Part shown: piece after piece, positions 1 through 64,000 of the stretch
Position numbering within the stretch: the stretch's first letter is position 1
How the letters are laid out: each line of letters begins with the position of its first letter
Origin: Acidiferrimicrobium sp. IK
Lineage (GTDB): Bacteria > Actinomycetota > Acidimicrobiia > Acidimicrobiales > Palsa-688
Direction: 5' to 3'
Assembly: GCF_025499425.1 (NCBI RefSeq)
Contig: NZ_JAIMCB010000003.1
Span: 1-64,000, forward strand
Length of the DNA stretch: 64,000 nucleotides
The notes under the pieces: model-generated
The model's input: the letters and a program-made list of their open reading frames with translations, nothing else
The model's database searches: none
Told to the model about the DNA's origin: nothing
Made by a program: the position numbers and the translations under genes

Positions 1-269
1 GATCCTCGACGACGCCAGCCGAAGCCACCGCAAGTTGGACCCGGCCGAAGGGCTCCAAGACGCCCAGCTCGACACCGGCGCCCGGCTGCACATCGTCCAC
101 TCCGACATCGGTCGAGACGGGCAGGTTTCAGAACGAACTCATGCGGGAGTCGGGGGGTCGATCGAGCCGCCCGGGAGGGGGATGGAGGCGTGTTGGATGA
201 GTGGGTGACTGTGCTACTCCTCCGCAGGATTTGCGCGGTCCGCGAGAATGTTGGAGGTGTAGAGATGGC
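1..269. other. No supported gene
   Basis: Open frames exist here, for example positions 2-205 on the plus strand, but I recognise none of them and they lack a start. This stretch is probably flank or the terminal part of the neighbouring mobile cassette. I found no second copy here of the inverted repeat present at 4623-4785. Confidence 0.4.
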
Positions 270-1808
270 TCAGGCAGCGGCTTGCTGAAAAGCGGCGGGA
301 AAGTGCTGGTCGTGGACGGCGAGGGCTGCTGACATGAAACGCTGGCCGTAAGGGGTGACACGGTAGAGCCGCCGCCGGGGGACCTTGGCGACCAGCCCGT
401 GGCCTCGGAGCTTGACGATGAGCCGGGAGGTTCGGGCGCAGCGGCGCTTGACCTCGACGTCGTCGCGTGCAGGTCGGGGGTAGAGCCGTGCTTGGAGATG
501 AGCGTTGCGGAAGCCGTTGATCAGGTGCTCGCCGGCGAGGGCGGCGCGGAACAAGGCCAGGTCGTCGTGGCCGATCGGGTTGAGCCGGGGGTGTTGTCTT
601 CCCCGGTTGCGTATGGGCCGGCAGTGCCGGTCGAGGACGCGGATGGCGTCGGTGTTGTAGTGAGCGGCGGCGAGGGCCTCCAGGTAGCGTTCGTTGGCGC
701 CCCGGCCGACTTGGTAGTAGCGAGCAAGGTTGGCCACCCCCTTGCGCATCGGGCACCAGACGCGGTGCCCGTTTTTGTTCCGGAGTACCCGGAACTGGGT
801 GGGGTCGTTGATGGTGGTCTCGACCCGAAGCACGTTGGCCTTGTCGTAACACTTGATCGAGTTGCGGGCCATGGTGTGCTTGACTCGCCACCCCTCCGGG
901 CGCCGCCGGGCGGAGCTGGTCACCTCGCAGGCGAGCTGTGGGGTGAGCTTTCGCCCGAGGAAGCGCAGGACATCCTCCGCACTGAACGCGGAGGCGGCGT
1001 GCGCGAACAAGGTGGGCAGGACTGCTTCGAGGTCCCGGCGAGAGCGGAACGCCACGTCGGTGGCCACCTCGGCTTGGTCCACGACCCACCAGTACGGTCC
1101 GTAGCCAGCCTTGCGAAGCATCGCCAGGTGCGGGTTGACCTGGCGGGCCAGGCCATCGAGCAGGCGACTCCAGCGTCGGCTGGCCCACCGCTCGGCCAGG
1201 CGCTGCGCCAGGGACCAGCTCGCCACCGAGACGATGGCGTTGAGGTATCGGGTATGACGCACCCCTTTGGCGGCCAGCGACGTGGACAGGGCTTCGCGGC
1301 CGTTGACCCAGATCTGCACCTCGAAAGGAAGCCACCCCTGAACCCGGACGTGGCAGAACCCGAGCTCGGGGTGGACGAAGTACCAGTAGTAGTGCAGGCA
1401 CTTGCGCCGGCGGCGGATGATCTCGCGGCGTTTGGTCTGCTTGTTGCGGAAGATGTCAAAGCTGCTGCACGGCTCCACCGCGGCCAGCACGCAGATCAGC
1501 CCGGCGACGACACCGTCACGGGCCATGATCGAGCGCGCCAGGTCCTCCTTGCCGTTCCCCTTGGCCTTGGTGTGGGTCTCCGCCAGGTACAGATACGGCC
1601 TGCCCGCCTGGGCAGCCGCGCCCTGGGCGTGCGCTTTCACCTGGTCCGAGAGCCGCTTCGCCCAAGTGCCGAAGTCCTTCAGCAGCACGCCGTGGCGGTC
1701 CAAGAACGCCTTCATCCCACCCTTGGGGTAGAAGCGGGTCAGGTGCCCCTTGAAGATGAGCCGGTCGAAGCCGACCAGCTTGCCAACGACAGCGTCTTGG
1801 TGCACCAT
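270..1808 (-). CDS. Uncharacterised 512-aa protein of the serine-recombinase cassette
   Basis: I do not recognise a family. The protein is rich in Arg, Trp and Tyr, has a basic RREIIRRRRK patch, and ends in what looks like a winged-helix segment (about the last 75 residues, with TSRLIVKLRGHGLVAKVPR followed by a hairpin). This suggests nucleic-acid binding. The frame is open to 2024, but the first 72 residues are low-complexity and overlap a strong hairpin at 1939-1957. I therefore prefer ATG 1808 (MVHQDAVVGK), although no good ribosome site precedes it. It lies downstream of and on the same strand as the recombinase, so it is probably an accessory of that element. Function is inferred from position only. 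Confidence 0.6.
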   Translation of the reverse strand: MVHQDAVVGKLVGFDRLIFKGHLTRFYPKGGMKAFLDRHGVLLKDFGTWAKRLSDQVKAHAQGAAAQAGRPYLYLAETHTKAKGNGKEDLARSIMARDGVVAGLICVLAAVEPCSSFDIFRNKQTKRREIIRRRRKCLHYYWYFVHPELGFCHVRVQGWLPFEVQIWVNGREALSTSLAAKGVRHTRYLNAIVSVASWSLAQRLAERWASRRWSRLLDGLARQVNPHLAMLRKAGYGPYWWVVDQAEVATDVAFRSRRDLEAVLPTLFAHAASAFSAEDVLRFLGRKLTPQLACEVTSSARRRPEGWRVKHTMARNSIKCYDKANVLRVETTINDPTQFRVLRNKNGHRVWCPMRKGVANLARYYQVGRGANERYLEALAAAHYNTDAIRVLDRHCRPIRNRGRQHPRLNPIGHDDLALFRAALAGEHLINGFRNAHLQARLYPRPARDDVEVKRRCARTSRLIVKLRGHGLVAKVPRRRLYRVTPYGQRFMSAALAVHDQHFPAAFQQAAA

Positions 1809-1938
1809 CTCGAACGCGGACACGGCCCGGCCCTCCTGCGGCAACTCGGTGGAGACGACCAGAAGTTCACCGCAGAACCGGGCCGGTCCGCACCTCGCTG
1901 CGGCCTCCTCGGTGAGCCACCACCGACCCGTTCGCATA

Positions 1939-1957
1939 GGGCCGGCTTCGCCGGCCC
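1939..1957. terminator. Strong GC hairpin between recombinase and 512-aa gene
   Basis: GGGCCGGC-TTC-GCCGGCCC is a perfect 8-bp stem with a 3-nt loop. It lies about 80 bp after the recombinase stop and before the next gene on the minus strand. No T-run follows, so it could be an attenuator or a structure used by the element rather than a classic terminator. Confidence 0.4.
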
Positions 1958-2036
1958 GGAACCCGACCCTCGTCACCACGAGGCGGCGCCCACCCGCAGA
2001 CTCCGACCGCCCCCCGCCCGTCACCCCGGTCTCGGC

Positions 2037-3857
2037 TCACCCCAGGCGTTCGGTTGCGGCCGGAGGCTGCGGTAGGAAGCAATCGCCTACTGGCGGCTGA
2101 TACCCGGCGGCGTCGAGAGCGGCAGCGATCTGCGAGTCGGTGTGGTCGTCGATGAGGCGATCGACCTCGGTGACGACGGCGGGGTCGAGCTTGGCGAGGT
2201 CGACGATCGATCTGGGCCGGGGTAGTTGGAAGCTGCGGGTGTCGCCGCCTCGGAAGCGGACGTGGACGTCGAGCACCTGGTTTCCGAGGCACAGGGTGAC
2301 GTCGTCGATGATCAGTCGGGCCATACGCTTGCGCTCGCGCGCCGGTGTCTCCGGGTCGGCCCAGAGCCGCGGGAAGTCGGTGGCCAGAGCCAGGATGGCC
2401 TGGCGTTTCTCGTCGTCGAGGAGGACGTCGGTTTTCCGTTGACGTTCGTAATGCTCCTGCGCCGTGTCCAGGGCCCGGAGCTTGTTGTTCCACTCTGCTT
2501 CCAGGGTGACGGCGACGAGACGGTTGTCGGGGTCGACGCGCAGATAGCGTCGCTGGGCCAGTTCGGCCTCGTAGCGGGCCCGTTCCACGGACTGGCGGCG
2601 GAGGCGGTCAGCCTCGTCGGCCCGCGAGGCCAGCTCGTCTTGCACCGAGAGAGCCACCTCCAAGGCCAGTGGGGTCATCGTCTCGATCAGAAGCTCTCCG
2701 ATGGCCCGGTCGACATCGGCGCCCACGATCCGCTGGCACGGTGATTCCGCCCGCTTGATGCCCTCGACCTGACAGGTGTATTGGGGCACGGCTTTGCCGT
2801 GGCGCATGTAATAGCGGATCGTCATGCGTCCGCCGCAGCGACCGCAGACAGCCAAGCCCTGGAGGAGGGCCGGGCCTTCTCGTGGGGGTCCGTGACGGCG
2901 GTCGCCGCCATAGGCGGCGGAGTTGGCTCGCAGTTGGGTCAGGTTCTGTTCGTGCTCGGCCCAGGTGATGTAGCCGGGATGGGCGTCGAGGATGAGGGTG
3001 TGCCAGTCTTCGCGGGGAAGGGTCTGGCGGATCCCGTTGGGCTGGGAGGTCTTCTTGGCCCGGGTGCGCCCATAGGCGAACGCCCCGGCATAGCGGGGGT
3101 TCTTCAACACGTTGAGGGCCCGATAGTGCAGCAGCGGCCCCCAGGCCAGTTCACCCTTGTGGGCACCGGACTGAACGCGACGGGGGAAAAGCCACCCTGC
3201 CTCGCGGAAGGCCCGAACGGTGGCAGTCGCCGACGTCGTGCGCCGGAAGGTCTCGAAGAACTGGCGGACGGCTTCTTGCACGGAGACATCCGGGTCGAGC
3301 ACCACACGGCCAGCGGTGTCATAGACAAGCCCGACCGGGAGGGGCACTTCCAGCTCGCCCCGGCGGGCCTTGGTCAGCTGGCCGCCGATGAGCCGGGCCC
3401 GCAGCACGTGCAGCTCCGCCTCGGACATGGTGCCCTTCATCCCCAACAGCAGCCTGTCGTTGAAGTGGCTCGGGTCATACAAGCCGTCCTCGTCGAGGAT
3501 CAGCGTGTCGGCCAGCGCGCAGATCTCCAAAAGCCGGTGCCAGTCCGAGGAGTTGCGGGCGAGGCGGGAGACCTCGAGGCCCAGCACCACGCCGACCTCT
3601 CCGATGCCGACCGCGGCCACGAGACGCAGGAAGCCTGCCCGGTCGGTGTCAGCGCCGGACTGGCCGAGATCGGAGTCGATCACCACTACTTGCTCCGGCT
3701 TCCAGCCCAGTGCCACCGCCCGTTCGCGCAGCGCGTACTGACGTTTGGTCGACTCGGTGTTCTCCAGCACCTGGCGCAGGGTCGACTGGCGGACATACAG
3801 GCATGCCTGGCGGGCGAGGTGAGCGGCCGTGATCTTGTTGCGGGCCTCAAGGTTCAT
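2037..3857 (-). CDS. Large serine recombinase (resolvase/recombinase/zinc-ribbon)
   Basis: Site-specific DNA recombinase of 606 aa that cuts DNA through an active-site serine. The N-terminal resolvase domain has the YVRQS motif (catalytic Ser25, Arg23) and the conserved EVSRLARN segment. A recombinase domain follows (LNVLKNPRYAGAFAYGR), then a zinc ribbon (CGRCGGRM...YTC...C) and a coiled coil. I chose ATG 3857 because it overlaps the stop of the upstream 90-aa gene (ATGA). The frame extends 48 residues further upstream, but only in low-complexity sequence. This is the likely mobility enzyme of the 270-5060 cassette. It is not closely similar to the other serine recombinase at 53228-54907. 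Confidence 0.93.
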   Translation of the reverse strand: MNLEARNKITAAHLARQACLYVRQSTLRQVLENTESTKRQYALRERAVALGWKPEQVVVIDSDLGQSGADTDRAGFLRLVAAVGIGEVGVVLGLEVSRLARNSSDWHRLLEICALADTLILDEDGLYDPSHFNDRLLLGMKGTMSEAELHVLRARLIGGQLTKARRGELEVPLPVGLVYDTAGRVVLDPDVSVQEAVRQFFETFRRTTSATATVRAFREAGWLFPRRVQSGAHKGELAWGPLLHYRALNVLKNPRYAGAFAYGRTRAKKTSQPNGIRQTLPREDWHTLILDAHPGYITWAEHEQNLTQLRANSAAYGGDRRHGPPREGPALLQGLAVCGRCGGRMTIRYYMRHGKAVPQYTCQVEGIKRAESPCQRIVGADVDRAIGELLIETMTPLALEVALSVQDELASRADEADRLRRQSVERARYEAELAQRRYLRVDPDNRLVAVTLEAEWNNKLRALDTAQEHYERQRKTDVLLDDEKRQAILALATDFPRLWADPETPARERKRMARLIIDDVTLCLGNQVLDVHVRFRGGDTRSFQLPRPRSIVDLAKLDPAVVTEVDRLIDDHTDSQIAAALDAAGYQPPVGDCFLPQPPAATERLG

Positions 3858-4126
3858 GACACCACCAGCGGGGTGCGACGTCCCAGCGCCATCTCGGTCA
3901 GCACGCGCACCACTTCGGCCCCGACTCCGGCCGCCACCGGTCGCTGACTGGCCGCAACGACGGGCGAGGTCGCCGGGAGCGGGCTCCAGGCCCGCATCCA
4001 CGCCGGCAGGCCCTGGCTCAGCATCAGCGTCAGCCCGCGGGGCGTGTCGCAGGCAACCTGCCCGGTCACCGCTGCCCTCAGGGCCTCATAGCCGGCGCAG
4101 AGCTCGTCGGCTGGCCTGCCGCTCAT
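3854..4126 (-). CDS. Small 90-aa protein coupled to the serine recombinase
   Basis: No family recognised. The start overlaps the stop of the HTH gene (4123-4126) and the stop overlaps the recombinase start (3854-3857), both by ATGA. It is therefore the middle gene of a translationally coupled trio. Composition is Ala/Pro/Leu-rich with no clear membrane segment. The coupling argues that it is translated in fixed ratio with the recombinase, perhaps as a partner or directionality factor. That role is inference. Confidence 0.7.
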   Translation of the reverse strand: MSGRPADELCAGYEALRAAVTGQVACDTPRGLTLMLSQGLPAWMRAWSPLPATSPVVAASQRPVAAGVGAEVVRVLTEMALGRRTPLVVS

Positions 4127-4599
4127 AGGTTCGGGCCGCTGTGGTCTTTTGGGCGGCGGGCGAGGGCGCGTTCAACGCTTCTGGGATGCACCCGCAGCCC
4201 GAACTCGGCTTGCGCCAACTCGACAAGGTCAGCGGAGGACAGCACCGGATCAGCGGCTGCTGCCTGCGCGAGCCGCTCCACGACCGCCTCGGTCAGCTTG
4301 TGAGCCCGTCTCGGCCCGGGCCGCTTCGCCAACAGCCCGGGGAGGCCAGCGGCCTCGAAGGCCGCCTTGGCCTCATAGAACGACGGTCTGGAGAAACCGA
4401 AGGTCGTGGCCGCGTCGCTCACCGTCGATCCGTCCTGGCGGGCCCGGCGCAGCATCTCGTATTTCACCTGCACCAAATCCCGTGCGTCGAAGAACTCAGA
4501 AGCGGTGAACCCTGCGTCGCTCACAGCCTCCGGACGGGGATTGAGCGCCCTTGCCGCCCGCAGCGCCTCCTCCTTCGGATCCGGCCTCTTCTTAGCCAT
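4123..4599 (-). CDS. Helix-turn-helix protein of the recombinase cassette
   Basis: 158-aa basic protein whose central part (about residues 55-110: GSTVSDAATTFGFSRPSFYEAKAAFEAAGLPGLL) is a transposase-type helix-turn-helix of the IS481/IS630 kind. A second helical part (LTEAVVERLAQ...LVELAQAEFGLRVHPRSVERAL) follows. There is no DDE catalytic domain, so it binds DNA but does not cut. First gene of the minus-strand coupled operon. It probably recognises the inverted repeats just upstream (4623-4785), either as a regulator or as the targeting subunit for the recombinase. Confidence 0.8.
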   Translation of the reverse strand: MAKKRPDPKEEALRAARALNPRPEAVSDAGFTASEFFDARDLVQVKYEMLRRARQDGSTVSDAATTFGFSRPSFYEAKAAFEAAGLPGLLAKRPGPRRAHKLTEAVVERLAQAAAADPVLSSADLVELAQAEFGLRVHPRSVERALARRPKDHSGPNL

Positions 4600-4622
4600 C
4601 GCACCTCCTGATAATCACAAAC

Positions 4623-4785
4623 GTGTAAGGCATATTATGCCGACACTGCACGACGGCTGTCAACGACCGCCATGAGATACGCCTGCAACAGAGGAACGTT
4701 CTGGCGTGACATGGCGGCCAGAGCGGGCATCCGACCCACCACCGGCAGAATGCACCTTACATACCCGGCATAGTTCGCCTTACAC
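4623..4785. repeat. Inverted repeat pair flanking the cassette's divergence region
   Basis: Positions 4766-4785 read CGGCATAGTTCGCCTTACAC. The reverse complement of 4623-4642 reads CGGCATAATATGCCTTACAC, so 17 of 20 positions match. The left arm also holds a dyad, GGCATA-T-TATGCC (4629-4641). A related direct copy (ACCTTACATACC) lies at 4754-4765. The repeats lie between the HTH gene start and the end of the DUF5372-type frame, and the right arm overlaps the last codons of that frame. Candidate operator or recombination site. Confidence 0.6.
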
Positions 4786-5059
4786 CCCGGGCGCGTGTCG
4801 GCGGGCGCAGACCATCAAGCAGATCCGCCAGCGCAAGAAGATCCGCCGGGCGGAACACCGACCGCCCAGCCGACATCACCACGAACGCGTCGGGAGCTTC
4901 GACGTCGGTCCAACTCGCCGGCAGCGAGAAGACCCGCTGGTCATCGGGCTTGCGGAAGAACACCCGGTGCTCCCCCCACGTGTGGGCGAAGCCCACCATC
5001 TCGTACTCCTCGCCCACCAACGGGTGAAACGGGTGGGTGATACGGAACCGCTGCGGATC
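4757..5059 (-). pseudogene. DUF5372-type protein, 5' end missing
   Basis: The translated block has the features I associate with DUF5372: FRITHPFHPL, WGEHRVFF, SLPASWTDV and AGRSVFR near the C-terminus. Members are small proteins of unknown role that, from memory, sit beside recombinase/HTH cassettes in rhizobia and actinobacteria. No ATG, GTG or TTG lies in frame just before the conserved block. The nearest in-frame ATG is about 130 bp upstream, inside the IclR leader. The gene is therefore probably truncated where the element meets the chromosome, or it carries a frameshift. It is transcribed towards the HTH gene, on the same strand. Confidence 0.55.
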
Positions 5060-5153
5060 GCTGCCCTCACGAGCAGTTGACGGTGGACGATAAGCCGCGG
5101 GTCGAACGCCAGGTGCCGATTCAGCGAGCCGGGGTTTCTCAGCCGGAAATCCC

Positions 5154-5182
5154 TTGCGTCCGCTACATCGTGGTGTTAGGGT
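5154..5182 (+). promoter_or_regulatory. Candidate promoter of the IclR gene, leaderless
   Basis: TTGCGT (5154-5159), 17-bp spacer, TAGGGT (5177-5182). The -10 box ends 7 nt before a GTG at 5190 that is in frame with the IclR protein, so the transcript would begin at or next to the start codon. Leaderless mRNAs are common in actinobacteria. Confidence 0.5.
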
Positions 5183-5189
5183 CCACATT

Positions 5190-6065
5190 GTGGCAGCGGC
5201 CGAGCAGGACGACTCCGACCCAACCCGTCGGTCTGATGACAGCGAGATGCCCAGGGAGCTTGTTGACGGTGTCTCTCGTATTCTCGTGCTTTCCAAGGCA
5301 CGCGTCTTGCTCGATGCGTTTTCCCCCGCGAACTCCGAGGTTACGCTGCAGGCACTCGTGGCTCATTCAGGTTTCCCGGCGACCACGTGCCTGCGCCTTG
5401 TACGTAACCTTGTGCACGAGGGCTTTCTCGAGCGAATAGGCGACCGCTATCGGATAGGGATGAACGTCGTGCGGTGGGCCTCCTGCGCCTTGGATGGTCG
5501 GGATCTTGTGGTCGCCGCGCGCCCAGTGCTTGAGCAACTTCGAAATAAGACCGGCGAAAGCGCACACTTGTGTGTGCGGCAAGGGGACTTTCGAGTGATG
5601 GTTGCTGTGGCCGAGAGCAACCACTCTGTCCTCCGCCTCCTGCGGGTTGGCGAGGTTGTTCCACTCCACGTTGGTTCGACCGGCAAGGTCTTCCTTGCGT
5701 TTGACCAGGCGGCTCCTATGCCCGGTGCGGCAGACCTCATCGCTTACACGCCCAACACTAAACTGGATGCCCGTGATCTGGAAAGTGACATCAACAAAAT
5801 CAAAGATCTCGGATATGCAGTAAGTTTTGAGGAGCGTGACATCGGTGCAGTTGGGATTACGGCGCCAGTCTTCGATCGTCAGAACGACATGGTCGGGGCT
5901 ATCGGGATTTCAGGACCGATCCAACGACTCGATGTTGAGCGGGCGCACGATCTCGTACCCTTTGTTCGTGCTGCCGCCTACATGCTCTCAGAACAGCTCG
6001 GGTACGAGGGTAATCTTGGCCGCCCCACAGGAGATGAGAAGGGAAGCGCATATGTCGGAGGCTGA
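5190..6065 (+). CDS. IclR-family transcriptional regulator
   Basis: About 291 aa from GTG 5190. An N-terminal winged helix (residues ~25-85, with TLQALVAHSGFPATTCLRLVRNLVHEGFLER) is followed by an IclR effector domain (GTG/STGKVFLAFD, GYAVSFEERDIGAVGITAPVFD, MVGAIGISGP). A frame open from 5154 adds 12 residues, but the promoter spacing favours 5190. First gene of the catabolic operon, and it overlaps the next gene by 14 bp. IclR proteins usually sense an aromatic or acidic effector and control adjacent catabolic genes, so it is the likely local regulator. The effector is unknown. Confidence 0.9.
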   Translation: MAAAEQDDSDPTRRSDDSEMPRELVDGVSRILVLSKARVLLDAFSPANSEVTLQALVAHSGFPATTCLRLVRNLVHEGFLERIGDRYRIGMNVVRWASCALDGRDLVVAARPVLEQLRNKTGESAHLCVRQGDFRVMVAVAESNHSVLRLLRVGEVVPLHVGSTGKVFLAFDQAAPMPGAADLIAYTPNTKLDARDLESDINKIKDLGYAVSFEERDIGAVGITAPVFDRQNDMVGAIGISGPIQRLDVERAHDLVPFVRAAAYMLSEQLGYEGNLGRPTGDEKGSAYVGG

Positions 6066-6924
6066 TCCACTGGGAGGAGTTCGGAGCCTGCTTGAGACTC
6101 CAATTCTCGATGAGCACAAGTGGCAGAAGGTGCCACAGATCCCGGCTGATGGCATCCTCCTCGACATGGAGGATTCGGCCCCACCCAACCGCAAGGCAGA
6201 CGCCCGCGAGAAGGTGGTCGAGTTTCTCTCAAGGCCGGACTATTTCGCAGGGCGGCCTGTACTACCTCGTGTGAACTCTCTCGAGACACCGTGGGGAGAA
6301 GAGGATCTGCGTGCCCTCGCCGGCAGTGGCGCCGAAGTCGTTCTCTATCCGAAAGTTCGTACCTCTGGCGAGGTACGTGAGGTCGAGGCCATACTGCGAG
6401 ACGGTGGTTCGCGGGCGAAGCTGTTCGTCATCGTCGAGACTGCTGCAGCGGTCATCAATTTGGCGGACATCGTCGGCACGGGGGCAGTCGCAGGTCTACT
6501 TTTTGGGCCTGCGGATCTTGCCCTCGACGCTGGTTTCGCCCACTTTGCCGATGGTGACCTTTTCGAGGAGCCGTACTATTATGTCCGTTCCAAGCTGATT
6601 CTTGTCGCCGCGGCGGCCCGCATCCCCGTATTTGGGATTCCTTTCGTCCCTGACATGCGGGATCTGACGAGGGTGAAACAGGAGGTCATTCGTGCACGCC
6701 GGCAGGGGTTCACTGGGCTGGCGACCTTCTATCCGCCGCACGTCGACATCATCAATGCGGTGTTCACGCCCTCGGGTGAAGAGATCGCCGAGGCTCGCCG
6801 CATTGTGAGTATGTACGAGGCTTCGCTGGCCTCGGGCGAAGCAGCGCTCTCAGAGGGTGGACACGCCGTTCTCGTCCACGATTACGAACGATCCCGCCGG
6901 ATGCTCCGGCGCGCAGACGCATGA
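6052..6924 (+). CDS. HpcH/HpaI aldolase / citrate-lyase-beta-like CoA-ester lyase
   Basis: 290-aa TIM-barrel enzyme of the CitE/HpcH class, which forms or breaks C-C bonds of pyruvate-, glyoxylate- or acetyl-CoA-type substrates using Mg2+. Visible motifs: DGILLDMEDSAP (metal-binding Glu/Asp), RVNSLETPWGEEDL, LYPKVR, FVIVETAAAVINL (metal-binding Glu) and LLFGPADLALDAG. ATG 6052 has a GAGAAGGGA ribosome site. A longer open frame upstream is in IclR sequence and is not used. Its stop overlaps the next start by ATGA. It probably acts on a CoA ester made by the neighbouring ligase or CoA-transferases. Confidence 0.85.
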   Translation: MSEADPLGGVRSLLETPILDEHKWQKVPQIPADGILLDMEDSAPPNRKADAREKVVEFLSRPDYFAGRPVLPRVNSLETPWGEEDLRALAGSGAEVVLYPKVRTSGEVREVEAILRDGGSRAKLFVIVETAAAVINLADIVGTGAVAGLLFGPADLALDAGFAHFADGDLFEEPYYYVRSKLILVAAAARIPVFGIPFVPDMRDLTRVKQEVIRARRQGFTGLATFYPPHVDIINAVFTPSGEEIAEARRIVSMYEASLASGEAALSEGGHAVLVHDYERSRRMLRRADA

Positions 6925-8585
6925 GCCAGGCCTTTACGACCGACCGCCGCTCACTTGTCCATGACTCCCTCAATCCGTTCGCGGGTCTGGATGTCAACGG
7001 GCTCCTCGAGGCAAGGGCGAATGCGCAAGGTTCTCGCACTTGGCTCGTCTGGCGCGACTTCGGAGGCTCTCGACGCGAATGGAGCTACAGCGAGTTCCTT
7101 GAGGACGTATGTTCCGTCGCGTCGGGACTGACCGAGCGAGGTGTCGTCGAGGCGAGTCGGGTCTGCATGTTCGTCGAGAACTGCCCCGACTTCCTTATTA
7201 TGTGGTTCGCAGTCATGCGGCTCGGTGCAGTGATGGTTTCAATAAATGCTCGGTACAAGGCCAGCGAGTTGGCTGATGCCATCGAGCGTGCAGAACCGGC
7301 CGTACTCCTGACGTCCCTTGCCCTAATGCCTACGGCCGTCGAAGCCTTGGCAAGGCTAAAAGGGCGCGCTCAAAGTGGCCGCCAATCCAACGGCCCTCAT
7401 TTGGTCGTTGCCGACATCGCAACAAGTCCCTCGACTGGTGCCGGTTGGATGCCGGTAGAGGGCTTGTCCGCGCTGCAACAAGCTCATGGAGCCAGTGGGG
7501 CAGCGAGTGCACGGGCAGGCGTGGTTCGCTCTCTCGCACCAGCGGGCGTCCAGTTCACCTCTGGGACGACGGCTCGACCTAAGGCAGTGGTGTGGACCCA
7601 GGCGAACTATCTCTGGGGAGCGAAGGTCTCGGCCAGTCACGAGAGTCTCACCGAGAGTGACCGACATCTCGTGCATCTTCCACTGTTTCACACGAACGCT
7701 CAAATCTACTCGGTCATGGCCACGTTGTGGGCCGGTGGCAGCCTCGTCTTGGTTCCGCGCTTCTCGACGAGTCGCTTTTGGCAGGTTGCCGTCGAGGAAA
7801 GGGTCACGTGGTGTTCGATGGTGCCGTTTACCGTGAAGGCCCTGCGGCGGCAGCCGGTGCCGGATCACGCCATCCGCGCTTTCGGCAATGCCCTGCTTGT
7901 GCCGAGTTGGGATCGCTATTTTGGCGTGTCCACGGTTGCGTGGTGGGGTATGACCGAGACGGTCACACATCCCATCGTGAGCGACCCGAGTATGGAAGGG
8001 CATGCTCTCGCCATCGGCAGGCCGGCTTGTGAATATGAGATCCGAGTTTCTGATGACGAGGGTCAGTCGTTGGATCGGGGCGTCGGATCGCTAGAAGTGC
8101 GTGGAGTAAGGGGAGTATCGCTTGCTCTTGGATACCTCGACGACCCGGCAGCTACAGCGTCGGTCTGGTCCGCCGACGGGTGGATGCGTACCGGTGACCG
8201 AGTCGAGGTCCACGATGATGGGTGGCTCAGCTTTGTCGAGCGGCAGGGAGACATGTTGAAGGTGGGCGGTGAGAATGTTGCGGCACTCGAAATTGAGCGG
8301 GTTGTGGCAGCGGTGCCTGGTGTTGAGGAAGTTGCCGTCGTTGCTGCGCCGGATCCGATGTTGGACGAGATTCCGGTTGCTTTCGTCGTCGTCGATGCAG
8401 CTGTCTCACCGGCCGAATCCGAAATGATACGAGCGCGGATTCGCGAAGCGTGTTCTCAGGAGCTGTCCAGTTTCAAGGTGCCCCGAGAGATCTACCTCGT
8501 TGAGGAGATGCCTAGGGCGACGCTTGAGAAGGTCGCCAAGGCAGAGTTGCGCGAATACGCGACGCGATTGCGCGATGGTGCATGA
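6921..8585 (+). CDS. AMP-forming acyl-CoA ligase (ANL superfamily)
   Basis: 554 aa. Activates a carboxylic acid with ATP and CoA. Motifs in order: phosphate loop FTSGTTARPKAVVW (A3), WWGMTETVTHP (A5), GWMRTGDRVEVHDDGWLSFVERQGDMLKVGGENV (A7/A8 hinge region) and PRATLEKVAKAELR, whose Lys would be the adenylation lysine (A10). A3 has Ala where Gly is usual (TARPKA). Medium-chain, aromatic and crotonobetaine-type ligases share this layout, so the substrate cannot be named. It starts on the ATGA overlap with the lyase gene. Last gene before a 136-bp gap in the operon. Confidence 0.9.
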   Translation: MSQAFTTDRRSLVHDSLNPFAGLDVNGLLEARANAQGSRTWLVWRDFGGSRREWSYSEFLEDVCSVASGLTERGVVEASRVCMFVENCPDFLIMWFAVMRLGAVMVSINARYKASELADAIERAEPAVLLTSLALMPTAVEALARLKGRAQSGRQSNGPHLVVADIATSPSTGAGWMPVEGLSALQQAHGASGAASARAGVVRSLAPAGVQFTSGTTARPKAVVWTQANYLWGAKVSASHESLTESDRHLVHLPLFHTNAQIYSVMATLWAGGSLVLVPRFSTSRFWQVAVEERVTWCSMVPFTVKALRRQPVPDHAIRAFGNALLVPSWDRYFGVSTVAWWGMTETVTHPIVSDPSMEGHALAIGRPACEYEIRVSDDEGQSLDRGVGSLEVRGVRGVSLALGYLDDPAATASVWSADGWMRTGDRVEVHDDGWLSFVERQGDMLKVGGENVAALEIERVVAAVPGVEEVAVVAAPDPMLDEIPVAFVVVDAAVSPAESEMIRARIREACSQELSSFKVPREIYLVEEMPRATLEKVAKAELREYATRLRDGA

Positions 8586-8721
8586 CAGTGACAGTACGGA
8601 ATGGACCTTCAGGAATGTTCCGGAAGCGCCAAGTGAGGATGCCTTAGAGATACGCCATGTAGCGAGTATGTCAGTATCACTGGCGTAGTAAACTAAACAT
8701 GTTCCAATCAAGGGGGGATAA

Positions 8722-9981
8722 GTGAATTTCAAAAAGTCATCCAAACACATCCGGCAGAACCGGGTACGGCGCTGGCAGGCGCCGCTGATTGTCGCAGTAG
8801 CTGCAGTGCTTGTCGGGGCCTGCTCTTCATCGAGCAAGAATTCGGCGTCCGGTGGTGGCGGCGTTGTGAACAAAGGGGGGAACTCTAGTGGCGACTACGT
8901 CGTCGGGGCCACGCTCGGCCTCACCGGCCCCCTCGCGGAGGTCAGTAATGGGTACCGGCAGGGCATAGCCGCGTACTTCGACTCCGTCAACAAGGCGGGC
9001 GGGATTAATGGCCACAAGGTCAAATTCATCCCCCTTGATGACAGCGATGACGTCACCACCGGGGTGGCGAACGCACGCCAGCTGGTCAACTCAGACCACG
9101 TGTCGCTAATGTACTACATCCTGAGCAACATCCAGGCTGCGAACGCCTCGTTCTTGGCGCAGAACCAGGTCGTTACGCTCAGCCAGGCGGTGGACTCTGG
9201 CATTCTGAACCCGCCGCAGCACCTGGTCTTCGCCGGCGGGGTCGTCGAGCCGGACGAGGCGGTGCCGATGCTGAGCTTTGGCGAGTCCAAGCTCCCGCAT
9301 GGAGCCAAGGGCTCTAAGGCCGCCGTCATCGTCGGCGAGAGTGCCGCCCTTCAGCAGCTCGCTACGCAGTTGGGCAAGGGTGCCAAGGCCCGGGGCATGA
9401 CGGTCACCAGCAGTCAAGTGGTCCCGTTCTCCAGCACGGATCTATCGAGCGAAGCTGACACGTTCGCTTCGCAGAAGCCCGACATCATCTATTCGGGCCT
9501 GATTACCACGCAGGAGGCGTCTTTTGTTAGGGCACTCCGCCAGCGCGGCTTCACCGGCCCGATCGTCCAGTACGACGGTGGATCGTCCTACCCGCTCATG
9601 AAGCAGCTTCAAGACCCCCGGCTTTACATGCTATTTTCGCTATCATTTGGCCACAATGCCGGGCCTCAGGTGGGCGCCATGACTGCCGCTGCGACGGCCG
9701 CAGGTACAACGGCCTCAGCCTATTTCTTCCCACAGGGGTACGTGCAGGCGTATATAACAGCCCAAGGGCTGAAGAAGTGTGGCTACCCGTGCCCCGGCTC
9801 GAGCTTGGCCAACGGCCTTGAGTCCCTCGGGTCCATTGACACCGGTGGCTTGACCTTCGGTCCTTGGAACTACTCGAAGACGGACCACTCGGGAATCCAG
9901 GATGTCGCCTTCTTCAGCTGGTCCGGCGCCAAGGGCGACGCTGTGCAGGACGGAGGCAACTTCAAGATTCCGAGCAACTAG
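8722..9981 (+). CDS. ABC importer substrate-binding lipoprotein (LivJ/K type)
   Basis: 419 aa. A signal peptide with basic N-terminus and lipobox LVGAC gives lipidated Cys34, so the protein is anchored outside the membrane. The mature part is a periplasmic-binding type 1 domain (ATLGLTGPLAEVSNGYRQGIAAYFDSVNKAGGINGHKV, then DDSDDVTTGVANARQLV). GTG start 8722 has a strong AGGGGGG site. It supplies substrate to the two permeases and two ATPases encoded at 11342-14945. In soil actinobacteria this family also imports aromatic acids and sterol or terpenoid fragments, which fits the neighbours better than amino acids do. Confidence 0.92.
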   Translation: MNFKKSSKHIRQNRVRRWQAPLIVAVAAVLVGACSSSSKNSASGGGGVVNKGGNSSGDYVVGATLGLTGPLAEVSNGYRQGIAAYFDSVNKAGGINGHKVKFIPLDDSDDVTTGVANARQLVNSDHVSLMYYILSNIQAANASFLAQNQVVTLSQAVDSGILNPPQHLVFAGGVVEPDEAVPMLSFGESKLPHGAKGSKAAVIVGESAALQQLATQLGKGAKARGMTVTSSQVVPFSSTDLSSEADTFASQKPDIIYSGLITTQEASFVRALRQRGFTGPIVQYDGGSSYPLMKQLQDPRLYMLFSLSFGHNAGPQVGAMTAAATAAGTTASAYFFPQGYVQAYITAQGLKKCGYPCPGSSLANGLESLGSIDTGGLTFGPWNYSKTDHSGIQDVAFFSWSGAKGDAVQDGGNFKIPSN

Positions 9982-10040
9982 ATGGCGCTCGAATAGCTGT
10001 TAGACCAACCGGAACCAAATAGACATATGGAGGTGGAGTT

Positions 10041-11297
10041 ATGACCGCTACTGCAGTATCCACAAGGGAACAGGATTCTCTGGCAGACGTGAGAATCATC
10101 GACTGCGATTCACATCTCACTGAGCCGCCGGACCTTTGGTCGTCACGGGTCGGCCCAGAGTACCGGGACAAGATTCCCGTGCAGCAGACCGTCGACGGCC
10201 ACACGGGTTGGTATCTCCACGATCGGCTGTGGGCCAGCACTGGGGGAAACACGATCGCCCAGGGTCCGGCCAAGCGTCTCGGGACGCACTTGGTCCAACC
10301 CTTCTCCGACATCGATCCCTCAGCCTGGTCGGTCAAGGAACGCCTCGCCGTGATCGATGAATTGGGCATCTGGGCCCAGATCCTTTACCCCAACGGCATC
10401 GGCTTCGCATCTAACCATCTGTTCGCTATCGAGGATGAAGCGGAGCGGACGCTTATCCTGCAGGTCTACAATGATTTCTTGATGGACACCCAGTTGGAGT
10501 CTGGCGGCCGCCTGCTGCCGCAGGGCGTGGTGCCATTCTGGGACATGGACCTTACGGTCAAAGAGATGACCCGCCTAATTGACAAGGGAATGAGGGGCTT
10601 CACCCTCTCCGACAAGCCTGAGATGATTGGGCTTCCCGAGCTAGTCGACCCATACTTCGACCCGATGTGGGACCTGTTCGCAGAGTCGGGGACAGTGGCA
10701 AACTTCCACATCGGGGCCGGGAACCGCCGCGAGGATATGGAGAGCCTGCGCTCGGGCTCCCCAGCCAAGCTATCGCGAACTGACGGCGCGCCCATCCCGT
10801 ATCCCGTATGGGATGTCTTCGGCCGGCAACGCCGCTTGGCCGTCGGCGCGGCCCAGCTGTACATGAGTAACGTCAGAATCATCGTCAACCTTTGTATGAG
10901 CGACATCTTCGACCGGTTCCCCAAGCTCAAGATCGTGTCCGCTGAGAGCGGGATCGGTTGGGTGCCTTTCATCCTTGAGGCGATGGAGTACCAGCTCGAC
11001 GAGATGGTGACTGACCCCGATGAGGTCGGGCTTCAGAAGCTCCGCCCAGCCGAATATTTCCGGGAACACATGTATGTCATGTACTGGTTCGAGAAGGTCG
11101 GGGCGGAGAAACTGATCGAGGACATCGGAGTAGGTAACGTCCTCGTGGAGACCGATTTCCCTCACCCGACCTGCCTGTACCCGAATCCCAGGGAGCACTT
11201 CGCCAAGGTGATGTCCGAGCTTTCCCCCGAGATACAGCGGCGGGTTCTGCAGGACAACGCGGCGGAGCTATACAAGCTTGAGCTGCCGTCTACCTGA
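10041..11297 (+). CDS. Amidohydrolase-2 family metal-dependent hydrolase/decarboxylase
   Basis: 418-aa TIM-barrel protein of the ACMSD / 2,3-dihydroxybenzoate decarboxylase superfamily. Motifs: IDCDSHLTEPPDLW (metal ligands, D-x-D-x-H variant), ANFHIGAGN (His ligand), RFPKLKIVSAESGIGWVPF and the VETDFPHP signature with the final Asp. Such proteins hydrolyse C-C or amide bonds or decarboxylate acidic aromatic intermediates. A ribosome site, GGAGGTGGAG, lies before ATG 10041. It sits between the binding-protein and permease genes, so it is expected to be co-expressed with uptake of the same compound. Confidence 0.85.
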   Translation: MTATAVSTREQDSLADVRIIDCDSHLTEPPDLWSSRVGPEYRDKIPVQQTVDGHTGWYLHDRLWASTGGNTIAQGPAKRLGTHLVQPFSDIDPSAWSVKERLAVIDELGIWAQILYPNGIGFASNHLFAIEDEAERTLILQVYNDFLMDTQLESGGRLLPQGVVPFWDMDLTVKEMTRLIDKGMRGFTLSDKPEMIGLPELVDPYFDPMWDLFAESGTVANFHIGAGNRREDMESLRSGSPAKLSRTDGAPIPYPVWDVFGRQRRLAVGAAQLYMSNVRIIVNLCMSDIFDRFPKLKIVSAESGIGWVPFILEAMEYQLDEMVTDPDEVGLQKLRPAEYFREHMYVMYWFEKVGAEKLIEDIGVGNVLVETDFPHPTCLYPNPREHFAKVMSELSPEIQRRVLQDNAAELYKLELPST

Positions 11298-11341
11298 CGA
11301 TCAAGCCGTTATGGTCGAGTGCGGTAGGGGAGGGAGGGCTG

Positions 11342-12211
11342 GTGGGCCAGATACTTGTAGGTCAGCTGGTGGTTGCAGCGCTGTATGCGCTCGTGAGCGT
11401 CGGCTTCGTACTCGTATATAAGAGCAGTAAGGTGCTCAACTTCGCCCAAGGCCAGTTCGTCTTGGTCGGGGGTCTGATCGCTTACAGCCTGGCTGTTGCT
11501 TTCGGCAGCCAGGCTGCGCCGACCATTATCGTTGCTACCGTGACGTCGTTCGTTCTCGGTCCGCTCGTCTATTGGCTAATTTTGCGACCATTGCTCAATG
11601 CCGGCGCGCTGGTCTTGGTCATGCTAACCATCGCGCTATCAATAGTCATGGCTGCGGTGGCTGCCATCATCTGGGGGCCGGGGACCAAGTTCGTCCCCAT
11701 CGGCGTCAGCAAGTCGACGGTACATCTCGGTGCTGGCATCACGGTCAGCTGGCTGGACGTGGGCACGATTATCGTGGCGGTCCTGGTGCTTGGCGGCCTC
11801 TCGCTGGTCTTGCACTTCACCCGTTTGGGAGTGGCGACGAGAGCCGCAGCCGAGAACCCGGCTCTCGCCGGCTACCGAGGTGTCAACGTAACGAAGGTGA
11901 CTGCTCTCACGTGGGCGTTCGCATTCGCCACAGCCACCCTGGCGGGCATCTCCTTCAGCATGCGGACCGGGCTTTCCGTCAGCAACGCCGACGTGCTCGG
12001 CTTCGCTGCCTTCCCGGCGGTGATGGTCGGTGGCCTGGACAGCGTCCCGGGAGCCCTAGTGGGAGCCGTAATCCTGGCCGAGATCCAAGGGCTCGGCGTT
12101 CGATATGTGGGCGCTAACTTTGGCGACGCCATCGGTTATTTGCTCCTGCTGGCTCTTTTGATCGTGCGACCAACAGGGATCTTCGGAAGCAGGGACATTC
12201 TTCGTGTTTGA
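11342..12211 (+). CDS. livH: Branched-chain-type ABC permease (LivH-like)
   Basis: 289-aa hydrophobic protein with about eight membrane segments. It has the typical start (GQLVVAALYALVSVGFVLVYKSSKVLNFAQGQFVLVGG) and the EAA-like loop GVATRAAAENPALAGYRGVNV. The GTG start follows GGGAGGGAGGG. It overlaps livM by 8 bp and forms the inner-membrane channel with that protein. The substrate is set by the lipoprotein at 8722-9981. Confidence 0.92.
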   Translation: MGQILVGQLVVAALYALVSVGFVLVYKSSKVLNFAQGQFVLVGGLIAYSLAVAFGSQAAPTIIVATVTSFVLGPLVYWLILRPLLNAGALVLVMLTIALSIVMAAVAAIIWGPGTKFVPIGVSKSTVHLGAGITVSWLDVGTIIVAVLVLGGLSLVLHFTRLGVATRAAAENPALAGYRGVNVTKVTALTWAFAFATATLAGISFSMRTGLSVSNADVLGFAAFPAVMVGGLDSVPGALVGAVILAEIQGLGVRYVGANFGDAIGYLLLLALLIVRPTGIFGSRDILRV

Positions 12212-13346
12212 TTGGCGGTTTACTAGCAGGGGGCATAGAGGACCGTGGCCGCAGCGGTTTGTGGGTCTCGCCGCGGTGGCTGCCATCCTCGTTATCTTCC
12301 CGTTCGAGGTCAGCGACCAGTATCTCTACATCGGTGACAGCGCCTTGCTCGCTGCGATCGGCGCCATCGGGCTGAACGTCCTGACCGGCAACGCCGGTCA
12401 GATGTCGATCGGCAACGCGGCATTCCTTGGTATCGGTGCCTATACGGTGATCCTGACTGAGAGCAAGCTATCGTTCCTCCCCGCCATTCTGCTCGGGGGG
12501 ATCATCTCTGGTGCCGTCGGGCTAGTCATCGGCGTGCCGTCGCTCCGGCTGCGGGGTCTATACCTAGTGTTCTCGACGCTGGCCTTGCAGTACGTCGCGT
12601 ACTTTGTCTTCCAGCAGTACGACCACCACTCCAACGCCTTGTCTGGACATAACATCAAGGAAGCGAAAATCGTATCGGTCGTTATAACCACCGACAAGCA
12701 ATGGTACGTATTCCTGGTCATTGCCGTGGTGATCGTTGCCATTGTCACCTACAGCATCCTTGCTGGACGACCGGGACGCGCATGGGAGGCGACCCGGGCC
12801 AACGAGGCATCGGCTGCTATCATGGGCATTGACGTCAGGCGAACTAAGCTGACTGCCTTCGTGTACAGCTCGTTCTGGGTGGGCCTAAGTGGAGGAATTA
12901 CAGCTTACTTCTTGAAGAATATTACCAGTGACTATTTTACGCTCTCTCTGGCAATTAGCTATGTGGCAATTATCCTCGTAGGTGGAGTGGGATCGGTAGG
13001 AGGAGCGGTTGCCGGTTCCATCGTAATCACCTTTCTGCCCACCGTCGTGACCAACGCCGGTACCGGCATCTTCGGCGCTTCCAGCGGTACCGGCTTCTTG
13101 TCCACAAATCTGTCGGCCATCGACTCTGGGGTATATGGACTGTTGGTGCTGGTGTTCATGTTCGCCGAGCCTCGGGGATTGACCGGCCTGGTGAGGCGTA
13201 TCGAACGGCTTATGACCCATAAGGGCACTCAGACGCCGCCGGAGCGTTCTCAAGCCGGGACTGCGGCCGTGGGTGTCGAGGATGCGAACAGGGCTGGACT
13301 CACCGACGTAGCGGACGCCAGAGTGATCCCAGGGAGCCGGCAATGA
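12204..13346 (+). CDS. livM: Branched-chain-type ABC permease (LivM-like)
   Basis: 380-aa membrane protein, second permease of the importer. Conserved parts: GLNVLTGNAGQMSIGNAAFLGIGAYT, LRLRGLYLVFSTLALQYV and the coupling loop GRPGRAWEATRANEASAAIMGIDV. A soluble C-terminal tail of about 50 residues may contact the ATPases. GTG start inside the end of livH; its stop overlaps the livF start. Confidence 0.92.
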   Translation: MFDWRFTSRGHRGPWPQRFVGLAAVAAILVIFPFEVSDQYLYIGDSALLAAIGAIGLNVLTGNAGQMSIGNAAFLGIGAYTVILTESKLSFLPAILLGGIISGAVGLVIGVPSLRLRGLYLVFSTLALQYVAYFVFQQYDHHSNALSGHNIKEAKIVSVVITTDKQWYVFLVIAVVIVAIVTYSILAGRPGRAWEATRANEASAAIMGIDVRRTKLTAFVYSSFWVGLSGGITAYFLKNITSDYFTLSLAISYVAIILVGGVGSVGGAVAGSIVITFLPTVVTNAGTGIFGASSGTGFLSTNLSAIDSGVYGLLVLVFMFAEPRGLTGLVRRIERLMTHKGTQTPPERSQAGTAAVGVEDANRAGLTDVADARVIPGSRQ

Positions 13347-14134
13347 CCGACGAGACACTGCTCAGCGTCGGTGACTTGTCCGTGCGCTACCCCGGGAACG
13401 CGCTCGGGATTGGCCACATATCGCTTAGCCTGCGGCCGGGCCAGATCGTCGCGCTTGTCGGCCCCAATGGTGGCGGAAAGACTTCCACCCTCGGCGGTAT
13501 CGCCGGGTTCGGGCGTCGCGGCGTGGCCCGCGCCTATTCCAAATCGATGGTCCTACGAGGCAGGAGCATCAGCCACCAGCTTCCGCTCGAGCGGGTGAAG
13601 GAGGGCGTGGTCCTCGTCCCGGAGCGCGACAAGATCTTCACCGGATTGACGGTAATGGAGCAGCTGAAGCTCTCATGGCAGCCTCGCGCAGGCAAGTTCG
13701 CCACTTGTTTGGCGTCGGCGCTTGACCTGCTCCCGGAGATCGAGCCCCATCTCAATCGGAGGGGGGGATATCTTAGTGGCGGCCAGCGCCAGATGGTCGG
13801 CCTGGCGTCGGCTCTGTGCGCGGCACCGTCGGTCCTGCTCATCGACGAGGTCACCCTCGGCCTGGCCCCCGCCTTGGTCAATCGCATGGCCGGCATCCTG
13901 CGCCGGCTCGGCGGTGGTGATATCGGCCTGCTGATCGCCGAGCAGAGCCTCGGCCTCGCCTTCGAGATTGCCGACGTCATTCATGTCCTCGACGCCGGAC
14001 GAGTCGTTGCCGACGGAACCCCCGACGAACTCCGACACCGTCCCGACATCATTGACACCTACGTGGGTCGCCACGCCAGCGGCACTGCGGCGAGGAATAC
14101 TATCTCGGAGAAGGCCGCCACAAGCAATGACTGA
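13343..14134 (+). CDS. livF: ABC importer ATPase (LivF-like)
   Basis: 263 aa. Walker A GPNGGGKTST, Q-loop region VVLVPERDKIF, signature LSGGQRQMVGLASAL, Walker B VLLIDEVTLGL and switch AEQ in place of the usual His (a known LivF trait). Pairs with LivG to drive the two permeases. ATGA overlap with livM; 8-bp overlap with livG. Confidence 0.92.
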   Translation: MTDETLLSVGDLSVRYPGNALGIGHISLSLRPGQIVALVGPNGGGKTSTLGGIAGFGRRGVARAYSKSMVLRGRSISHQLPLERVKEGVVLVPERDKIFTGLTVMEQLKLSWQPRAGKFATCLASALDLLPEIEPHLNRRGGYLSGGQRQMVGLASALCAAPSVLLIDEVTLGLAPALVNRMAGILRRLGGGDIGLLIAEQSLGLAFEIADVIHVLDAGRVVADGTPDELRHRPDIIDTYVGRHASGTAARNTISEKAATSND

Positions 14135-14945
14135 TATCGCGATCGATATGGCGGCCGCAAATGCCGTGACCATCACTGACATTTCGATGCAGTTCCAGGG
14201 GCTGGTCGTGCTGGACGGGGTGAGCGCCACAGTCGAGCGGGGACAGGCGGTCGCTGTGATCGGCCCCAACGGATCCGGGAAGACGACCCTCCTCAACGTG
14301 ATCAGCGGTATCTACCGACCGGTGTCGGGCACTGTGCACGTGGGCCGGGAGCTAGTCACGGGATTCAGGCCGCACCGTGTTGCTCAACTGAGGGTAGGCC
14401 GTACCTTCCAGCACCTGGAGTTACCCAAGGACCTCACCCTCCTGCGCGTCGCGTTGCTCGGCAGGCATACGGTCATCAAGAGGGGCGTCTTCTCGTACGC
14501 GCTCGGCATTCCGCATTTCAACAGCACCGAGAAGGTCAACCGCCAGGCGGCCATGGATGCGCTGAGATCGGTCGGACTCGATCACCTGGCCCAGCACCAG
14601 GTGCAGGACCTATCCTACGGGCAGGCAAAGCGGGCTGACCTGGCCAGGGCGCTTGCAGCGGATCCGACGGTCCTCCTCCTAGACGAGCCGGCCGCTGGTC
14701 TCAACGACCAGGAGCGCGAGGAGCTCCTCGCGCTCCTCCAGCGGATCCAGAAGGAACGCCAGGTCGCTCTTGTCGTCATCGAGCACGACATGTCCTTTGT
14801 AACAGGGTTGTGCAGCAAACTGGTCGTGTTGAGCAGCGGCCGCAAGATCTACGACGGCGACAGCACGCACCTACGCCAGGACCCCACGGTCATGCAAGTG
14901 CTCCTCGGCCCCGCCGCTCAAGAGTTCGGCACCACCACCATCTAG
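14127..14945 (+). CDS. livG: ABC importer ATPase (LivG-like)
   Basis: 272 aa from ATG 14127, which lies inside the end of livF. Walker A GPNGSGKTTLL, the LivG-type VGRTFQHLELPKDLTLLRVAL segment, signature LSYGQAKRADLARAL, Walker B VLLLDEPAAGL and switch IEHDM. A longer open frame upstream is only a livF shadow. Confidence 0.92.
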   Translation: MTDIAIDMAAANAVTITDISMQFQGLVVLDGVSATVERGQAVAVIGPNGSGKTTLLNVISGIYRPVSGTVHVGRELVTGFRPHRVAQLRVGRTFQHLELPKDLTLLRVALLGRHTVIKRGVFSYALGIPHFNSTEKVNRQAAMDALRSVGLDHLAQHQVQDLSYGQAKRADLARALAADPTVLLLDEPAAGLNDQEREELLALLQRIQKERQVALVVIEHDMSFVTGLCSKLVVLSSGRKIYDGDSTHLRQDPTVMQVLLGPAAQEFGTTTI

Positions 14946-14981
14946 GTACGCCAGCCACCCACTGATCAGGGAGATGTATTT

Positions 14982-16190
14982 ATGAGTCCGACCCAACGTC
15001 GGGGTCGACCGGTATTCGAGGGATTGAAAGTTGTCGAATTCGCCCACGTCATCGCAGGCCCCCTAGCGGGCACGCTCCTTGCCGACCTCGGAGCAGAGAT
15101 TGTGCACGTCGAGGACCCGTCGGCTGGGGATCCCTCCCGTCAGATGGGGCCGACAAAGGACAACAAGTACCTGTGGTGGAAGGTATCCGCCCGCAACAAG
15201 CGTTCCATTACTCTCAACCTGCGCAGCCAAGCGGGGCAGGATCTAGCTAGACGGCTGGCCGCTTGGGCGGACGTGGTGATTACCAACTTCCGCGTGGGGA
15301 CCCTTGAAAAGTGGGGCCTCGATTGGCCGTCCCTGCATGAAGTCAACCCGAAGCTCGTTATGTTGCAGGTGTCTGGTCACGGGACCAACACCACGGCCCG
15401 CAACATGCCAGGATTCGGCAAGGTCGGGGAATCCATGAGCGGCGTAGTTAACATCACCGGGTTCCCGGACGGCCCTCCCGTGCACACCGGGTTCTCCCAT
15501 GCCGACACCGTTACCGCTCTCATGGGGGCGTACGCTATAAGCGCTGCTTTGACCATGCGCGACCGCCCCGACTTCGACGGCGAGTGGATCGACCTTGCCC
15601 TGTTCGAGAGCCTCTTTCGCCTGATCGAGTGGCAGGTCATCATCTATGACCAGTTGGGCATCGTCCCACAGCGTGCCGGCAACCAGTTGGCTGTCGCCCC
15701 TGGAGCGGTAATCAACACGTATCTCTCGTCGGACAACAAGTGGATCACGGTCACGTCAGCGACGCCCCGCTCAGTGCAGAACGTCGCGGCCCTCCTCGGG
15801 CTGCCGCTGGAGGAGTATGAGACGGTGCCCCAGCAGCTAGCCCGCCGGCGCGAGCTTGATGACGGACTGCGGGACTGGGTCTCGAAGCGGCCCGCCGAGG
15901 AATGTCTGGAGGAGATGAAGCGTCTCAGCGTCGTGGCGGCACCCATCTACGACATTGCGCAGATACTCGAGCATCCGACCATCGTCGAGCGCGAGGACGT
16001 CATCACCGTCGAGGACCGTGAACTGGGCGATGTTCGGATGCAGGCGGTCGTGCCCAAGATGATGAACCATCCCGGGAAGGTCTGGCGTACCGGTCCATTC
16101 TTAGGTGAGGACAACGACCTTGTGTACCGGGAGTACCTCCATTTGCCAGCGAAGCAGGTGGATGAGCTACGCGAGAAGGGCACTATCTAA
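14982..16190 (+). CDS. CaiB/BaiF class III CoA-transferase (first copy)
   Basis: 402 aa. Family III CoA-transferases move CoA between acids through an aspartyl-CoA thioester. The N-terminal Rossmann part (FEGLKVVEFAHVIAGPLAGTLLADLGAEIVHVE) is typical. Asp175 in FSHADTVTALMG is the probable nucleophile. ATG follows GGGAG. It is clearly paralogous to the next gene: the same ITNFRVGTLEKWGLDW and SGF.GKVGE.SG segments are present. The two probably form a heteromer or act on related acids. Confidence 0.9.
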   Translation: MSPTQRRGRPVFEGLKVVEFAHVIAGPLAGTLLADLGAEIVHVEDPSAGDPSRQMGPTKDNKYLWWKVSARNKRSITLNLRSQAGQDLARRLAAWADVVITNFRVGTLEKWGLDWPSLHEVNPKLVMLQVSGHGTNTTARNMPGFGKVGESMSGVVNITGFPDGPPVHTGFSHADTVTALMGAYAISAALTMRDRPDFDGEWIDLALFESLFRLIEWQVIIYDQLGIVPQRAGNQLAVAPGAVINTYLSSDNKWITVTSATPRSVQNVAALLGLPLEEYETVPQQLARRRELDDGLRDWVSKRPAEECLEEMKRLSVVAAPIYDIAQILEHPTIVEREDVITVEDRELGDVRMQAVVPKMMNHPGKVWRTGPFLGEDNDLVYREYLHLPAKQVDELREKGTI

Positions 16191-16208
16191 CTATGACTGG
16201 AGATGACC

Positions 16209-17426
16209 ATGACTGACGGGGCGGCTAGCCCGGCTAAAGCTACGCTTCACGGCTTGAAGGTCTTGGAGCTGGCGCACCTTCTGGCCGGCCCGTTCGCGGG
16301 GACTCTTCTCGGAGATCTCGGAGCAGATGTCATCCATGTTGAGGCTCCTGGCACCGGCGATCCTATGCGGAACATGGGCCTCCCCAAGGGCGACGAGTAC
16401 CTTTGGTGGCGAGTGACGGGCCGCAACAAGCGCTCCGTCACGCTCGATCTGCGCCAAAACGAAGGTCGGGACGTAGCCCGGAAACTCGCCGCGTGGGCAG
16501 ATGTCGTGATCACCAACCTCCGGCCTGGCACTCTCGACGAGTGGGGGCTCAGCTGGGAGGACCTGCACACAGTCAAGCCGAAGCTCATCATGCTGCAGGT
16601 GTCCGGCTACGGCGCCCAGGCAACAAAGCGCAACCTCCCCGGCTACGGGAAAGTCGGCGAGGCTCGTAGCGGGATCGTCCACATAAGCGGCTTTCCTGAC
16701 GGACCCCCCGTTCACGCTGGCTTCTCTCATGCCGACACCGTCACCCCCCTCATGGGGGTGTTCGGTGTCATGTGCGCGGTATACCGCAAGCTGACCGATC
16801 CCGACTTCCGCGGCGAGTGGATCGACCTTGGAATCGACGAGTCGCTTTACCGGCTCATCGAGTGGCAGGTGGTGATGTACGACCAGCTCGGAATCGTCCC
16901 CGAACGGGTGGGCAACGGCATTCCAGGCTCGCCCGGTGGGGTGGTCAACGCGTTCAAGTGTTCCGATGGCCGCTGGCTGACCGTCACCTCTGGGACCATC
17001 CCCTCGATCCAGAACATCGCCGCTCTCGTTGGAGAAAACGTGGAGGAGTTCTCCACCCGGCCGCTGATCATCAAGAACCGCGAACGGCTCGAGGCGGTCT
17101 TGGCTGATTGGGCCGCGCAGAGGACTGCGGACGAGTGCATGGAGGCCACGCTCGCCAGCGGTGTTGTGGCCACGCCGGTCCTCGACGTGTCCGACATCGT
17201 CGCTGACGAAACTTTCCAAGAGCGGGGCAATATAGTAACCGTTGACGACCCCATCCTCGGGCCGCTGCGAATGCAGGGAGTCATTCCGAGGCTTGCCAAT
17301 CACACTGGGGGTATCTTCCGCCAAGCGCCTCTGGTGCCGGGGCAGGACAACGACGAGGTCTATCTGGACGTACTCGGCCTAGGTAAGGACGAGTACTCGA
17401 AACTGAAAGCTCACGATGTTATCTAG
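16209..17426 (+). CDS. CaiB/BaiF class III CoA-transferase (second copy)
   Basis: 405 aa, a tandem paralogue of the preceding gene. LHGLKVLELAHLLAGPFAGTLLGDLGADVIHVEAPG at the N-terminus, with probable catalytic Asp176 in FSHADTVTPLMG. Two ATGs are possible: GGAG at 16199-16202 abuts ATG 16203 but has correct spacing for ATG 16209, so I use 16209. Tandem pairs like this sometimes make one alpha-beta enzyme. Confidence 0.9.
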   Translation: MTDGAASPAKATLHGLKVLELAHLLAGPFAGTLLGDLGADVIHVEAPGTGDPMRNMGLPKGDEYLWWRVTGRNKRSVTLDLRQNEGRDVARKLAAWADVVITNLRPGTLDEWGLSWEDLHTVKPKLIMLQVSGYGAQATKRNLPGYGKVGEARSGIVHISGFPDGPPVHAGFSHADTVTPLMGVFGVMCAVYRKLTDPDFRGEWIDLGIDESLYRLIEWQVVMYDQLGIVPERVGNGIPGSPGGVVNAFKCSDGRWLTVTSGTIPSIQNIAALVGENVEEFSTRPLIIKNRERLEAVLADWAAQRTADECMEATLASGVVATPVLDVSDIVADETFQERGNIVTVDDPILGPLRMQGVIPRLANHTGGIFRQAPLVPGQDNDEVYLDVLGLGKDEYSKLKAHDVI

Positions 17427-17464
17427 CCTCATTCATAACTGGATAGCAGGTTTAGGGGGTTCTG

Positions 17465-18661
17465 TTGAAGCAGGGCGAGTATAGTCACCAGGACAAGTGT
17501 GGAATCGCTGGAGTCGGTTGGACGAAGTTCTCCAAGAACTCAGGCCGTTCCGTCTTGAGCCTGGCCACGGAGGCGTCCCTCAATGCTATCCGTGACGCGG
17601 GGCTTCAACCTGACGATATCGACGGCATTGTGCGTTGCGACTTCGATGTCGTCGCCCACAATGACCTGGCCAATTCTCTCAACTTGAGCAACCTAACCTA
17701 TTGGGGTTACAGCGGCGCCGGCGGCGCCGCTCCTGCCGGGATGGTGGCGCAGGCGATCGGTGCGATCCTCTCGGGACAAGCCAAGACGGTACTGGCATTC
17801 CGCTCGCTCAACGGGCGTTCCGGCTTCCGGCTCGGCAAAGGGCGGACCCAGGCGAGCTCAGGTGCCATCGGCGGCAATGGGAGCTACGAAGAGTTCTTCG
17901 TCCCCTTCGGGATGGTCTCGCCGGGCCAGGTATGGGCAATGCTCGCACAGCGGCACATGCACCAGTTTGGGACCAAGCCAGAGGATCTCGGCCATATTGC
18001 TGTCACGTCCCGGGAACGAGCCAATTCCAATCCCAACGCCCAGATGCACGGGCGCACCATGACGCTCGACGACTACCTTGCGTCGCCCATGATATCCTCA
18101 CCGTTGCGCCTCGCCGATTACTGCCTTGAGACCGACGGAGCCTGTGCGCTGGTTGTGACTAGCGCCGAGCGGGCGGCGGATACAGCGAAGCCACCAGTGC
18201 TCATTCGGGCGGTCGCCCAAGGCGCGGTAACCGGCATTCAGCCCGGTATGGTAGGGCCCGTCTTGTCGCGGCCCGATCCCATGACCTTGCCGTCGGTCAA
18301 CATCGCTAAGACCCTCTACGCCCGCGCCGGCCTAGGGCCGCAGGACATAGACGTGGCGCAGCTCTACGATTGTTTCACGATTACGGTCTTGGTCCAGTTC
18401 GAGGACTACGGGTTCTGCGCGCGGGGTGAGGGCGGCCCGTTTGCCGCGAGCGGAGCCATCAAAATGGGTGGTTCGCTCCCCATCAACACCTCTGGCGGGA
18501 ACCTCTCCGAGGGCTACATCCACGGAATGAGCCATATTGTCGAGGGCGTCCTGCAGTTGCGGGGCGAGTCGACCTCCCAGGTTGAGGGTGCCGAGACCTG
18601 CCTGGTGACATCTGGCCTGCCCGTAGCTACCGGCGCAATGATCCTGAGGAGGGGCTCGTGA
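17465..18661 (+). CDS. Thiolase-fold lipid-transfer-type enzyme (Ltp2/DitF-like)
   Basis: 398 aa with thiolase fold. Where biosynthetic thiolases have the acylated Cys, this protein reads YSGAGGAAPAGMV (residues 82-93) with no Cys. It retains the C-terminal DCFTIT, NTSGGNLSEGYIHGMSHIVE and related blocks. This pattern belongs to the SCPx/Ltp2 subgroup that works as an aldolase with a DUF35 partner, and the next gene encodes that partner with a 4-bp overlap. TTG 17465 is the start, with AGGGGGT upstream. It likely releases a short acyl-CoA or a ketone from a beta-hydroxyacyl-CoA side chain. Confidence 0.82.
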   Translation: MKQGEYSHQDKCGIAGVGWTKFSKNSGRSVLSLATEASLNAIRDAGLQPDDIDGIVRCDFDVVAHNDLANSLNLSNLTYWGYSGAGGAAPAGMVAQAIGAILSGQAKTVLAFRSLNGRSGFRLGKGRTQASSGAIGGNGSYEEFFVPFGMVSPGQVWAMLAQRHMHQFGTKPEDLGHIAVTSRERANSNPNAQMHGRTMTLDDYLASPMISSPLRLADYCLETDGACALVVTSAERAADTAKPPVLIRAVAQGAVTGIQPGMVGPVLSRPDPMTLPSVNIAKTLYARAGLGPQDIDVAQLYDCFTITVLVQFEDYGFCARGEGGPFAASGAIKMGGSLPINTSGGNLSEGYIHGMSHIVEGVLQLRGESTSQVEGAETCLVTSGLPVATGAMILRRGS

Positions 18662-19065
18662 GCTATGCCGAGCGTCCGCCGCCGGTAACGACGGACTACG
18701 ACACCGCCGGCTTTTGGGCTGCTGCGAGCGAGAAAAAGTTGGCAGTCCGGACCTGCTCTGACTGCGGGCAGTCACTCCATATGCCCAAGGCATACTGCCA
18801 CTCGTGCGGTGGATGGGAGACTGAGTGGAAGGTGGTTCCTCCCACTGCGACGCTTTACACGTGGACCACTACGGAACGGGAACTGCGCGCCGGTTTCAAG
18901 CCCCCCTACACCATAGTCTGTGTCGAAGTCGACGAGGCCCCCGGGGTGCGCATGGTTGGGTACTTGCCCGGACGTCCGCACCTGAAGGTTGGGATGGCCA
19001 TGCACGCACGCTTCGAACCGACAGCGGACGGCACTCTGCTGCCGCAGTGGTATCCTACCCCGTGA
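18658..19065 (+). CDS. DUF35 zinc-ribbon/OB-fold partner of the thiolase
   Basis: 135 aa. The N-terminal rubredoxin-like zinc ribbon (CSDCGQSLHMPKAYCHSCGG, four Cys) is followed by an OB fold (TLYTWTTTERELRAGFKPPYTIVCVEVDE). DUF35 proteins form complexes with thiolase-like aldolases and help bind the acyl-CoA. GTG start overlaps the thiolase stop (GTGA), so the two are made together. Last gene before the conjugative element. Confidence 0.88.
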   Translation: MSYAERPPPVTTDYDTAGFWAAASEKKLAVRTCSDCGQSLHMPKAYCHSCGGWETEWKVVPPTATLYTWTTTERELRAGFKPPYTIVCVEVDEAPGVRMVGYLPGRPHLKVGMAMHARFEPTADGTLLPQWYPTP

Positions 19066-19207
19066 ACATCGAAGCGCTCAGTTGTAGGTAGCGAGGCGTC
19101 ACAAACGCGGAGGGAGGTATGCATGCAGGGGCCGACTCTCTTGATGCGGTGCTGTGCGAGAGATGAAGGATCGTTGGCCCTTCGGTGTCGATCTACGCGG
19201 TAACCAT
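19066..19207. other. Junction between catabolic operon and conjugative element (left side)
   Basis: No gene or tRNA is visible. The chromosome-type operon ends at 19065 and the first minus-strand element gene ends at 19208, so the left attachment site should lie here or very near. I could not find a convincing direct repeat shared with the right end: only 7-8-bp matches, such as CGGAGGGA here (within 19106-19120) and at 55153. Confidence 0.4.
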
Positions 19208-19780
19208 TCATCTTGTCACCTGGGGGTGGAATGCGTTCGATGGCGGGGAGCGTGTGGGCGCGTCGGGCTGGGGTGGATGGTCCAACACGGCGGCCGGTCC
19301 GTGAAGGTGGTAGACGGCTGCAATTGCGAGCGGGACGACGCCCGGCCCGTACCACCGGACGGGCCGGCCGGGAAGCGGTGGGTCGAGACGTACGTACTCG
19401 CCGTCCGCTGCGAGATCGACTTGGACGCCGACGACCGTGGTCCATTCCCACCAACCGAGCGTGTCGGAGTAGAGCCGTCCGGCGATTCGGTGGCTGGTGA
19501 TGAGCCAGTCCGTGATGCGCGGCCGGGGCGGCCCGGCGCTTCGTCGTGGATGGCCGCCCCGGACTGCAACGGGCGTGTCTTCGGAGCACCTGGCGGGTAG
19601 CTGGCCCCACACCTGCTCGTGTCGCGACTCCCAGAGGACGACGCCGACAGTGTAGGGCCGGATCGGCACTTCGTGTCCGCGGTGAAGGTCGACAGCGAGG
19701 CGACGCCCGGCGTCTGCGGCCCACTGGCGTGTCGCCGTCTCCCAGCGTGCGAGTTCCCGCTTCTGCTTGCGGATGCTCAT
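19208..19780 (-). CDS. Hypothetical protein downstream of the relaxase
   Basis: 190 aa, no family recognised. Rich in Arg, Trp and Pro; a central Trp-rich block (GRLYSDTLGWWEWTTVVGVQ) and a likely helix (GVVPLAIAAVYHL) are visible. Its start overlaps the relaxase stop by ATGA (19777-19780), so it is made with the relaxase and may assist transfer. A plus-strand frame antisense to it is less convincing. Confidence 0.55.
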   Translation of the reverse strand: MSIRKQKRELARWETATRQWAADAGRRLAVDLHRGHEVPIRPYTVGVVLWESRHEQVWGQLPARCSEDTPVAVRGGHPRRSAGPPRPRITDWLITSHRIAGRLYSDTLGWWEWTTVVGVQVDLAADGEYVRLDPPLPGRPVRWYGPGVVPLAIAAVYHLHGPAAVLDHPPQPDAPTRSPPSNAFHPQVTR

Positions 19781-22700
19781 AGTTCAATTCCTTTCGACTG
19801 TTCGACAGCAGCCGTCAGCTCTTCGGGCTCGCGGTGCCTATGCTGCTGCCTGACCTGTCGGGAGATCGTCAGTGCCCGTTCGGCGGCGGCTTGCGCTCGT
19901 TTCTGATGCCCGATCTGCTCGATGCTTGACGCCCGGTCCCGCTCGTCGACGGGCGCGGCTCCGGCCAGGTTCCACCGTTCGCGGTAGGCCGCGACGACTC
20001 GCACCTGATGTATCCAGGCGGCGCGTGCGGCCGGATCGTCGGGCGGGCTTCCGAGTCGGCGCACCCACGGTGGTTTGCGTTCGACGGCCCGCTCCGCGAG
20101 TGCAGCCGCCCGCCGTTCCATCGCCTCGTCACGCTCGTGTAGGGCTTTGGCCATGTCGGGGTCGGTGACGCCTTTGGCGCGTGGGACGAGACCGGCGATG
20201 AGGTCTGCGGTGGCCTGCCGTTTCGATCCGGCGGCTTCGACGTACCGGTCGAGACGACCGTGAAGGACGGCGGCAACGTCGTCGGTGTCGGTCAGGTCGC
20301 GGGCTGCGACCAGGCGGGGAATGACCGTCTCGGGGTCGATCCCGCGGGCTTCGGCTTGGGTGAAGGCGTGAACGAGAGGGCCGTACGCTGCGCTTCCGCG
20401 GACCTGCTCGACGTGGTCTTCGTCGAGTCCGGCGTGTTCGATGAGGGTGTCCCAGCGTTCGCGTTGTGCTTCGCGGGCCAAGGTGAGGTATTCGGCGGAG
20501 AGCTGCCCGATGCTCTCGGCGGCATCCCAGGAGGAGCGGATCGTGTCGGTAGCCGACTGCTCGACACCCTCGTTGGCGAGCACCCCTGCGAGCACCTCGT
20601 GGGCGGTCTGGGGCTCGGCTACCCCGTCGTGGGAGGTTGGCGGGTCGGGGTCGTAGGCGGTGTCCACGTACAGCCAGTTGCCGGCGCGTCCGCGGCTGGC
20701 GGCGACGTAGAGGACTTCGCGGGTGGTGGTCGGCGAGATGATCGCGTGCGCGGTGTCCACGGTGCGTCCCTGCGCCCGGTGGGCGGTGGTGGCGTAGCCG
20801 AGTTCGACGTGCTCTGCGACGTAGTGGGCGGGTAGCACGACCGATCCTCCACCTCCGGCGCGCTGGACGACCATGCTCCCATCGTCGTTGGTGGCTGTGA
20901 CCGTCCAGCGGTCCCCGTTCTTCACGAACCCCTTGGCGGTCGCCAACCTGCGGTCGTTTTGGCGTGTGACCACCTCGTCGCCGACCCCGGCGGTCTGCCC
21001 GTCGGCGACCGCCAGACCGTGCTCTGCTACCTTTCCGGCGGCTATCCGATCTGACCTGGCACGCCGGTTCAGGTCGGAGACCGTCGCCGAGTCGGCAGCG
21101 ACCATCAAGCTGCGCTTACCGTCCTCCACATCCTGTTTCCATGCCTTATAGAGGGCGTCGAGGAGTGTTTCGCGGTCGCCTTCTTCGATCCGGTCGTGCT
21201 TCTCGTAGGCGTCGATGGCTGCTTCGGACCCGACTCGCAGCTCGACCGAAGCGGTCTTCTCCCACCCGTTGGCGAACCGGCGGACATCTGAGAGTTCGGG
21301 GGCGATGTCGTCGCGGTCGCGCGCGAGGGTGCGAAACATGCCTCCTGCGTCCACCGCCGAAAGCTGGTAGGGGTCGCCTACCAGCAGGACTTTTGCTCCG
21401 GCCCGGCCGGCGGCGTCGGTGAGTTCGTCCAGGGCGAAGGTTCCGGCGAGGGAGGCTTCGTCCACGATGACCAACTGGCCGGGCCGGAGCTGCCAGCGGC
21501 TGATGCTGTCGCGCAGCCGGCGCGCCTGTTCCAGCAGCTCATCAGGAACCGGTTTGTCGTGCGGGATAGCGTCGATCCTCGCCTGGAGAGCGGCCAACTG
21601 TTCGCCGCGCTTGCCGGTTTGGCGGTGCTCGTGCAGCCATTTGGCCGTGTTCTCGGTGTCGATGCCAAGCTCGTCGCCGAGCACCTCCGCCGCGGATGCG
21701 GAGGGGGCGAGCCCGACGACGCTGCCGTGCCCGTGCTCGGATTCCCACGCTGCCCGCAGTCCCGCCATAGTCGTGCTCTTCCCGGTCCCGGCCGGCCCGA
21801 CGAGAACGTCCAGCTGGCGACCTGAGGTGGCTATCTTCTCCACCGCGACCGCCTGATCGGTGCTCATCGTGTAGTCCTTGTCGGGCAAGTTCCGCTCCAC
21901 GACGGCGGCGACCGCGGCGACGGGGACAGTCGCCGCTGTGATGTCCCGCCCGGCGGTGAGGAGACGCTGTTCGGCGTCGAGAAGGCTCTCGGTCGTGTAG
22001 AGGTGATGGCCGGCGGGGCGCAGCCGCGATGTGCCGTCCTGGCGCTGGTAGCGCCGTGGGGTGTGGTGCAGCTCGGGGGCGGTGACCTGTACGACCTCGC
22101 CCAAAGCGAGGTCGGTGGCCCGTTCGATGATCGCCATCCGATCGTCGGGCGACGCGCAGCGCAGACCCTCTAACTGGCGGGCCGCCTCGGCCATGATGTT
22201 CGCCCGGCTGAACGTGGCGCGCCGTTCGGCCTGCCAGGCGACCGCCAGTTCGGCGACCTCGCTGAGCATCTCGTCGGTCAGGTCGTCGGCTCGCAGCAGC
22301 GGTAGGTCGTTGCGGTTCCGCAGCGTGCTCACCCACGCCTCCGGCCGCACGCCGATGTGGTCCATGGCCCGTTCTCGCCATTCGGCGGACATGTCGGCCA
22401 GGCTGCGATGGGTCTTGTCCTGGCGTGTCGCCAGGTTCGCCTGCTGGTTCAGGCGCATCCTTTCGACTTTGCTCGGCTCGCGGCCGTGTTCGGCGACGAA
22501 CTGTGACTCGAGCCGGTCCCGGTGCTCTTCGATCATGTCCCGCCGCTGGGAGAACTCCCGTATGAGAGCCTCGGGAACGCCGGTCATCTCGTGCTTGCGC
22601 ATACCTTGCCGACTGCTGCCTGGCTCCCAGCCGACACCGAGCGCCTGGGTGAGCATGTCGGCCAGGACGCCTTGGTGTATCTCGCTGATCGTGACGACCG

Positions 22701-23427
22701 ACTTGAACAGGCCGCGGCTGTCCAATGTCCGCCACTCGCCGTCGGAGACGGACTTCGCCCGGTTCCAGACGACCACGTGGTCGTGCAGCTGCGGGTCACC
22801 TGAGCGGGTGTCGTAGTGCGTGAACGCGGCGGCGATGGTGCCTTCGATGTCCTCTTGGACGACGCCGTTCTTGCCTGAACGGGAGTGAAGTAAGTTCCGC
22901 TCCGCGTAGGCCAGGGTGTAGGCGATGGCCCGCATGTGGCAGTCGTAGATGACCGCTTTGGTGCCCTCGTCGGCCAGAGCCCAGGCGGCGGACACCGACT
23001 TGGACGGGCTGAATGTGAGGTCGAACGCGGCGACCGGCGCCCGCAGCGTGCGTCGTCGCTCGGCGGGTTCCGCGTCGGCTCGTGCCGCTTCCCGCTCTCC
23101 CGCTGGGAGCCGGGCGAGGCGCGCCTCTACGCGCTCCTTCAACGAGGATTGAAGCGGAGGGGGACGCTGCCGGCCGAGCTGGTCACCTGTGGCCGGGTTG
23201 GTTACCTCCATCAGCATCCGGTAGAGGTGCTCGTCGGTTACCTGCTGCCCGTGATCGAGCCCCAACGCCGCCAGCCCACCTCCCGCGAAACGGCCCGGCG
23301 GTGTGCCCGACTGCTCGTAATAGCGGGTTAGTGGGGAGGACTGGTCGGCCGCGCCGTCACCGCGGGCGATCGAGGAGATCAGATACTTGTAGCCCGTGCC
23401 GGCCGTCAGCCGGCGGATCGTGAGCAC
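19777..23427 (-). CDS. traA: MobF-family conjugative relaxase-helicase (TraA/TrwC-like)
   Basis: 1216 aa. The N-terminal TrwC relaxase has DLTFSPSKSVSAAW and a metal-binding histidine triad: His204 and the H-D-H at 215-217 in GDPQLHDHVVVWN. Tyr residues near the N-terminus (Tyr13, Tyr36-37) are nicking candidates. The C-terminal superfamily-1 helicase has Walker A VGPAGTGKST (543-551), Walker B VIVDEAS and VGDPYQLSAVDAGG, and ends with TTAHRAQGRTVDTAH and YVAASRGR. It nicks oriT and unwinds the strand for export. A copy of the element's promoter motif (minus strand, 23483-23498) lies upstream. Confidence 0.93.
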   Translation of the reverse strand: MLTIRRLTAGTGYKYLISSIARGDGAADQSSPLTRYYEQSGTPPGRFAGGGLAALGLDHGQQVTDEHLYRMLMEVTNPATGDQLGRQRPPPLQSSLKERVEARLARLPAGEREAARADAEPAERRRTLRAPVAAFDLTFSPSKSVSAAWALADEGTKAVIYDCHMRAIAYTLAYAERNLLHSRSGKNGVVQEDIEGTIAAAFTHYDTRSGDPQLHDHVVVWNRAKSVSDGEWRTLDSRGLFKSVVTISEIHQGVLADMLTQALGVGWEPGSSRQGMRKHEMTGVPEALIREFSQRRDMIEEHRDRLESQFVAEHGREPSKVERMRLNQQANLATRQDKTHRSLADMSAEWRERAMDHIGVRPEAWVSTLRNRNDLPLLRADDLTDEMLSEVAELAVAWQAERRATFSRANIMAEAARQLEGLRCASPDDRMAIIERATDLALGEVVQVTAPELHHTPRRYQRQDGTSRLRPAGHHLYTTESLLDAEQRLLTAGRDITAATVPVAAVAAVVERNLPDKDYTMSTDQAVAVEKIATSGRQLDVLVGPAGTGKSTTMAGLRAAWESEHGHGSVVGLAPSASAAEVLGDELGIDTENTAKWLHEHRQTGKRGEQLAALQARIDAIPHDKPVPDELLEQARRLRDSISRWQLRPGQLVIVDEASLAGTFALDELTDAAGRAGAKVLLVGDPYQLSAVDAGGMFRTLARDRDDIAPELSDVRRFANGWEKTASVELRVGSEAAIDAYEKHDRIEEGDRETLLDALYKAWKQDVEDGKRSLMVAADSATVSDLNRRARSDRIAAGKVAEHGLAVADGQTAGVGDEVVTRQNDRRLATAKGFVKNGDRWTVTATNDDGSMVVQRAGGGGSVVLPAHYVAEHVELGYATTAHRAQGRTVDTAHAIISPTTTREVLYVAASRGRAGNWLYVDTAYDPDPPTSHDGVAEPQTAHEVLAGVLANEGVEQSATDTIRSSWDAAESIGQLSAEYLTLAREAQRERWDTLIEHAGLDEDHVEQVRGSAAYGPLVHAFTQAEARGIDPETVIPRLVAARDLTDTDDVAAVLHGRLDRYVEAAGSKRQATADLIAGLVPRAKGVTDPDMAKALHERDEAMERRAAALAERAVERKPPWVRRLGSPPDDPAARAAWIHQVRVVAAYRERWNLAGAAPVDERDRASSIEQIGHQKRAQAAAERALTISRQVRQQHRHREPEELTAAVEQSKGIEL

Positions 23428-23482
23428 CCGGTGGGCACCTCCAGCGGCCCCACCTCGGGGGCCTCACCCCTAACCCCGCCGG

Positions 23483-23498
23483 GGTGACACTCACGGAA
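23483..23498 (-). promoter_or_regulatory. Shared element motif upstream of the relaxase operon
   Basis: On the minus strand this reads TTCCGTGAGTGTCACC, matching consensus YTCCSTAACYGTCACC at 13 of 16 positions. It sits 55 bp before the relaxase start. A short CCCC-GCC-GGGG hairpin overlaps its downstream end (23475-23485). Confidence 0.6.
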
Positions 23499-23509
23499 AT
23501 CCGTATATG

Positions 23510-23555
23510 CGAGATAGCGAGATAGCAGGAAACTAACGGGCAGGCACGAGATAGC
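23510..23555. repeat. CGAGATAGC repeats, candidate oriT or regulator site
   Basis: CGAGATAGC occurs at 23510-23518, 23518-23526 and 23547-23555, between the divergent relaxase gene and the plus-strand operon. The stretch is AT-richer than its surroundings. Position next to a relaxase gene is where oriT usually lies, but no nick site can be assigned. Confidence 0.45.
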
Positions 23556-23641
23556 TGACCGGCTGTCCTCGGATGCCAGCGGTCTGGACCCCGGTAGGGG
23601 TTGGTTGTGGCTGGAGGGGCGAGATCGTGGAGGGGGTGCGT

Positions 23642-24196
23642 GTGGCTGCGTGGGTGTCGCAGCGCTGTGGTATGGGTTCAGGCGTGGCTGATGGGGGGGA
23701 TTGCGAGGCGGCGAGGCTTAAGGTGGAGGCGCTGGTGGAGCGCGAGCAGGAGGTCCTGCTGCGTCTGGATGCCGCTTTGCGCGAGTTCTACTGGTGGCAG
23801 GACCAGGTGGCCGATCTGGCGGAGCACCGGGACCGGCTCGTCGCACGGCTTTTGCGCGAGATCGGGATCACGCCCCGCCAGCGCAAGGCCATCGAAGCAC
23901 GGCGCAGGCTGACCGGCCGTGCGTCAGATGGCCGGGTCAGTCGAGAGGCCCTACGCCGCCGGCAGGTATGGATACGCAAGCAGGAGAAGGTCTTGGCCGT
24001 CGAGGACCTGTGGGGTGAGCGAATCGATGCCGCCCGGCAAGACAAGGCCGACGCACGAGAGCGATTAGCGAGCGCTGTCCGGGAAGCTCTGGACCTGTGG
24101 CGCGACCCGACGATCTTCCAGCGGCGGACCGGGTTCACCCGCCAGGAGCTATCCCTCATAGCCAGAAAGCCGCGAGGCGCAACCGCAACACGGTAG
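23642..24196 (+). CDS. Hypothetical coiled-coil protein divergent from the relaxase
   Basis: No family recognised. From about residue 20 it is strongly helical and charged (EALVEREQEVLLRLDAALREFYWWQDQVADLAEHRDRLVARLLREIG), then basic (RKAIEARRRLTGRASDGR). The start is uncertain: the frame opens at ATG 23573, GTG 23642 follows a GGAGGGG site, and ATG 23672 is also possible. First plus-strand gene beside the candidate oriT. It could be a relaxosome accessory protein, but that is inferred from place only. Confidence 0.6.
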   Translation: MAAWVSQRCGMGSGVADGGDCEAARLKVEALVEREQEVLLRLDAALREFYWWQDQVADLAEHRDRLVARLLREIGITPRQRKAIEARRRLTGRASDGRVSREALRRRQVWIRKQEKVLAVEDLWGERIDAARQDKADARERLASAVREALDLWRDPTIFQRRTGFTRQELSLIARKPRGATATR

Positions 24197-24238
24197 GCAA
24201 GGCAGACAGGTCATCGGCGGTGCCTGGGCGGTCCGGGC

Positions 24239-24254
24239 CTCCGTAACTGTCACC
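24239..24254 (+). promoter_or_regulatory. Shared element motif upstream of 24301 operon
   Basis: CTCCGTAACTGTCACC, a perfect match to YTCCSTAACYGTCACC, 46 bp before the start at 24301. A TTCTAGG sequence follows at 24264-24270, where other copies have TGTAGAGG. Confidence 0.65.
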
Positions 24255-24300
24255 CCGCCTTCCTTCTAGGTGAAGCCCGACGTTCGCCTAGGAGGTAGCG

Positions 24301-24597
24301 ATGCCCCGCCCGTCCCGCCGGAACATCCCGGCCGACCAGCTCACCCAAGCCCGAGCGCACCAAGCGGCGCTGCTCGACGCGCTCGCCCAGCGCACCCTCT
24401 ACGCCTCCCGCCTCGCGTTGGCCGAGGAGAAGCGGGACAAGACGCTCGCCGAACTGGAGGCCGCCATCATCGGCGCCCGCCACGACCTGACCGTGGCCGA
24501 GTTGCGTCTGGTCGATCTCCTCGGCGTGGAAGCTGCAGCGGAGATGACTGGCACGCCGCTGGCGGACCTGCGCCGGGCAGTCAAGGAGGCCCAGTGA
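24301..24597 (+). CDS. Small hypothetical helical protein
   Basis: 98 aa with a GGAGGT ribosome site. Basic N-terminus, then a long helix (LTQARAHQAALLDALAQRTLYASRLALAEEKRDKTLAELEAAIIGA) that may form a coiled coil. No family recognised. First gene of a run of overlapping small genes that ends in the split helicase. The same layout, a small helical protein followed by the paralogous domain protein, recurs at 46138-46976. Confidence 0.7.
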   Translation: MPRPSRRNIPADQLTQARAHQAALLDALAQRTLYASRLALAEEKRDKTLAELEAAIIGARHDLTVAELRLVDLLGVEAAAEMTGTPLADLRRAVKEAQ

Positions 24598-25091
24598 CCG
24601 CTCCCATGTCTGGACAGCCGCGCCTGGTCGACTTCACATCTGGCTCGACGGTCCGGGTCGAACCGAGGGCCGCCGTCGGCCACAATCTGCGTTCCGCGTA
24701 TGTCGAGACGTTCTGGCTGCCCGTGATCGGCCCGACCAGCATCGCCCTTGTCCGCCACCTCGGGATCCGCTTCGCCGCCCAACGCGCCGGCCTAGATCTC
24801 GACCTCGCAGAGTGCGCCGCCGCCCACGGGGTGGGCGCGCCCGTCGGGCGGAACAGCCCGATCAACCGGACCCTCAACCGGCTCGTACAGTTCGATGTGG
24901 CAGTCCTCGCCGATGACAGGCTGCTTGTCCGCACCGCCTTACCCGAGGTGTCGTTCCGTCACCTGGCAAGGTTCACGCCCTCGATGCGTGCAGCCCATTC
25001 CCGCTACCTGGCATCGACCGGCGGGGAGGGTCGGGATCTATCTTCGACGCCGGAAGTCGCCGGCGTCCGGCCCTACCTCTCGCTGCGATGA
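24594..25091 (+). CDS. Uncharacterised element protein, paralogue of 46485-46976
   Basis: 165 aa from GTG 24594, overlapping the previous stop. The central block SAYVETFWLPVIGPTS...LGIRFAAQ...GVGAPVGRNSPINRTLNRLVQF...LARFTPSMRAAHSRYL aligns by eye with the protein at 46485-46976 (YVMTVWLGVIGPT, SSVLNRTLTRMVGF, RMAHTRL). The pattern looks like a winged-helix DNA-binding fold, with a recognition segment at the N-R-T-L motif. Function unknown. Both copies directly follow a small helical gene under the same promoter motif. Confidence 0.7.
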   Translation: MTAPMSGQPRLVDFTSGSTVRVEPRAAVGHNLRSAYVETFWLPVIGPTSIALVRHLGIRFAAQRAGLDLDLAECAAAHGVGAPVGRNSPINRTLNRLVQFDVAVLADDRLLVRTALPEVSFRHLARFTPSMRAAHSRYLASTGGEGRDLSSTPEVAGVRPYLSLR

Positions 25092-25483
25092 CATCCGCCC
25101 AGGGCGCCACGCCGGTTTTCGACGGGCTCAGCATCACCGAGCACGCGCAACGAGTAGCCGAGTCGATCCGGGCGATCAACCACCTGTCCATGCATTCCGA
25201 GTCCACACCTGACCCGGCGGTGATCTACCGGGTAGTCATGGAGTTGCACATTGCTGCCAGCCGGCTGCCGCAGGCGTTCCAGCAGCTCGACCGTCGCCTC
25301 CGTTACCTGGCCCGCACCCGAGGCATCGACGGCTGCGACGCCGGCCGCGGCGGTATCGCACCTCTCGCCGCCTGCTTTGCCGCCGACCACGCCGACGCGC
25401 TGTCCGATGCTCTCCAGATAGCCGCCCGATACCTCGGCACCCTCTTCCTCCGCGACCAGATCGAGGAGGAGGCCGGGCGGTGA
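25088..25483 (+). CDS. Hypothetical protein in the helicase operon
   Basis: 131 aa, ATGA overlaps with both neighbours. Almost all helical (HAQRVAESIRAINHL, YRVVMELHIAASRLPQAFQQLDRRLRYL, DALSDALQIAARYLGTLFLRDQIEEE). Resembles small actinobacterial plasmid proteins of unknown role. No catalytic motif seen. Confidence 0.7.
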   Translation: MTSAQGATPVFDGLSITEHAQRVAESIRAINHLSMHSESTPDPAVIYRVVMELHIAASRLPQAFQQLDRRLRYLARTRGIDGCDAGRGGIAPLAACFAADHADALSDALQIAARYLGTLFLRDQIEEEAGR

Positions 25484-26115
25484 CTGCGCTGAAGCCCACT
25501 CCGGAGCAGCAGGCGATCCTCGACGCTTCTGGCACGGGAGGAACCGTCGCGATATCCGCCGCGGCAGGTTCGGGGAAGACCTCGACGTTGCGGATGGTCG
25601 CCGCCACCCGACCGAAGACCCGGATGCTGTACCTGGCGTTCAACAAGGCGATCCAGCGCGAAGCGGAAAGCTCCTTCCCGTCGAACGTGACCGCCAAGAC
25701 GGCTCACGCCCTCGCGTACGCCGAGTTCGGCAAGCCGATGCGCGACAGGCTGAACGGGCCTCGCATGACCGGCCGCGACAACGCCCGGGTCCTCGGCATC
25801 ACCAGACCGCTCGGGTTGGACGCCGACCGGTTCTTCAAGGAACCGACGTTGGCGTCGATGGCGCTGGGGATGGTCGCCCGCTTCTGCCGGTCCGACTCGC
25901 CTGACATAACCGTCGGCCACTTCCGGGCGCCCGAAGGGCTCTCCGAGGCCGAGGGGCGGCACATCGCCGGCTACCTGCTGCCGTACGCGGCCCGGGCGTG
26001 GCAGGACCTGACCGCCGGGCCGAGAGGGAAGCTGAAGCCTTCCCATGACGTGTACCTCAAACAGTGGGCGCTCTCGGGGCCGGCCCTCACCGGTTGGGAC
26101 GTGATCCTCTACGAC
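25480..26115 (+). pseudogene. UvrD/Rep-type helicase, 5' part (split by transposon)
   Basis: Codes for the first 212 residues of a superfamily-1A helicase: Q-motif PTPEQQAILDA, Walker A ISAAAGSGKTSTL, motif Ia YLAFNKAIQREAE and KTAHALAYAEF, ending WDVILYD. The next residues of motif II (DEAQ) are found 7.2 kb away at 33293. The open frame runs on to 26337 but only through transposon sequence. The gene is therefore inactivated by insertion. Its product would have aided DNA transfer or replication of the element. Confidence 0.93.
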
Positions 26116-26344
26116 TTTTCTTCTCGGCCTCCGAGCGTCGTCGTTGTCGGTTTGGTGCTCCCGGAAGGCGTGTGGCGTACGTCTGGGCGGGGAGTGTCGC
26201 CGACGCCGACCGGGCCAACCGTGGCGAACGGGGCGGCCCTGTCGCTGGGCGACGTCGAGCCGAGAGATTCTGGCAGCGGACAGGTGCGCTCCGCGGTGTC
26301 GGGTCCACCGATGGTTGTCCGGTGGTGGCTACGTTGAGGTAATG

Positions 26345-26774
26345 GGTACTTCAGTTCGACGTCGGAGGCGTCTCCTATGGCGTCGATGACGGTGCGGGTT
26401 GGGGCCCGGCGCCCAGGGACGAGCGTCGGGCCAGGCTGGACCGTGTTGCCGCCAAGGGTTCCCGGTTCGTGTACGAGTACGACTTCGGGGACGGGTGGGA
26501 GCACGACATCAAGGTGGAGGATGTTCTCGTGGCGCAGGAGGGGCAGACGTACCCCACTTGCATCGGAGGGGAGCGGGCCTGCCCGCCCGAAGACTGTGGG
26601 GGGATCTGGGGTTACGAGGAGTTCCTGGCCGCCGTCGCCGATCCGGACCCTGAGGAGCACGACAGCCTGTTGGAGTGGGCGGGGAGCGAGTTCGAACCCG
26701 ACCGCTTCGATCTGGATGGCGTCAATCGGGCGCTGGCTGCCGCGCCCCGGCGCCGCAGCGCGTCACGAGTCTGA
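26345..26774 (+). pseudogene. pRiA4b ORF-3-like protein, N-terminus missing
   Basis: The frame reads FDVGGVSYGVDDGAGWGP, then RDERRARL, then FVYEYDFGDGWEHDI, CIGGERACPPEDCGG, W.YEEFLAAVADP, EHDSLLEWAG and FDLDGVNRAL, the C-terminal two thirds of the plasmid pRiA4b ORF-3 family (PF07929). The usual first ~50 residues are absent. A TAA lies in frame just before, and no start codon is available ahead of the conserved part (the ATG inside at 26469 is too late). Probably a cargo gene cut when it was captured. Confidence 0.75.
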
Positions 26775-26940
26775 ACCTCGACCGCGGCGGTCAGTACTCG
26801 TCGATTCCATTACTCGTCGAGGCGCTCCGGCGAAGGTACGCGTGGGCGGCGTCGGGTGGGGAGCCACCGGACTTCGCGGTGGCGCCCGGCGTGTGACGAT
26901 CCTGAGAGTTGGCGCTGATCGGGCGTCGTGGGGTCGGCGA

Positions 26941-26979
26941 GCATCCCTGGCGGGCATCCCTGGCGGGCATCCCTGGCGG
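26941..26979. repeat. 13-bp tandem repeat, three copies
   Basis: GCATCCCTGGCGG is repeated three times without mismatch, about 30 bp before the tnpA start. It may be a binding array for the transposase or simple slippage DNA. Confidence 0.7.
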
Positions 26980-27010
26980 GCGGGCCTCGATGGGCTAGAC
27001 AGCGATAGCC

Positions 27011-28185
27011 ATGGGCTCAACGGCGTCAGACGATCTTCGGGTGCAGGTCGTCAATCACGGGGACGGGTGGCGCTCGTACCTGGTGCTTGATGGCGTCACC
27101 GGCTCGGTTCACCGTCGCGCCGACAAGTTCCTGGCACCCTACGGGGAGGGAACGCAGCGGACGTACGCCTACCATCTGGTCGACCACCTTCGCTGGCTGG
27201 CCGTCAACGGCTACCGGGAGGACGTCGTCGGCGTCGATGATCTCCGGCGGTACATGGCCCTGTGCGGCACAGAGCAGGCCGGGCCGTGGGGGTCACCGTG
27301 GGGGACAGGCCCCTCAGCGACAGCGCCCAGGGGGTGAGAGCGGCGTGCCTCAAGGGCTACTACCTCGATGTGACCGCTCGTGAGAACGTCAACGCCCCGT
27401 TGCGCGCAGCGCTGTCGGCCACCCGCTCGGTCACCGCCCGGGACCGGGACCGCTCCGTGTTGGGCCACCTGGCGACGTCGATGACCTCGAACCCGCTGTC
27501 ACGAGGAGCGGTGGCGCGCCGACACCCGCGGATGCTCCCGGACGGGACACGGGAGGCGATGCTCGAGGCGGTGGGAACGGCTCGGGACCGGATGATCGTG
27601 ACCTGGTTGGCCGACTCGGGCATGCGGATCGGGGAGCTGTGCGGGTTGTGGTTTTGCGATCTGCATTTGCGCAGCGATCATCGCTGCGGGGAGCGTAGGG
27701 CGCCGCACGTGCATGTGGTGAAGCGGGTCAACCCCAACAGGGCCGCGGCCAAGCGGGGATTCCCGGCGGCGGTGGTCGACGGTGTGGTCACCGGTGGGAT
27801 CGTGCGGCGGGCGAGCCCGGCGATGGTCACCACCTACCACGAGTACCTGGCGGAGGACTACCACCGTTTGCGGGCGCTGGCCCAGACCGATCTGGTGCTG
27901 GTGCAGCTGGGCGGTGAGCGGGCGGGGGTGCCGCTGAGCACGCACGGGGCGCTCCAGATGATCGAGCGGGCCGGTCGGCGGGCCGGTCTGGGTCGTATCA
28001 GGCCGCACGCGTTCCGCCACTCGTGGGCGACGGCGCTGGCCGAGGCGACCGGCGGGAACATCAAGGCCGTCGCGGACGAGGGGGGCTGGGCCAGCTCGCA
28101 GACGGTGGAGGAAACCTACGCCCACCTGGCCGGGACCCCCACGTTGGAGGCCGCGCTTCGACAGGTCTGGGGAGAGCAGCTGTGA
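27011..28185 (+). pseudogene. tnpA: Tn554-like TnpA tyrosine recombinase, frameshifted
   Basis: The N-terminal core-binding half (27011 to about 27300: GTQRTYAYHLVDHLRWLAVNGYREDVVGVDDLRRYM) and the catalytic half (about 27303-28185) are in frames differing by -1. The change falls in or near a G run at 27300-27304. The second half holds the catalytic set: Arg in DSGMRIGELCGL, HAFRH (H-x-x-R), GGW and final TYAHL (Tyr nucleophile). If joined, the product would be about 390 aa, normal for this family. Either a broken gene, a programmed -1 frameshift, or a homopolymer sequencing error. Confidence 0.85.
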
Positions 28186-30751
28186 GCGCGTTGTTGCGCC
28201 CGGTCGCCTCGGTCGACGACCTGGTGCGGCTGGCCCCGCTGGACCGGTTCCGGGCGCTGATCGACGGCGAGAACTTCGCTCCTCGGTTCCGCGCCGAGCC
28301 CCTGGTGTTCGACATCGACGACCCCATCTACGGCTACGGCTGCGGCGTCGAAGGCTGCCTCGGCCACGTCACCCGGATGGCGGGGTGGTGCACGCCTCAC
28401 GGGCTCGAGCGGCGGGATGTGCTGCGGGCGGGGATGGGCGAGGCGGCGTGGAGGGCCGGGGCTCTCGCGTTGCCCGACCGGGCCAGGCCGGCGCCCCGGG
28501 CCCGGCGGCCGGCCTGTCGGTTCTGTCCTGACCGTGACGCCGGCCGCGACGGCCTGTGCCTCCGCCATTCGACGTCGCGCCGGCGTGCGCTGGGGGTCGC
28601 CGGGGACGGTTGGGACGAGTCGGCCTGGGCCGCCCGCCAGGATCGTCTGCCCGGTGCGGGGGCGTGCGCGGTGGAGGCCTGTGCGGGCCGGGCCGAGCTG
28701 GCGCCGCCGTTGTGCCCCGCGCATCGCATCGCATCGCGTGGCGACGCGTCGGCTGTCCTGACGGGGCCGAATGGGAGCGGTGGCTGGCGGTCGTGCGAGA
28801 CCGCCTGTCGCCGGGGGCGGTGACCCTGGTTGGCCTGTCGCCGCTGCTGGCGGCCGAGATCCGCTACGGGCTGTGGGCGCATACCAAGAGCCGGGCACCG
28901 GCGAGATGGTTCCCGATGTGCCTGCGGACATTGGTCCGCTCCTGCCTGTCGGCGGGGGCGGCCTCGCTGCTCGACTTGGACCTCGACGCCGGGGGGTGGA
29001 CCCCCCAGCCCGCCGCGGTGAACCGCATCGTGCGAGAGATGCTCAAAGACGTCCAGGCCGTGCATCGCAACCGGGCCGACACCCGCCGGTTGGGCTACAT
29101 CGACACCAACTATTGGGGGTTCCGGTTCGCGGACCGCCGTTCCCCGTTCGACCTGACCGCGATCACCCAGCCCTGGCTGCGCGAGCTGGCCTGGGACTAC
29201 CTGGCCGCGACGTTGGACGGCCCGAGGCGTCCCCGCCGGGCGGGAACCTTCGAGCAGGCCCGCCGTTCGCTGGTGTGCTTGAGCGCCTACCTGTCCGATC
29301 GAGACCCCTACCGGGGGGAGAGGCCGGCCGCGCTGAGCGAGGCGACGGCCAGAGAATTCGTGGCCGATTTCACCGCCCGGGTGGCGGGTCACGAGCCGGT
29401 GCTGGGGGTGTTCAACGTCGACGGGTCACCGTCGCCGGCCACGACCACCACCTACGCGTTGTACATGAACGCCCTGCGCCGGGTGTTGCGTTGGGCCATG
29501 GAGACCGCCGCCGCCGAGGCGGCCGGGCTGCCCCGGGAGTTCATCGTGGCCGTCCCCGCCGGCGGGGCGGTGTCGTTCAAGAACCCACGGCCGTTCAGCG
29601 ACGCGGTGCTGCGGGAGGTGAGCGACCCGGCCAACATCGCCCTGCTGGCGGCCATGGACCCCAACGACGGCGGCCTGGCCGACATGTGGTCGATCCAGGT
29701 CAGATGCGGGCGTCGGATCAGCGAGGTGATCGGGCTGCGCTTCGACTGCGTGAGCGAGCATCTGGGCCGGACCTGGATGTGGGTGGACATGACCAAGGTC
29801 GGCAAGCTCGACTACGCCACCCAGGTCCCCCGCGACGTCTACGACGTGATCGTGGCCCGCCAGGCCAAGACCGAGGAGAAGTTCCGGCTCAAGCACGGGG
29901 TGGAGCTGACCGCCGGCCAGCGGAGGACGATCGCGCTGTTCCCCAGCCGGATAGCGAACCCGAGCTTCGAGCGGTCGGTGTCGACCCAGTCGTTCACGGT
30001 GGCGTTCAAGGCGTGGCTCGAATCCGACCAGATGCGCCTGCCGGGGCACACCACCCACCAAGCCCGCCACACCCTGGCCACCAGGTTGGTCAACGCGGGG
30101 GCCAGCATGGCCCATGTCAAACGGGTCCTGGGCCACGTATCGGAGCGGATGAGCGACTCCTACGTCCTCATCGCCGGCTCCCAGGTGGAGCCGTTCCTGC
30201 AACAGGTGTGGGTCACCGGGCCCGGCAACCACAACCCGGGCCAGGTGGTGCTGACCCCGACCGCGGCGGAGACGACCACCGCCGAGCAGCTGATGATCGA
30301 CCTGGCCGCGGTGCCCACCGAACACGGCCTGTGCACCTTCAAGCCGGTGGTGGGCGGCCACGACTGTCCCTTCGATCGCCAGTGCCACTCCTGCGAGCAT
30401 TTCGTGTTGACCGGGGCCGACTACGGCTACTGGAGGCGCCAGGAGCAGCGATGGGCGGCGATGGCCGAGGGCGCCCCGGACCCGACCGCACGCGACTACA
30501 TCTACGGGGCGTTCGAGAAGAGCTCGCAGGCTCTCGCCGGACTGGAGAAAGCCCTGCTGGCGTTGGGCCTGCTCGACCAGGCCAGGGAGCTCGACTTGCG
30601 CAGTCCCCACCAAGACTTCTTCGACCCCGTCTGGAGACAGGGCTGGCGGGCCGATGACCTGGTCCACCTCGGCGCCGCACAACCGGCAGCAGAGGCCCCT
30701 GGGAGCCCTGTCGACGGCGGCGACGGCGAAGAGGGGGCGGTCGCATCATGA
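28182..30751 (+). pseudogene. tnpB: Tn554-like TnpB tyrosine recombinase, frame broken by one 5-bp repeat unit
   Basis: Starts at GTG 28182, overlapping tnpA. The N-terminal part (28182-28735) has three zinc-knuckle-like units ending in C-x2-H: CGVEGC..CTPH, CRFC..CLRH and CAVEAC..CPAH. From 28736 the protein continues in another frame: WERWLAVVRDRL, RRISEVIGLRF (Arg), HTTHQARHTLATRL (H-x-x-R), GH and SYVLI (Tyr), then a C-terminal Cys cluster (CPFDRQCHSC). Removing one GCATC unit at 28721-28735 joins both into one 854-aa protein. See the repeat entry. Confidence 0.88.
28721..28735. repeat. Three GCATC units at the tnpB frame break
   Basis: GCATC x3 follows CCCC-GC. With two units the coding sequence reads CPAHRIAWRRVGCPDGAEW straight into the downstream frame. 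With three units it shifts and stops at 28823. A 5-bp unit changes frame on each gain or loss, as in phase-variable genes. Confidence 0.8.
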
Positions 30752-31299
30752 CCGATGTCGCGGCCACGCCCGAAGCGGAGGGGAGACCGGCGCCGCGCCA
30801 GGCCATCGACGCCCGCCGGCGAGACACGGCCATCAAGGTGACCGCGGTCGGCAAGGCCGTCAAGGCGGTGGGTCGCACCGGCGTTCCCGTCACTCGTGCG
30901 GGGGTGGCCCGCCTGGCCGGGGTGTCACGTTCGTTCACCTACGAGAACCATGATGCGGACACCATGATCACCGCGGCGCAGTCAAGGACCCAGGCCCTCG
31001 CCGGCGACCGGGACGAGAAGCTGACCGCCCAACAACAAGCGGCATGGCAGGAACGAGCCCTCAACGCCGAGGACCAGGTGCGCCACTTGCGCCGCGAGCT
31101 TGGCACGCAGCACCAACTGGTGGGCGACCTGCTCGGGCAGCTGCGAGAACCGAACGGCACATGGATCCAAGAGGACCGGGACCGGCTCCGCCAAGACAAC
31201 GAGCACCTTCGCTACGAGCGGAACCAGTTCCTGCGAGACCGCGACGACCTGCACCGCAAGCTCGACGGCGCCCGAGCAAACGTTTCCCGGCTCACCTAG
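30748..31299 (+). CDS. tnpC: DUF6262 / Tn554 TnpC-like accessory protein
   Basis: 183 aa. The N-terminal HTH-like part (TRAGVARLAGVSRSFTYEN) is followed by a long coiled coil (WQERALNAEDQVRHLRRELGTQHQLVGDLLGQLRE...DNEHLRYERNQFL). It occupies the TnpC position with an ATGA overlap to tnpB. In Tn554 the TnpC protein influences insertion orientation and frequency. Intact here, unlike tnpA and tnpB. Confidence 0.85.
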   Translation: MTDVAATPEAEGRPAPRQAIDARRRDTAIKVTAVGKAVKAVGRTGVPVTRAGVARLAGVSRSFTYENHDADTMITAAQSRTQALAGDRDEKLTAQQQAAWQERALNAEDQVRHLRRELGTQHQLVGDLLGQLREPNGTWIQEDRDRLRQDNEHLRYERNQFLRDRDDLHRKLDGARANVSRLT

Positions 31300-31390
31300 C
31301 AGCGCGTCACGACACTGTTCCCCGACGGCCCGGCAAGGACGGCTCCGTGATCACCCCCGCTTATGGTCGTGGCACCTGGAGGCCAGCAGG

Positions 31391-31603
31391 GTGAGCCGCC
31401 GGTGTCACCGCCATGGCAGGCAGGCCCGTGCCATCGGCCCCGTCCCGGGCTCTTGCGACGATGGCCGTGGCCTCGGCTGGGTTGAGTGGTGCGGCCACCG
31501 GATGTTCGTCGTCGACCACACACCCGCCGGGTTCCCGATCGGAGTCTTCGAAGACGAGATCGACCGCGACTGGATCGACGATCCCGACAGGCCGGATCGA
31601 TGA
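31391..31603 (+). CDS. Possible 70-aa protein after tnpC
   Basis: GTG 31391 with GGAGG 8 nt upstream; the product ends with an acidic tail (FEDEIDRDWIDDPDRPDR) after a hydrophobic WVEWCGHRMFVVDHTPAGFPIGV segment. No family recognised. The only coding candidate between 31300 and 31790. The rest of that stretch shows nothing I can support. Confidence 0.35.
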   Translation: MSRRCHRHGRQARAIGPVPGSCDDGRGLGWVEWCGHRMFVVDHTPAGFPIGVFEDEIDRDWIDDPDRPDR

Positions 31604-31790
31604 GGAGTTCTCGTGACCACGAGGTCACGACCATAGCGAGGCCCCTCGGCCGGCGCTCCACCGAGCGCACCCGTGCAGGCAGGCGGACCGATGACATGGG
31701 CGTGGCCCGACTCCGACGATGCTGTCGTCGAGTCCGTCTCGCCATATCGCCCGCCGGCCCGGCCCGGTGGCGCCGGCGGGTGCCGAACGT

Positions 31791-32339
31791 TCAGGCAGTG
31801 ATGTCGATGACGCTGACCCCATCGGCGTCCGCCTGCCATGCCGCCAACTGCTGGCCGGGCTCGCCGCTGTAAGCCATTGCCCTGGCCACCACGACCCCGC
31901 CGTAGTGGGTGGCGAGGTTCAACAGGTCGCAGTTCAGCTGCGGAGTCGACGAGCACACCCGGGTACCGTGGCGGTGCAACTCGAAGGGGACCGTCCACCG
32001 CTGAGCCCGGCGCAACTTGCTCATCGGTTCCAGGCCCCATCGGTCCCCGCAGTCCACCTCGGTGTCGAACAGCTCACCGGCGGCGAACACGATGACCCCT
32101 TCACTCCAGCCGCAACCCTCGATCAAGCCGTGCAGCTCGCCGTGCCGGGCGTTGAGCCGATCGAGAAGGTAGTCGCTGTCGGAGCCGAAACGGTGGACAG
32201 TCCAGTGCCTAAAGTGACCGAGGGCGAGGCGAACCTCGTCCTCGTCGAGATCGCTCAGCGCCTGGAAGTAGCCGGGCGTCGCCTCCCGGCGGGCGGGTTC
32301 CCGATCAATGGGGCAGCCGATCGTCTGCGTTGTGACCAC
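31791..32339 (-). CDS. Hypothetical transposon cargo protein
   Basis: 182 aa, no family recognised. Contains FRHWTVHRFGSDSDYLLDRLNARHGELHGLIEGCGW followed by strand-rich sequence (GVIVFAAGELFDTEV, GTRVCSSTPQLNCDLLNLATHYGGVVVARAM). No membrane segment. Lies on the opposite strand to the transposase genes, next to 32424-33068, so both are probably passengers. Confidence 0.55.
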   Translation of the reverse strand: MVTTQTIGCPIDREPARREATPGYFQALSDLDEDEVRLALGHFRHWTVHRFGSDSDYLLDRLNARHGELHGLIEGCGWSEGVIVFAAGELFDTEVDCGDRWGLEPMSKLRRAQRWTVPFELHRHGTRVCSSTPQLNCDLLNLATHYGGVVVARAMAYSGEPGQQLAAWQADADGVSVIDITA

Positions 32340-32423
32340 CTCCCGACGATACGACCTGATCGAGCGCGGACCGGGGATGGCCCAGCGTGGTCGCCAGCGA
32401 GATCGGGCCTTGACGGCGTGCGT

Positions 32424-33068
32424 CTATCGGCGACGAGGCCGATGACGGTTGCTCGGCTTGCGCCGGGGCGGCGTCCCGGGGGGTGTGAACCTCCCGGTCC
32501 CACCCTTGGCCGGCACGGGGCGGGCTGGGGGGCCCAACACGGCCTCCCGTTCGGCGAGGGGGGATGCGTTGAAAGCCTGGATGAAGTCCTGCATCGCCTC
32601 CCAGTCATCGAGGCGGACACCCCGGGCGGTGGCCTCCATCAGCACACGTTTGCCCATGCTGTAGCGGACCGCGTCGGCCATGTGGAGGTGGAAGCGGGGC
32701 CCGATCTGTTCGAGGTGGTCGTAGAGGACCTCGGGATCCTCGCTCGCAGGGTCCAGCAGGCCGGTGTCGGCCAAGAAGCGGACGAACGTCGCTGCCTCAA
32801 CGAGAACCTGGTCCAGTTCGCCGTCGTCGACGATCATCTTGGCCGGGTACATCTCCAGGAACACGGCGTCCAGATCGGATCGGGTCCAACGGGTCAGGTG
32901 CCGGTCGAGATAGCCCCACTTGTAATGGAGCAGTTCCTCCCCGACATCGGGAGCAAGGATGGCGCCGGAGGCGGTGGACCAGGCTGCAAACCGTTCGCGC
33001 AGCTGCAGTCGGACCTCCTCGTAGCCGGACTCGGTCTCAGGGCTGACGTCAATGGGGGCGATCGGCAT
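32424..33068 (-). CDS. Hypothetical transposon cargo protein
   Basis: 214 aa from ATG 33068 (GAGGGG 6 nt upstream; the frame is open to 33140). Helical middle part (EEVRLQLRERFAAW, LLHYKWGYLDRHLTRWTRSDLDAVFLEMYPAKM, EAATFVRFLADTGLLDP) and a basic Pro-rich tail. No family is recognised with confidence. Its product ends just before the neighbouring minus-strand gene and it is the rightmost cargo of the Tn554-like element. Confidence 0.6.
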   Translation of the reverse strand: MPIAPIDVSPETESGYEEVRLQLRERFAAWSTASGAILAPDVGEELLHYKWGYLDRHLTRWTRSDLDAVFLEMYPAKMIVDDGELDQVLVEAATFVRFLADTGLLDPASEDPEVLYDHLEQIGPRFHLHMADAVRYSMGKRVLMEATARGVRLDDWEAMQDFIQAFNASPLAEREAVLGPPARPVPAKGGTGRFTPPGTPPRRKPSNRHRPRRR

Positions 33069-33292
33069 AGCCATCCCCTCATCATCGCCGACGCTCCACC
33101 GCAGAACGGTGGACCCCCCTCCCGGCGCAGCTCTCCTCATGCTCTCGGCGCGGCCGAACCAGCCAATCTCCGCGCCTGCCAGCTCGCCTCGCCATGGGTA
33201 GCGAACGTCCCGTCTCCGACATGTACGCCACAGAGGAAACGGCCGCCTGCAGCAGAACTACGCTTGAGTGTCCCGCTCCGAGAAGTGAAGTC

Positions 33293-34656
33293 GACGAGGC
33301 TCAGGACGCGGACCCCTGCATCGCCGGCGTCGTCGAATCCCAACATCACGCGCAGTTGATCGCGGTCGGCGACTCCGCCCAGGCCATCTACGGGTGGCGC
33401 GGCGCCGGCGACTTCCTCGCCCGCGTGGACGCCCACCACCGTCTGCGGCTTACCCAGTCCTGGCGGTTCGGGGCCGCCGTAGCGGAGGAGGCGAACACCT
33501 GGCTCGGTGTCGTCGGCACCGAGCTTCGCGTCGTAGGCAACCCCAACCTCGATTCGACCCTCGGCCCGCTCGACCAACCGGACTCCGTGCTGTGTCGCTC
33601 CAACGGCGGCACCATCCAGCAACTCCTCGACGCCCACGACAAAGGCGTGAGAGTGCATCTCGTCGGCGACGGGAAGGAGATGCTCGCCCTGGCCCAGGCA
33701 GCCGAACGGATGCAGGACGGCCGGGCCGCCGCCCACCCCGAGCTGGTTGCGTTCAACACCTGGCAGGAGGTGGTGGACTACGCGGAGAACGACCCCGGCG
33801 GTAGCGACCTCGCCGTAGCTGTGCAGATGATCGAACGCTACGGTCCGTCGGAGGTGATCCGGGCGATCAACGGCACCGTCCCCGCCGACCGGGCCGAGCT
33901 ACGAGTCTCGACCGCGCACAAGAGCAAGGGGCTCGAATGGGACCGGGTGCGTATCGGTTCCGACTTCCGTGAACCGCTCGACAAGGTGACCGGCCAGCCG
34001 CTGCCGATCCCAAGAGAGGACGCCATGCTCGCCTACGTGGCGGTCCCCCGGGCAAAGCTCGTGCTCGACACAGGCGGGCTCGGATGGATCCACGACCATC
34101 TCGCTGCACTGGCCAACCCCGGAGGCTGGACCGTAGGTCGAGAGCACACCCCAGCCGTCGAGGCCATCGCGGAGTCCCCCCGTCCCTCGTCGTCCCCCTC
34201 CGTCCTCCAGCGACCCCGGAACACGCCCCGGCGCCGGCGGTGCACCTGGAGGACAGCGGCGCTGGCGGTCGCGGGCCAGCCCAGCCTGTGGCACCTCCCG
34301 TCCCCTCCGTCGTGGACGACCCCGCTGCTGAGTATCTCGCAGGGTGGGGGCTTCACATGGGTGATCCGGTTCTCGTTGCCGGGGAACGCGGTGTCTACGT
34401 GATCCAGTCGGTAGCCCGCGATGGCAGCCTCACCGTCTACCGGGAGGACAAGACCGGCGGCGCCCGGAACTTCCGACCCGAATGGTGCAGCCCGGCGATC
34501 CGGCAAGGAAGAGGCGGCCAGCCGGTGAGGGTCCGCGCTGTGTCTCCGGAGGCCCGCGCCGCACGAGCCGCATGGCAGGGGGAATCGCAGCAACCGCTCC
34601 TCGACGAGCTTCCCGGCACCGGCCTCGGAGGTCTCGGAGCGCGCCTCGCCCGTTAG
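33293..34656 (+). pseudogene. UvrD/Rep-type helicase, 3' part (frameshifted tail)
   Basis: Begins exactly at motif II DEAQDADP and continues with LIAVGDSAQAIYGWRGA (motif III), LRLTQSWRFG (motif IV), RAELRVSTAHKSKGLEWDRV (motif V) and EDAMLAYVAVPRAK (motif VI). After about 34170 the frame changes by -1 at a C run (34176-34181) into a Pro-rich linker and a small domain (AAEYLAGWGLHMGDPVLVAGERGVYVIQSV...REDKTGGARNF) ending at 34656. The gene has two lesions: the transposon and this shift. An independent small gene from ATG 34357 is possible but less likely. Confidence 0.88.
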
Positions 34657-34668
34657 ACTCGGCGGGCG

Positions 34669-34788
34669 GTGACTGTCAAGGCTGTCGTGTTCGATGTCGG
34701 CGACGTGCTCGCTGACGAGAGCCGAGAGCACGGGACGTGGGCGGACTGGCTCAGGGGTGCACGCCACACGTTCCCCGCCGTGTTCTGA
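34669..34788 (+). pseudogene. HAD-type hydrolase, N-terminal fragment
   Basis: GTG start; 39 codons reading KAVVFDVGDVLADESREHGTWADWL, the first HAD motif (D-x-G-D-x-L variant) plus a cap start. It stops after FPAVF at 34788. A full HAD protein has over 200 residues. The remainder is not found downstream, so this is a remnant. Confidence 0.7.
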
Positions 34789-34865
34789 GGGGGTGATCGC
34801 GTCCGGCCGCGGCTATGCTGGCTTGCGCTCAGACTCGACGGCCGGCAGTCCGCCCGGCGTGGCGC

Positions 34866-35204
34866 TCATGGGGTGCTGGGAGCATCTGGGCTGGTCTCCT
34901 TCCGGACCCAGTTGGCGTAGTCGGGATTTGCATCGACTATCGGTACAGCCAGAATGCAAGGGACGTCGTAGGGGTGCTCCTGCTTGATTCTGTCGATGAG
35001 GGCAGGGACGAGGTTGGCCCGGGTGTGGTAAGCGACTCGAACCTCAGGATCGTCGTGAAGTGCCCCCTCCCATCGGTAGATCGAGCGTATTGGGGTGATG
35101 TGCTGACCGCAGGCGACCAAGCGTTCCTCCACCAGCTTGCGGCTGAAGCCTTGGAGCCAGTCGGGGTTGTCCGCGGTGACGATGACTTCGACGATGTCGG
35201 TCAT
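34866..35204 (-). CDS. cutA: CutA1-like divalent-ion tolerance protein
   Basis: 112 aa, full length. Contains the CutA pattern: ADNPDWLQGFSRKLVEERLVACGQHITPIRSIYRWEGAL, then YHTRANLVPALIDRIKQEHPYDVPCILAVPI and YANWV. CutA trimers are linked to copper/divalent-metal tolerance, though the biochemical role is unsettled. Its start overlaps the stop of the XRE gene (35201-35204), so it is under that regulator's promoter. A housekeeping-type gene carried as cargo. Confidence 0.9.
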   Translation of the reverse strand: MTDIVEVIVTADNPDWLQGFSRKLVEERLVACGQHITPIRSIYRWEGALHDDPEVRVAYHTRANLVPALIDRIKQEHPYDVPCILAVPIVDANPDYANWVRKETSPDAPSTP

Positions 35205-35812
35205 GATGTTGGACCTCCTTGTGCCTTGAGATCGTCCATGACGGCGAGGACTCCTTCTTCGCTGCGCGCCAGAGCGGCCCAGCCGGTGACGAGCGGGCCG
35301 TCGTAGGACAGACCGACCCATCGGCCGGTGGCGTGGATGCCGTGCTGATGGAGGACGAGGAACATGACACCCTTGGAACGGACGGCAGCCTCGGAAGCCG
35401 CGTACCAGCCCATGAGGATCTCGTTGTCCCAAAGACGCAGCTCGCCCCGCCAGAGGTAGCCACCTTCTTCCAGCGTCGTGCCCCGGGTAACAGCGACGAT
35501 TTCGGCTAGGTCGCCGTGCTGGCGTATGTGGACCTGGTGGGGATTGATGACTTCCTGGCCGTCCTTCCAGGTTTGCCAGCACGCCCACCAGTCGCCCGTC
35601 ATGTCGGCTCGGTGCGTGTCTTCCCCGGCCAGTTCTTCGAGCGTGATCTGCAGCGCCTTGGCGAGGGCGACCGCGATTTGGAAGCCGGGCTCGACGTCGC
35701 CCGCCTCCCAGCGGCGCACTTGCCGCCCGCTGACTCCAACTGCCTTGGCTAGGTCGTCCTGGCTCCATCCAAGTGATTCTCGTTGACGTCTAATGACTTC
35801 CGCGATCAGCAT
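35201..35812 (-). CDS. XRE-family regulator with C-terminal sensing domain
   Basis: 203 aa. N-terminal Cro/CI helix-turn-helix (IRRQRESLGWSQDDLAKAVGVSGRQVRRWEAGDVEP). The C-terminal half (from ~70) is beta-rich with many Trp (GDWWACWQTWKDGQ, HIRQHGDLAEIVAVTRGTT, GYLWRGELRLWDNEILMGWY, YDGPLVTGWAAL), likely a ligand pocket. It shares an operon with cutA. ATGGTCC repeats just upstream (35829-35915) are the probable operator, serving this gene and the divergent one. Confidence 0.85.
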   Translation of the reverse strand: MLIAEVIRRQRESLGWSQDDLAKAVGVSGRQVRRWEAGDVEPGFQIAVALAKALQITLEELAGEDTHRADMTGDWWACWQTWKDGQEVINPHQVHIRQHGDLAEIVAVTRGTTLEEGGYLWRGELRLWDNEILMGWYAASEAAVRSKGVMFLVLHQHGIHATGRWVGLSYDGPLVTGWAALARSEEGVLAVMDDLKAQGGPTS

Positions 35813-35828
35813 GGGGTTCCCTGTGGGA

Positions 35829-35915
35829 CGCTATGGTCCTTGACATAGGTCACTATGGTCCGGTAGGACTTAGAGGAAAGGACTTATGTGGCCTCAGCAT
35901 AGGACGCCATGGTCC
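35829..35915. promoter_or_regulatory. Divergent promoter/operator with three ATGGTCC repeats
   Basis: Repeats ACGCTATGGTCC (35829-35840), TCACTATGGTCC (35852-35863) and ACGCCATGGTCC (35904-35915). TTGACA (35843-35848) stands about 18 bp before TAGGAC and could form a rightward promoter. The array sits between the XRE gene and the rightward operon, so the XRE protein may control both. Confidence 0.5.
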
Positions 35916-36006
35916 CGAACGGAAGCCACCTCTGACTCCTCCTCTATCGCCTCCTCACCGAAGGAGCGCCGTGCCTACCTCGCCCAAACACAGGAGGTCG
36001 TAGCAG

Positions 36007-36075
36007 ATGACCATCTCGTCGAGTTCCGCGGTCCTGACGGGATCTCAGGCGAGCCGCCCCCTGACTCGCGCATGA
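36007..36075 (+). CDS. 22-aa leader peptide coupled to the next gene
   Basis: ATG 36007 is preceded by AGGAGG with good spacing (35991-35996) and reads MTISSSSAVLTGSQASRPLTRA. Its TGA (36073-36075) overlaps the ATG of the following gene at 36072. The larger gene has no ribosome site of its own at 36072. Translation of the leader would therefore deliver ribosomes to it. Confidence 0.5.
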   Translation: MTISSSSAVLTGSQASRPLTRA

Positions 36076-36941
36076 GCCTCGTCACCGAAATCCTCGGCTC
36101 CCACCCGCCTGCGTCCATCGCTGGGGTCACCTCGATACGTGCCGCCCGGTCCATCATGGGGGACCATCTGGACGAAGTTCGTTCCCACCCGTCCTTCCAG
36201 CTCGGGCTGAGCTGGGCCCTCCAGCACCTTGCGACGGGTGACCCGTACCAGGCGGCGCTGGCAATCGTCGCTCACATACCCGCCTACCAGGCCGGAAAGG
36301 TCCAGTTGGCGCAGGTTGAGGCCAGCGCGCGAGGTAACGCTCTTTTGGAACGCGACCGACGCGGTCCTCCAATGAGGAAGCCGGTCGGGAGGCCGATCGA
36401 GTGGGGCTCCGCGGTGTGCGAGGAGAGCCTGATGCGTCTGGTGTCGGGCCAGTTGGCTGATCTGACCGGCCGGCTACCGAGGCGGTGTCACCCGTCGCCG
36501 GGGGGCCGGGAGTTGGTTGTCGCGGCATGGTGCCTGGTCCATCTGCGTTGCTGTCGGCTGGGCGTCCCCGCGGAGGCGTACCTGTCCCGGATGGCCGGGC
36601 AGGCGGTCGAGACGGCCCGCAAGAAGTGGTGGCCGGCGGATATCGCCCCCCTGCTGCCGGGCATGAGCAGCGGGCAGATGTCCGCCTTGCGCAGGCTGAC
36701 GATCGGTACTCCATCAAGCCTCGGCTACTTGCCGGCCTGGTATCGGTGTGCCCCCTCGTCGCTCGCCAGGGTGTCGTCGTGGGCGTGGGCGCTCATGCAG
36801 TGCGACCCGGCGAGGGGCCCGCTGCCGGACCGTACGTGTGTGGTCGGGTGGGTCCGAGCCCATCTGGCCTGCCAGCCCGACACTCTCGCCGACCTGGACG
36901 TGATCGGCCGTTCGCGTGCCGTGCTGGGGATAGCTGGTTGA
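36072..36941 (+). CDS. Hypothetical element protein upstream of repA-like gene
   Basis: 289 aa, no family recognised. Contains SWALQHLATGDPYQAALAIVAHIPAYQAGKVQL, a conserved-looking Cys/Arg region (LPRRCHPSPGGRELVVAAWCLVHLRCCRLGVPAEAYL) and ARKKWWPADIAPLLPGMSSGQMSALRRL. The frame extends to ATG 35886, but that part lies inside the operator repeats. Coupling to the leader supports ATG 36072. Position before the RepA-like ATPase suggests a replication or maintenance role, which is inference. Confidence 0.65.
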   Translation: MSLVTEILGSHPPASIAGVTSIRAARSIMGDHLDEVRSHPSFQLGLSWALQHLATGDPYQAALAIVAHIPAYQAGKVQLAQVEASARGNALLERDRRGPPMRKPVGRPIEWGSAVCEESLMRLVSGQLADLTGRLPRRCHPSPGGRELVVAAWCLVHLRCCRLGVPAEAYLSRMAGQAVETARKKWWPADIAPLLPGMSSGQMSALRRLTIGTPSSLGYLPAWYRCAPSSLARVSSWAWALMQCDPARGPLPDRTCVVGWVRAHLACQPDTLADLDVIGRSRAVLGIAG

Positions 36942-37001
36942 GCGAGCCGGTAGCGATAGCGGACCCGCGCCCACCGCCTGTAGCGAGAAAGCGCCGCCGG
37001 T

Positions 37002-37017
37002 CTCCCTAACCGTCACC
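37002..37017 (+). promoter_or_regulatory. Shared element motif upstream of the RecA-like gene
   Basis: CTCCCTAACCGTCACC, a perfect match to YTCCSTAACYGTCACC, 75 bp before ATG 37093. Confidence 0.65.
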
Positions 37018-37092
37018 CCTCACCCCTTGGGTGGACGCGTGGTGCCGGCACTCCGCGACGGCCCGCGAGCACTTCTTCTGCCGAGGAGATCG

Positions 37093-38145
37093 ATGAGCGA
37101 CCTGATACCTCAAAGTGAGCCCGGCCGACCAGGCCCGGGGGCTCGTCTGCTCGCGGAAGTAGAGCGGGAGCCGGTTCGTTGGCTGTGGCCGGATCGCATC
37201 CCGTTCGGCAAGCTGACGGTGGTCGAGGGGGACCCGGCGGTGGGGAAGTCCACTCTCGTCTACGACCTGGCTGCGAGGTGCAGCTCGGGCGCCGAGTGGC
37301 CAGACGGCCAACAAGGAGGGGGTGGGGGACGGGTGGTGTTGCTCTCCGCGGAGGACGACGCCGCAGACACGATCGTCCCCCGGCTCATGGCGGCCGGCGC
37401 CGATCTCTCTCGCATCTGCCTGTGGGACCGGGCGGTGGTGTGGGACGAGGACGGGGAGCGGTCCGTTCCGATCGTGTTCCCCGACCACCTCCCCTACTTG
37501 CACGGCCAGGTCCGCAGCTTCGCCGCCCGGCTGGTGATCGTGGACGTGCTGATGGCCTACCTGTCCGCGCAGGTTGACTCGCACAAGGACCAGTCGGTGA
37601 GGGTGCTGCTGTCGCGCATGTCGGACCTCGCCGCCGCGACCGGCGCGGCCATCGTGCTGGTCCGCCATCTGAACAAGGGCGGGTCCGGTCCGGCTATCTA
37701 CCGGGGCGGCGGGTCGATCGGGATCATCGGCGCGGCCCGCGCCGGCTTCCAGGTGATCGCGGACTCCGATGTCCCCGAGCGCCGCCTGTTCACCTGCGTG
37801 AAGAACAACCTGGCGACCAAGGCGCCCACCCTCGCCTATCGGCTCGAGCCGGTGGCCGGCCTGGATGTGGCCAGGGTCGTGTGGGACGACCGGCCAGACC
37901 CGCGCTCAGCAGACGAGCTGCACGCCGCCACCGCGGCCGCCCCGACGAAGTTCGCGACCGCGGCCGAGTGGCTGGACCTGTACGGGGCGACTCACGCGTG
38001 GGAGGCGCAGTCAGCCGAGGTGATCCGCGACGCCGCCGAGAACGGCATCGCTCGCGCCACGTTGTACCGGGCAGCGGAGCACGCTGGGATCGTCCGCTCG
38101 ACCCGGGGCGGTTCGGGACGCTGGAGTTGGCCCCGACCCGACTGA
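37093..38145 (+). CDS. RecA-fold ATPase, RepA-type (AAA_25)
   Basis: 350 aa. Walker A EGDPAVGKSTL near residue 50, VVLLSAEDDAADT (RepA/DnaB-like), Walker B LVIVDVLMAYL and VLVRHLNKGGSGPAIYRGGGS, typical of the hexameric RepA helicase group on plasmids and phages. The C-terminal part is a winged-helix-like domain (EVIRDAAENGIARATLYRAAEHAGI). ATG 37093 has GAGGAGA upstream. It is followed by a strong terminator and an AT-richer repeat region, so it may act at an origin there, supporting replication of the circular form. Confidence 0.85.
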   Translation: MSDLIPQSEPGRPGPGARLLAEVEREPVRWLWPDRIPFGKLTVVEGDPAVGKSTLVYDLAARCSSGAEWPDGQQGGGGGRVVLLSAEDDAADTIVPRLMAAGADLSRICLWDRAVVWDEDGERSVPIVFPDHLPYLHGQVRSFAARLVIVDVLMAYLSAQVDSHKDQSVRVLLSRMSDLAAATGAAIVLVRHLNKGGSGPAIYRGGGSIGIIGAARAGFQVIADSDVPERRLFTCVKNNLATKAPTLAYRLEPVAGLDVARVVWDDRPDPRSADELHAATAAAPTKFATAAEWLDLYGATHAWEAQSAEVIRDAAENGIARATLYRAAEHAGIVRSTRGGSGRWSWPRPD

Positions 38146-38171
38146 CAACCTCTCGCCTCTGCCCCTCCTTG

Positions 38172-38199
38172 CCGCCCCCGCTTTGACGGGGGCGGTTTT
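38172..38199 (+). terminator. Rho-independent terminator after the RecA-like gene
   Basis: CCGCCCCCG-CTTTGA-CGGGGGCGG followed by TTTT, a perfect 9-bp stem, 27 bp after the stop codon. Confidence 0.9.
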
Positions 38200-38297
38200 C
38201 GCGCCCTCCGACGATTGTCTCGAACTCTCGCCGCGTCCCACATGGAGCGGCATGAGACAGCAGGAGGTGCGGTCATTGTCTCAAGGCTGGGAGGTCG

Positions 38298-38400
38298 TTG
38301 AGATTTTCCATACACCCCCTGACCTGCGTTTTCTCAAAATCTCAAAATCTCAACGCGGTGCCCGAGGGGAGAGGCTTGAGACTTTGAGACTTTGAGATTT
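38298..38400. repeat. 8-bp TTGAGA-type iteron array, candidate origin or partition site
   Basis: TTGAGATT at 38298-38305, CTCAAAAT x2 then CTCAA at 38333-38353, and TTGAGACT x2 then TTGAGATT at 38376-38399. Arms are in opposite orientation around a GC-rich centre, so they could also form a long hairpin. The stretch is clearly lower in GC than its surroundings. It follows the RepA-like gene and a terminator, and precedes the T4SS operon. Confidence 0.6.
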
Positions 38401-38460
38401 GGCTGTCCGCCTCGCTGCGCTGCGCCTGCCGGCCCCCGTGGGTCTCTTCCGTGTGGAGTG

Positions 38461-38476
38461 CTCCCTAACTGTCACG
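38461..38476 (+). promoter_or_regulatory. Shared element motif upstream of the T4SS operon
   Basis: CTCCCTAACTGTCACG, 15 of 16 to the consensus, only 16 bp before GTG 38493. The closest spacing of the set. Confidence 0.6.
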
Positions 38477-38492
38477 TCGCTCGCCTACGGGT

Positions 38493-39584
38493 GTGGAGAA
38501 GAAACTGCTTCCGCTGGGCGCTGCTGTCGCGGCGGCCGGTCTGGTGTTGGGTCTGGTCGTGCTGGCCGCCGCGTCGGGGTCTTCCTCGGCCGTGTCGGCC
38601 GCGAGCGCCGACGCGATCTTGACGGCGCTCGATCAATCGATGTGCCAGAGCGCGGCTGCGGGTGCGTCGGGGTCGTGGTCGGCCCCGGAGATGTCGAACG
38701 CCGTCAAGATCGTGTCGGTGTCGGACACCCTGTCGGGGGAGAACCCGCGGGTCGCGCAGATCGCGTTGATGACCGCGATCACCGAGTCCGGGCTGAACGA
38801 CGATCCAGGCGGGATGGGCGGGGCGGTCGGGTTGTTCCAGCAGACCCCGCCGGCATGGGGGACGGACAGCCAGATTCTCGATCCTGCCTACGCGGCCGGA
38901 GCGTTCGTGAAACGGCTGCTCGCCGTGCGCGGCTGGGAGAAGCTGCCCCTGTGGCAGGCGGCGCAGGCGGTGCAGGCGTCGGGGGCGGGCGAGCCGAGCT
39001 CGCCGCTGAACCCGCTGCCGGGGCAACTCGGCGGGAACTACGAGGTCAACTGGTCGAAGGCCTTGGGCGTCTATTCGGCGGTGACCGGCGTGTTCACCGC
39101 GTCGGGCTGCGGCGCCGGCCCGACCGGCGGTGTGGCAGGTCCCGCTGGCCGTCACGGCCTTCCCGTCGGCTACCAGGTGCCTGCCGGCACCCCGAACAAA
39201 GCGAAGACCGCTATCGACTACGCCATCTCGAAGCTCGGCGACGCCTACGTGTGGGCGGCTGCCGGGCCGAACCAGTTCGACTGTTCCGGGTTGACGATGG
39301 CCGCCTGGGCGAAAGCTGGGGTGACGCTCGTGCATTACACGGTCACCCAGGAGCAGGAGGGCCGAAAGGTTCCCGCCTCGCAGATCGCGCCGGGCGACCT
39401 GGTGCTGGTCCCCGGTTCCGACCCGCCCGGGCCGGGTCTGCCCGGCCATGTCGGCATCTACCTGGGCGACTCGCTGGTGCTCTCGGCGATCGACCAGCAG
39501 TACGGGGTCGCGGTCCAGTCGTGGAAGACCTTCACCTCGGGCGGCCTCGACGCGATCGTCGATCCGAGCCGTCCGCCGGCATGA
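38493..39584 (+). CDS. Secreted peptidoglycan hydrolase: lysozyme-like plus NlpC/P60
   Basis: 363 aa, GTG start. A signal or anchor segment (LLPLGAAVAAAGLVLGLVVLAAASG) is followed by a transglycosylase-like part (RVAQIALMTAITESGLNDDPGGMGGAVGLFQQTPPAWGT, Glu likely catalytic) and an NlpC/P60 domain with Cys in FDCSGLTMAAWAKAG and His in GLPGHVGIYLG. VirB1-type enzyme that opens the cell wall for the conjugation channel. First gene of the secretion operon. Confidence 0.9.
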   Translation: MEKKLLPLGAAVAAAGLVLGLVVLAAASGSSSAVSAASADAILTALDQSMCQSAAAGASGSWSAPEMSNAVKIVSVSDTLSGENPRVAQIALMTAITESGLNDDPGGMGGAVGLFQQTPPAWGTDSQILDPAYAAGAFVKRLLAVRGWEKLPLWQAAQAVQASGAGEPSSPLNPLPGQLGGNYEVNWSKALGVYSAVTGVFTASGCGAGPTGGVAGPAGRHGLPVGYQVPAGTPNKAKTAIDYAISKLGDAYVWAAAGPNQFDCSGLTMAAWAKAGVTLVHYTVTQEQEGRKVPASQIAPGDLVLVPGSDPPGPGLPGHVGIYLGDSLVLSAIDQQYGVAVQSWKTFTSGGLDAIVDPSRPPA

Positions 39585-39600
39585 GTCAGAGCGGGTCGTG

Positions 39601-39640
39601 CTCCGTATCTGGCACCCGGCTCCCTTCAGGTAGAGACCCC
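39601..39640 (+). promoter_or_regulatory. Degenerate copy of the shared motif with downstream box
   Basis: CTCCGTATCTGGCACC (39601-39616) matches the consensus at 14 of 16. GGTAGAGACCCC follows at 39629-39640, at nearly the same distance (28 nt start to start) as TGTAGAGGCCC in the copies at 46064 and 50074 (29 nt). It precedes the gene at 39664. Confidence 0.5.
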
Positions 39641-39663
39641 TTTCGAGGCAAGGAGCCCATGCC

Positions 39664-39963
39664 ATGTTTCCTACTGGTTTTCCCGGCGCTACCGGGGTGA
39701 ACATCACCCCGAACGGTACCGGCCTGCCGGGCATCCCCGCCCTGTCGAAGATCGTCGGCGCGCTGATCACGATCGGCGTGATCGCTGCGGTCGCCGGGCT
39801 GCTGCTCGCCGCGATCACCTGGGCGGTAGGGAACCACTCCTCGAACCCGCAGCTCTCGTCACGTGGAAAGACCGGCGTGCTGGTAGCGGCGGTGGCCGCG
39901 GTGCTCTGCGGCGGTGCCATGGTGCTGATCAACTTCTTCTTCAACGTCGGGTCGGGGCTGTAG
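39664..39963 (+). CDS. DUF6112-type two-helix membrane protein (pilin-position)
   Basis: 99 aa with two membrane segments (VGALITIGVIAAVAGLLLAAITWAV and VLVAAVAAVLCGGAMVLINFFF) and a short Gly/Pro-rich N-terminus. Size, topology and place after the hydrolase match the DUF6112 proteins of actinobacterial transfer operons, which hold the VirB2 pilin position. Good AAGGAG site. Confidence 0.75.
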   Translation: MFPTGFPGATGVNITPNGTGLPGIPALSKIVGALITIGVIAAVAGLLLAAITWAVGNHSSNPQLSSRGKTGVLVAAVAAVLCGGAMVLINFFFNVGSGL

Positions 39964-39965
39964 CC

Positions 39966-40787
39966 GTGCTGGGGGACCTGTGGGCATTCCACCGCCGTGC
40001 GGTGCTCTCGACCGCGGCGGGTCTCGTGGCCGTCGTGGTGCTCGTCGGGCTCGCCGCTAGCAGCTCCTCCGAGTCCAATGGGAGGGGCCCGGTGCCCTCG
40101 GCGACGACGGTGCCCGCATCGCCGGGCACGTCCCTCCCGCCGGGCACGGTGGACCCGAAGTACCACCCGACCTACATATCGGTTCCCCCGCCGTCACCGG
40201 GCTCACAGGTGCCCGAGAACCAGGTGAAGGCGCTCGAAGCCGTGAAACCTCCTGCTCCGCTCTACTCCCCCTCCATGCCGGCGCTGTCGGACACGCAGAC
40301 CGTCAATGCCGAGAACTTCGCCTACGCGTTCGTGCCCCGGCTTCTCGACATCCACTTCGCGCACGAGACCCGCCAGGAGCTGGGCGAATGGACCGAGGCC
40401 GAGGCCGCGGCGTCGATGCTCCCTGGGCTGCCCGCCGCGGCGGCAGACAGCACCCTCTACGCCTCGCTATTCGTGCCTGGCCTGCCCGGAGGGGGGCGGT
40501 CCCCGATGCCGTCGCGAGCCCAGTGGGCCGCCGACGCGAAGGACGGGGTGGTGTGGCATGTCGTTTCGATGGCCGCGAGCGAGGATCCGCAGTGGGCGCA
40601 GGCCATCGCGGCGGGTTACCAGGCGCCGGACCAGTTGATGAGCATCCTCGACGTGTCAGGCGTCCTGGCCGTCCGCTCCGGCGGTCACACGACGGACCGA
40701 CACTTCACGTTCCAGTTGCTGGTCGGCTCCGCGCTGCACCACCCGAACTTCGGCGCGGGCGAGGTCCTGGCCTGGAAGGCCAGCTAG
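39966..40787 (+). CDS. Single-pass conjugation protein (VirB8/TcpC position)
   Basis: 273 aa, GTG start 2 bp after the previous stop. One N-terminal membrane helix (AVLSTAAGLVAVVVLVGLA), a Pro/Ser-rich linker, then an extracellular domain (VNAENFAYAFVPRLLDIHFAHETRQELGEWTEAEAA...FTFQLLVGSALHHPN). The layout resembles VirB8/TcpC-type scaffold proteins, but no diagnostic motif is present, so the equivalence rests on topology and gene order. Confidence 0.65.
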   Translation: MLGDLWAFHRRAVLSTAAGLVAVVVLVGLAASSSSESNGRGPVPSATTVPASPGTSLPPGTVDPKYHPTYISVPPPSPGSQVPENQVKALEAVKPPAPLYSPSMPALSDTQTVNAENFAYAFVPRLLDIHFAHETRQELGEWTEAEAAASMLPGLPAAAADSTLYASLFVPGLPGGGRSPMPSRAQWAADAKDGVVWHVVSMAASEDPQWAQAIAAGYQAPDQLMSILDVSGVLAVRSGGHTTDRHFTFQLLVGSALHHPNFGAGEVLAWKAS

Positions 40788-42104
40788 ATGTCGTGCGGCT
40801 GGAGCGACCCGTTCGGCTGTGTGAGTGGCGCGGTCGGCAGCGCGGCGAAGGCGGCGGCGGGGGACGCGTTCGGCGAGATCGCCAACGATTTCGCTCATAC
40901 GGCCCAGCACGCCACGTCGTGGCTGTGGGGCCAACTGGATCAGGCGACCGCGGTGCAGATCGGCGGGGCGGGCTGGGGAACATACCTGGGGATCACCGTG
41001 ACCTTGGCCGTTGCCATCGGGGCGGGGCTGTTTGTGATCCAGGTGATCGCCTCCGCGCTGCGCCGAGACATGGGTGGCATGGGCCGCGCCTTGCGTGGTC
41101 TGCTGGTGGCGTTCGTCGCGGGTGGCGCGGCGGTGGGAGTGACCGAGATCCTGCTCCAGGCGGCCGACGCCATCTCGAAGGGGATCATGCAGGTCGGGTT
41201 GGGCACCTCTGACTGGCAGTCTGTCGGCCACAAGTTCGCCACCCTGTCCGCGACTTCGTACGGTCCTGCGACACTGCTGCTCGCGGCGCTGTTCACGTGC
41301 GCGGCGACGGTCCTGGTGTGGCTGGCCCTGATGGTCCGCAAAGTGCTGCTGATCCTCACTGCGGTGTTCGCGCCGGTCGCGTTCGCCGGGAGCTTGTCGG
41401 ACGTCACCGCCGGGTGGGTGCGGAAGTGGATCGAGTACACCGTCGCGTTGATCGCATCGAAGATCGTGCTGGTCATCGTGTTCGTGGTCGGGTTGGGGGT
41501 GCTGATGAACAACCTCGGCTCGACCGGCGACTCGGCGACCCAACAGTTGACGCAGTTGATGGCAGGCCTTCTGATCCTGACCGTCGCGGGCTTGGCGCCG
41601 TGGATGGCGGTGAAGTTCGTGCACTTCACCGGGGAGGCGTTCCACACGATCCACTCTCACAGCGGCGCCGCTACTGGCGCGGCGGCCAGCGCGGTCGCCG
41701 CGCCGCAGAAGATCCGCTCGACGGCGAATAGTTTCGGGATCAAAAGCTCGGGCGGCCAGGGCCGCCCGTACACGGCTCCTGGGAACGGGACAGCGAGCAA
41801 AGCTGGGTTGGCCGGTGCGGGGGGAGTTGCGGCGGGGGCGGCCGCTGAGGGTGCCAAGAAGGCCAAGGACGCGGCTGTGGGCCAGGTGAACACCGGCCAT
41901 GCCACCACAAGGGGCCCCTCCGCGTCCCCCGGCCCGCCACCCGCCGGGGCGTCGAGGCCGGGTGCTCCGCGCCCGCCGGACGATCCTCCCGCCCCGGCCG
42001 GTGTCGGTGCGAGACCTCCCCAGCCTTCGGGCGGCGGATCGGCCGGGGCGAGCCGGAAGCCGCCGAGTCCGCCTCCAGCGGCGCCGATGGCCAGCACCTC
42101 GTGA
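40788..42104 (+). CDS. VirB6/TrbL-like polytopic membrane protein
   Basis: 438 aa. Five or six membrane segments between about residues 60 and 275 (TYLGITVTLAVAIGAGLFVIQVI, GLLVAFVAGGAAVGVTEILL, ATLLLAALFTCAATVLVWLAL, VLLILTAVFAPVAFAG, IASKIVLVIVFVVGLGVL, MAGLLILTVAGLAPW) and a long Pro/Gly/Ala tail. This is the inner-membrane channel component. It starts directly after the previous stop. Confidence 0.82.
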   Translation: MSCGWSDPFGCVSGAVGSAAKAAAGDAFGEIANDFAHTAQHATSWLWGQLDQATAVQIGGAGWGTYLGITVTLAVAIGAGLFVIQVIASALRRDMGGMGRALRGLLVAFVAGGAAVGVTEILLQAADAISKGIMQVGLGTSDWQSVGHKFATLSATSYGPATLLLAALFTCAATVLVWLALMVRKVLLILTAVFAPVAFAGSLSDVTAGWVRKWIEYTVALIASKIVLVIVFVVGLGVLMNNLGSTGDSATQQLTQLMAGLLILTVAGLAPWMAVKFVHFTGEAFHTIHSHSGAATGAAASAVAAPQKIRSTANSFGIKSSGGQGRPYTAPGNGTASKAGLAGAGGVAAGAAAEGAKKAKDAAVGQVNTGHATTRGPSASPGPPPAGASRPGAPRPPDDPPAPAGVGARPPQPSGGGSAGASRKPPSPPPAAPMASTS

Positions 42105-42115
42105 AAGGAGACAGC

Positions 42116-43570
42116 ATGCCTACTGTCGATTCGTCCGGTCCGGCCACGGCACGCTTCGCCCGGCGTTCCACCCGCGGGGTGCTGCTCGGTTTCTCCGCCT
42201 GGCGGCTCGGCGCCCTAGGCGTCGCCGTGCTGGTGGTACTGGCCGGGTTGCTGTCGGGGATGGGCGGGGCCGGCCTGCTCGTCGGTGTTGTGCTCGCCGG
42301 ACCGTTCCTGGCGGTCGCGTTCTTCCGGGTGGGCGGCCAGCACGCGGTGGAATGGGTGCCGCCCGTCGTGGCGTTCGCCGGGCGGAAGGTGGGCGGGCAG
42401 ACCGAGTACCGGGCGAAGATCGACCGGCCCCGCCCGGCGGGGACGTTGGCGTTGCCGGGCGACGCGGCGGCGCTGCGAATGTTCGCCGATCCCGCGACCG
42501 GGGTGTGCATGGTGCACGACCCGCACCGGGCGACGCTCTCCGCGGTTCTGTCGGTGTCGCACCCGGCGTACCTGCTGCTCGGCCCCGACGCCCAGCGGGG
42601 CAGGGTGGCGGCGTGGGGCAGGGTGCTGGCCGGTTTGGCCTCCTCGGGGACCTGCGCCGGCATCCAGATCACCGAGTCCACCATCCCCGACTCCGGCCGC
42701 GGTATATCCGAGTGGTACGACGAGCGCGGGGCGCACAGAGGGGGGTGGGCGGAGGAGCAGTACGAGACGCTGCTGGCCGGCAACGCCGCCGGGGCGTCAA
42801 CCCATCGCACGACCATCACCGTGTCTCTCGACATGAGGAAGGCTGCACGTCAGGTCAAGGCGGCAGGGGGTGGGGTCGGCGGGGCGGCACGGGTACTCGC
42901 CGGGGACATGGCGGCGCTGGAGTTCGGGTTGCGTTCCGCCGAGCTGGCCGTCGCCGGGTGGATGGACGAGACCGCGATCGCGCACATCGTCCGCCAGGCC
43001 TACGACCCGGCCTTGGGCGGCGAGTTCCAGCCGTCCGCGCCGGGTGCGAACCTGGTTCACGCCGGTCCTCTGGCGGTCTCGGAGCAGTGGGACCGGATGC
43101 GCCACGATTCGGGCTGGTCCACCGTGTTGTGGATCAGCGAGTGGCCCCGCATCGAGGTGCCCGCCCATTTCCTGCACGCCCTGATCTTCACGCCCGGTGT
43201 GCGCAAGACGTTCTCACTGGTCGCCCGCCCGAAGTCCACCACCGACGCGCTTCGCCAGATACGGCGGGAGAAGACCGAGATGATCGCGGATGCTCACCAA
43301 AAGGCGAAGGTCGGCCAGATAGCCGACCTGTCGGATCAGCAGGAGTACGACGACGTGGTAGCCCGCGAACGTGCGCTCATCTCCGGTCACGCGGACGTGG
43401 ACTTCACCGGCCTGGTCGTCGTCACCGCCGAGACCGAGGAGGAGATGGAGGCCGCGGCCCGCCAGGTCGAGCGGGCCGCCAGCCAGGCGGGATGCGAGAC
43501 CCGGGTGTTGTGGGGCCGACAGTCGCAAGGGTTCAACGCGGCGTTGCCGCTGGGAAGGAGCACCCTGTGA
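42116..43570 (+). CDS. SCO6880-like T4SS protein (PrgI-type N-terminus)
   Basis: 484 aa from ATG 42116, chosen for its AAAGGAG site; GTG 42101 is also in frame. Two membrane helices near the N-terminus (LGALGVAVLVVLAGLLSG, AGLLVGVVLAGPFLAVAFF) resemble PrgI. The rest (TEYRAKIDRPRPAGTLALPGDAAALRM, ISEWYDERGA, ISEWPRIEVPAHFLHALIF, RREKTEMIADAHQKAKVGQI) matches the SCO6880 family that precedes VirB4 in actinobacterial transfer operons. Its stop overlaps the virB4 start. Confidence 0.85.
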   Translation: MPTVDSSGPATARFARRSTRGVLLGFSAWRLGALGVAVLVVLAGLLSGMGGAGLLVGVVLAGPFLAVAFFRVGGQHAVEWVPPVVAFAGRKVGGQTEYRAKIDRPRPAGTLALPGDAAALRMFADPATGVCMVHDPHRATLSAVLSVSHPAYLLLGPDAQRGRVAAWGRVLAGLASSGTCAGIQITESTIPDSGRGISEWYDERGAHRGGWAEEQYETLLAGNAAGASTHRTTITVSLDMRKAARQVKAAGGGVGGAARVLAGDMAALEFGLRSAELAVAGWMDETAIAHIVRQAYDPALGGEFQPSAPGANLVHAGPLAVSEQWDRMRHDSGWSTVLWISEWPRIEVPAHFLHALIFTPGVRKTFSLVARPKSTTDALRQIRREKTEMIADAHQKAKVGQIADLSDQQEYDDVVARERALISGHADVDFTGLVVVTAETEEEMEAAARQVERAASQAGCETRVLWGRQSQGFNAALPLGRSTL

Positions 43571-45201
43571 TCGGCCGCCGCCGCCACAAGCCCGCCGCCG
43601 GCACCCCGGAGTTGTGGGCGGACTTCGACGCCGAGCAGACCTGCCACGACCCCGCCCGTGTGCCGACCGAGGCACCGGCTTCGCCGGCCCCGGTCCTGCC
43701 CGCTGGTAAAGGACGCGTGCTGGGCTCCGCGGGGTTCACCCCGGCCGGGACGACCCGCAAAGAACGCACGGCCCGGATCAAAGCGGCACGGACGGCCGAG
43801 GCCGACTCGCGCCGAGCGCTGATGGGCGAACGCAAGGCCGCGGCTGACGCCGAGCAGCAGGCCAGGCGGGAGGCGAGCTACCTGCCGGCGTCGGGCGAGG
43901 CGGGGCGGCAGTCGCTGCGCGCCTGGCGGCGCCTGAAGATCGAAGCTCACCGGGCAACCTCCGAGGTGCTGTCGGTCGCGTACCCGTTCCTGGCCGAGGC
44001 CGGGCTCGGCTCGGAAGGGACCCTGATCGGCCGCGACTCGTGGTCGGGCGCGGCGTTCGTCTACGACCCTTGGGTGCTCTACGAGCGCGGGGAGGTAACG
44101 AACCCGAACGCGACGCTGGCCGGGGTGATCGGCCGGGGGAAGTCCACGCTCGCCAAGAGCCTGGCCACCCGGTCGATCGCGTTCGGGCGGCGGGTGTACG
44201 TGCCGGGCGACCCCAAAGGCGAGTGGACGGTGGTGGCCAAGGCGGTCGGCGGTACCGCTATCGAGCTCGGCACCGGCAACCGGCTGAACCCGCTGGACGA
44301 AGGCCCTCGGCCGGCGGGGATCGCCGATGGCGAGTGGCGCACCGCCGTCCGCCAGCGCCGCCTCGCTCTGCTGGTCTCGTTGACCGAGCAATCGCTCGGA
44401 AGGGCGCTGCTGCCCGTCGAGCACACCGCGTTGGGGGCGGCTTTGGATCACAGTGTCGCCGGCGCGGAAGGCCGGGGGGAGATACCGACCTTGCCGCTGG
44501 TCGTCGGAAGGCTCCTCGACCCGGCCGGCGCCCATTTGGGCTCGACCGTCGAGCAGCTCCGCGACGACGGCCGCCAGGCCGGTCACGGGCTCGGCCGTCT
44601 CGTGTTCGGGGACCTCGCCGGCCTGTTCGACGGGCCTTCCACGGTCGGCTTCGACCCGGACCTGCCGATGGTCAGCCTTGACCTGTCACACATCTCCGGC
44701 TCCGATGCGCTGATCGCTCTGGTGATGACCTGCGCGTCGGCGTGGATGGAAGCCGCCCTGGCCGACCCGGCCGGCGGTCAACGCTGGGTGATCTACGACG
44801 AGGCGTGGCGGCTGATGCGCGCCCCGGCGCTACTCGCGCGCATGCAGTCGCAGTGGAAACTGTCACGGGCGTTGGGGATCGCCAACTTGATGATAATCCA
44901 CCGGCTTTCCGACCTCGACGCGGTCGGCGACGCCGGCTCGGGCGCCCGTAACCTCGCGCTCGGACTCCTCGCTGACTGCTCGACCCGGATCATCTACGCG
45001 CAGGAGCGCGGCGAGGCAGAGAAGACCGGTGCGGCTATCGGCCTGTCGCGCACCGAGATCGACCAGCTCCCCGACCTCGACCGTGGCGAAGGGCTGTGGC
45101 GGATCGGCGAACGCGCCTTCGTCGTCAGACACGACTGCACCCCCGCCGAGCTGGCCCTCTTCGACACCAACGCCAGGATGATCCGCCGGCCACCGCCATG
45201 A
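43567..45201 (+). CDS. virB4: VirB4-like conjugation ATPase
   Basis: 544 aa, GTG start on the GTGA overlap. The N-terminal charged region has long helices. Walker A is GVIGRGKSTLAKSLA near residue 185, followed by YVPGDPKGEW and ELGTGNRLNPLD. Walker B is WVIYDEAWRLM, then WKLSRALGIANLMIIHRLSDL and GLSRTEIDQLPDL. It energises pilus or channel assembly. The motif order is typical of the actinobacterial VirB4 group. Last gene of this T4SS run; convergent with a toxin-antitoxin pair. Confidence 0.92.
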   Translation: MIGRRRHKPAAGTPELWADFDAEQTCHDPARVPTEAPASPAPVLPAGKGRVLGSAGFTPAGTTRKERTARIKAARTAEADSRRALMGERKAAADAEQQARREASYLPASGEAGRQSLRAWRRLKIEAHRATSEVLSVAYPFLAEAGLGSEGTLIGRDSWSGAAFVYDPWVLYERGEVTNPNATLAGVIGRGKSTLAKSLATRSIAFGRRVYVPGDPKGEWTVVAKAVGGTAIELGTGNRLNPLDEGPRPAGIADGEWRTAVRQRRLALLVSLTEQSLGRALLPVEHTALGAALDHSVAGAEGRGEIPTLPLVVGRLLDPAGAHLGSTVEQLRDDGRQAGHGLGRLVFGDLAGLFDGPSTVGFDPDLPMVSLDLSHISGSDALIALVMTCASAWMEAALADPAGGQRWVIYDEAWRLMRAPALLARMQSQWKLSRALGIANLMIIHRLSDLDAVGDAGSGARNLALGLLADCSTRIIYAQERGEAEKTGAAIGLSRTEIDQLPDLDRGEGLWRIGERAFVVRHDCTPAELALFDTNARMIRRPPP

Positions 45202-45255
45202 CCTCGAACCCGACCGCAACGGCGACGCGTGCACCCTACCTTCGGCCTGGGGCTG

Positions 45256-45278
45256 GCGATGGCCGTCTTCGCCATCGC
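45256..45278. terminator. Hairpin between convergent virB4 and antitoxin genes
   Basis: GCGATGGC-CGTCTTC-GCCATCGC, a perfect 8-bp stem without a T-run. Placed between convergent genes where a bidirectional terminator is expected. Confidence 0.4.
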
Positions 45279-45321
45279 GGAGAACACCCGACGGGTCCCG
45301 AAGGGTTGACCGGTAGGGAGG

Positions 45322-45642
45322 TCAGGCGACTTGCACCCCGTCTGGGATCGTGGCCGGGGATTCCTCGGGGAAGGAGATGACCAGGTGTCGGCCGAGCGAG
45401 GCGGCGACTCGGGCGAGGGTGTCGAGCCGGTTGTTGGCTCCTCCTCCTTCTTCGAGCCGGGAGATCACCGACTGGGTGGTGCCCATGCGTTCTGCGAGCG
45501 CCCGCTGGCTCAGCCCGGCCTGGGTGCGCAGGTCGTAGATGAGCTGGCCGAGGGCGAGGTCCTGCTCGACTGTTGCCCGCGCCTCGGGGGTGGGCGCCGG
45601 CCGGCGCTTCTTGACGTCTTCCCAGCGGGAGTAGTTGGCCAT
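45322..45642 (-). CDS. XRE antitoxin (HigA-like)
   Basis: 106 aa from ATG 45642 (AAAGGAAA site). Helix-turn-helix LGQLIYDLRTQAGLSQRALAERMGTTQSVISRLEEGGGANNRLDTLARVAASLGRHLVISF. It follows the toxin gene, overlapping it out of frame by upstream sequence, so the order is toxin then antitoxin as in higBA. It neutralises the toxin and represses the operon. Confidence 0.88.
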   Translation of the reverse strand: MANYSRWEDVKKRRPAPTPEARATVEQDLALGQLIYDLRTQAGLSQRALAERMGTTQSVISRLEEGGGANNRLDTLARVAASLGRHLVISFPEESPATIPDGVQVA

Positions 45643-45653
45643 GTCGTTTCCTT

Positions 45654-46001
45654 TCACGGGTATCTCCGGGCACACTCGTCGGCGGTCATGCGTGCTCGGG
45701 TGATTTCTGTCCGCTCGTTGTTGCGCTGCCTGCGGAAGGTTGTCAGCAGCACGGTCCGCCCGTCGCTGGTGAACCGGTAGGTGATGCGCCTGGCGGTCTG
45801 TCCGAGCGTGAAGCGAAGCTCGAACAGACCGCCACCGAGGCTGCGGGAGAGCGGCATACGGGCGGCGGGGCCGAGCGTCGCGAGCCTGTCGATCACCACG
45901 ACAACTCGGTCCCGCTGGCTGTCTTGGAGACCGAGGAGCCAGGCGACCACCTCGTCGTGGACCTCCACCTCGACTGCATCCACACGAGCAGGATATCGCA
46001 T
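45654..46001 (-). CDS. RelE/HigB-type toxin (Gp49-like)
   Basis: 115 aa from ATG 46001 (an ATG at 46013 is also in frame but lies inside the operator dyad). VHDEVVAWLLGLQDSQRDRVVVVIDRLATLGPAARMPLSRSLGGGLFELRF.LG..RRITYRFTSDGRTVLLTTFRRQ is the Gp49/HigB fold. These are ribosome-dependent mRNA nucleases. With the downstream HigA-like gene it forms an addiction module that would stabilise the conjugative element. Confidence 0.88.
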   Translation of the reverse strand: MRYPARVDAVEVEVHDEVVAWLLGLQDSQRDRVVVVIDRLATLGPAARMPLSRSLGGGLFELRFTLGQTARRITYRFTSDGRTVLLTTFRRQRNNERTEITRARMTADECARRYP

Positions 46002-46003
46002 AG

Positions 46004-46029
46004 GTGCGATCATCGCAGGAGTGCGATCA
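46004..46029. promoter_or_regulatory. Operator of the internal toxin-antitoxin operon
   Basis: GTGCGATCA occurs at 46004-46012 and 46021-46029, 17 bp apart (under two helical turns), and TGCGAT-C-ATCGCA (46005-46017) is a perfect dyad. It lies just upstream of the toxin start, where HigA proteins bind. Confidence 0.6.
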
Positions 46030-46063
46030 GCTTCGGTTGTGGTTTCGGTGTCCGGCCCGCCGG

Positions 46064-46103
46064 TTCCCTAACCGTCACCGCAGCGGCCTCCTTGTAGAGG
46101 CCC
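46064..46103 (+). promoter_or_regulatory. Shared element motif plus downstream box before 46138 operon
   Basis: TTCCCTAACCGTCACC (46064-46079), a perfect consensus copy, followed by TGTAGAGGCCC at 46093-46103. The start codon at 46138 follows a GGAGG site. Start-to-start distance of the two boxes is 29 nt, the same as at 50074. Confidence 0.7.
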
Positions 46104-46137
46104 CGGCATGGCCGGGCGTGATGGAGGAGGTCCGACG

Positions 46138-46488
46138 ATGACGAAACCGAGATGGTCGAGGACCGAAGCGGCCGAGCACCGGGCGAAGCTGGTCGCCGAC
46201 GCCCAGGATGTGTTGGCGGCGGAGGTGAACGCGCTATGCCGCGGCGAGGATCCGTATGTGGCTTCGTGGGCGTCGCAGGGCGAGGATGTGGCCCGCGAGA
46301 TAGCCGCCACCCAGCGCCGTGTTCGCGAGGCGACCACGGCCATCTTGGCGGTGTCGCCTGCGGCTCACGACACCGACGGGCTGGTACCCGGTGTCGAAGC
46401 GGCCGTCGAGGCCCGCCGCCAGGCCCGCCATGCCGTCGAAGAGGAGCCTGCGGTCAGCGCCGCCGCTGTCGGGCTGGGCGTGGCGTGA
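46138..46488 (+). CDS. Small helical protein before the coupling-protein operon
   Basis: 116 aa, ATG with GGAGG. Basic N-terminus (MTKPRWSRTEAAEHRAKLVADAQDVLAAEVNAL) then helices (VAREIAATQRRVREATTAILAV, AVEARRQARHAVEEE). No family recognised. First gene of the coupling-protein operon; same layout as 24301-25091. Confidence 0.65.
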   Translation: MTKPRWSRTEAAEHRAKLVADAQDVLAAEVNALCRGEDPYVASWASQGEDVAREIAATQRRVREATTAILAVSPAAHDTDGLVPGVEAAVEARRQARHAVEEEPAVSAAAVGLGVA

Positions 46489-46976
46489 TGGGTCGGGGCC
46501 CGGTGGTGGTGGTGGTGGCGGTGGCGGTGGGAGACCGGCTGACCGTCGCGCCCGGCGGCGCGGCCGGGCCGCACCAGCCGGGAAGCCCTTATGTTATGAC
46601 GGTGTGGCTTGGGGTGATCGGCCCTACAGCGACGCTTGCCTGGTCGATGCTTGCCCGCTGCGCGACGGGGGGAGGAGGGGAGATCGACGCGTACGACTTT
46701 GCCCGCACGCTTGGGGTGGGGCACACGGGTTGCCGCAGCTCGGTGCTCAACAGGACACTCACCCGGATGGTCGGATTCCGTGCCGCCACATGGGACGGTG
46801 AAGGGGGCGTGTTGCGGGTCCGCACCGGGCTCGGTGACGTACCGCCCCGCCTGATCGCCGGGCTGTCGGTCACGGCCCGCATGGCTCATACGAGACTGTC
46901 AGAAGCGGCGTCCTCGGGCCGGGCGGACGAGATAGTTGCCGAGCTGTCGACCGGGCACGGGCTGGGAGTGGCCTGA
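46485..46976 (+). CDS. Uncharacterised element protein, paralogue of 24594-25091
   Basis: 163 aa from GTG 46485 (or ATG 46488). The Val-rich N-terminus comes from a GGTGGT-type repeat. The core (SPYVMTVWLGVIGPTATLAWSML...RTLGVGHTGCRSSVLNRTLTRMVGFRAATW...RLIAGLSVTARMAHTRLSEAA) matches the protein at 24594-25091. Probably DNA-binding. It overlaps the coupling-protein gene start by one base, so the two are co-translated. Confidence 0.7.
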   Translation: MMGRGPVVVVVAVAVGDRLTVAPGGAAGPHQPGSPYVMTVWLGVIGPTATLAWSMLARCATGGGGEIDAYDFARTLGVGHTGCRSSVLNRTLTRMVGFRAATWDGEGGVLRVRTGLGDVPPRLIAGLSVTARMAHTRLSEAASSGRADEIVAELSTGHGLGVA

Positions 46977-48766
46977 TGGCCGAGGGCGGACGGCCCGAGC
47001 CGGTCCGGGACTTGTCGCTGATCTGCTTGGCCGCGGCGATGGTGCTGGTCGGGGTGCTGTGGGCGGCCGGCGCCGCCTCGGCCGGTCTGTCGGGGCATCG
47101 CGTCCCGCACGGCCACCCGTTCGGCGAGCTGGCCGCGTTCGCTCACTTCGCGGACCCGTCCGCCGGGTGGCGGTCCCCGGTAGGACCCCCCGGCTTGTAC
47201 TGGCCGGTCACTTTCCTCACCCTGTCCCTCCTTGGGTTGTTGGCCTACGGGGCGTGGAGGTTGTGGCACCCGCGAAAGCCGGACACCGCCGATGACCCCG
47301 AGCGGATCGAAGGGCTCGCGAACCGCCGCCAGGTCCGCCACGCGGCGGGCGCGAAAGCGCTGTTGCGGCGGGCTGCCACGCTGCGCCCCTCGGTCGCCCA
47401 CCCCCAACCGGGCGATGTCGGCCTGCTGTTTGGCTCCAGCCGGGGGGAGGGGTGCTGGGCGAGCGTGGAGGACTCGATCACCCTGCTGGGCCCGCCCCGA
47501 GCCGGGAAGGGGTTCAACATCGTGATCCCGGCGATCCTCGACTATCCCGGCGCGGTGATCACCACCTCCACCCGCCCCGACAACCTGGCGCCGACATTCG
47601 AGGCCCGCTCAAAGGACAGGCCGGTCGCGGTGTTCGACCCCGAAGGTCTCGCGGCGGGGGTGCCGTCCGCGCTGGCCTGGTCGCCGGTGCGGGGATGCGA
47701 ACGGCCGCAGACGGCGATGATCCGCGCCGCCGCGCTCACCGCGGCCGCGGGGGAGGGGGTCACGGAGGGGGGCTACTGGAAGGAACAGACCCGCCAGGCG
47801 GTGCGCTGCCTGCTTCACGCCGCCGCGATCGGAGGCCGAGGCCCCGACAGCCTGTATGAGTGGTCGCTGTCGGCCCCTGGCGCGAAAGAGGCCGTGCAGA
47901 TCCTGATGAACCACCCCGCCGCTGCCCCCAAGTGGTCGATCGCTCTGGACGCGATCATCTCCTCCGACCCGAAACGCCGCGACGACATCTGGTCGATGGT
48001 CTCGAACGCGTTCAGTGCGCTCGCGGACCCGAAAGTCCTCGCCGCGGTGTCCCCCGGCCCCGACGAACATTTCGACCCGGCCCGGTTCCTCCGCGAAAAG
48101 GGCACCCTGTATCTGTTGGGCACGGCCGGGTCGAAAGAGGCTACCGGCACCGCCGGGCTGGTCTCCGCGCTGATCGAGGACGTGGTGAACGTGGCCCGCC
48201 GCCTCGCGGCCGGCTCTCCCGGCTCGCGCCTCGACCCGCCGCTCGGGCTGATCCTCGACGAGGCCGCCAACTACCCGCTGCCCAGCCTCGCCGCCCTCAT
48301 GTCCGAGGGCGGCGGCACCGGGATCACCACCCTCGCCGTGCTGCAAACCTTGGCGCAGGCCCGTCACCGTTGGGGACGAGACGAAGCCCAGGCGATCTGG
48401 GACTCCAGCATCGCCAAACTGATCTTGGGTGGCGGATCGGACGCCGACGACCTCGCTGACCTGTCGCGCATGATCGGCGACCGCACGGTCCGCGAACGCT
48501 CCGAGTCGTGGGGCAACGACCGTGGAACCAGCTACAGCGAATCGGACCGCCAGCGGGCCATCTTGGACCCGGCGATGATCCGGGAGCTGCGCTTCGGGTA
48601 CGGGCTGATGCTGCTGCGCTCCGCGAAGCCGATCATGCTCCGCTTGCACCCCTGGACCGGCCGGCCCGACGCCGGCGAGATCGAGACCGGCAAGGCCAGG
48701 ATCGAAACCGCCATCCGCGAAACCGCCGCCCGGGAATGGGAAAACGGATCGCAGGAGGAGCCGTGA
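46976..48766 (+). CDS. VirD4/TraD-type coupling protein
   Basis: 596 aa. Two N-terminal membrane helices (LICLAAAMVLVGVLWAAGAASAGL; LYWPVTFLTLSLLGLLAYGAW). Walker A is LLGPPRAGKGFNIVIPAIL, then DPEGLA, and Walker B is LGLILDEAANYPLPSL, followed by GGTGITTLAVLQTLAQARHRWG and KLILGGGSDADDLADLSRMIGDRTV. It connects the relaxase-DNA complex to the secretion channel and is required for conjugation. Same operon as the small genes that follow. Confidence 0.93.
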   Translation: MAEGGRPEPVRDLSLICLAAAMVLVGVLWAAGAASAGLSGHRVPHGHPFGELAAFAHFADPSAGWRSPVGPPGLYWPVTFLTLSLLGLLAYGAWRLWHPRKPDTADDPERIEGLANRRQVRHAAGAKALLRRAATLRPSVAHPQPGDVGLLFGSSRGEGCWASVEDSITLLGPPRAGKGFNIVIPAILDYPGAVITTSTRPDNLAPTFEARSKDRPVAVFDPEGLAAGVPSALAWSPVRGCERPQTAMIRAAALTAAAGEGVTEGGYWKEQTRQAVRCLLHAAAIGGRGPDSLYEWSLSAPGAKEAVQILMNHPAAAPKWSIALDAIISSDPKRRDDIWSMVSNAFSALADPKVLAAVSPGPDEHFDPARFLREKGTLYLLGTAGSKEATGTAGLVSALIEDVVNVARRLAAGSPGSRLDPPLGLILDEAANYPLPSLAALMSEGGGTGITTLAVLQTLAQARHRWGRDEAQAIWDSSIAKLILGGGSDADDLADLSRMIGDRTVRERSESWGNDRGTSYSESDRQRAILDPAMIRELRFGYGLMLLRSAKPIMLRLHPWTGRPDAGEIETGKARIETAIRETAAREWENGSQEEP

Positions 48767-48927
48767 CGGTGCTGCTCGGGTACGCGGTGTTCGGGTGTGC
48801 AGCGAGCAGCGAGTTTTTCTACTGGGCGTGGACGCCGACTTGGTGGCTGAGAGGGCTGGCCATGACGGCGCCGGCGGTGATGTTGCTTGCGGCCGGGTTG
48901 TGGATGGCGGTCACGTCATGTCGCTGA
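48763..48927 (+). CDS. Small two-helix membrane protein
   Basis: 54 aa, GTG overlapping the coupling-protein stop. Two hydrophobic stretches (VLLGYAVFGCAASSEFFYWAW; LAMTAPAVMLLAAGLWMAV). Too small for a family call. Possibly an accessory of the secretion channel. Confidence 0.55.
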   Translation: MTVLLGYAVFGCAASSEFFYWAWTPTWWLRGLAMTAPAVMLLAAGLWMAVTSCR

Positions 48928-49124
48928 CCCGCGCCGAGATTCTTGCCGACCCCGGCCGATACGAGCAGATAGCGCAGCGCATCTTCGAGATAGCCATCGC
49001 GCAGGGACGTTGCGCCGAGCTGCTCCTGTCGCTCTTCGCTGGGGCTGGTTGCACAATCGCCGCCGAAGGCGATCTGCGCGTCTGGTGGCCTCGCGCCGGC
49101 ATGGAGGGCGGCGAGGGTGCGTGA
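48918..49124 (+). CDS. Small hypothetical protein
   Basis: 68 aa, starts inside the end of the membrane-protein gene. Helical N-terminal half (SLTRAEILADPGRYEQIAQRIFEIAIAQGRCAELLLSLF). No family recognised. It overlaps the HNH gene start. Confidence 0.5.
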   Translation: MSLTRAEILADPGRYEQIAQRIFEIAIAQGRCAELLLSLFAGAGCTIAAEGDLRVWWPRAGMEGGEGA

Positions 49125-49506
49125 GCCGAGGCCGGGTGTGGCCTGGTCGGGCCGCCGCGTGGCGATTCGGGCGGCCTATGGGTCCTACATGACGTCCCCG
49201 GAGTGGTTTCGCCGACGCGAACGGTGGCTGGAGGAATATCGGGTGGAGCACGAAGGAGCCGACCCGGTGTGCGTGGTATGCGGGTGCGGCTGGACGTTAC
49301 GGTCCGGCGACCTTCACCACCGCAGCTACCGGCGTCTCGGCGGGGAAGACGGGCGGGACCTGATGCCGCTGTGCCGTCCCCATCATCGTGCCTTGCACGC
49401 CATGTTGGAAGCCGACCCGGGGTGGCGGCGGCTCGGGCGGCCGCAGGCGAGCGACCTGATCGCGGCGAAGCTACGGGACCGATACCGAAGAGGAGCGCAG
49501 CGGTGA
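49117..49506 (+). CDS. HNH-type nuclease-like protein
   Basis: 129 aa (GTG 49117; ATG 49189 also possible). CVVCGCGWTLRSGDLHHRSYRRLGGEDGRDLMPLCRPHHRALHAML carries two Cys, the DLHH catalytic His pair and a C-x2-HH zinc end, the HNH pattern. May process DNA during transfer or act on invading DNA. Substrate unknown. Confidence 0.75.
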   Translation: MREPRPGVAWSGRRVAIRAAYGSYMTSPEWFRRRERWLEEYRVEHEGADPVCVVCGCGWTLRSGDLHHRSYRRLGGEDGRDLMPLCRPHHRALHAMLEADPGWRRLGRPQASDLIAAKLRDRYRRGAQR

Positions 49507-50060
49507 GCGACGACGAGTACGAGCCGGACGTGCCCGACGACGACACTCTCGACACCGGCCCCGACGACGAAGACGACGGCACCGACGGGAAGGTTGCGCT
49601 GGCCCGACTGTACGCCGCGGACGGCCCGGCCGACATGGACGTGTTCCGCGGGCCGCTGCACTGGCCGAGCGAACCCGCCGCCGACGTCGCCGAGGACATG
49701 GCCGAGCTGCGAAAGTGGGTCGAGGAGCTCGTCGAACGCTTCGTGCACCTCGATCACACAGTGATCCCGCTGTGCTGGTGGCGCCACAACAGCCATGTCG
49801 AGGCGCTCCAGGCGTTGAAGGACCACGAACGGGTTTCCTACGCGGATTCCGCGAACGCCACCGCCGCGGTCGAATGGCATCGGGCGTTCATGGTGATCGA
49901 GTCCCGGCTCAGAGAGTGGACGGCATGGAGCGGCTGCGCCGCCGGGCACAAGGGCCCGATCCGCCAGCGCCGAGACACCAACGAGGCGGAATGGGAAGAG
50001 CACGTGGCCGAGTTGAGTGCCCGCCGGGAAGCTCAGGCACTCATGGAAGCAGCTCAGTAG
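49503..50060 (+). CDS. Acidic hypothetical protein
   Basis: 185 aa, GTG start overlapping the HNH stop. The strongly acidic first 35 residues (SDDEYEPDVPDDDTLDTGPDDEDDG) are followed by a helical part with LRKWVEELVERFVHLDHTVIPLCWWRHNSHVEALQALKDHERVSY. Resembles small actinobacterial plasmid proteins that accompany transfer operons; function unknown. Confidence 0.65.
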   Translation: MSDDEYEPDVPDDDTLDTGPDDEDDGTDGKVALARLYAADGPADMDVFRGPLHWPSEPAADVAEDMAELRKWVEELVERFVHLDHTVIPLCWWRHNSHVEALQALKDHERVSYADSANATAAVEWHRAFMVIESRLREWTAWSGCAAGHKGPIRQRRDTNEAEWEEHVAELSARREAQALMEAAQ

Positions 50061-50073
50061 CCGCTCCGCGCGG

Positions 50074-50113
50074 TTCCGTAACTGTCACCTCCCCCCCTTC
50101 CCTGTAGAGGCCC
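50074..50113 (+). promoter_or_regulatory. Shared element motif plus downstream box before 50149 operon
   Basis: TTCCGTAACTGTCACC (50074-50089), a perfect consensus copy, then TGTAGAGGCCC at 50103-50113, identical to the box at 46093-46103 and at the same distance. Confidence 0.7.
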
Positions 50114-50148
50114 TGCGAGGCGTGGGGCGAGGGAAGGACGGTGCAGCG

Positions 50149-50655
50149 GTGGCTGTGAAGACGGCATGGCCCGTGGGGCACTCCTGCGGCCACGACGAAG
50201 ACCACGACCTGTCGGAGAAGCGCCCCTCCGAGCGGGCCGGTTACGCCCGCTGGCTGGCCGGACGGGAATGTTCGGACTGCTGGAGGGCCAAGCGGGACCG
50301 ACAGAACGCAAAGGACCGCGAGAAGTGGCAGGCGGAACGGCGTGCGGAGGAAACCGCCGCCGCCCAGGCGTGGGAGAGGTCGGCGGAGATGCCCGCTCTC
50401 GAGGGGGGCAGCGACAAAGCCGTCGAGTGGGGCCGGCGCGTCCGCTACCAGTTGGTGCTCGCCGCGCACGACCACGCGTTCGGCATCGGGGTGTCCGACG
50501 ACGACTTCGCCGAGCAGGTCGAGACCCCGGCCCGGAAGATCACCGCAGCGTCGTGGTGGATCGACCAGCGCGACGCCGCTGGCGAGGACGTCGCCGAACT
50601 CGTGCAAGACGGGGCCACCGACCTGGCGGAGACCGGAAACGAGAACCCGTACTGA
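50149..50655 (+). CDS. Hypothetical protein of the primase operon
   Basis: 168 aa from GTG 50149 (GTG 50155 also possible). Early His/Cys residues (GHSCGHDEDHD, CSDC) could bind zinc. Then a charged helix (RAKRDRQNAKDREKWQAERRAEETAAAQAWE) and a globular end (RRVRYQLVLAAHDHAFGIGVSDDDFAEQVETPARKITAASWWIDQR). No family recognised. First gene of the primase-integrase operon. Confidence 0.65.
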   Translation: MAVKTAWPVGHSCGHDEDHDLSEKRPSERAGYARWLAGRECSDCWRAKRDRQNAKDREKWQAERRAEETAAAQAWERSAEMPALEGGSDKAVEWGRRVRYQLVLAAHDHAFGIGVSDDDFAEQVETPARKITAASWWIDQRDAAGEDVAELVQDGATDLAETGNENPY

Positions 50656-51398
50656 TGGGCGCCTGGACAGACGAAGACCGGGCGGCCGCCCGGCCGGAGG
50701 GTTGGGACCTGTTCGATCTTGACGGGCCCGACGGACCGAGAGTGTGCCGGCTCGATGACCCCGAGGCGTGGCGTGCGACCGGTGTCACCGTCGAACAGGC
50801 CTGGGACGACGACACGGCCGTGTGGGAGCACATTCAGGCTGACAGGAGCCCGCTGCACGAGAAGGCCGTCGAGATCATCAGAACTGACAACCCCGATGAG
50901 TACCGGGCCATGCGGCGGTGGGTCTCCCGCGGCGAGCGCCCCCAACCAGCCGTCACCTCCCCCTCTGCGCCTCTTGTCCATCGCACAACCGTCGGATGGA
51001 CGGCCAACGTAGGTCGCCCCGCCCGTCCGGCCGGCGGGGTAACGCTGGATGTTGGGCATCCTCCGGAGGGGACCTGGCTGGCCGGACACGCCGACACTGC
51101 TGCCGCAGTGGCATCGAAGCTCGAAGCGGTCTACGGGCCGGAAAAGGCTGCCACGCTCTTGGAGCGTGCCGGCGGCGACCGCTTCTACGCCGTGTGGCTG
51201 GAGATCGCCGATCACTGGTTGGAGAACGTTCCACCAGAGAACCGCCCGGCGAGGTTCCCCTGGCATGCAGCGTACGAGCAGGGCTGGAGGCCCCACGAGG
51301 CGGTCTCGACTGCCCGCGAACTCGGGCACTCGCCCGAAGCTCTCGAAGACTTCGGGCTGATCGACAACGCCGCCGAATGGCGCCCGGAGATCGGATAG
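50655..51398 (+). CDS. Hypothetical protein of the primase operon
   Basis: 247 aa, the ATG touching the previous stop. The N-terminal half is acidic (WDLFDLDGPDGPRVCRLDDPEAWRATGV) with a helix (EKAVEIIRTDNPDEYRAMRRWVSRGER). The C-terminal half has YAVWLEIADHWLENVPPENRPARFPWHAAYEQGWRPHEAVSTARELGHSPEALEDFG. No family recognised; soluble. Confidence 0.65.
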   Translation: MGAWTDEDRAAARPEGWDLFDLDGPDGPRVCRLDDPEAWRATGVTVEQAWDDDTAVWEHIQADRSPLHEKAVEIIRTDNPDEYRAMRRWVSRGERPQPAVTSPSAPLVHRTTVGWTANVGRPARPAGGVTLDVGHPPEGTWLAGHADTAAAVASKLEAVYGPEKAATLLERAGGDRFYAVWLEIADHWLENVPPENRPARFPWHAAYEQGWRPHEAVSTARELGHSPEALEDFGLIDNAAEWRPEIG

Positions 51399-51415
51399 CG
51401 GGGAGGAGCCGGCCC

Positions 51416-53047
51416 GTGCCCATCGACTTCCTCGCCGTCCGCTCACGCCACCGCCTCGCAGATGTGGCCCGACGTACCGGCTACCGAGTCGATGCCGCCG
51501 CCGGCGACGTGATGGTGTGTTGCCCCATGCCCGATCACGACGACCGCACGCCGTCGATGATCCTGCATCTCGACACCGACCGCTACCACTGCTTCGGCTG
51601 CGGCGCCCGAGGCGATGTCATCCAGTGGGTCCGCGACATCTACCGGGTCGGCGTCGCCGACGCGGTCCGGATGCTCGAACAGGCCGGTCCACTACCCGGC
51701 CTACCGGGCAAGGAGGTGGGGACAGGGCGCGGGCCGGTGTTGCGGGTCGGGTCGGGAGCGGACACCCCAGACCTCGCCCGAACTCCGGCCGAGCGGGTTC
51801 GAGCGGCGCTGAACACAGCGTGGCGGTACTACAGCTACGGGGCGTTGCACGACGCGGGAGTCGCCTACCTGACCGGGCGGGGTATCGACCTGGCCGCCCT
51901 GGAGCAGGAGATCGGCCACGCGGCGATCGGCCGGACCCCGTTCAGGTCAGCCGACCAACTCGTCACGCATCTGCGGGACAAGAGGGGTTTCAGCGACGAC
52001 GAGCTGGTAGACGCCGGTCTCGCCCGCCGCACCCCCAGCCCCATTCCCGGCGAGCCATGGAAAGTCATCGACTTCTACCGCCGCCGTTTCGTCGTCCCTG
52101 TACGCGACGAGCAGGGACGCGTGATCGGCCTGATCGGCCGCTACGACGGCGACGCGAGAGCTGATGGGGTACCCAAGTACCTGAACCCGCCCCGGACCGT
52201 CGTCTACGACAAGGCGGAGGCCCTCTACCGGCCCTCCACCCCCCGCCTCGACGACGACGGCCAGGTAGTGGTCGTCGAGGGGACCATCGACGCACTCGCC
52301 GTGGCGGCAGCCGCCGCGAAGGCGGGGTTCTCGTCCAACTTCGCCCCGGTCAGCGAGTCCGGCACCGCCCTGTCGGACACGCAGGTGGATCGGGTGCTGG
52401 CGTTACACGATCGCGCCCCTGTGCTGGCCTGCGACGGCGACTCGGCCGGCGGCGGGGCGAACACGAAATGGGCGACGGCCCTGGCTTGCCAGGGCCGGGA
52501 GTCCGCCATCGTGGCATGGCCCGATGGGGAGGACCCCGCATCCTGGCTGGCCGAGCACGGCACCGCCGGGCTCGCCGCACTGGCGCGGAAAGGCTGCCTC
52601 GAAGCCCCGCCCGGGCAGCTCCGCCCCCGCCACTCGGGCGCGGCAGTCGCCTCCGCTCTGCTCGCCGGCAAAGAGGGGGAGAGCCTGGAGGAGCGCTGGC
52701 GGGCGGCGTTCGCACCGGCGGAGCGGATGGCACACAAGGCGGGGGAGCGGTACACGACCGCAGCGCTTGAGGCGCTCGCCCCAGTCGTGGTGAGCGCGGC
52801 TGCCGAGGGTTCCGCTGACGACCTGGGCCGGGTGAAGGACGTGATCCTTACCGTCGCCTCCTATGGCCGGCGGCTGCCGTCTGCCGCTCAGGTCCGCTAC
52901 GCCGAACTGACTGCCCTGGAGATCGAACGGGCCGACCTTGGCCCGGCCGGGTGGGCGCAGCGGCAGGTCGAATCCGCGATGACCAGCGCCCAGCCCGCCA
53001 GGACGACTGGCGCTGTCGTCGGGTTGCAGACGGGGCTGGCGAGGTGA
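51416..53047 (+). CDS. DnaG-like primase (CHC2 zinc finger and Toprim)
   Basis: 543 aa, GTG 51416 with GGGGAGGAG. The CHC2 zinc finger (MVCCPMPDHDDRTPSMILHLDTDRYHCFGCGARGDVIQWV) is followed by a primase core (GVAYLTGRGIDLAALE, DFYRRRFVVPVRDEQGRVIGLIGRYDG.....PKYLNPP) and Toprim (VVVVEGTIDALAVA and ACDGDSAGGGA). It makes RNA primers for complementary-strand synthesis of the transferred element or for its replication. Shorter at the C-terminus than chromosomal DnaG. Confidence 0.9.
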   Translation: MPIDFLAVRSRHRLADVARRTGYRVDAAAGDVMVCCPMPDHDDRTPSMILHLDTDRYHCFGCGARGDVIQWVRDIYRVGVADAVRMLEQAGPLPGLPGKEVGTGRGPVLRVGSGADTPDLARTPAERVRAALNTAWRYYSYGALHDAGVAYLTGRGIDLAALEQEIGHAAIGRTPFRSADQLVTHLRDKRGFSDDELVDAGLARRTPSPIPGEPWKVIDFYRRRFVVPVRDEQGRVIGLIGRYDGDARADGVPKYLNPPRTVVYDKAEALYRPSTPRLDDDGQVVVVEGTIDALAVAAAAAKAGFSSNFAPVSESGTALSDTQVDRVLALHDRAPVLACDGDSAGGGANTKWATALACQGRESAIVAWPDGEDPASWLAEHGTAGLAALARKGCLEAPPGQLRPRHSGAAVASALLAGKEGESLEERWRAAFAPAERMAHKAGERYTTAALEALAPVVVSAAAEGSADDLGRVKDVILTVASYGRRLPSAAQVRYAELTALEIERADLGPAGWAQRQVESAMTSAQPARTTGAVVGLQTGLAR

Positions 53048-53241
53048 GCGTCCCGCTTGCAGGTCAGGCGGCGCAGGCGATCCGATCGTCGATCGAGTGG
53101 ACGACCGATATCGATCCGCTCCGCCGCCGGGCCGTCGTCGACGCGGTCGCCGCGCTGCGAGCCGCCCATGCCATGCTATATAACAGGCCGAGCGACGAGT
53201 CCTCGGTCGGCCGGCCAAAGACGAGCGATGCCCAAGACTAG
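53044..53241 (+). CDS. Small protein between primase and integrase
   Basis: 65 aa, GTG on the GTGA overlap with the primase gene, ending 14 bp inside the integrase gene. Helical (AAQAIRSSIEWTTDIDPLRRRAVVDAVAALRAAHAML). Basic small proteins beside serine integrases can be directionality factors, but nothing in the sequence proves this. Confidence 0.5.
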   Translation: MSVPLAGQAAQAIRSSIEWTTDIDPLRRRAVVDAVAALRAAHAMLYNRPSDESSVGRPKTSDAQD

Positions 53242-54907
53242 CCAGACACCCGCCCCCCGCCCTTGCCTGAGGGTGCGCGCCGCGATCTGCACCCGTGTGT
53301 CCACGGCCGAGCAGGTGAACGGGACGTCGCTCGATACCCAGATGGACGAGTGCCACTCGTACGCTCGCAGTAGGGGACTAAAGGTGGTCGGCGAGTACGT
53401 GGATGGCGGCGTGTCGGGCAAGTACGCCAACCGCCCCAGTCTGGATCGGCTCATGGCGGACTGCCGGGGCGGGCTGATCGACGTTGTGATCGTCTCCAAG
53501 CACGACCGTTTCGGCCGCTCGTTCCGCCACACCGTCGTCCTGATCGGCGAACTCGAGGAGATGGGCATCGAGTTCGTGAGCATCGCGGAACGGATTGACG
53601 ACACACCGGCCGGCCGGTTCCAGCGCAACGTGCTCCTGTCGGTGTCGGAGTTCGAGCGGGAGCGAATTCTAGAGCGGACGGTCGCTGGGATCGAGCGAAC
53701 AGCGCTGGAGGGGCGGTGGCCGAACGGCGGGATACCGTTCGGCTGGCGGATCTTCCGAGACGAGCGGTCGCGGTCCAAGGTGGAGATCGACCCCGTGGAG
53801 GCGGCCGTCTGGGAACGCATCGCGGAAGCGCTGATCGACCGGGGCCTGTCCACGCTCGCGTTGGCTCGCGAGCTAAACGCTGCCGGAGTCCGCACCCGGA
53901 AGGGACGCACATGGAGCGCGTCCTCGGTGAACAAGCTCGTGAGAGACGCGCACGCGCTCGACGGGAATTGGGTGTATCGGCGTGAGGGTCGGCGCTGGGC
54001 CAAGCCGGGCGACGGCCCGCCGATCCCTATTTCTCTCCCGCCGATCCTGACCGGGGAAAGGTTCGCAGCTCTTCAGGCGGCTATCGGCCGGCCCAACCGG
54101 ACCCGTAAACCAGTTAAGACCCTCTCGTTGCTGTCCGGCCGTCTCGTGTCGTCTTGCGGGTCGCAAATGTGGGTCATGACCAAGCACTCGGGTGTCCGCT
54201 TCTACCGATGCCGGGCCAAGTTCGCCGCGGACGGCGGCGGCGGGGCCAGGGTTGCGAACTGCGGATGCCGCAACATCGACGCCAACGCTATTGAAGAGCA
54301 CGTCTGGACGGCCGTCGCAGAAGCCCTGTCAGACCCCAGCGCGCTGGTCGGCCTCGCCGCCGACCAGGCGGCTACAGCCGCCGCTTCGGCAGGAATCTCA
54401 ACCGACGACGTGGCCGCCCTCGACCGGCGGATCGCCAGGTTGGAGAAGGCGGCGTCCACGGCGCTCGCGGACGCCCTCGCCCAAGGGATTGACATGGCTG
54501 TCGCAGCGGGTGCCGTGAAGGCCATCCAAACGGGACTTACTGAGGCACGCGACCGACGCCAGCAGGTCGCCGCCTGGGCAGCCACGGCCGCCGAGCTGTC
54601 CGGCCGAGCCAAAACAATCAACGAAATCGCTACCGAAACGAACGCCGCCCTTGCTCTCCGCCCCTTCGACGACGCGCACCGCCGAGTCCTCGACGCCCTC
54701 GACGTGACGGTCTGCGCGACCGACTGGACCGTCTGCGAAGCATGCGGCGGGTCTGGTCGAGCCACAGGCGCCGGCCGCGGGCGCATCTGCGACCCCTGCG
54801 CCGGTCATGGCCACTTCCCGGTACTCGCCATACAGGGGCATCTGCCGCGGCTGGCAGGCGGCGAGGCGCTCTGGCCTGTCACGTTCGCTGGCCGCTCGTC
54901 CGCATGA
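53228..54907 (+). CDS. int: Serine integrase of the conjugative element
   Basis: 559 aa. Resolvase domain with CTRVS (catalytic Ser25), EYVDGGVSGKYANRP, VSKHDRFGRS and SVSEFERERI. Recombinase domain (GGIPFGWRI, ALARELNAAGVRTRKGRTWSASSVNKLV), coiled coil, then an unusual C-terminal CEACGGSGRATGAGRGRICDPCAGHG. The usual zinc ribbon is degenerate (VSSCGSQMWVMTKHSGVRFYRC). Placed at the right end of the element, where its attachment site should be close. It integrates and, with a partner, excises the element. Confidence 0.92.
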   Translation: MPKTSQTPAPRPCLRVRAAICTRVSTAEQVNGTSLDTQMDECHSYARSRGLKVVGEYVDGGVSGKYANRPSLDRLMADCRGGLIDVVIVSKHDRFGRSFRHTVVLIGELEEMGIEFVSIAERIDDTPAGRFQRNVLLSVSEFERERILERTVAGIERTALEGRWPNGGIPFGWRIFRDERSRSKVEIDPVEAAVWERIAEALIDRGLSTLALARELNAAGVRTRKGRTWSASSVNKLVRDAHALDGNWVYRREGRRWAKPGDGPPIPISLPPILTGERFAALQAAIGRPNRTRKPVKTLSLLSGRLVSSCGSQMWVMTKHSGVRFYRCRAKFAADGGGGARVANCGCRNIDANAIEEHVWTAVAEALSDPSALVGLAADQAATAAASAGISTDDVAALDRRIARLEKAASTALADALAQGIDMAVAAGAVKAIQTGLTEARDRRQQVAAWAATAAELSGRAKTINEIATETNAALALRPFDDAHRRVLDALDVTVCATDWTVCEACGGSGRATGAGRGRICDPCAGHGHFPVLAIQGHLPRLAGGEALWPVTFAGRSSA

Positions 54908-55260
54908 CGGCGGAGGGCGCCCCCACGCTATTCAGGTCACTCGCTGGTGAACCGAACACTTTTCGTGCATACCCGATGGGTACCGGGATCCCCGCCAGTC
55001 GGCGTCTGGCCCTGACCGAGTTTTCCGACGAAGCTGAACTGATCCGGGAGGTTCTGACTCGTCTCGCCCCGTCCTTCCATGTAGATCGGGAAGTTTGGGA
55101 TACGCACTGCGGCGGGAAGCGCCTTCGGATCGACGCCATCCTTCGTCCGCGAGATACGGAGGGATGGAAGGACGCCGACGTCCGACAGCACCGTCGCCCG
55201 ACCCGTAACCTCCGCAGCACACAGGCCAGACGTCCCCATCCGCCCGGCCTCGAACGCTGA
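54904..55260 (+). pseudogene. Nuclease-like ORF truncated near the right end of the element
   Basis: ATGA overlap with the integrase. The first ~90 residues (EAELIREVLTRLAPSFHVDREVWDTHCGGKRLRIDAILRPRDTEGWKDADV) resemble, from memory, small actinobacterial plasmid/phage proteins that go on to a GxEFK nuclease-like motif. After WKDADV the sequence becomes low-complexity (RQHRRPTRNLRSTQARR) and stops. The resemblance breaks near 55181, which may be the recombination point of the element. Confidence 0.55.
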
Positions 55261-55306
55261 CCCCACGTTGGCACTGCCCCCTCCTACCGAGCGCAGTGCC
55301 ACCCGG

Positions 55307-55627
55307 TCACGCGCTCTCTCGAAGCTGCACTCCCTCGGGGGTGATGGCGAGGGTGAAGCCCACGCCCAAAGCGGCGGACAGTCGGCTCAGGGTGGTCAGC
55401 GACGGCTCGTGCTCGCCGGACTCGAGGCGCGCCACATGCGGTTGGCGCATCCCGACCAGCCGGCCGAAGGCCGTCTGGGTGAGGCCATGCTCAGTCCGGT
55501 AGCGGATCACCCGGATGGCCACCTCGTTGGCGAGGCGGGTGCGATCGTATTCGGCCCGGTAGGCCGGGTCAGCCAGGTCACGCCTATGCAGCTCGGTGGC
55601 GGTGGTCAGCTCGGAAACGTTCACCAT
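55307..55627 (-). CDS. XRE antitoxin (HigA-like) right of the element
   Basis: 106 aa. VIRYRTEHGLTQTAFGRLVGMRQPHVARLESGEHEPSLTTLSRLSAALGVGFTLAITPEGV is a HigA helix-turn-helix with the usual short beta tail. It starts 7 bp after the toxin gene ends (minus strand). It represses the operon through the palindrome at 55971-55986 and neutralises the toxin. Confidence 0.9.
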   Translation of the reverse strand: MVNVSELTTATELHRRDLADPAYRAEYDRTRLANEVAIRVIRYRTEHGLTQTAFGRLVGMRQPHVARLESGEHEPSLTTLSRLSAALGVGFTLAITPEGVQLRESA

Positions 55628-55634
55628 GAAATGG

Positions 55635-55961
55635 CTATCCCTTCAGCTCGCTCAGTCGTTGCTCGGCGGCGCTGCATGCCCGTCGAAGGCCTGGTGGGTC
55701 CTGCAGGGCTTCGGGGGTGATCGCTGCGATGACGAAGCGCTCGCCGACTTGGCGATACAGGGCTCGCCACGGGCTTCGCCCGGCGCGTGGGCGCAGTTCC
55801 CGCAAGCTTGCGACTTCCTGTACGGCACTCGTATGAGGATGACGCAGCGCCGGCCCGAGCGCCTCGGGCTTGACCACGGCGTTATGCAGCGCGGCGCGCT
55901 CAACGGCCGACAGGGCAGCTCGTTCTCTCTCGGCGCCGGGAAGGTAGACCACCAGCCACAT
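55635..55961 (-). CDS. HigB/Gp49-type toxin right of the element
   Basis: 108 aa. LVVYLPGAERERAALSAVERAALHNAVVKPEALGPALRHPHTSAVQEVASLRELRPRAGRSPWRALYRQVGERFVIAAI is the Gp49-like pattern, with the typical final helix LRRACSAAEQRLSEL. Toxin-first order with the antitoxin behind. It is a different lineage from the pair at 45322-46001, so the two need not cross-react. Confidence 0.9.
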   Translation of the reverse strand: MWLVVYLPGAERERAALSAVERAALHNAVVKPEALGPALRHPHTSAVQEVASLRELRPRAGRSPWRALYRQVGERFVIAAITPEALQDPPGLRRACSAAEQRLSELKG

Positions 55962-55970
55962 CCGCGAAAC

Positions 55971-55986
55971 ATACCATCGATGGTAT
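55971..55986. promoter_or_regulatory. Perfect palindromic operator of the right toxin-antitoxin operon
   Basis: ATACCATCGATGGTAT, a perfect 16-bp palindrome, 10 bp before the toxin start codon. Likely HigA binding site. Confidence 0.75.
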
Positions 55987-56013
55987 CAGAGGCCGCCCGC
56001 GGGCCGCCGCCGG

Positions 56014-56322
56014 TCAGCACTGGGGAGGTCCCGTTGTGGACCGGCGCGCCGCATCTCGGCGGGTTGAAGCGTCACGTAGGCCAGGACGGTCAATCAGGAT
56101 CCCGGGGACCAGGCGGTTGTCAACGGAGGCGACGAACGCTTCGAGAGCGGCAGAGATGTAGGTCGACCGAGTCATGTTTCGCTCATCGACCAGGTTGTCG
56201 AGCAAGGCCGTTTGGCTCGGACTGAGATGTAGTTGGAGCCGATCGGTGTGGATACGGCGACGCCGCTCAACCCGGGTATCGGCGGGCAGGACCTGATTAG
56301 CGGAAGACCGAGCAGCGTCCAT
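56014..56322 (-). CDS. Ribbon-helix-helix-like small protein
   Basis: 102 aa. The central block RLQLHLSPSQTALLDNLVDERNMTRSTYISAALEAFV has the strand-helix-helix layout of CopG/RHH proteins. The flanks are basic and disordered-looking. May be a DNA-binding regulator or an orphan antitoxin; no toxin gene is attached. C-terminal end (GLRDASTRRDAARRSTTG) unusual, so it may be altered. Confidence 0.55.
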   Translation of the reverse strand: MDAARSSANQVLPADTRVERRRRIHTDRLQLHLSPSQTALLDNLVDERNMTRSTYISAALEAFVASVDNRLVPGILIDRPGLRDASTRRDAARRSTTGPPQC

Positions 56323-56441
56323 GGCATCCAGCGGTCAGGGTGGTACCTCCTCTCGGGTGCGAATCGCCCGCTTTCTCGTCACACCCCAGGCGCGACAGGT
56401 GCCGGTGCCTGCGGTGTCGGAGATCGGCACCCCGATGGAGT

Positions 56442-57212
56442 TCACCATCCGGCAGCGAGACCGCCGTCGACGACGATCGTTTGACCAGTCAGGTAGGAGC
56501 TTGCCGGTCCTGCGAGCAGAAGTAGCGCGCCGTCAAGATCACTTTCGACGCCCCACCGGTGCATGGCGACCCGGCGCAATACGCGCTTGTCGAATTGCGG
56601 GTTAGCGCGAAGTACGGCGACCATTTCGGTGTCGATCCAGCCTGGACACAAGGCGTTGACGGTGACGCCTTCGCTGGCCCATTCGACTGCGAGGGTTCGA
56701 CTGAGTCCGTTGACGCCGGCTTTGGACGCTGTGTAGGGGGCGGCCCACGCCTCCCCGAGCAGCCCGAGCACGCTGCTGACGTTGATGATCCGGCCGTGCC
56801 GGCGGCTGAGCATGCCTGCGGCCACGGCCTGTGTCAACGCGAAGACGGAGCGTAGGTTGAGCGTGAGAATATCGTCCCAATCGCTCATGAGAAGTTGGTG
56901 GGAGGGGGCGGGTCGTGACAGGCCGGCGTTGTTGACGAGAATGTCGGCGCCGCCCCAGGCGTCGGCTACCGTAGCGGCAACCTCGACCGGACCCTCGTTG
57001 CGGTTGAGGTCTGCGGGCACGACGAGCGGCTCGTTGGCGAGCGTCGCCGCGATTTCGCGCAGTTGGCTTTCGCTGCGCGCGACCAAGGCCACCCGCGCCC
57101 CGGCGGCGTCGAGGGTTTGAGCGGCACGGGCGCCGATCCCCCGGCTGGCGCCGGTGACGATCGCTCGTTGGCCAGTGAGCCCGAACAACTCGTCTAGGAG
57201 CGCCGCTGTCAC
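56442..57212 (-). CDS. Short-chain dehydrogenase/reductase
   Basis: 256 aa classical SDR. NAD(P)-binding TGASRGIG, structural NNAG (DILVNNAGLS), catalytic Ser in NVSSVLG, Tyr-Lys pair in YTASKAG and the PGWIDTEM loop. Oxidises or reduces a hydroxyl/keto group, likely the beta-hydroxyacyl step of the local pathway. Its start overlaps the TetR gene stop (ATGA), so the two are co-transcribed. Confidence 0.92.
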   Translation of the reverse strand: MTAALLDELFGLTGQRAIVTGASRGIGARAAQTLDAAGARVALVARSESQLREIAATLANEPLVVPADLNRNEGPVEVAATVADAWGGADILVNNAGLSRPAPSHQLLMSDWDDILTLNLRSVFALTQAVAAGMLSRRHGRIINVSSVLGLLGEAWAAPYTASKAGVNGLSRTLAVEWASEGVTVNALCPGWIDTEMVAVLRANPQFDKRVLRRVAMHRWGVESDLDGALLLLAGPASSYLTGQTIVVDGGLAAGW

Positions 57213-57835
57213 TGGGCCGGTGTGAACAACCGGAGCAAACTGCCGGACATGGTCTCGTACATTCTCTCGTAGTCCTTCGCTCGTTTGGCTCGGAACCAGA
57301 CGGGAACATAGTTCATGGCACCGTGCAGACAGTGCAGCGCGGTGGCCTCGTCATCGACGGCGAACTGGCCGGTGGCGAGGCCTCGTTCGATGACGGATCT
57401 GAAGATCTGGTCATGCTCTTGCCGCAGTTGCTTAACGTGTCCGCGATGCGGTTCGGGCCAGTCCAGCGGGTACAGGAACAAGCGTGCCGCCTGACGGCGC
57501 TCACGCACCACCACCTTCAGCTGGGTGCGAATCAGGAACCTAAGCTGATCGGCCGCTGGAGCCTCGGGATCGAGGTTGACCTGAGCCATCTGCTCGTTCA
57601 CTTGGATCCCGACCCAGGCGAGGCTGGCTGTGACGAGATCGTCTTTGCTGGAGAAGTAGTGATATAGGGTTGCTTTGGTGAGGTCCAGCCGCTCGGCGAT
57701 GGACTCCAGATTGGTCTCGTGATAGCCCCGCTCGGCTAAAGTGTCGGCGGTGGCGGACAGGATGTCTTCGATCTTGTTCATCCGCCGGCGCGCGACCCTG
57801 CTCGGCGGGACGCCAGATGTGTCAGCTACTGGCAT
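57209..57835 (-). CDS. TetR-family regulator
   Basis: 208 aa. N-terminal HTH (ILSATADTLAERGYHETNLESIAERLDLTKATLYHYFSSKDDLV), then a helical ligand domain with a C-terminal half like TetR_C proteins that respond to acyl-CoAs or aromatics. The frame has ATG 57835 and ATG 57781 (MNKIEDIL). Upstream neighbour genes on the same strand make it the probable local repressor. Confidence 0.9.
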   Translation of the reverse strand: MPVADTSGVPPSRVARRRMNKIEDILSATADTLAERGYHETNLESIAERLDLTKATLYHYFSSKDDLVTASLAWVGIQVNEQMAQVNLDPEAPAADQLRFLIRTQLKVVVRERRQAARLFLYPLDWPEPHRGHVKQLRQEHDQIFRSVIERGLATGQFAVDDEATALHCLHGAMNYVPVWFRAKRAKDYERMYETMSGSLLRLFTPAQ

Positions 57836-58107
57836 GTCTCATATCTCTCCAGTCCGAGTGTCATCCGACGCTCTCCGGGTAGCGCGAGCGAGTTCGGCCC
57901 GGCTCCGCCATACCCGGGGGGAATGACGGCGCCGTAGAGGCCTAGGCATCCGGTTTCGAGGAGTAACTTGCGGATCAGTTTCATGTCCTGCGGGTGCTGG
58001 TCGAGATCGTCGTTCCGGGGGATCACCTTCTCCCGGGTGAACCTGCGGGTCGTCTCGGCGAACAGAGAGTCGCTTTCGTAGTGCTTTCGGGGAACGGTGT
58101 CTGTCAT
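57826..58107 (-). pseudogene. Acyl-CoA dehydrogenase, N-terminal fragment
   Basis: 93 residues. LFAETTRRFTREKVIPRNDDLDQHPQDMKLIRKLLLETGCLGLYGAVIPPGYGGAG is the start of the acyl-CoA dehydrogenase N-terminal domain. It then reads PNSLALPGERRMTL and stops, without the middle and C-terminal FAD domains (~300 residues). A deletion has joined it to the TetR gene, which it overlaps by 10 bp. Its start overlaps the DUF35 stop, so it was once part of the operon. Confidence 0.85.
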
Positions 58108-58514
58108 GATGTCTCTAGGTCTGCGAACCGAAGCTCAGTCCATCCGGTGTGACCAACGAATTGGGCTTGCACGCGGGCGCCGATGGCCGGCGGCGACGTC
58201 AGACGACCTACGAGGCGGCCGCCGCCGTCGAGATCGACCGTGGCCACGGTGTAGGGAATTTCCGCAGCGAAGGCCGGATCGAATGCCCGGTGCACGACGA
58301 TGTAGGAGAAGACCGTTCCGGTGCCGTCTGCCTGCTCCCATCGGCTGAGCGGCTCGGCGCAGTACGGACATGCGGGCGTGGAAGGAAACCGACGTCTGTG
58401 GCAGGCGGTGCATGCCTGCAGAGCGATGCGGTGCTCGTTGAGCTGCTGCCAGTAGTGGGCGCTGTCCTCGTCGGGTGAGGGTTTGGGGCCGGTGACGGGT
58501 GCGGTCGTGCTCAC
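58104..58514 (-). CDS. DUF35 zinc-ribbon/OB-fold protein (second locus)
   Basis: 136 aa. Zinc ribbon CTACHRRRFPSTPACPYCAE (four Cys) plus OB fold (GTVFSYIVVHRAFDPAFAAEIPYTVATVDLD). It is probably the partner of the thiolase-like protein at 59965-61119, although the two genes are on opposite strands here, unlike the coupled pair at 17465-19065. Confidence 0.88.
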   Translation of the reverse strand: MSTTAPVTGPKPSPDEDSAHYWQQLNEHRIALQACTACHRRRFPSTPACPYCAEPLSRWEQADGTGTVFSYIVVHRAFDPAFAAEIPYTVATVDLDGGGRLVGRLTSPPAIGARVQAQFVGHTGWTELRFADLETS

Positions 58515-58529
58515 GAAAAACTCCTCTTC

Positions 58530-59345
58530 TTATCTGCCGGTGAAGGCGGGCTTACGTTTGTCGGCGAAGGCGAGCAACCCCTCGTGTGCGTCCTCGCTGG
58601 TCAGGCAGTAGCGGGCGGTGACCTCGCGCTCCAACCGCATGCCGCTGCTGATGCCGGTCCCGTCCCGCAAGGCGGTGTTGAGCACCGACTTGGCGTTCGC
58701 GACAGCCAGCGGTGACTTCTTCGCGACCTCTGCAGCGAAAGCGATGCCGGCGTCCAGTAGTTCACCGTCTGGCACCACTTGGCTGACGAGCCCCCAGTCT
58801 AGTGCCTCGGCCGGGCTGAGCAACCGGCCCGAGAAAATCAGCTCGCGGGCGCGGGCAGGCCCGACGGCACGGGGGAGCAGGGTGAGGACCCCGCCGCCGC
58901 CCATCTGCCCGAACGGCAGGTGGGCGTCGCCGATGCGGGCCGACTCCGACGCGATGGCCAGATCGCAGGAGAGCACCAGTTCGATACCGCCGGCGACCGC
59001 AATCCCGTTGACCAGCGCCATCACCGGCTTGGGGAGAAGGAAGATCCGACTGAACATGTTCTGAATGTCCTCCAGGAACTGCGGAAAATCCCGCGCGTCG
59101 CGCTGTAGGACCTGGTACTTCTTCATGTCTCCCCCGGCGCTGAAGGATCGGCCGCTGCCGGTAACGGCGATGACGCGCACGGCTGGATCGGCAGCGAGCT
59201 GGTCGAATATTCTGCCCAGGGCCTTCGCTGTGTCCCAGTCAAGCGGGTTCATCTCTGTAGGCCGGTTCAACGTCACCAGGCCCAGCGTCGCTCCGACGTC
59301 GTTCACTGGTATCTGGCGCACCAGCGTGAAATCATTGCCGGTCAT
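58530..59345 (-). CDS. Enoyl-CoA hydratase/isomerase (crotonase family)
   Basis: 271 aa from ATG 59345 (GGAGGAACCC site; the frame is open to 59504 but only in low-complexity sequence). Crotonase motifs: oxyanion-hole GRSFSAGGDMKKY and GIAVAGGIELVLSCDLAIASESARIG. Where the catalytic Glu of hydratases is expected, this has FGQMGGGGV; the second Glu position is not obvious, so hydration versus isomerase/lyase activity is open. Overlaps the thioesterase remnant by ATGA. Confidence 0.88.
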   Translation of the reverse strand: MTGNDFTLVRQIPVNDVGATLGLVTLNRPTEMNPLDWDTAKALGRIFDQLAADPAVRVIAVTGSGRSFSAGGDMKKYQVLQRDARDFPQFLEDIQNMFSRIFLLPKPVMALVNGIAVAGGIELVLSCDLAIASESARIGDAHLPFGQMGGGGVLTLLPRAVGPARARELIFSGRLLSPAEALDWGLVSQVVPDGELLDAGIAFAAEVAKKSPLAVANAKSVLNTALRDGTGISSGMRLEREVTARYCLTSEDAHEGLLAFADKRKPAFTGR

Positions 59346-59810
59346 AGGGTTCCTCCTTGTGGGTGAGCGGAGCTCGGCCGACCGAGGTGGGGCGGCTGGC
59401 AAAGAGGCGCGGCGGCTAGAGCGTCGCGCAACCAGCCAGGTAGCGGGGCGGGGGCGAGCGTGCGCCGCTCCCCGTCGCCACTGAACTCCGCCCACCCGTG
59501 CCACTCGACGGAATGGACGACGATCGCCGAGTCTGGCGTCCGTCGAGCGGTCATCGCCAGGCCCAACGACTTCTTGCCTGCCGAGGTCGCACCCAGTTCC
59601 AGCTCCAACTCGTCATCCAGCACCGGCGCGCGATAGTTGGCGGCTGACCCGACACAGGGGCACGTCTCGCCCTCACGCAGCATGTCGCCCAACGGCTTGC
59701 CCGAGGTCACGCAGCCAGCCGGTTGTCAAAGCTTCCATCCAAGAGTACGGCGCCGCGCAATACAAGATCCCGGCGGCGTCAACGTCGCCCATGACGACAT
59801 GACGGATCGT
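59342..59810 (-). pseudogene. Hotdog acyl-CoA thioesterase, frameshifted
   Basis: One frame (start 59792) reads MGDVDAAGILYCAAPYSWMEALTTGWLRDLGQAV, the active-site loop of 4-hydroxybenzoyl-CoA-type thioesterases (GDxDAAGILY). It stops at about 59676. The other frame, 59710-59342, carries PLGDMLREGETCPCVGSAANYRAPVLDDELELELGATSAGKKSLG and PLPGWLRDAL, the rest of the fold. A single-base indel near 59700 separates them. The extreme 5' end also lacks a good start (ACG about 59810 in frame), so the gene is dead. Confidence 0.75.
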
Positions 59811-59912
59811 CTACGCAACACTGTCATCACTGTCGCAGCGGTCGGCCGAAACATGAGCCTAGCCTACCAGACGTTCGGTAACCGACGTCAAGGCTGGAGT
59901 TCAATTGCCTGG

Positions 59913-59940
59913 TTGACGTTGGGAGTCTCGCGGTGATAAC
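59913..59940 (+). promoter_or_regulatory. Candidate promoter of the 59965 thiolase gene
   Basis: TTGACG (59913-59918), 16-bp spacer, GATAAC (59935-59940). The ribosome site AGGAGGTGG follows at 59952-59960 before ATG 59965. Confidence 0.5.
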
Positions 59941-59964
59941 CTGCCCCCACTAGGAGGTGGTGGT

Positions 59965-61119
59965 ATGGCAACCGAGGCTGCAGCCGCGGTCGGGGTCGGA
60001 TACACGAAACTCACCAAGGCGTCCGGGAGAACCGTCCTGGATCTCGCTACGGAGGCCGCGCGAAGCTCGGCTCAGGATGCCGGCGTCCCGCTGGCGGAGA
60101 TCGACGGCGTCGTCAGCTTCAGCGTGCTTGACGATTCGGTATCCAGCGAGGCCGTCGCGACCACGCTGGCGCTGCCCGAGTTGCGCTACGTGATGGACTT
60201 CCACCAGGGCGGCCAGTCGCCGTGCTTCATGATCCAGCAAGCCGCGATGGCAGTGACCCAGGGCTACGCCAAGAACGTGCTCGTGTTCCGGGCGCTCAAT
60301 GGCAGGTCCGGGGTGCGGGTGGGTAGCGGGCAGTTCGCCGGTGGGGCGGCTCAGTACCGCTACCCGATCGGCTACAACGCGTATCTGATGTACATCGCCA
60401 TGTGGGCCCAACGATACCTGTACGAGACCCGAACGGACCCTCGGGCCTTGGGTGAGGTCGCGGTGGCACAGCGCGCATATGCCGAGCGCAACGAACGGGC
60501 GATCCAGCGCCGGCCGCTCGACATGGACTCGTATCTAGCCTCGCCGATGGTCGCCGAACCATTTCGGGTGGCGGACTGTACCAGTGAGGTCGACGGAGCG
60601 TGCGCTGTTTTGGTGACCACCCTGGAACGTGCTCGGGATCTTCGTCACCCCCCGGCTGTGATCGCCTCAGCCGCCTATCGAGCGGGAGCGCGGCCGGGCC
60701 TGGACATCGGCGACCAGCTGCTCTACGACGACTACACCAGGAACTTCACCAGCCTTCTCCGGGAGGAACTGTACCGGCGCGCTGACATAACGGCTGGCGA
60801 TGTGGATTTCGCGGAGATCTACGACTGTTTCACAGCGGTCGTGTTGATGGGGTTGGAGGGGCTAGGCTTCTGCGGCCGGGGCGAAGCTGGAGAGTTCGTG
60901 CGCTCGGGCGCGACTGGTTTGAACGGAGGGCTGCCCGTCAACACCCACGGCGGCCTGCTGGCCGAGGGGTACCTGCACGGGATGAACACCGTCGCTGAGG
61001 CCGTGCTGCAGATCCAGGGCCGATGCGGAGACAGGCAAGTGGCGCGCCACGACGTAGGAGTAGTGACCTCAGGCGCCCTCGTCGACGGTTCCGCCCTCGT
61101 TCTCACCACTGATCGCTGA
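59965..61119 (+). CDS. Thiolase-fold lipid-transfer-type enzyme (second locus)
   Basis: 384 aa, homologous throughout to the protein at 17465-18661 (LVFRALNGRSGVRVG, DYLASPMV / SYLASPMV, EIYDCFTAVV, GGLPVNTHGGLLAEGYLHGMNTVAEAVLQI). The pocket segment reads FHQGGQSPCFMIQQAA, with Cys87 close to the position that is Gly/Ala in the first copy, so its chemistry may differ. It likely works with a DUF35 protein (58104-58514). Strong AGGAGG site. Confidence 0.85.
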   Translation: MATEAAAAVGVGYTKLTKASGRTVLDLATEAARSSAQDAGVPLAEIDGVVSFSVLDDSVSSEAVATTLALPELRYVMDFHQGGQSPCFMIQQAAMAVTQGYAKNVLVFRALNGRSGVRVGSGQFAGGAAQYRYPIGYNAYLMYIAMWAQRYLYETRTDPRALGEVAVAQRAYAERNERAIQRRPLDMDSYLASPMVAEPFRVADCTSEVDGACAVLVTTLERARDLRHPPAVIASAAYRAGARPGLDIGDQLLYDDYTRNFTSLLREELYRRADITAGDVDFAEIYDCFTAVVLMGLEGLGFCGRGEAGEFVRSGATGLNGGLPVNTHGGLLAEGYLHGMNTVAEAVLQIQGRCGDRQVARHDVGVVTSGALVDGSALVLTTDR

Positions 61120-61503
61120 AGGCAGGATGCCTGCACGACCCGACAGGGCACCGACTACTGGAACTGGCCACACCCCGCGAGAGAAAAGAACTCACCATGA
61201 ACTCCATTTTCAACCGGCTCACTGATCTCTTGGGCATCGAGTTCCGATCATCCAGGAGGGCATGGGCCGGTACAAAACTAATAGCGTCGCCGCCGCCGTG
61301 TCTAGCGCTGGGGGTTCGGCACGGTGAGTAAGCCCCGGATGAAGAGCGGCATCGTCTGGCTCTGGAGCCAACAGGCCTCGCGGAATCGAATGGGTGCGGG
61401 CACTTTCGGGGAGACGCCCGACTTGGACGTTTCCGTGCAGACTCCTGAACAGTTCCGGGGGGGGCTACGGTTTTAGCACCGCCGACTGGTTTAGGATCGG
61501 CGT
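61120..61503. other. Intergenic stretch holding a decayed gene
   Basis: Apart from the nitronate-monooxygenase remnant at 61197-61325 I see no coding sequence. The stretch after 61326 has a GGGGGGG run (61458-61464) and no recognisable signal until the MaoC-like gene. Confidence 0.5.
61197..61325 (+). pseudogene. Nitronate monooxygenase-like remnant
   Basis: ATG 61197 reads NSIFNRLTDLLGIEF, and one base later the frame continues PIIQEGMGRYKTNSVAAAVSSAGGSAR to a stop at 61325. Together this is the N-terminus of the nitropropane dioxygenase/NMO family (flavin-binding FPIIQxGMG). One base is missing at about 61248, and the remaining ~300 codons are gone. Confidence 0.7.
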
Positions 61504-61533
61504 GTGGGATTCTCTGAGGCGAAGGACGCATTG

Positions 61534-62007
61534 ATGACTTTACGGACCGAGTTTCCGCTATATTTTGAGGACTACGACTTGAGGACCACGGTGCAGAGCG
61601 CGGCGCGCGTCGTGACCGAGGCGGACCTCGATCAATACGTGAGATTTGCCGGTTTCGACGAGGATGTCTTCGTCTCCGAGGCCGCCGCCAATGCCTCCCT
61701 TTATCGGGGCCGGATCATCCCGGGTTCGCTGACGTTCGCCTTGGCGGAGGGTTTGCTGGTCGGCACGGGTGCTATTCGGGGTGTTGGGCTTGCGTTCCTT
61801 GGTGTCGACGCGATGCGGATCCCGCGGCCTGTCCGGCCGGGAGACACGATACGTGTGATGGCCGAGTTTAGGAACAAACGCAAGAGCAGAAAGAACCCCG
61901 GTGCGGGTATTGTGACTACGCACAATCGAGTCCTCAACCAAGGTGAAGAGACGGTCATGGAGTTTGACGTCGCACGGCTCATCAGTAGCCGGGCTCAGGC
62001 GAGCTAA
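61534..62007 (+). CDS. MaoC-like hotdog dehydratase
   Basis: 157 aa from ATG 61534 (GTG 61504 is also in frame). LYFEDYDLRTTVQSAARVVTEADLDQYVRFAGFDED is the usual FxDF..G...S..RTVTEAD type entry. The middle, NASLYRGRIIPGSLTFALAEGLLVGTGAIRGVGLAFLGVDAMRIPRPVRPGDTIRVMAEF, is the MaoC fold. The catalytic Asp-His motif is degenerate here (FDEDVFVSEAAA in place of D-x4-H), so activity as a hydratase is uncertain. It precedes the ATP-grasp gene by 3 bp. Confidence 0.8.
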   Translation: MTLRTEFPLYFEDYDLRTTVQSAARVVTEADLDQYVRFAGFDEDVFVSEAAANASLYRGRIIPGSLTFALAEGLLVGTGAIRGVGLAFLGVDAMRIPRPVRPGDTIRVMAEFRNKRKSRKNPGAGIVTTHNRVLNQGEETVMEFDVARLISSRAQAS

Positions 62008-62010
62008 CTG

Positions 62011-63183
62011 ATGAGGCTATTTGAGGCCGAGGCGAAGGCTTTGCTGCAGGAGCACGGGGTCGCGGTGCCGTTCGGTGTCTGGGTCACTGAGGAAACTCAG
62101 TTGCTTGACGCGCTGGCAACAGTCGGCCGTCCAGCGATGCTCAAGGCACAGGTACTCAGCGGGGGGCGCCACAAGGACGGCCTGATTCGGGCGCTCGCCG
62201 AGTCCGACCCGGATGCTACTGCCGTCCAATTCTTCCGCCGTGTCGTCGGTGGGCGCGATCCGTGCGCTGGTGTCCTGGTGGAGCGAAGAGTTGAGCACAG
62301 CGGCGAGATGTACCTCCTGCTGGACGTGGATGATCTGAGCGGGGATATCCGATGTTGGACGAGCGCCTCCGGCGGCGTCGACATCGAGCAAAACGCCGGT
62401 GATCTGCGTGAAGCGCATTTTCCGGCGGATGAGCCGGCCCCGCGGGAGCGTATCCTCGCCTCACTGGACCCACGCTTGGCCGCACCTGCGGCCGCGGCAG
62501 CCGCCGACGCGGCAGCCGCTCTCGTCTCGGCGATGCGCGGCTGCGACGCCGAGATCGTCGAGATCAATCCACTGGGGCTAACTAACGGTACGGCTATGGT
62601 GCTCGATGCGAAGGTCACGATCGATGACAACGCGACCTACCGGCAGCAGATACCCGCGCCCTCTCTCTCTCCGCGGGCTGCAAACGTCCGCCGTTCGGCA
62701 GACGCTCTGAGCGAACGAGCTCACGTCGCAGGGCTAACTTACCTCCCATTAGATGGAGACATTGCCCTGCTGTCGATGGGAGCCGGCTTCGGGATGGCGG
62801 TAATGGACTTGGTGGCTGAACACGGGGGAAGGCTGGCAAACTTCATTGACACCTCTGGTGGCGTGAGCGTGAACGCGGTACGGGAGCTCGCCGACATTGT
62901 TCTGTGCCGTGCGCGCGAGGTGGGCGCGCGCTCGATAATCATCAGCTTCGTCATCGCTGCGTCCTCCTTGCGCAACGTGATCGAGGGGATCGTGGCGGCA
63001 CTGTCCGATCATCCTGAGCGGCCGCCTATCTTCTCGACGTTCAATGCTGGAGCGGCCGCGACCGTGTCGATGTCCTACGACGAGGCGGTCGAGTGGTTGG
63101 AGTCGGCAGGCGTCCATGTGAGTCCGGATTTGCCAGACACGGTGTCCGCCGCTGTCGCTTGCGGGTTCCAGAGCGCCCGATGA
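62011..63183 (+). CDS. ATP-grasp (succinyl-CoA synthetase beta-like) subunit
   Basis: 390 aa. The N-terminal ATP-grasp part (LFEAEAKALLQEHGVAVPFGVWV, GRPAMLKAQVLSGGRHKDG, DAEIVEINPLGLTNGTAMVLDAKVTIDD) is followed by the CoA-ligase domain (IALLSMGAGFGMAVMDLVAEHGGRLANFIDTSGGVS). With the next gene it forms an NDP-forming acyl-CoA ligase. Sitting among catabolic genes rather than beside TCA genes suggests a dedicated substrate, perhaps a dicarboxylic or branched acid. ATGA overlap with the alpha-like gene. Confidence 0.88.
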   Translation: MRLFEAEAKALLQEHGVAVPFGVWVTEETQLLDALATVGRPAMLKAQVLSGGRHKDGLIRALAESDPDATAVQFFRRVVGGRDPCAGVLVERRVEHSGEMYLLLDVDDLSGDIRCWTSASGGVDIEQNAGDLREAHFPADEPAPRERILASLDPRLAAPAAAAAADAAAALVSAMRGCDAEIVEINPLGLTNGTAMVLDAKVTIDDNATYRQQIPAPSLSPRAANVRRSADALSERAHVAGLTYLPLDGDIALLSMGAGFGMAVMDLVAEHGGRLANFIDTSGGVSVNAVRELADIVLCRAREVGARSIIISFVIAASSLRNVIEGIVAALSDHPERPPIFSTFNAGAAATVSMSYDEAVEWLESAGVHVSPDLPDTVSAAVACGFQSAR

Positions 63184-64000
63184 ATCCTGCTCTGCTCGAC
63201 TCGCTGGATAAAGATGCTCGGGTCGTGATTGCTGGGATCACCGGGCAATATGCCCGTGACCAGACACGCACGATGGTGGAGTTCGGCATGAACGTCGTGG
63301 CTGGTGCTGCGCCGGGCCGTGCCGGGCAGGTGGTGTGGGGTGTTCCGGTGTTCGACGCGCTCGCTGAGACCGCCGACCTGTGTCCCACGATCGCTATCGT
63401 CTATGTGTCGGCCGCACGGGTCGCCGCAGTGGCCCGGGAGGCGATGGATCTGGGGGTGAAACTCCTCGTGATAGCGGCCGAGGGTGTGCCGCTGCATGAC
63501 ACGATGCGGCTGCGCGCCGAGGCGGTGCGCCGGGGTTGTTGCATCGTCGGGCCCAACACAGTGGGACTGCTGCGCCCAGGCCGGTGTTTGGCCGGCTCCC
63601 TGGTTCCCGACTTTGCCCGGCCGGGACCGGTCTGCGTCCTGTCACGCAGCGGAACGTTGAGCATCCAGATCGTGAGCCTGCTGTCGCGTTCCGGCATTGG
63701 CCAGAGTTTGTGCGTGGCGGTCGGTGGCGACCGGGTCGTCGGATCGACCCCAGCGGAATGGTTGCAAGTGGCCGAGGCCGACCCGAGCACGCGCGCGGTT
63801 GTCTTGATCGGTGAGGTGGGCGGCCAGAAGGAGTACCAGGCAGCCGAGGTGATCGAGACTATGAGCAAGCCCGTGGTCGCCTATATAGCCGGCCGCTCCG
63901 CTCCGCAGGACACTCCGATGGGGCACGTTGGAGCCGTGGTACGCGAGTACCGCGACACAGCAGCGGCCAAAATTAGCGCCTTGGAATCCGCGGGCGCTAC
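63180..64000 (+). CDS. CoA-binding (succinyl-CoA synthetase alpha-like) subunit, partial
   Basis: Runs off the window; 273 residues visible. CoA-binding Rossmann part (RVVIAGITGQYARDQTRTMVEFGMNVVAGAAPGRAGQ), GCCIVGPNTVGLLRPG, VLSRSGTLSIQIVSLLSRSGIGQSLCVAVGGDRVVGST and MGHVGAVV, where the His would be phosphorylated in the NDP-forming mechanism. Partner of the ATP-grasp protein. Confidence 0.88.
   Translation, partial: MNPALLDSLDKDARVVIAGITGQYARDQTRTMVEFGMNVVAGAAPGRAGQVVWGVPVFDALAETADLCPTIAIVYVSAARVAAVAREAMDLGVKLLVIAAEGVPLHDTMRLRAEAVRRGCCIVGPNTVGLLRPGRCLAGSLVPDFARPGPVCVLSRSGTLSIQIVSLLSRSGIGQSLCVAVGGDRVVGSTPAEWLQVAEADPSTRAVVLIGEVGGQKEYQAAEVIETMSKPVVAYIAGRSAPQDTPMGHVGAVVREYRDTAAAKISALESAGA

Follow-up and report, generated by a model that had tools for sequence, protein, structure and literature searches.

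A one-gene mobile element predicted to encode a Rep_trans-like endonuclease lies inside the recombinase gene of a serine-recombinase transposon

The left end of a contig of Acidiferrimicrobium sp. IK (genome 5.08 Mb) carries a serine-recombinase gene and four companion frames, and the question that this locus raises is whether they form one mobile element or more. The window (the whole stretch analysed, 64,000 nucleotides) starts at that contig end. A sequence-only reading had taken the five frames as one under-described transposon. All five are present, all on the minus strand. As that reading had stated, the HTH gene (4123-4599), the gene for a 90-aa protein (3854-4126) and the recombinase gene (start 3857) are connected by two ATGA overlaps of 4 nt, and the frame described as DUF5372-type matches Pfam PF17342 (E 1.5e-22). 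The recombinase has the Pfam domains Resolvase, Recombinase and Zn_ribbon_recom, and several Pfam HTH models match the HTH protein. The fifth frame had been described as a 512-aa protein with no recognisable family, and it has no Pfam match at E<=1. The GTG at 1826 is a more plausible start for this gene, giving a protein of 518 aa, and the closest homologues begin at the same codon. Comparison with copies elsewhere indicates that the window holds two nested mobile elements and not one, with element B inside the recombinase gene of element A. The features are as follows.

210..2072, minus strand: element B, a one-gene mobile element of 1,863 bp; left end (2072) placed by the end of recombinase homology and an end motif common to L009-L011, right end (210) by alignment with L009-L011 and less certain
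270..1826, minus strand: the only gene of element B (518 aa from a GTG start); its product is predicted to be a Rep_trans-like endonuclease of TBP fold with a winged HTH at the C-terminus, and D21, E253, Y327 and E336 are the candidate catalytic residues
2052..2071, minus strand: element B left-end motif CGCAGCCTCCGGCCGCAACC, an imperfect palindrome whose folding is not significant
210..260, minus strand: element B right end, potential stem (z -2.6)
2073..2075, minus strand: CTA at the left joint of element B, a trinucleotide seen at left joints across the family
2076..3857, minus strand: element A serine recombinase gene, 3'-truncated after about 594 residues; the frame continues into element B to 2037
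3854..4126, minus strand: element A 90-aa protein, with weak similarity to the small protein in copies from rhizobia
4123..4599, minus strand: element A HTH protein, 158 aa
4757..5050, minus strand: element A DUF5372 protein, upper limit approximate

Element A is, as judged from its relatives, a serine-recombinase transposon made up of genes for a DUF5372 protein, an HTH protein, a small protein and the recombinase. Matches to the recombinase (tblastn) occur in 474 plasmid records, mostly rhizobial. The gene order DUF5372-HTH-small-recombinase is constant in Rhizobiales and Rhodococcus: the four genes lie in that order in NGR234 (pNGR234a), Rhodococcus opacus and Bradyrhizobium barranii, and in S. 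medicae the HTH and small genes are annotated as a single frame. In Chlorohelix the DUF5372 and recombinase genes are present. A chance neighbourhood can be dismissed, since the set is found in this order elsewhere too. The window HTH protein aligns clearly with its counterparts and the small protein weakly. The sequence-only reading had placed similar partners beside recombinases on rhizobial symbiotic plasmids (y4bA-D), and pNGR234a does carry the four-gene set. The proposed co-occurrence of all the partners is borne out for these four genes but not for the 512-aa gene, which is absent from the other copies.

Comparison of multiple copies, which had been suggested as a way to define the ends and the target, gave both. 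With a 7.5-kb stretch of S. medicae DNA that spans one copy as query, 271 plasmid records matched, and many of the matches are bounded at query positions 1779 and 5098. The Sinorhizobium element between these positions is 3.32 kb long and has sharp CCTT...CCTT ends (|CCTTCTTTCAAG ... GTCTGCTCCTT|). Joining the flanks restores transposase frames, of IS21 type in seven loci (L050 and L159-L164) and of ISNCY type in one (L047); several of the Sinorhizobium insertions have one common flank, so not all are independent events. The site is AAGG inside the codons of DKAKVE, AKAKLE, TKGKDE or QAKGRVE, which is the catalytic-Glu motif of DDE transposases. Two further copies in the genome of the window also adjoin interrupted transposase genes. 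One (L042, 6293-8451) adjoins an IS21-like gene cut at DPASKA (rve E 6e-7, just below the Pfam cut-off). The gene beside the other (L043, reverse complement, to about 9215) is of IS3 type, with an rve match at E 1.4e-21, and is broken at DALDKAMAS. Comparison of these copies shows a target specificity for catalytic-Glu codons, and it suggests that intact relatives of element A insert via a CCTT/AAGG core into these codons of rve-type (DDE) transposase genes. These are the most conserved codons in the transposases of other elements, and by landing there element A has targets in several IS families.

The pattern of insertion is alike in Rhizobiales and in this actinobacterial genome: the IS21-, IS3- and ISNCY-type genes are all entered at AAGG within catalytic-Glu codons. 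The window HTH protein (4123-4599), on which targeting may depend according to the sequence-only reading, resembles the N-terminal, DNA-binding part of IS630/IS481 transposases (NF033545, E 1.2e-12), and the targets are transposase genes of other families than these. Element A has in common with large-serine-recombinase transposons a Resolvase, Recombinase and Zn-ribbon protein and a short core at both ends, but differs from them in its conserved DUF5372, HTH and small partners and in its insertion into catalytic-Glu codons of DDE transposase genes.

The common boundaries of element A were defined on the Sinorhizobium copies, those of the window copy itself not being definable. In comparison with L042 (83% identical DNA), the window recombinase loses homology at about 2076, after 594 residues, and L042 runs about 120 residues further. 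The left end of element B lies where this homology stops, so the window recombinase is truncated. The missing C-terminus is absent from the DNA to the left of element B (window 1-330 checked), and this copy of element A is truncated and probably dead. The proposal of one under-described transposon thus stands for the DUF5372-HTH-small-recombinase set, which has common boundaries and a specific target; the 512-aa gene belongs to a second, unrelated element.

Three MAG contigs (L009-L011) encode proteins that are 64-71% identical to the element B protein. Alignment of their DNA with the window extends from about 2077 to 209 and stops there, and the outside flanks differ (the one in L011 looks like the last part of a tyrosine-integrase gene). 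The left limit common to the window and these contigs is (C/A)TA-n-CGCAGCCTTCGGCCGCAACC. The family is patchily distributed, in 18 of 298 genomes of the order and 16 of 396 of a phylum sample, and it occurs in 23 plasmid records, Burkholderiales among these. Many distant members are fragments or are frameshifted; such copies are usual for mobile DNA. The ends of single-copy elements were placed by similarity and not by comparison of junctions. In one genome (G297) there are several near-identical copies (about 99%) that break the assembly. Here five left junctions read [T/A]CTA|ATGAGGC and five right junctions read GAGCCCTAG|, with unrelated DNA outside in each case. Both ends are also present in three Burkholderiales copies (93-95% identical) that lie on two plasmids with different flanks and read CTA|ACGAGG ... 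GAATCTA|G. In distant members the right end finishes in TAG, mostly CTAG, and the left end, where placeable, is preceded by CTA or TTA, and a GC-rich palindrome often lies immediately within it.

An empty site was found for a copy in Caballeronia SBC2, which sits in codons 4-5 of a gene (MDILDSLRQ...). Joining its flanks at CTA|G gives MDILDSLRQAPSAELYRLYLAIGK..., and both C. zhejiangensis and Cupriavidus P-10 have this sequence uninterrupted. The G of CTA|G is host sequence (an Asp codon in the relatives), and the CTA at the joint may be either element-borne or duplicated. The joined flanks of a Paraburkholderia copy had no second record. Taken together, the left end that meets the end of recombinase homology, the end motif shared between differing flanks, the multicopy junctions, the CTAG right ends and the empty site show by comparison that element B is mobile and separate from element A. 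By the same kind of evidence, it has discrete ends without inverted repeats, inserts at CTA|G with the target otherwise unaltered and is present in multiple copies.

Terminal inverted repeats are absent from the three elements compared, where the longest exact end-to-end match is 3-6 bases and 5-7 of the 20 terminal bases match. The end palindromes vary in sequence across the family and keep their position. Hairpin statistics are convincing for one left end (L141) and two right ends (L059 and L143), moderate for the right end in the window, and not significant for most other ends of the family, the left end in the window included. Other copies of the left-end motif in the genome are 3-mismatch matches only, at control frequency.

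At the right end in the window the TA is missing (CACA|G), and the DNA that flanks it does not supply the lost part of the recombinase, so either the window copy has been rearranged or this end is misplaced. Window 1-209 matched nothing that was compared with it, as would be seen after a deletion or rearrangement that followed insertion, or with a displaced right end. Elsewhere in the family, the last 20 nt of one element (GGGCACCAGAGGAGCCCTAG) are repeated in tandem at a contig end (L140, 3680-3761), and in G297 an inverted partial copy of the right end directly follows a right end (L056, 1053-1140).

What kind of enzyme the 518-aa protein might be was approached through its sequence and its predicted structure. 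Searches of Pfam, NCBIfam and PHROGs with 18 family members matched no known transposase, the supported matches being to winged-HTH models only, and among members of the family there is no match to rve/DDE models. PF02486, the Rep_trans model, matches none of the 18 at E<=1, and for this reason the protein is not filed in that family. An hhalign profile comparison with the RepDE segment found nothing, and there are no Rep_trans genes in 119 related genomes. The AlphaFold2 model (pLDDT 86.4 for the whole protein and 91.5 for residues 1-395) suggests a TBP-like domain and a winged HTH. No Foldseek match to it passes E 0.001. With VIA-align, the first 39 rows are all TBPs (Z up to 8.3) or Rep_trans structures, and the remainder are at 6.5 and below. 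The Rep_trans structures are 4cwe (Z 7.2), 4cwc (7.1) and 4cij (6.6), over 179-187 residues at an rmsd of 4.7-4.8, and are not significant in Foldseek. Unrelated folds can score a VIA Z of 7-8 as well, and this alone is insufficient; we take the match seriously because the residue pattern fits.

The motifs of Rep_trans enzymes are D (N'), RxDxAxD (I), RxYxK (III, with the catalytic Tyr) and RxE (IV) (PMC4797284, Carr et al.; PMC5714925, review), and the RepDE segment RIYNK was confirmed in PDB 4cwc. In the element B family the invariant or nearly invariant residues are D21, Q251-x-E253, K325-x-Y327-x-K329 and R334-x-E336, and A255 and D257 are conserved in the window clade (QxExAxD). The order D21, QxExAxD, KxYxK, RxE is that of Rep_trans N', I, III and IV. 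Motif III is present as YxK with the invariant Y327 on a beta strand (322-329). Of the three acidic ligands of Rep_trans enzymes (Asp in N', RxD in motif I and RxE in motif IV), the first and last have candidates in D21 and R334-x-E336, motif I is Q251-x-E253 and not RxD, and the E after YxK is absent. There is no HUH histidine motif, since no His is invariant or nearly so in 18-26 sequences. From the model and the conserved residues, we think it probable that the protein works like a Rep_trans enzyme.

With Rep_trans (PF02486) initiators and MOBT relaxases (RepD/RepDE, RepSTK1, RelSt3) the protein shares a predicted TBP-like catalytic domain and the order D, acidic, YxK, RxE; the spacing of D177 to Y252 in RelSt3 is close to the acidic-to-Tyr spacing of 74 in element B. 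It differs from them in having no detectable sequence similarity, QxE in place of RxD, a longer stretch before motif I and a C-terminal winged HTH, and it is encoded alone on an inserted element, not as part of a plasmid or ICE. An archaeal family published in 2026, Rep-Arvir, likewise has a TBP-like catalytic domain followed by a winged HTH (MarR-like), its sequence similarity to Rep_trans is equally invisible and it too is weak in Foldseek against the PDB (PMC13107129). The viral TBP model A0A2N9QVX7 was met both by the Rep-Arvir authors and in our viral-library search with element B. However, Rep-Arvir replicates archaeal viruses and plasmids, carries DUF7845 (no match in the element B protein) and is not a transposon (PMC13107129).

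Among transposons, IS91 and Helitrons use HUH rolling-circle transposases (PMC5714925). Element B has in common with the HUH elements IS91/ISCR/Helitrons and IS200/IS605 a single transposase gene, the lack of inverted repeats, a short fixed joint sequence and, in part of its family, palindromes near the ends. HUH transposases have the HUH fold and its His motif, in contrast with the element B protein, which lacks an invariant His and is predicted to fold differently. To our knowledge, all rolling-circle or single-strand transposases described so far are HUH enzymes.

We therefore consider several accounts of element B. That it is a separate one-gene transposon in the recombinase gene of element A, its protein being most probably a Rep_trans-like tyrosine endonuclease that combines a TBP fold with a winged HTH, is the reading that we favour, and we hold it to be fairly likely. 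In such an element the winged HTH would bind the ends, and Y327 would nick after CTA (TA) at the left end to give a 5'-phosphotyrosine, with D21, E253 and E336 holding the metal. A single strand would be freed by rolling-circle replication or by peeling, and would be joined to target DNA cut at CTA|G; the target and joint come from comparison of copies, and the strand chemistry we infer. It is unlikely that element B is instead a cut-and-paste IS with a nuclease of a class not yet recognised, and that it duplicates TA (as Tc1/IS630-type elements do) or CTA, its TBP-like fold being incidental. The left joint CTA and right joint CTA|G fit a 2-bp or a 3-bp duplication equally, but such an element has to be set against the missing inverted repeats, the failure of rve/DDE or any other transposase model to match, and invariant residues among which a YxK/RxE pattern, but no DDE triad, is found.

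Resemblance of the protein to replication initiators, and the tyrosine-integrase genes that adjoin some elements (L011, L013), would also suit integrated rolling-circle plasmids or satellites, in which the Rep is replicative only and a host or helper recombinase inserts the DNA at CTA|G. We regard this as quite improbable: each element has one gene, integrase genes are not conserved neighbours, no family member or free form was found among 50,697 phage records, and the plasmid matches lie inside large replicons. An accessory role for the 512-aa gene in the serine-recombinase cassette has next to no probability; it is adjacent and on the same strand in the window, but its position exactly at the end of recombinase homology, together with its own ends and its relatives elsewhere, rules it out as a cassette member.

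Returning to the one-gene transposon with a Rep_trans-like enzyme, we find it somewhat more probable than the opposite that element B founds a new transposon class, in which, in Actinomycetota and Burkholderiales, a single-gene element is carried into CTA|G by a TBP-fold Rep_trans-like tyrosine endonuclease, with a single-stranded or rolling-circle intermediate. Transposases that we know of fall in few enzyme classes. If correct, this would add a new one and would connect transposition with the replication initiators of plasmids, a link that HUH enzymes already make for IS91 and Helitrons. The novelty of the class would depend on the predicted enzyme; without it, element B is still an insertion-sequence family undescribed in the databases searched. 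No earlier description of element A or element B was found in the open-access papers searched; ISfinder and subscription papers were outside the search, and either element may have been named before. At present, members of the element B family are annotated as hypothetical proteins or as ArsR regulators and are thus overlooked in genomes. One member on a Paraburkholderia plasmid (L012, 7959-9470) is annotated as an ArsR family transcriptional regulator, and a Mycobacterium riyadhense plasmid (L014, 4227-7644) carries two distantly related genes of the family head to tail.
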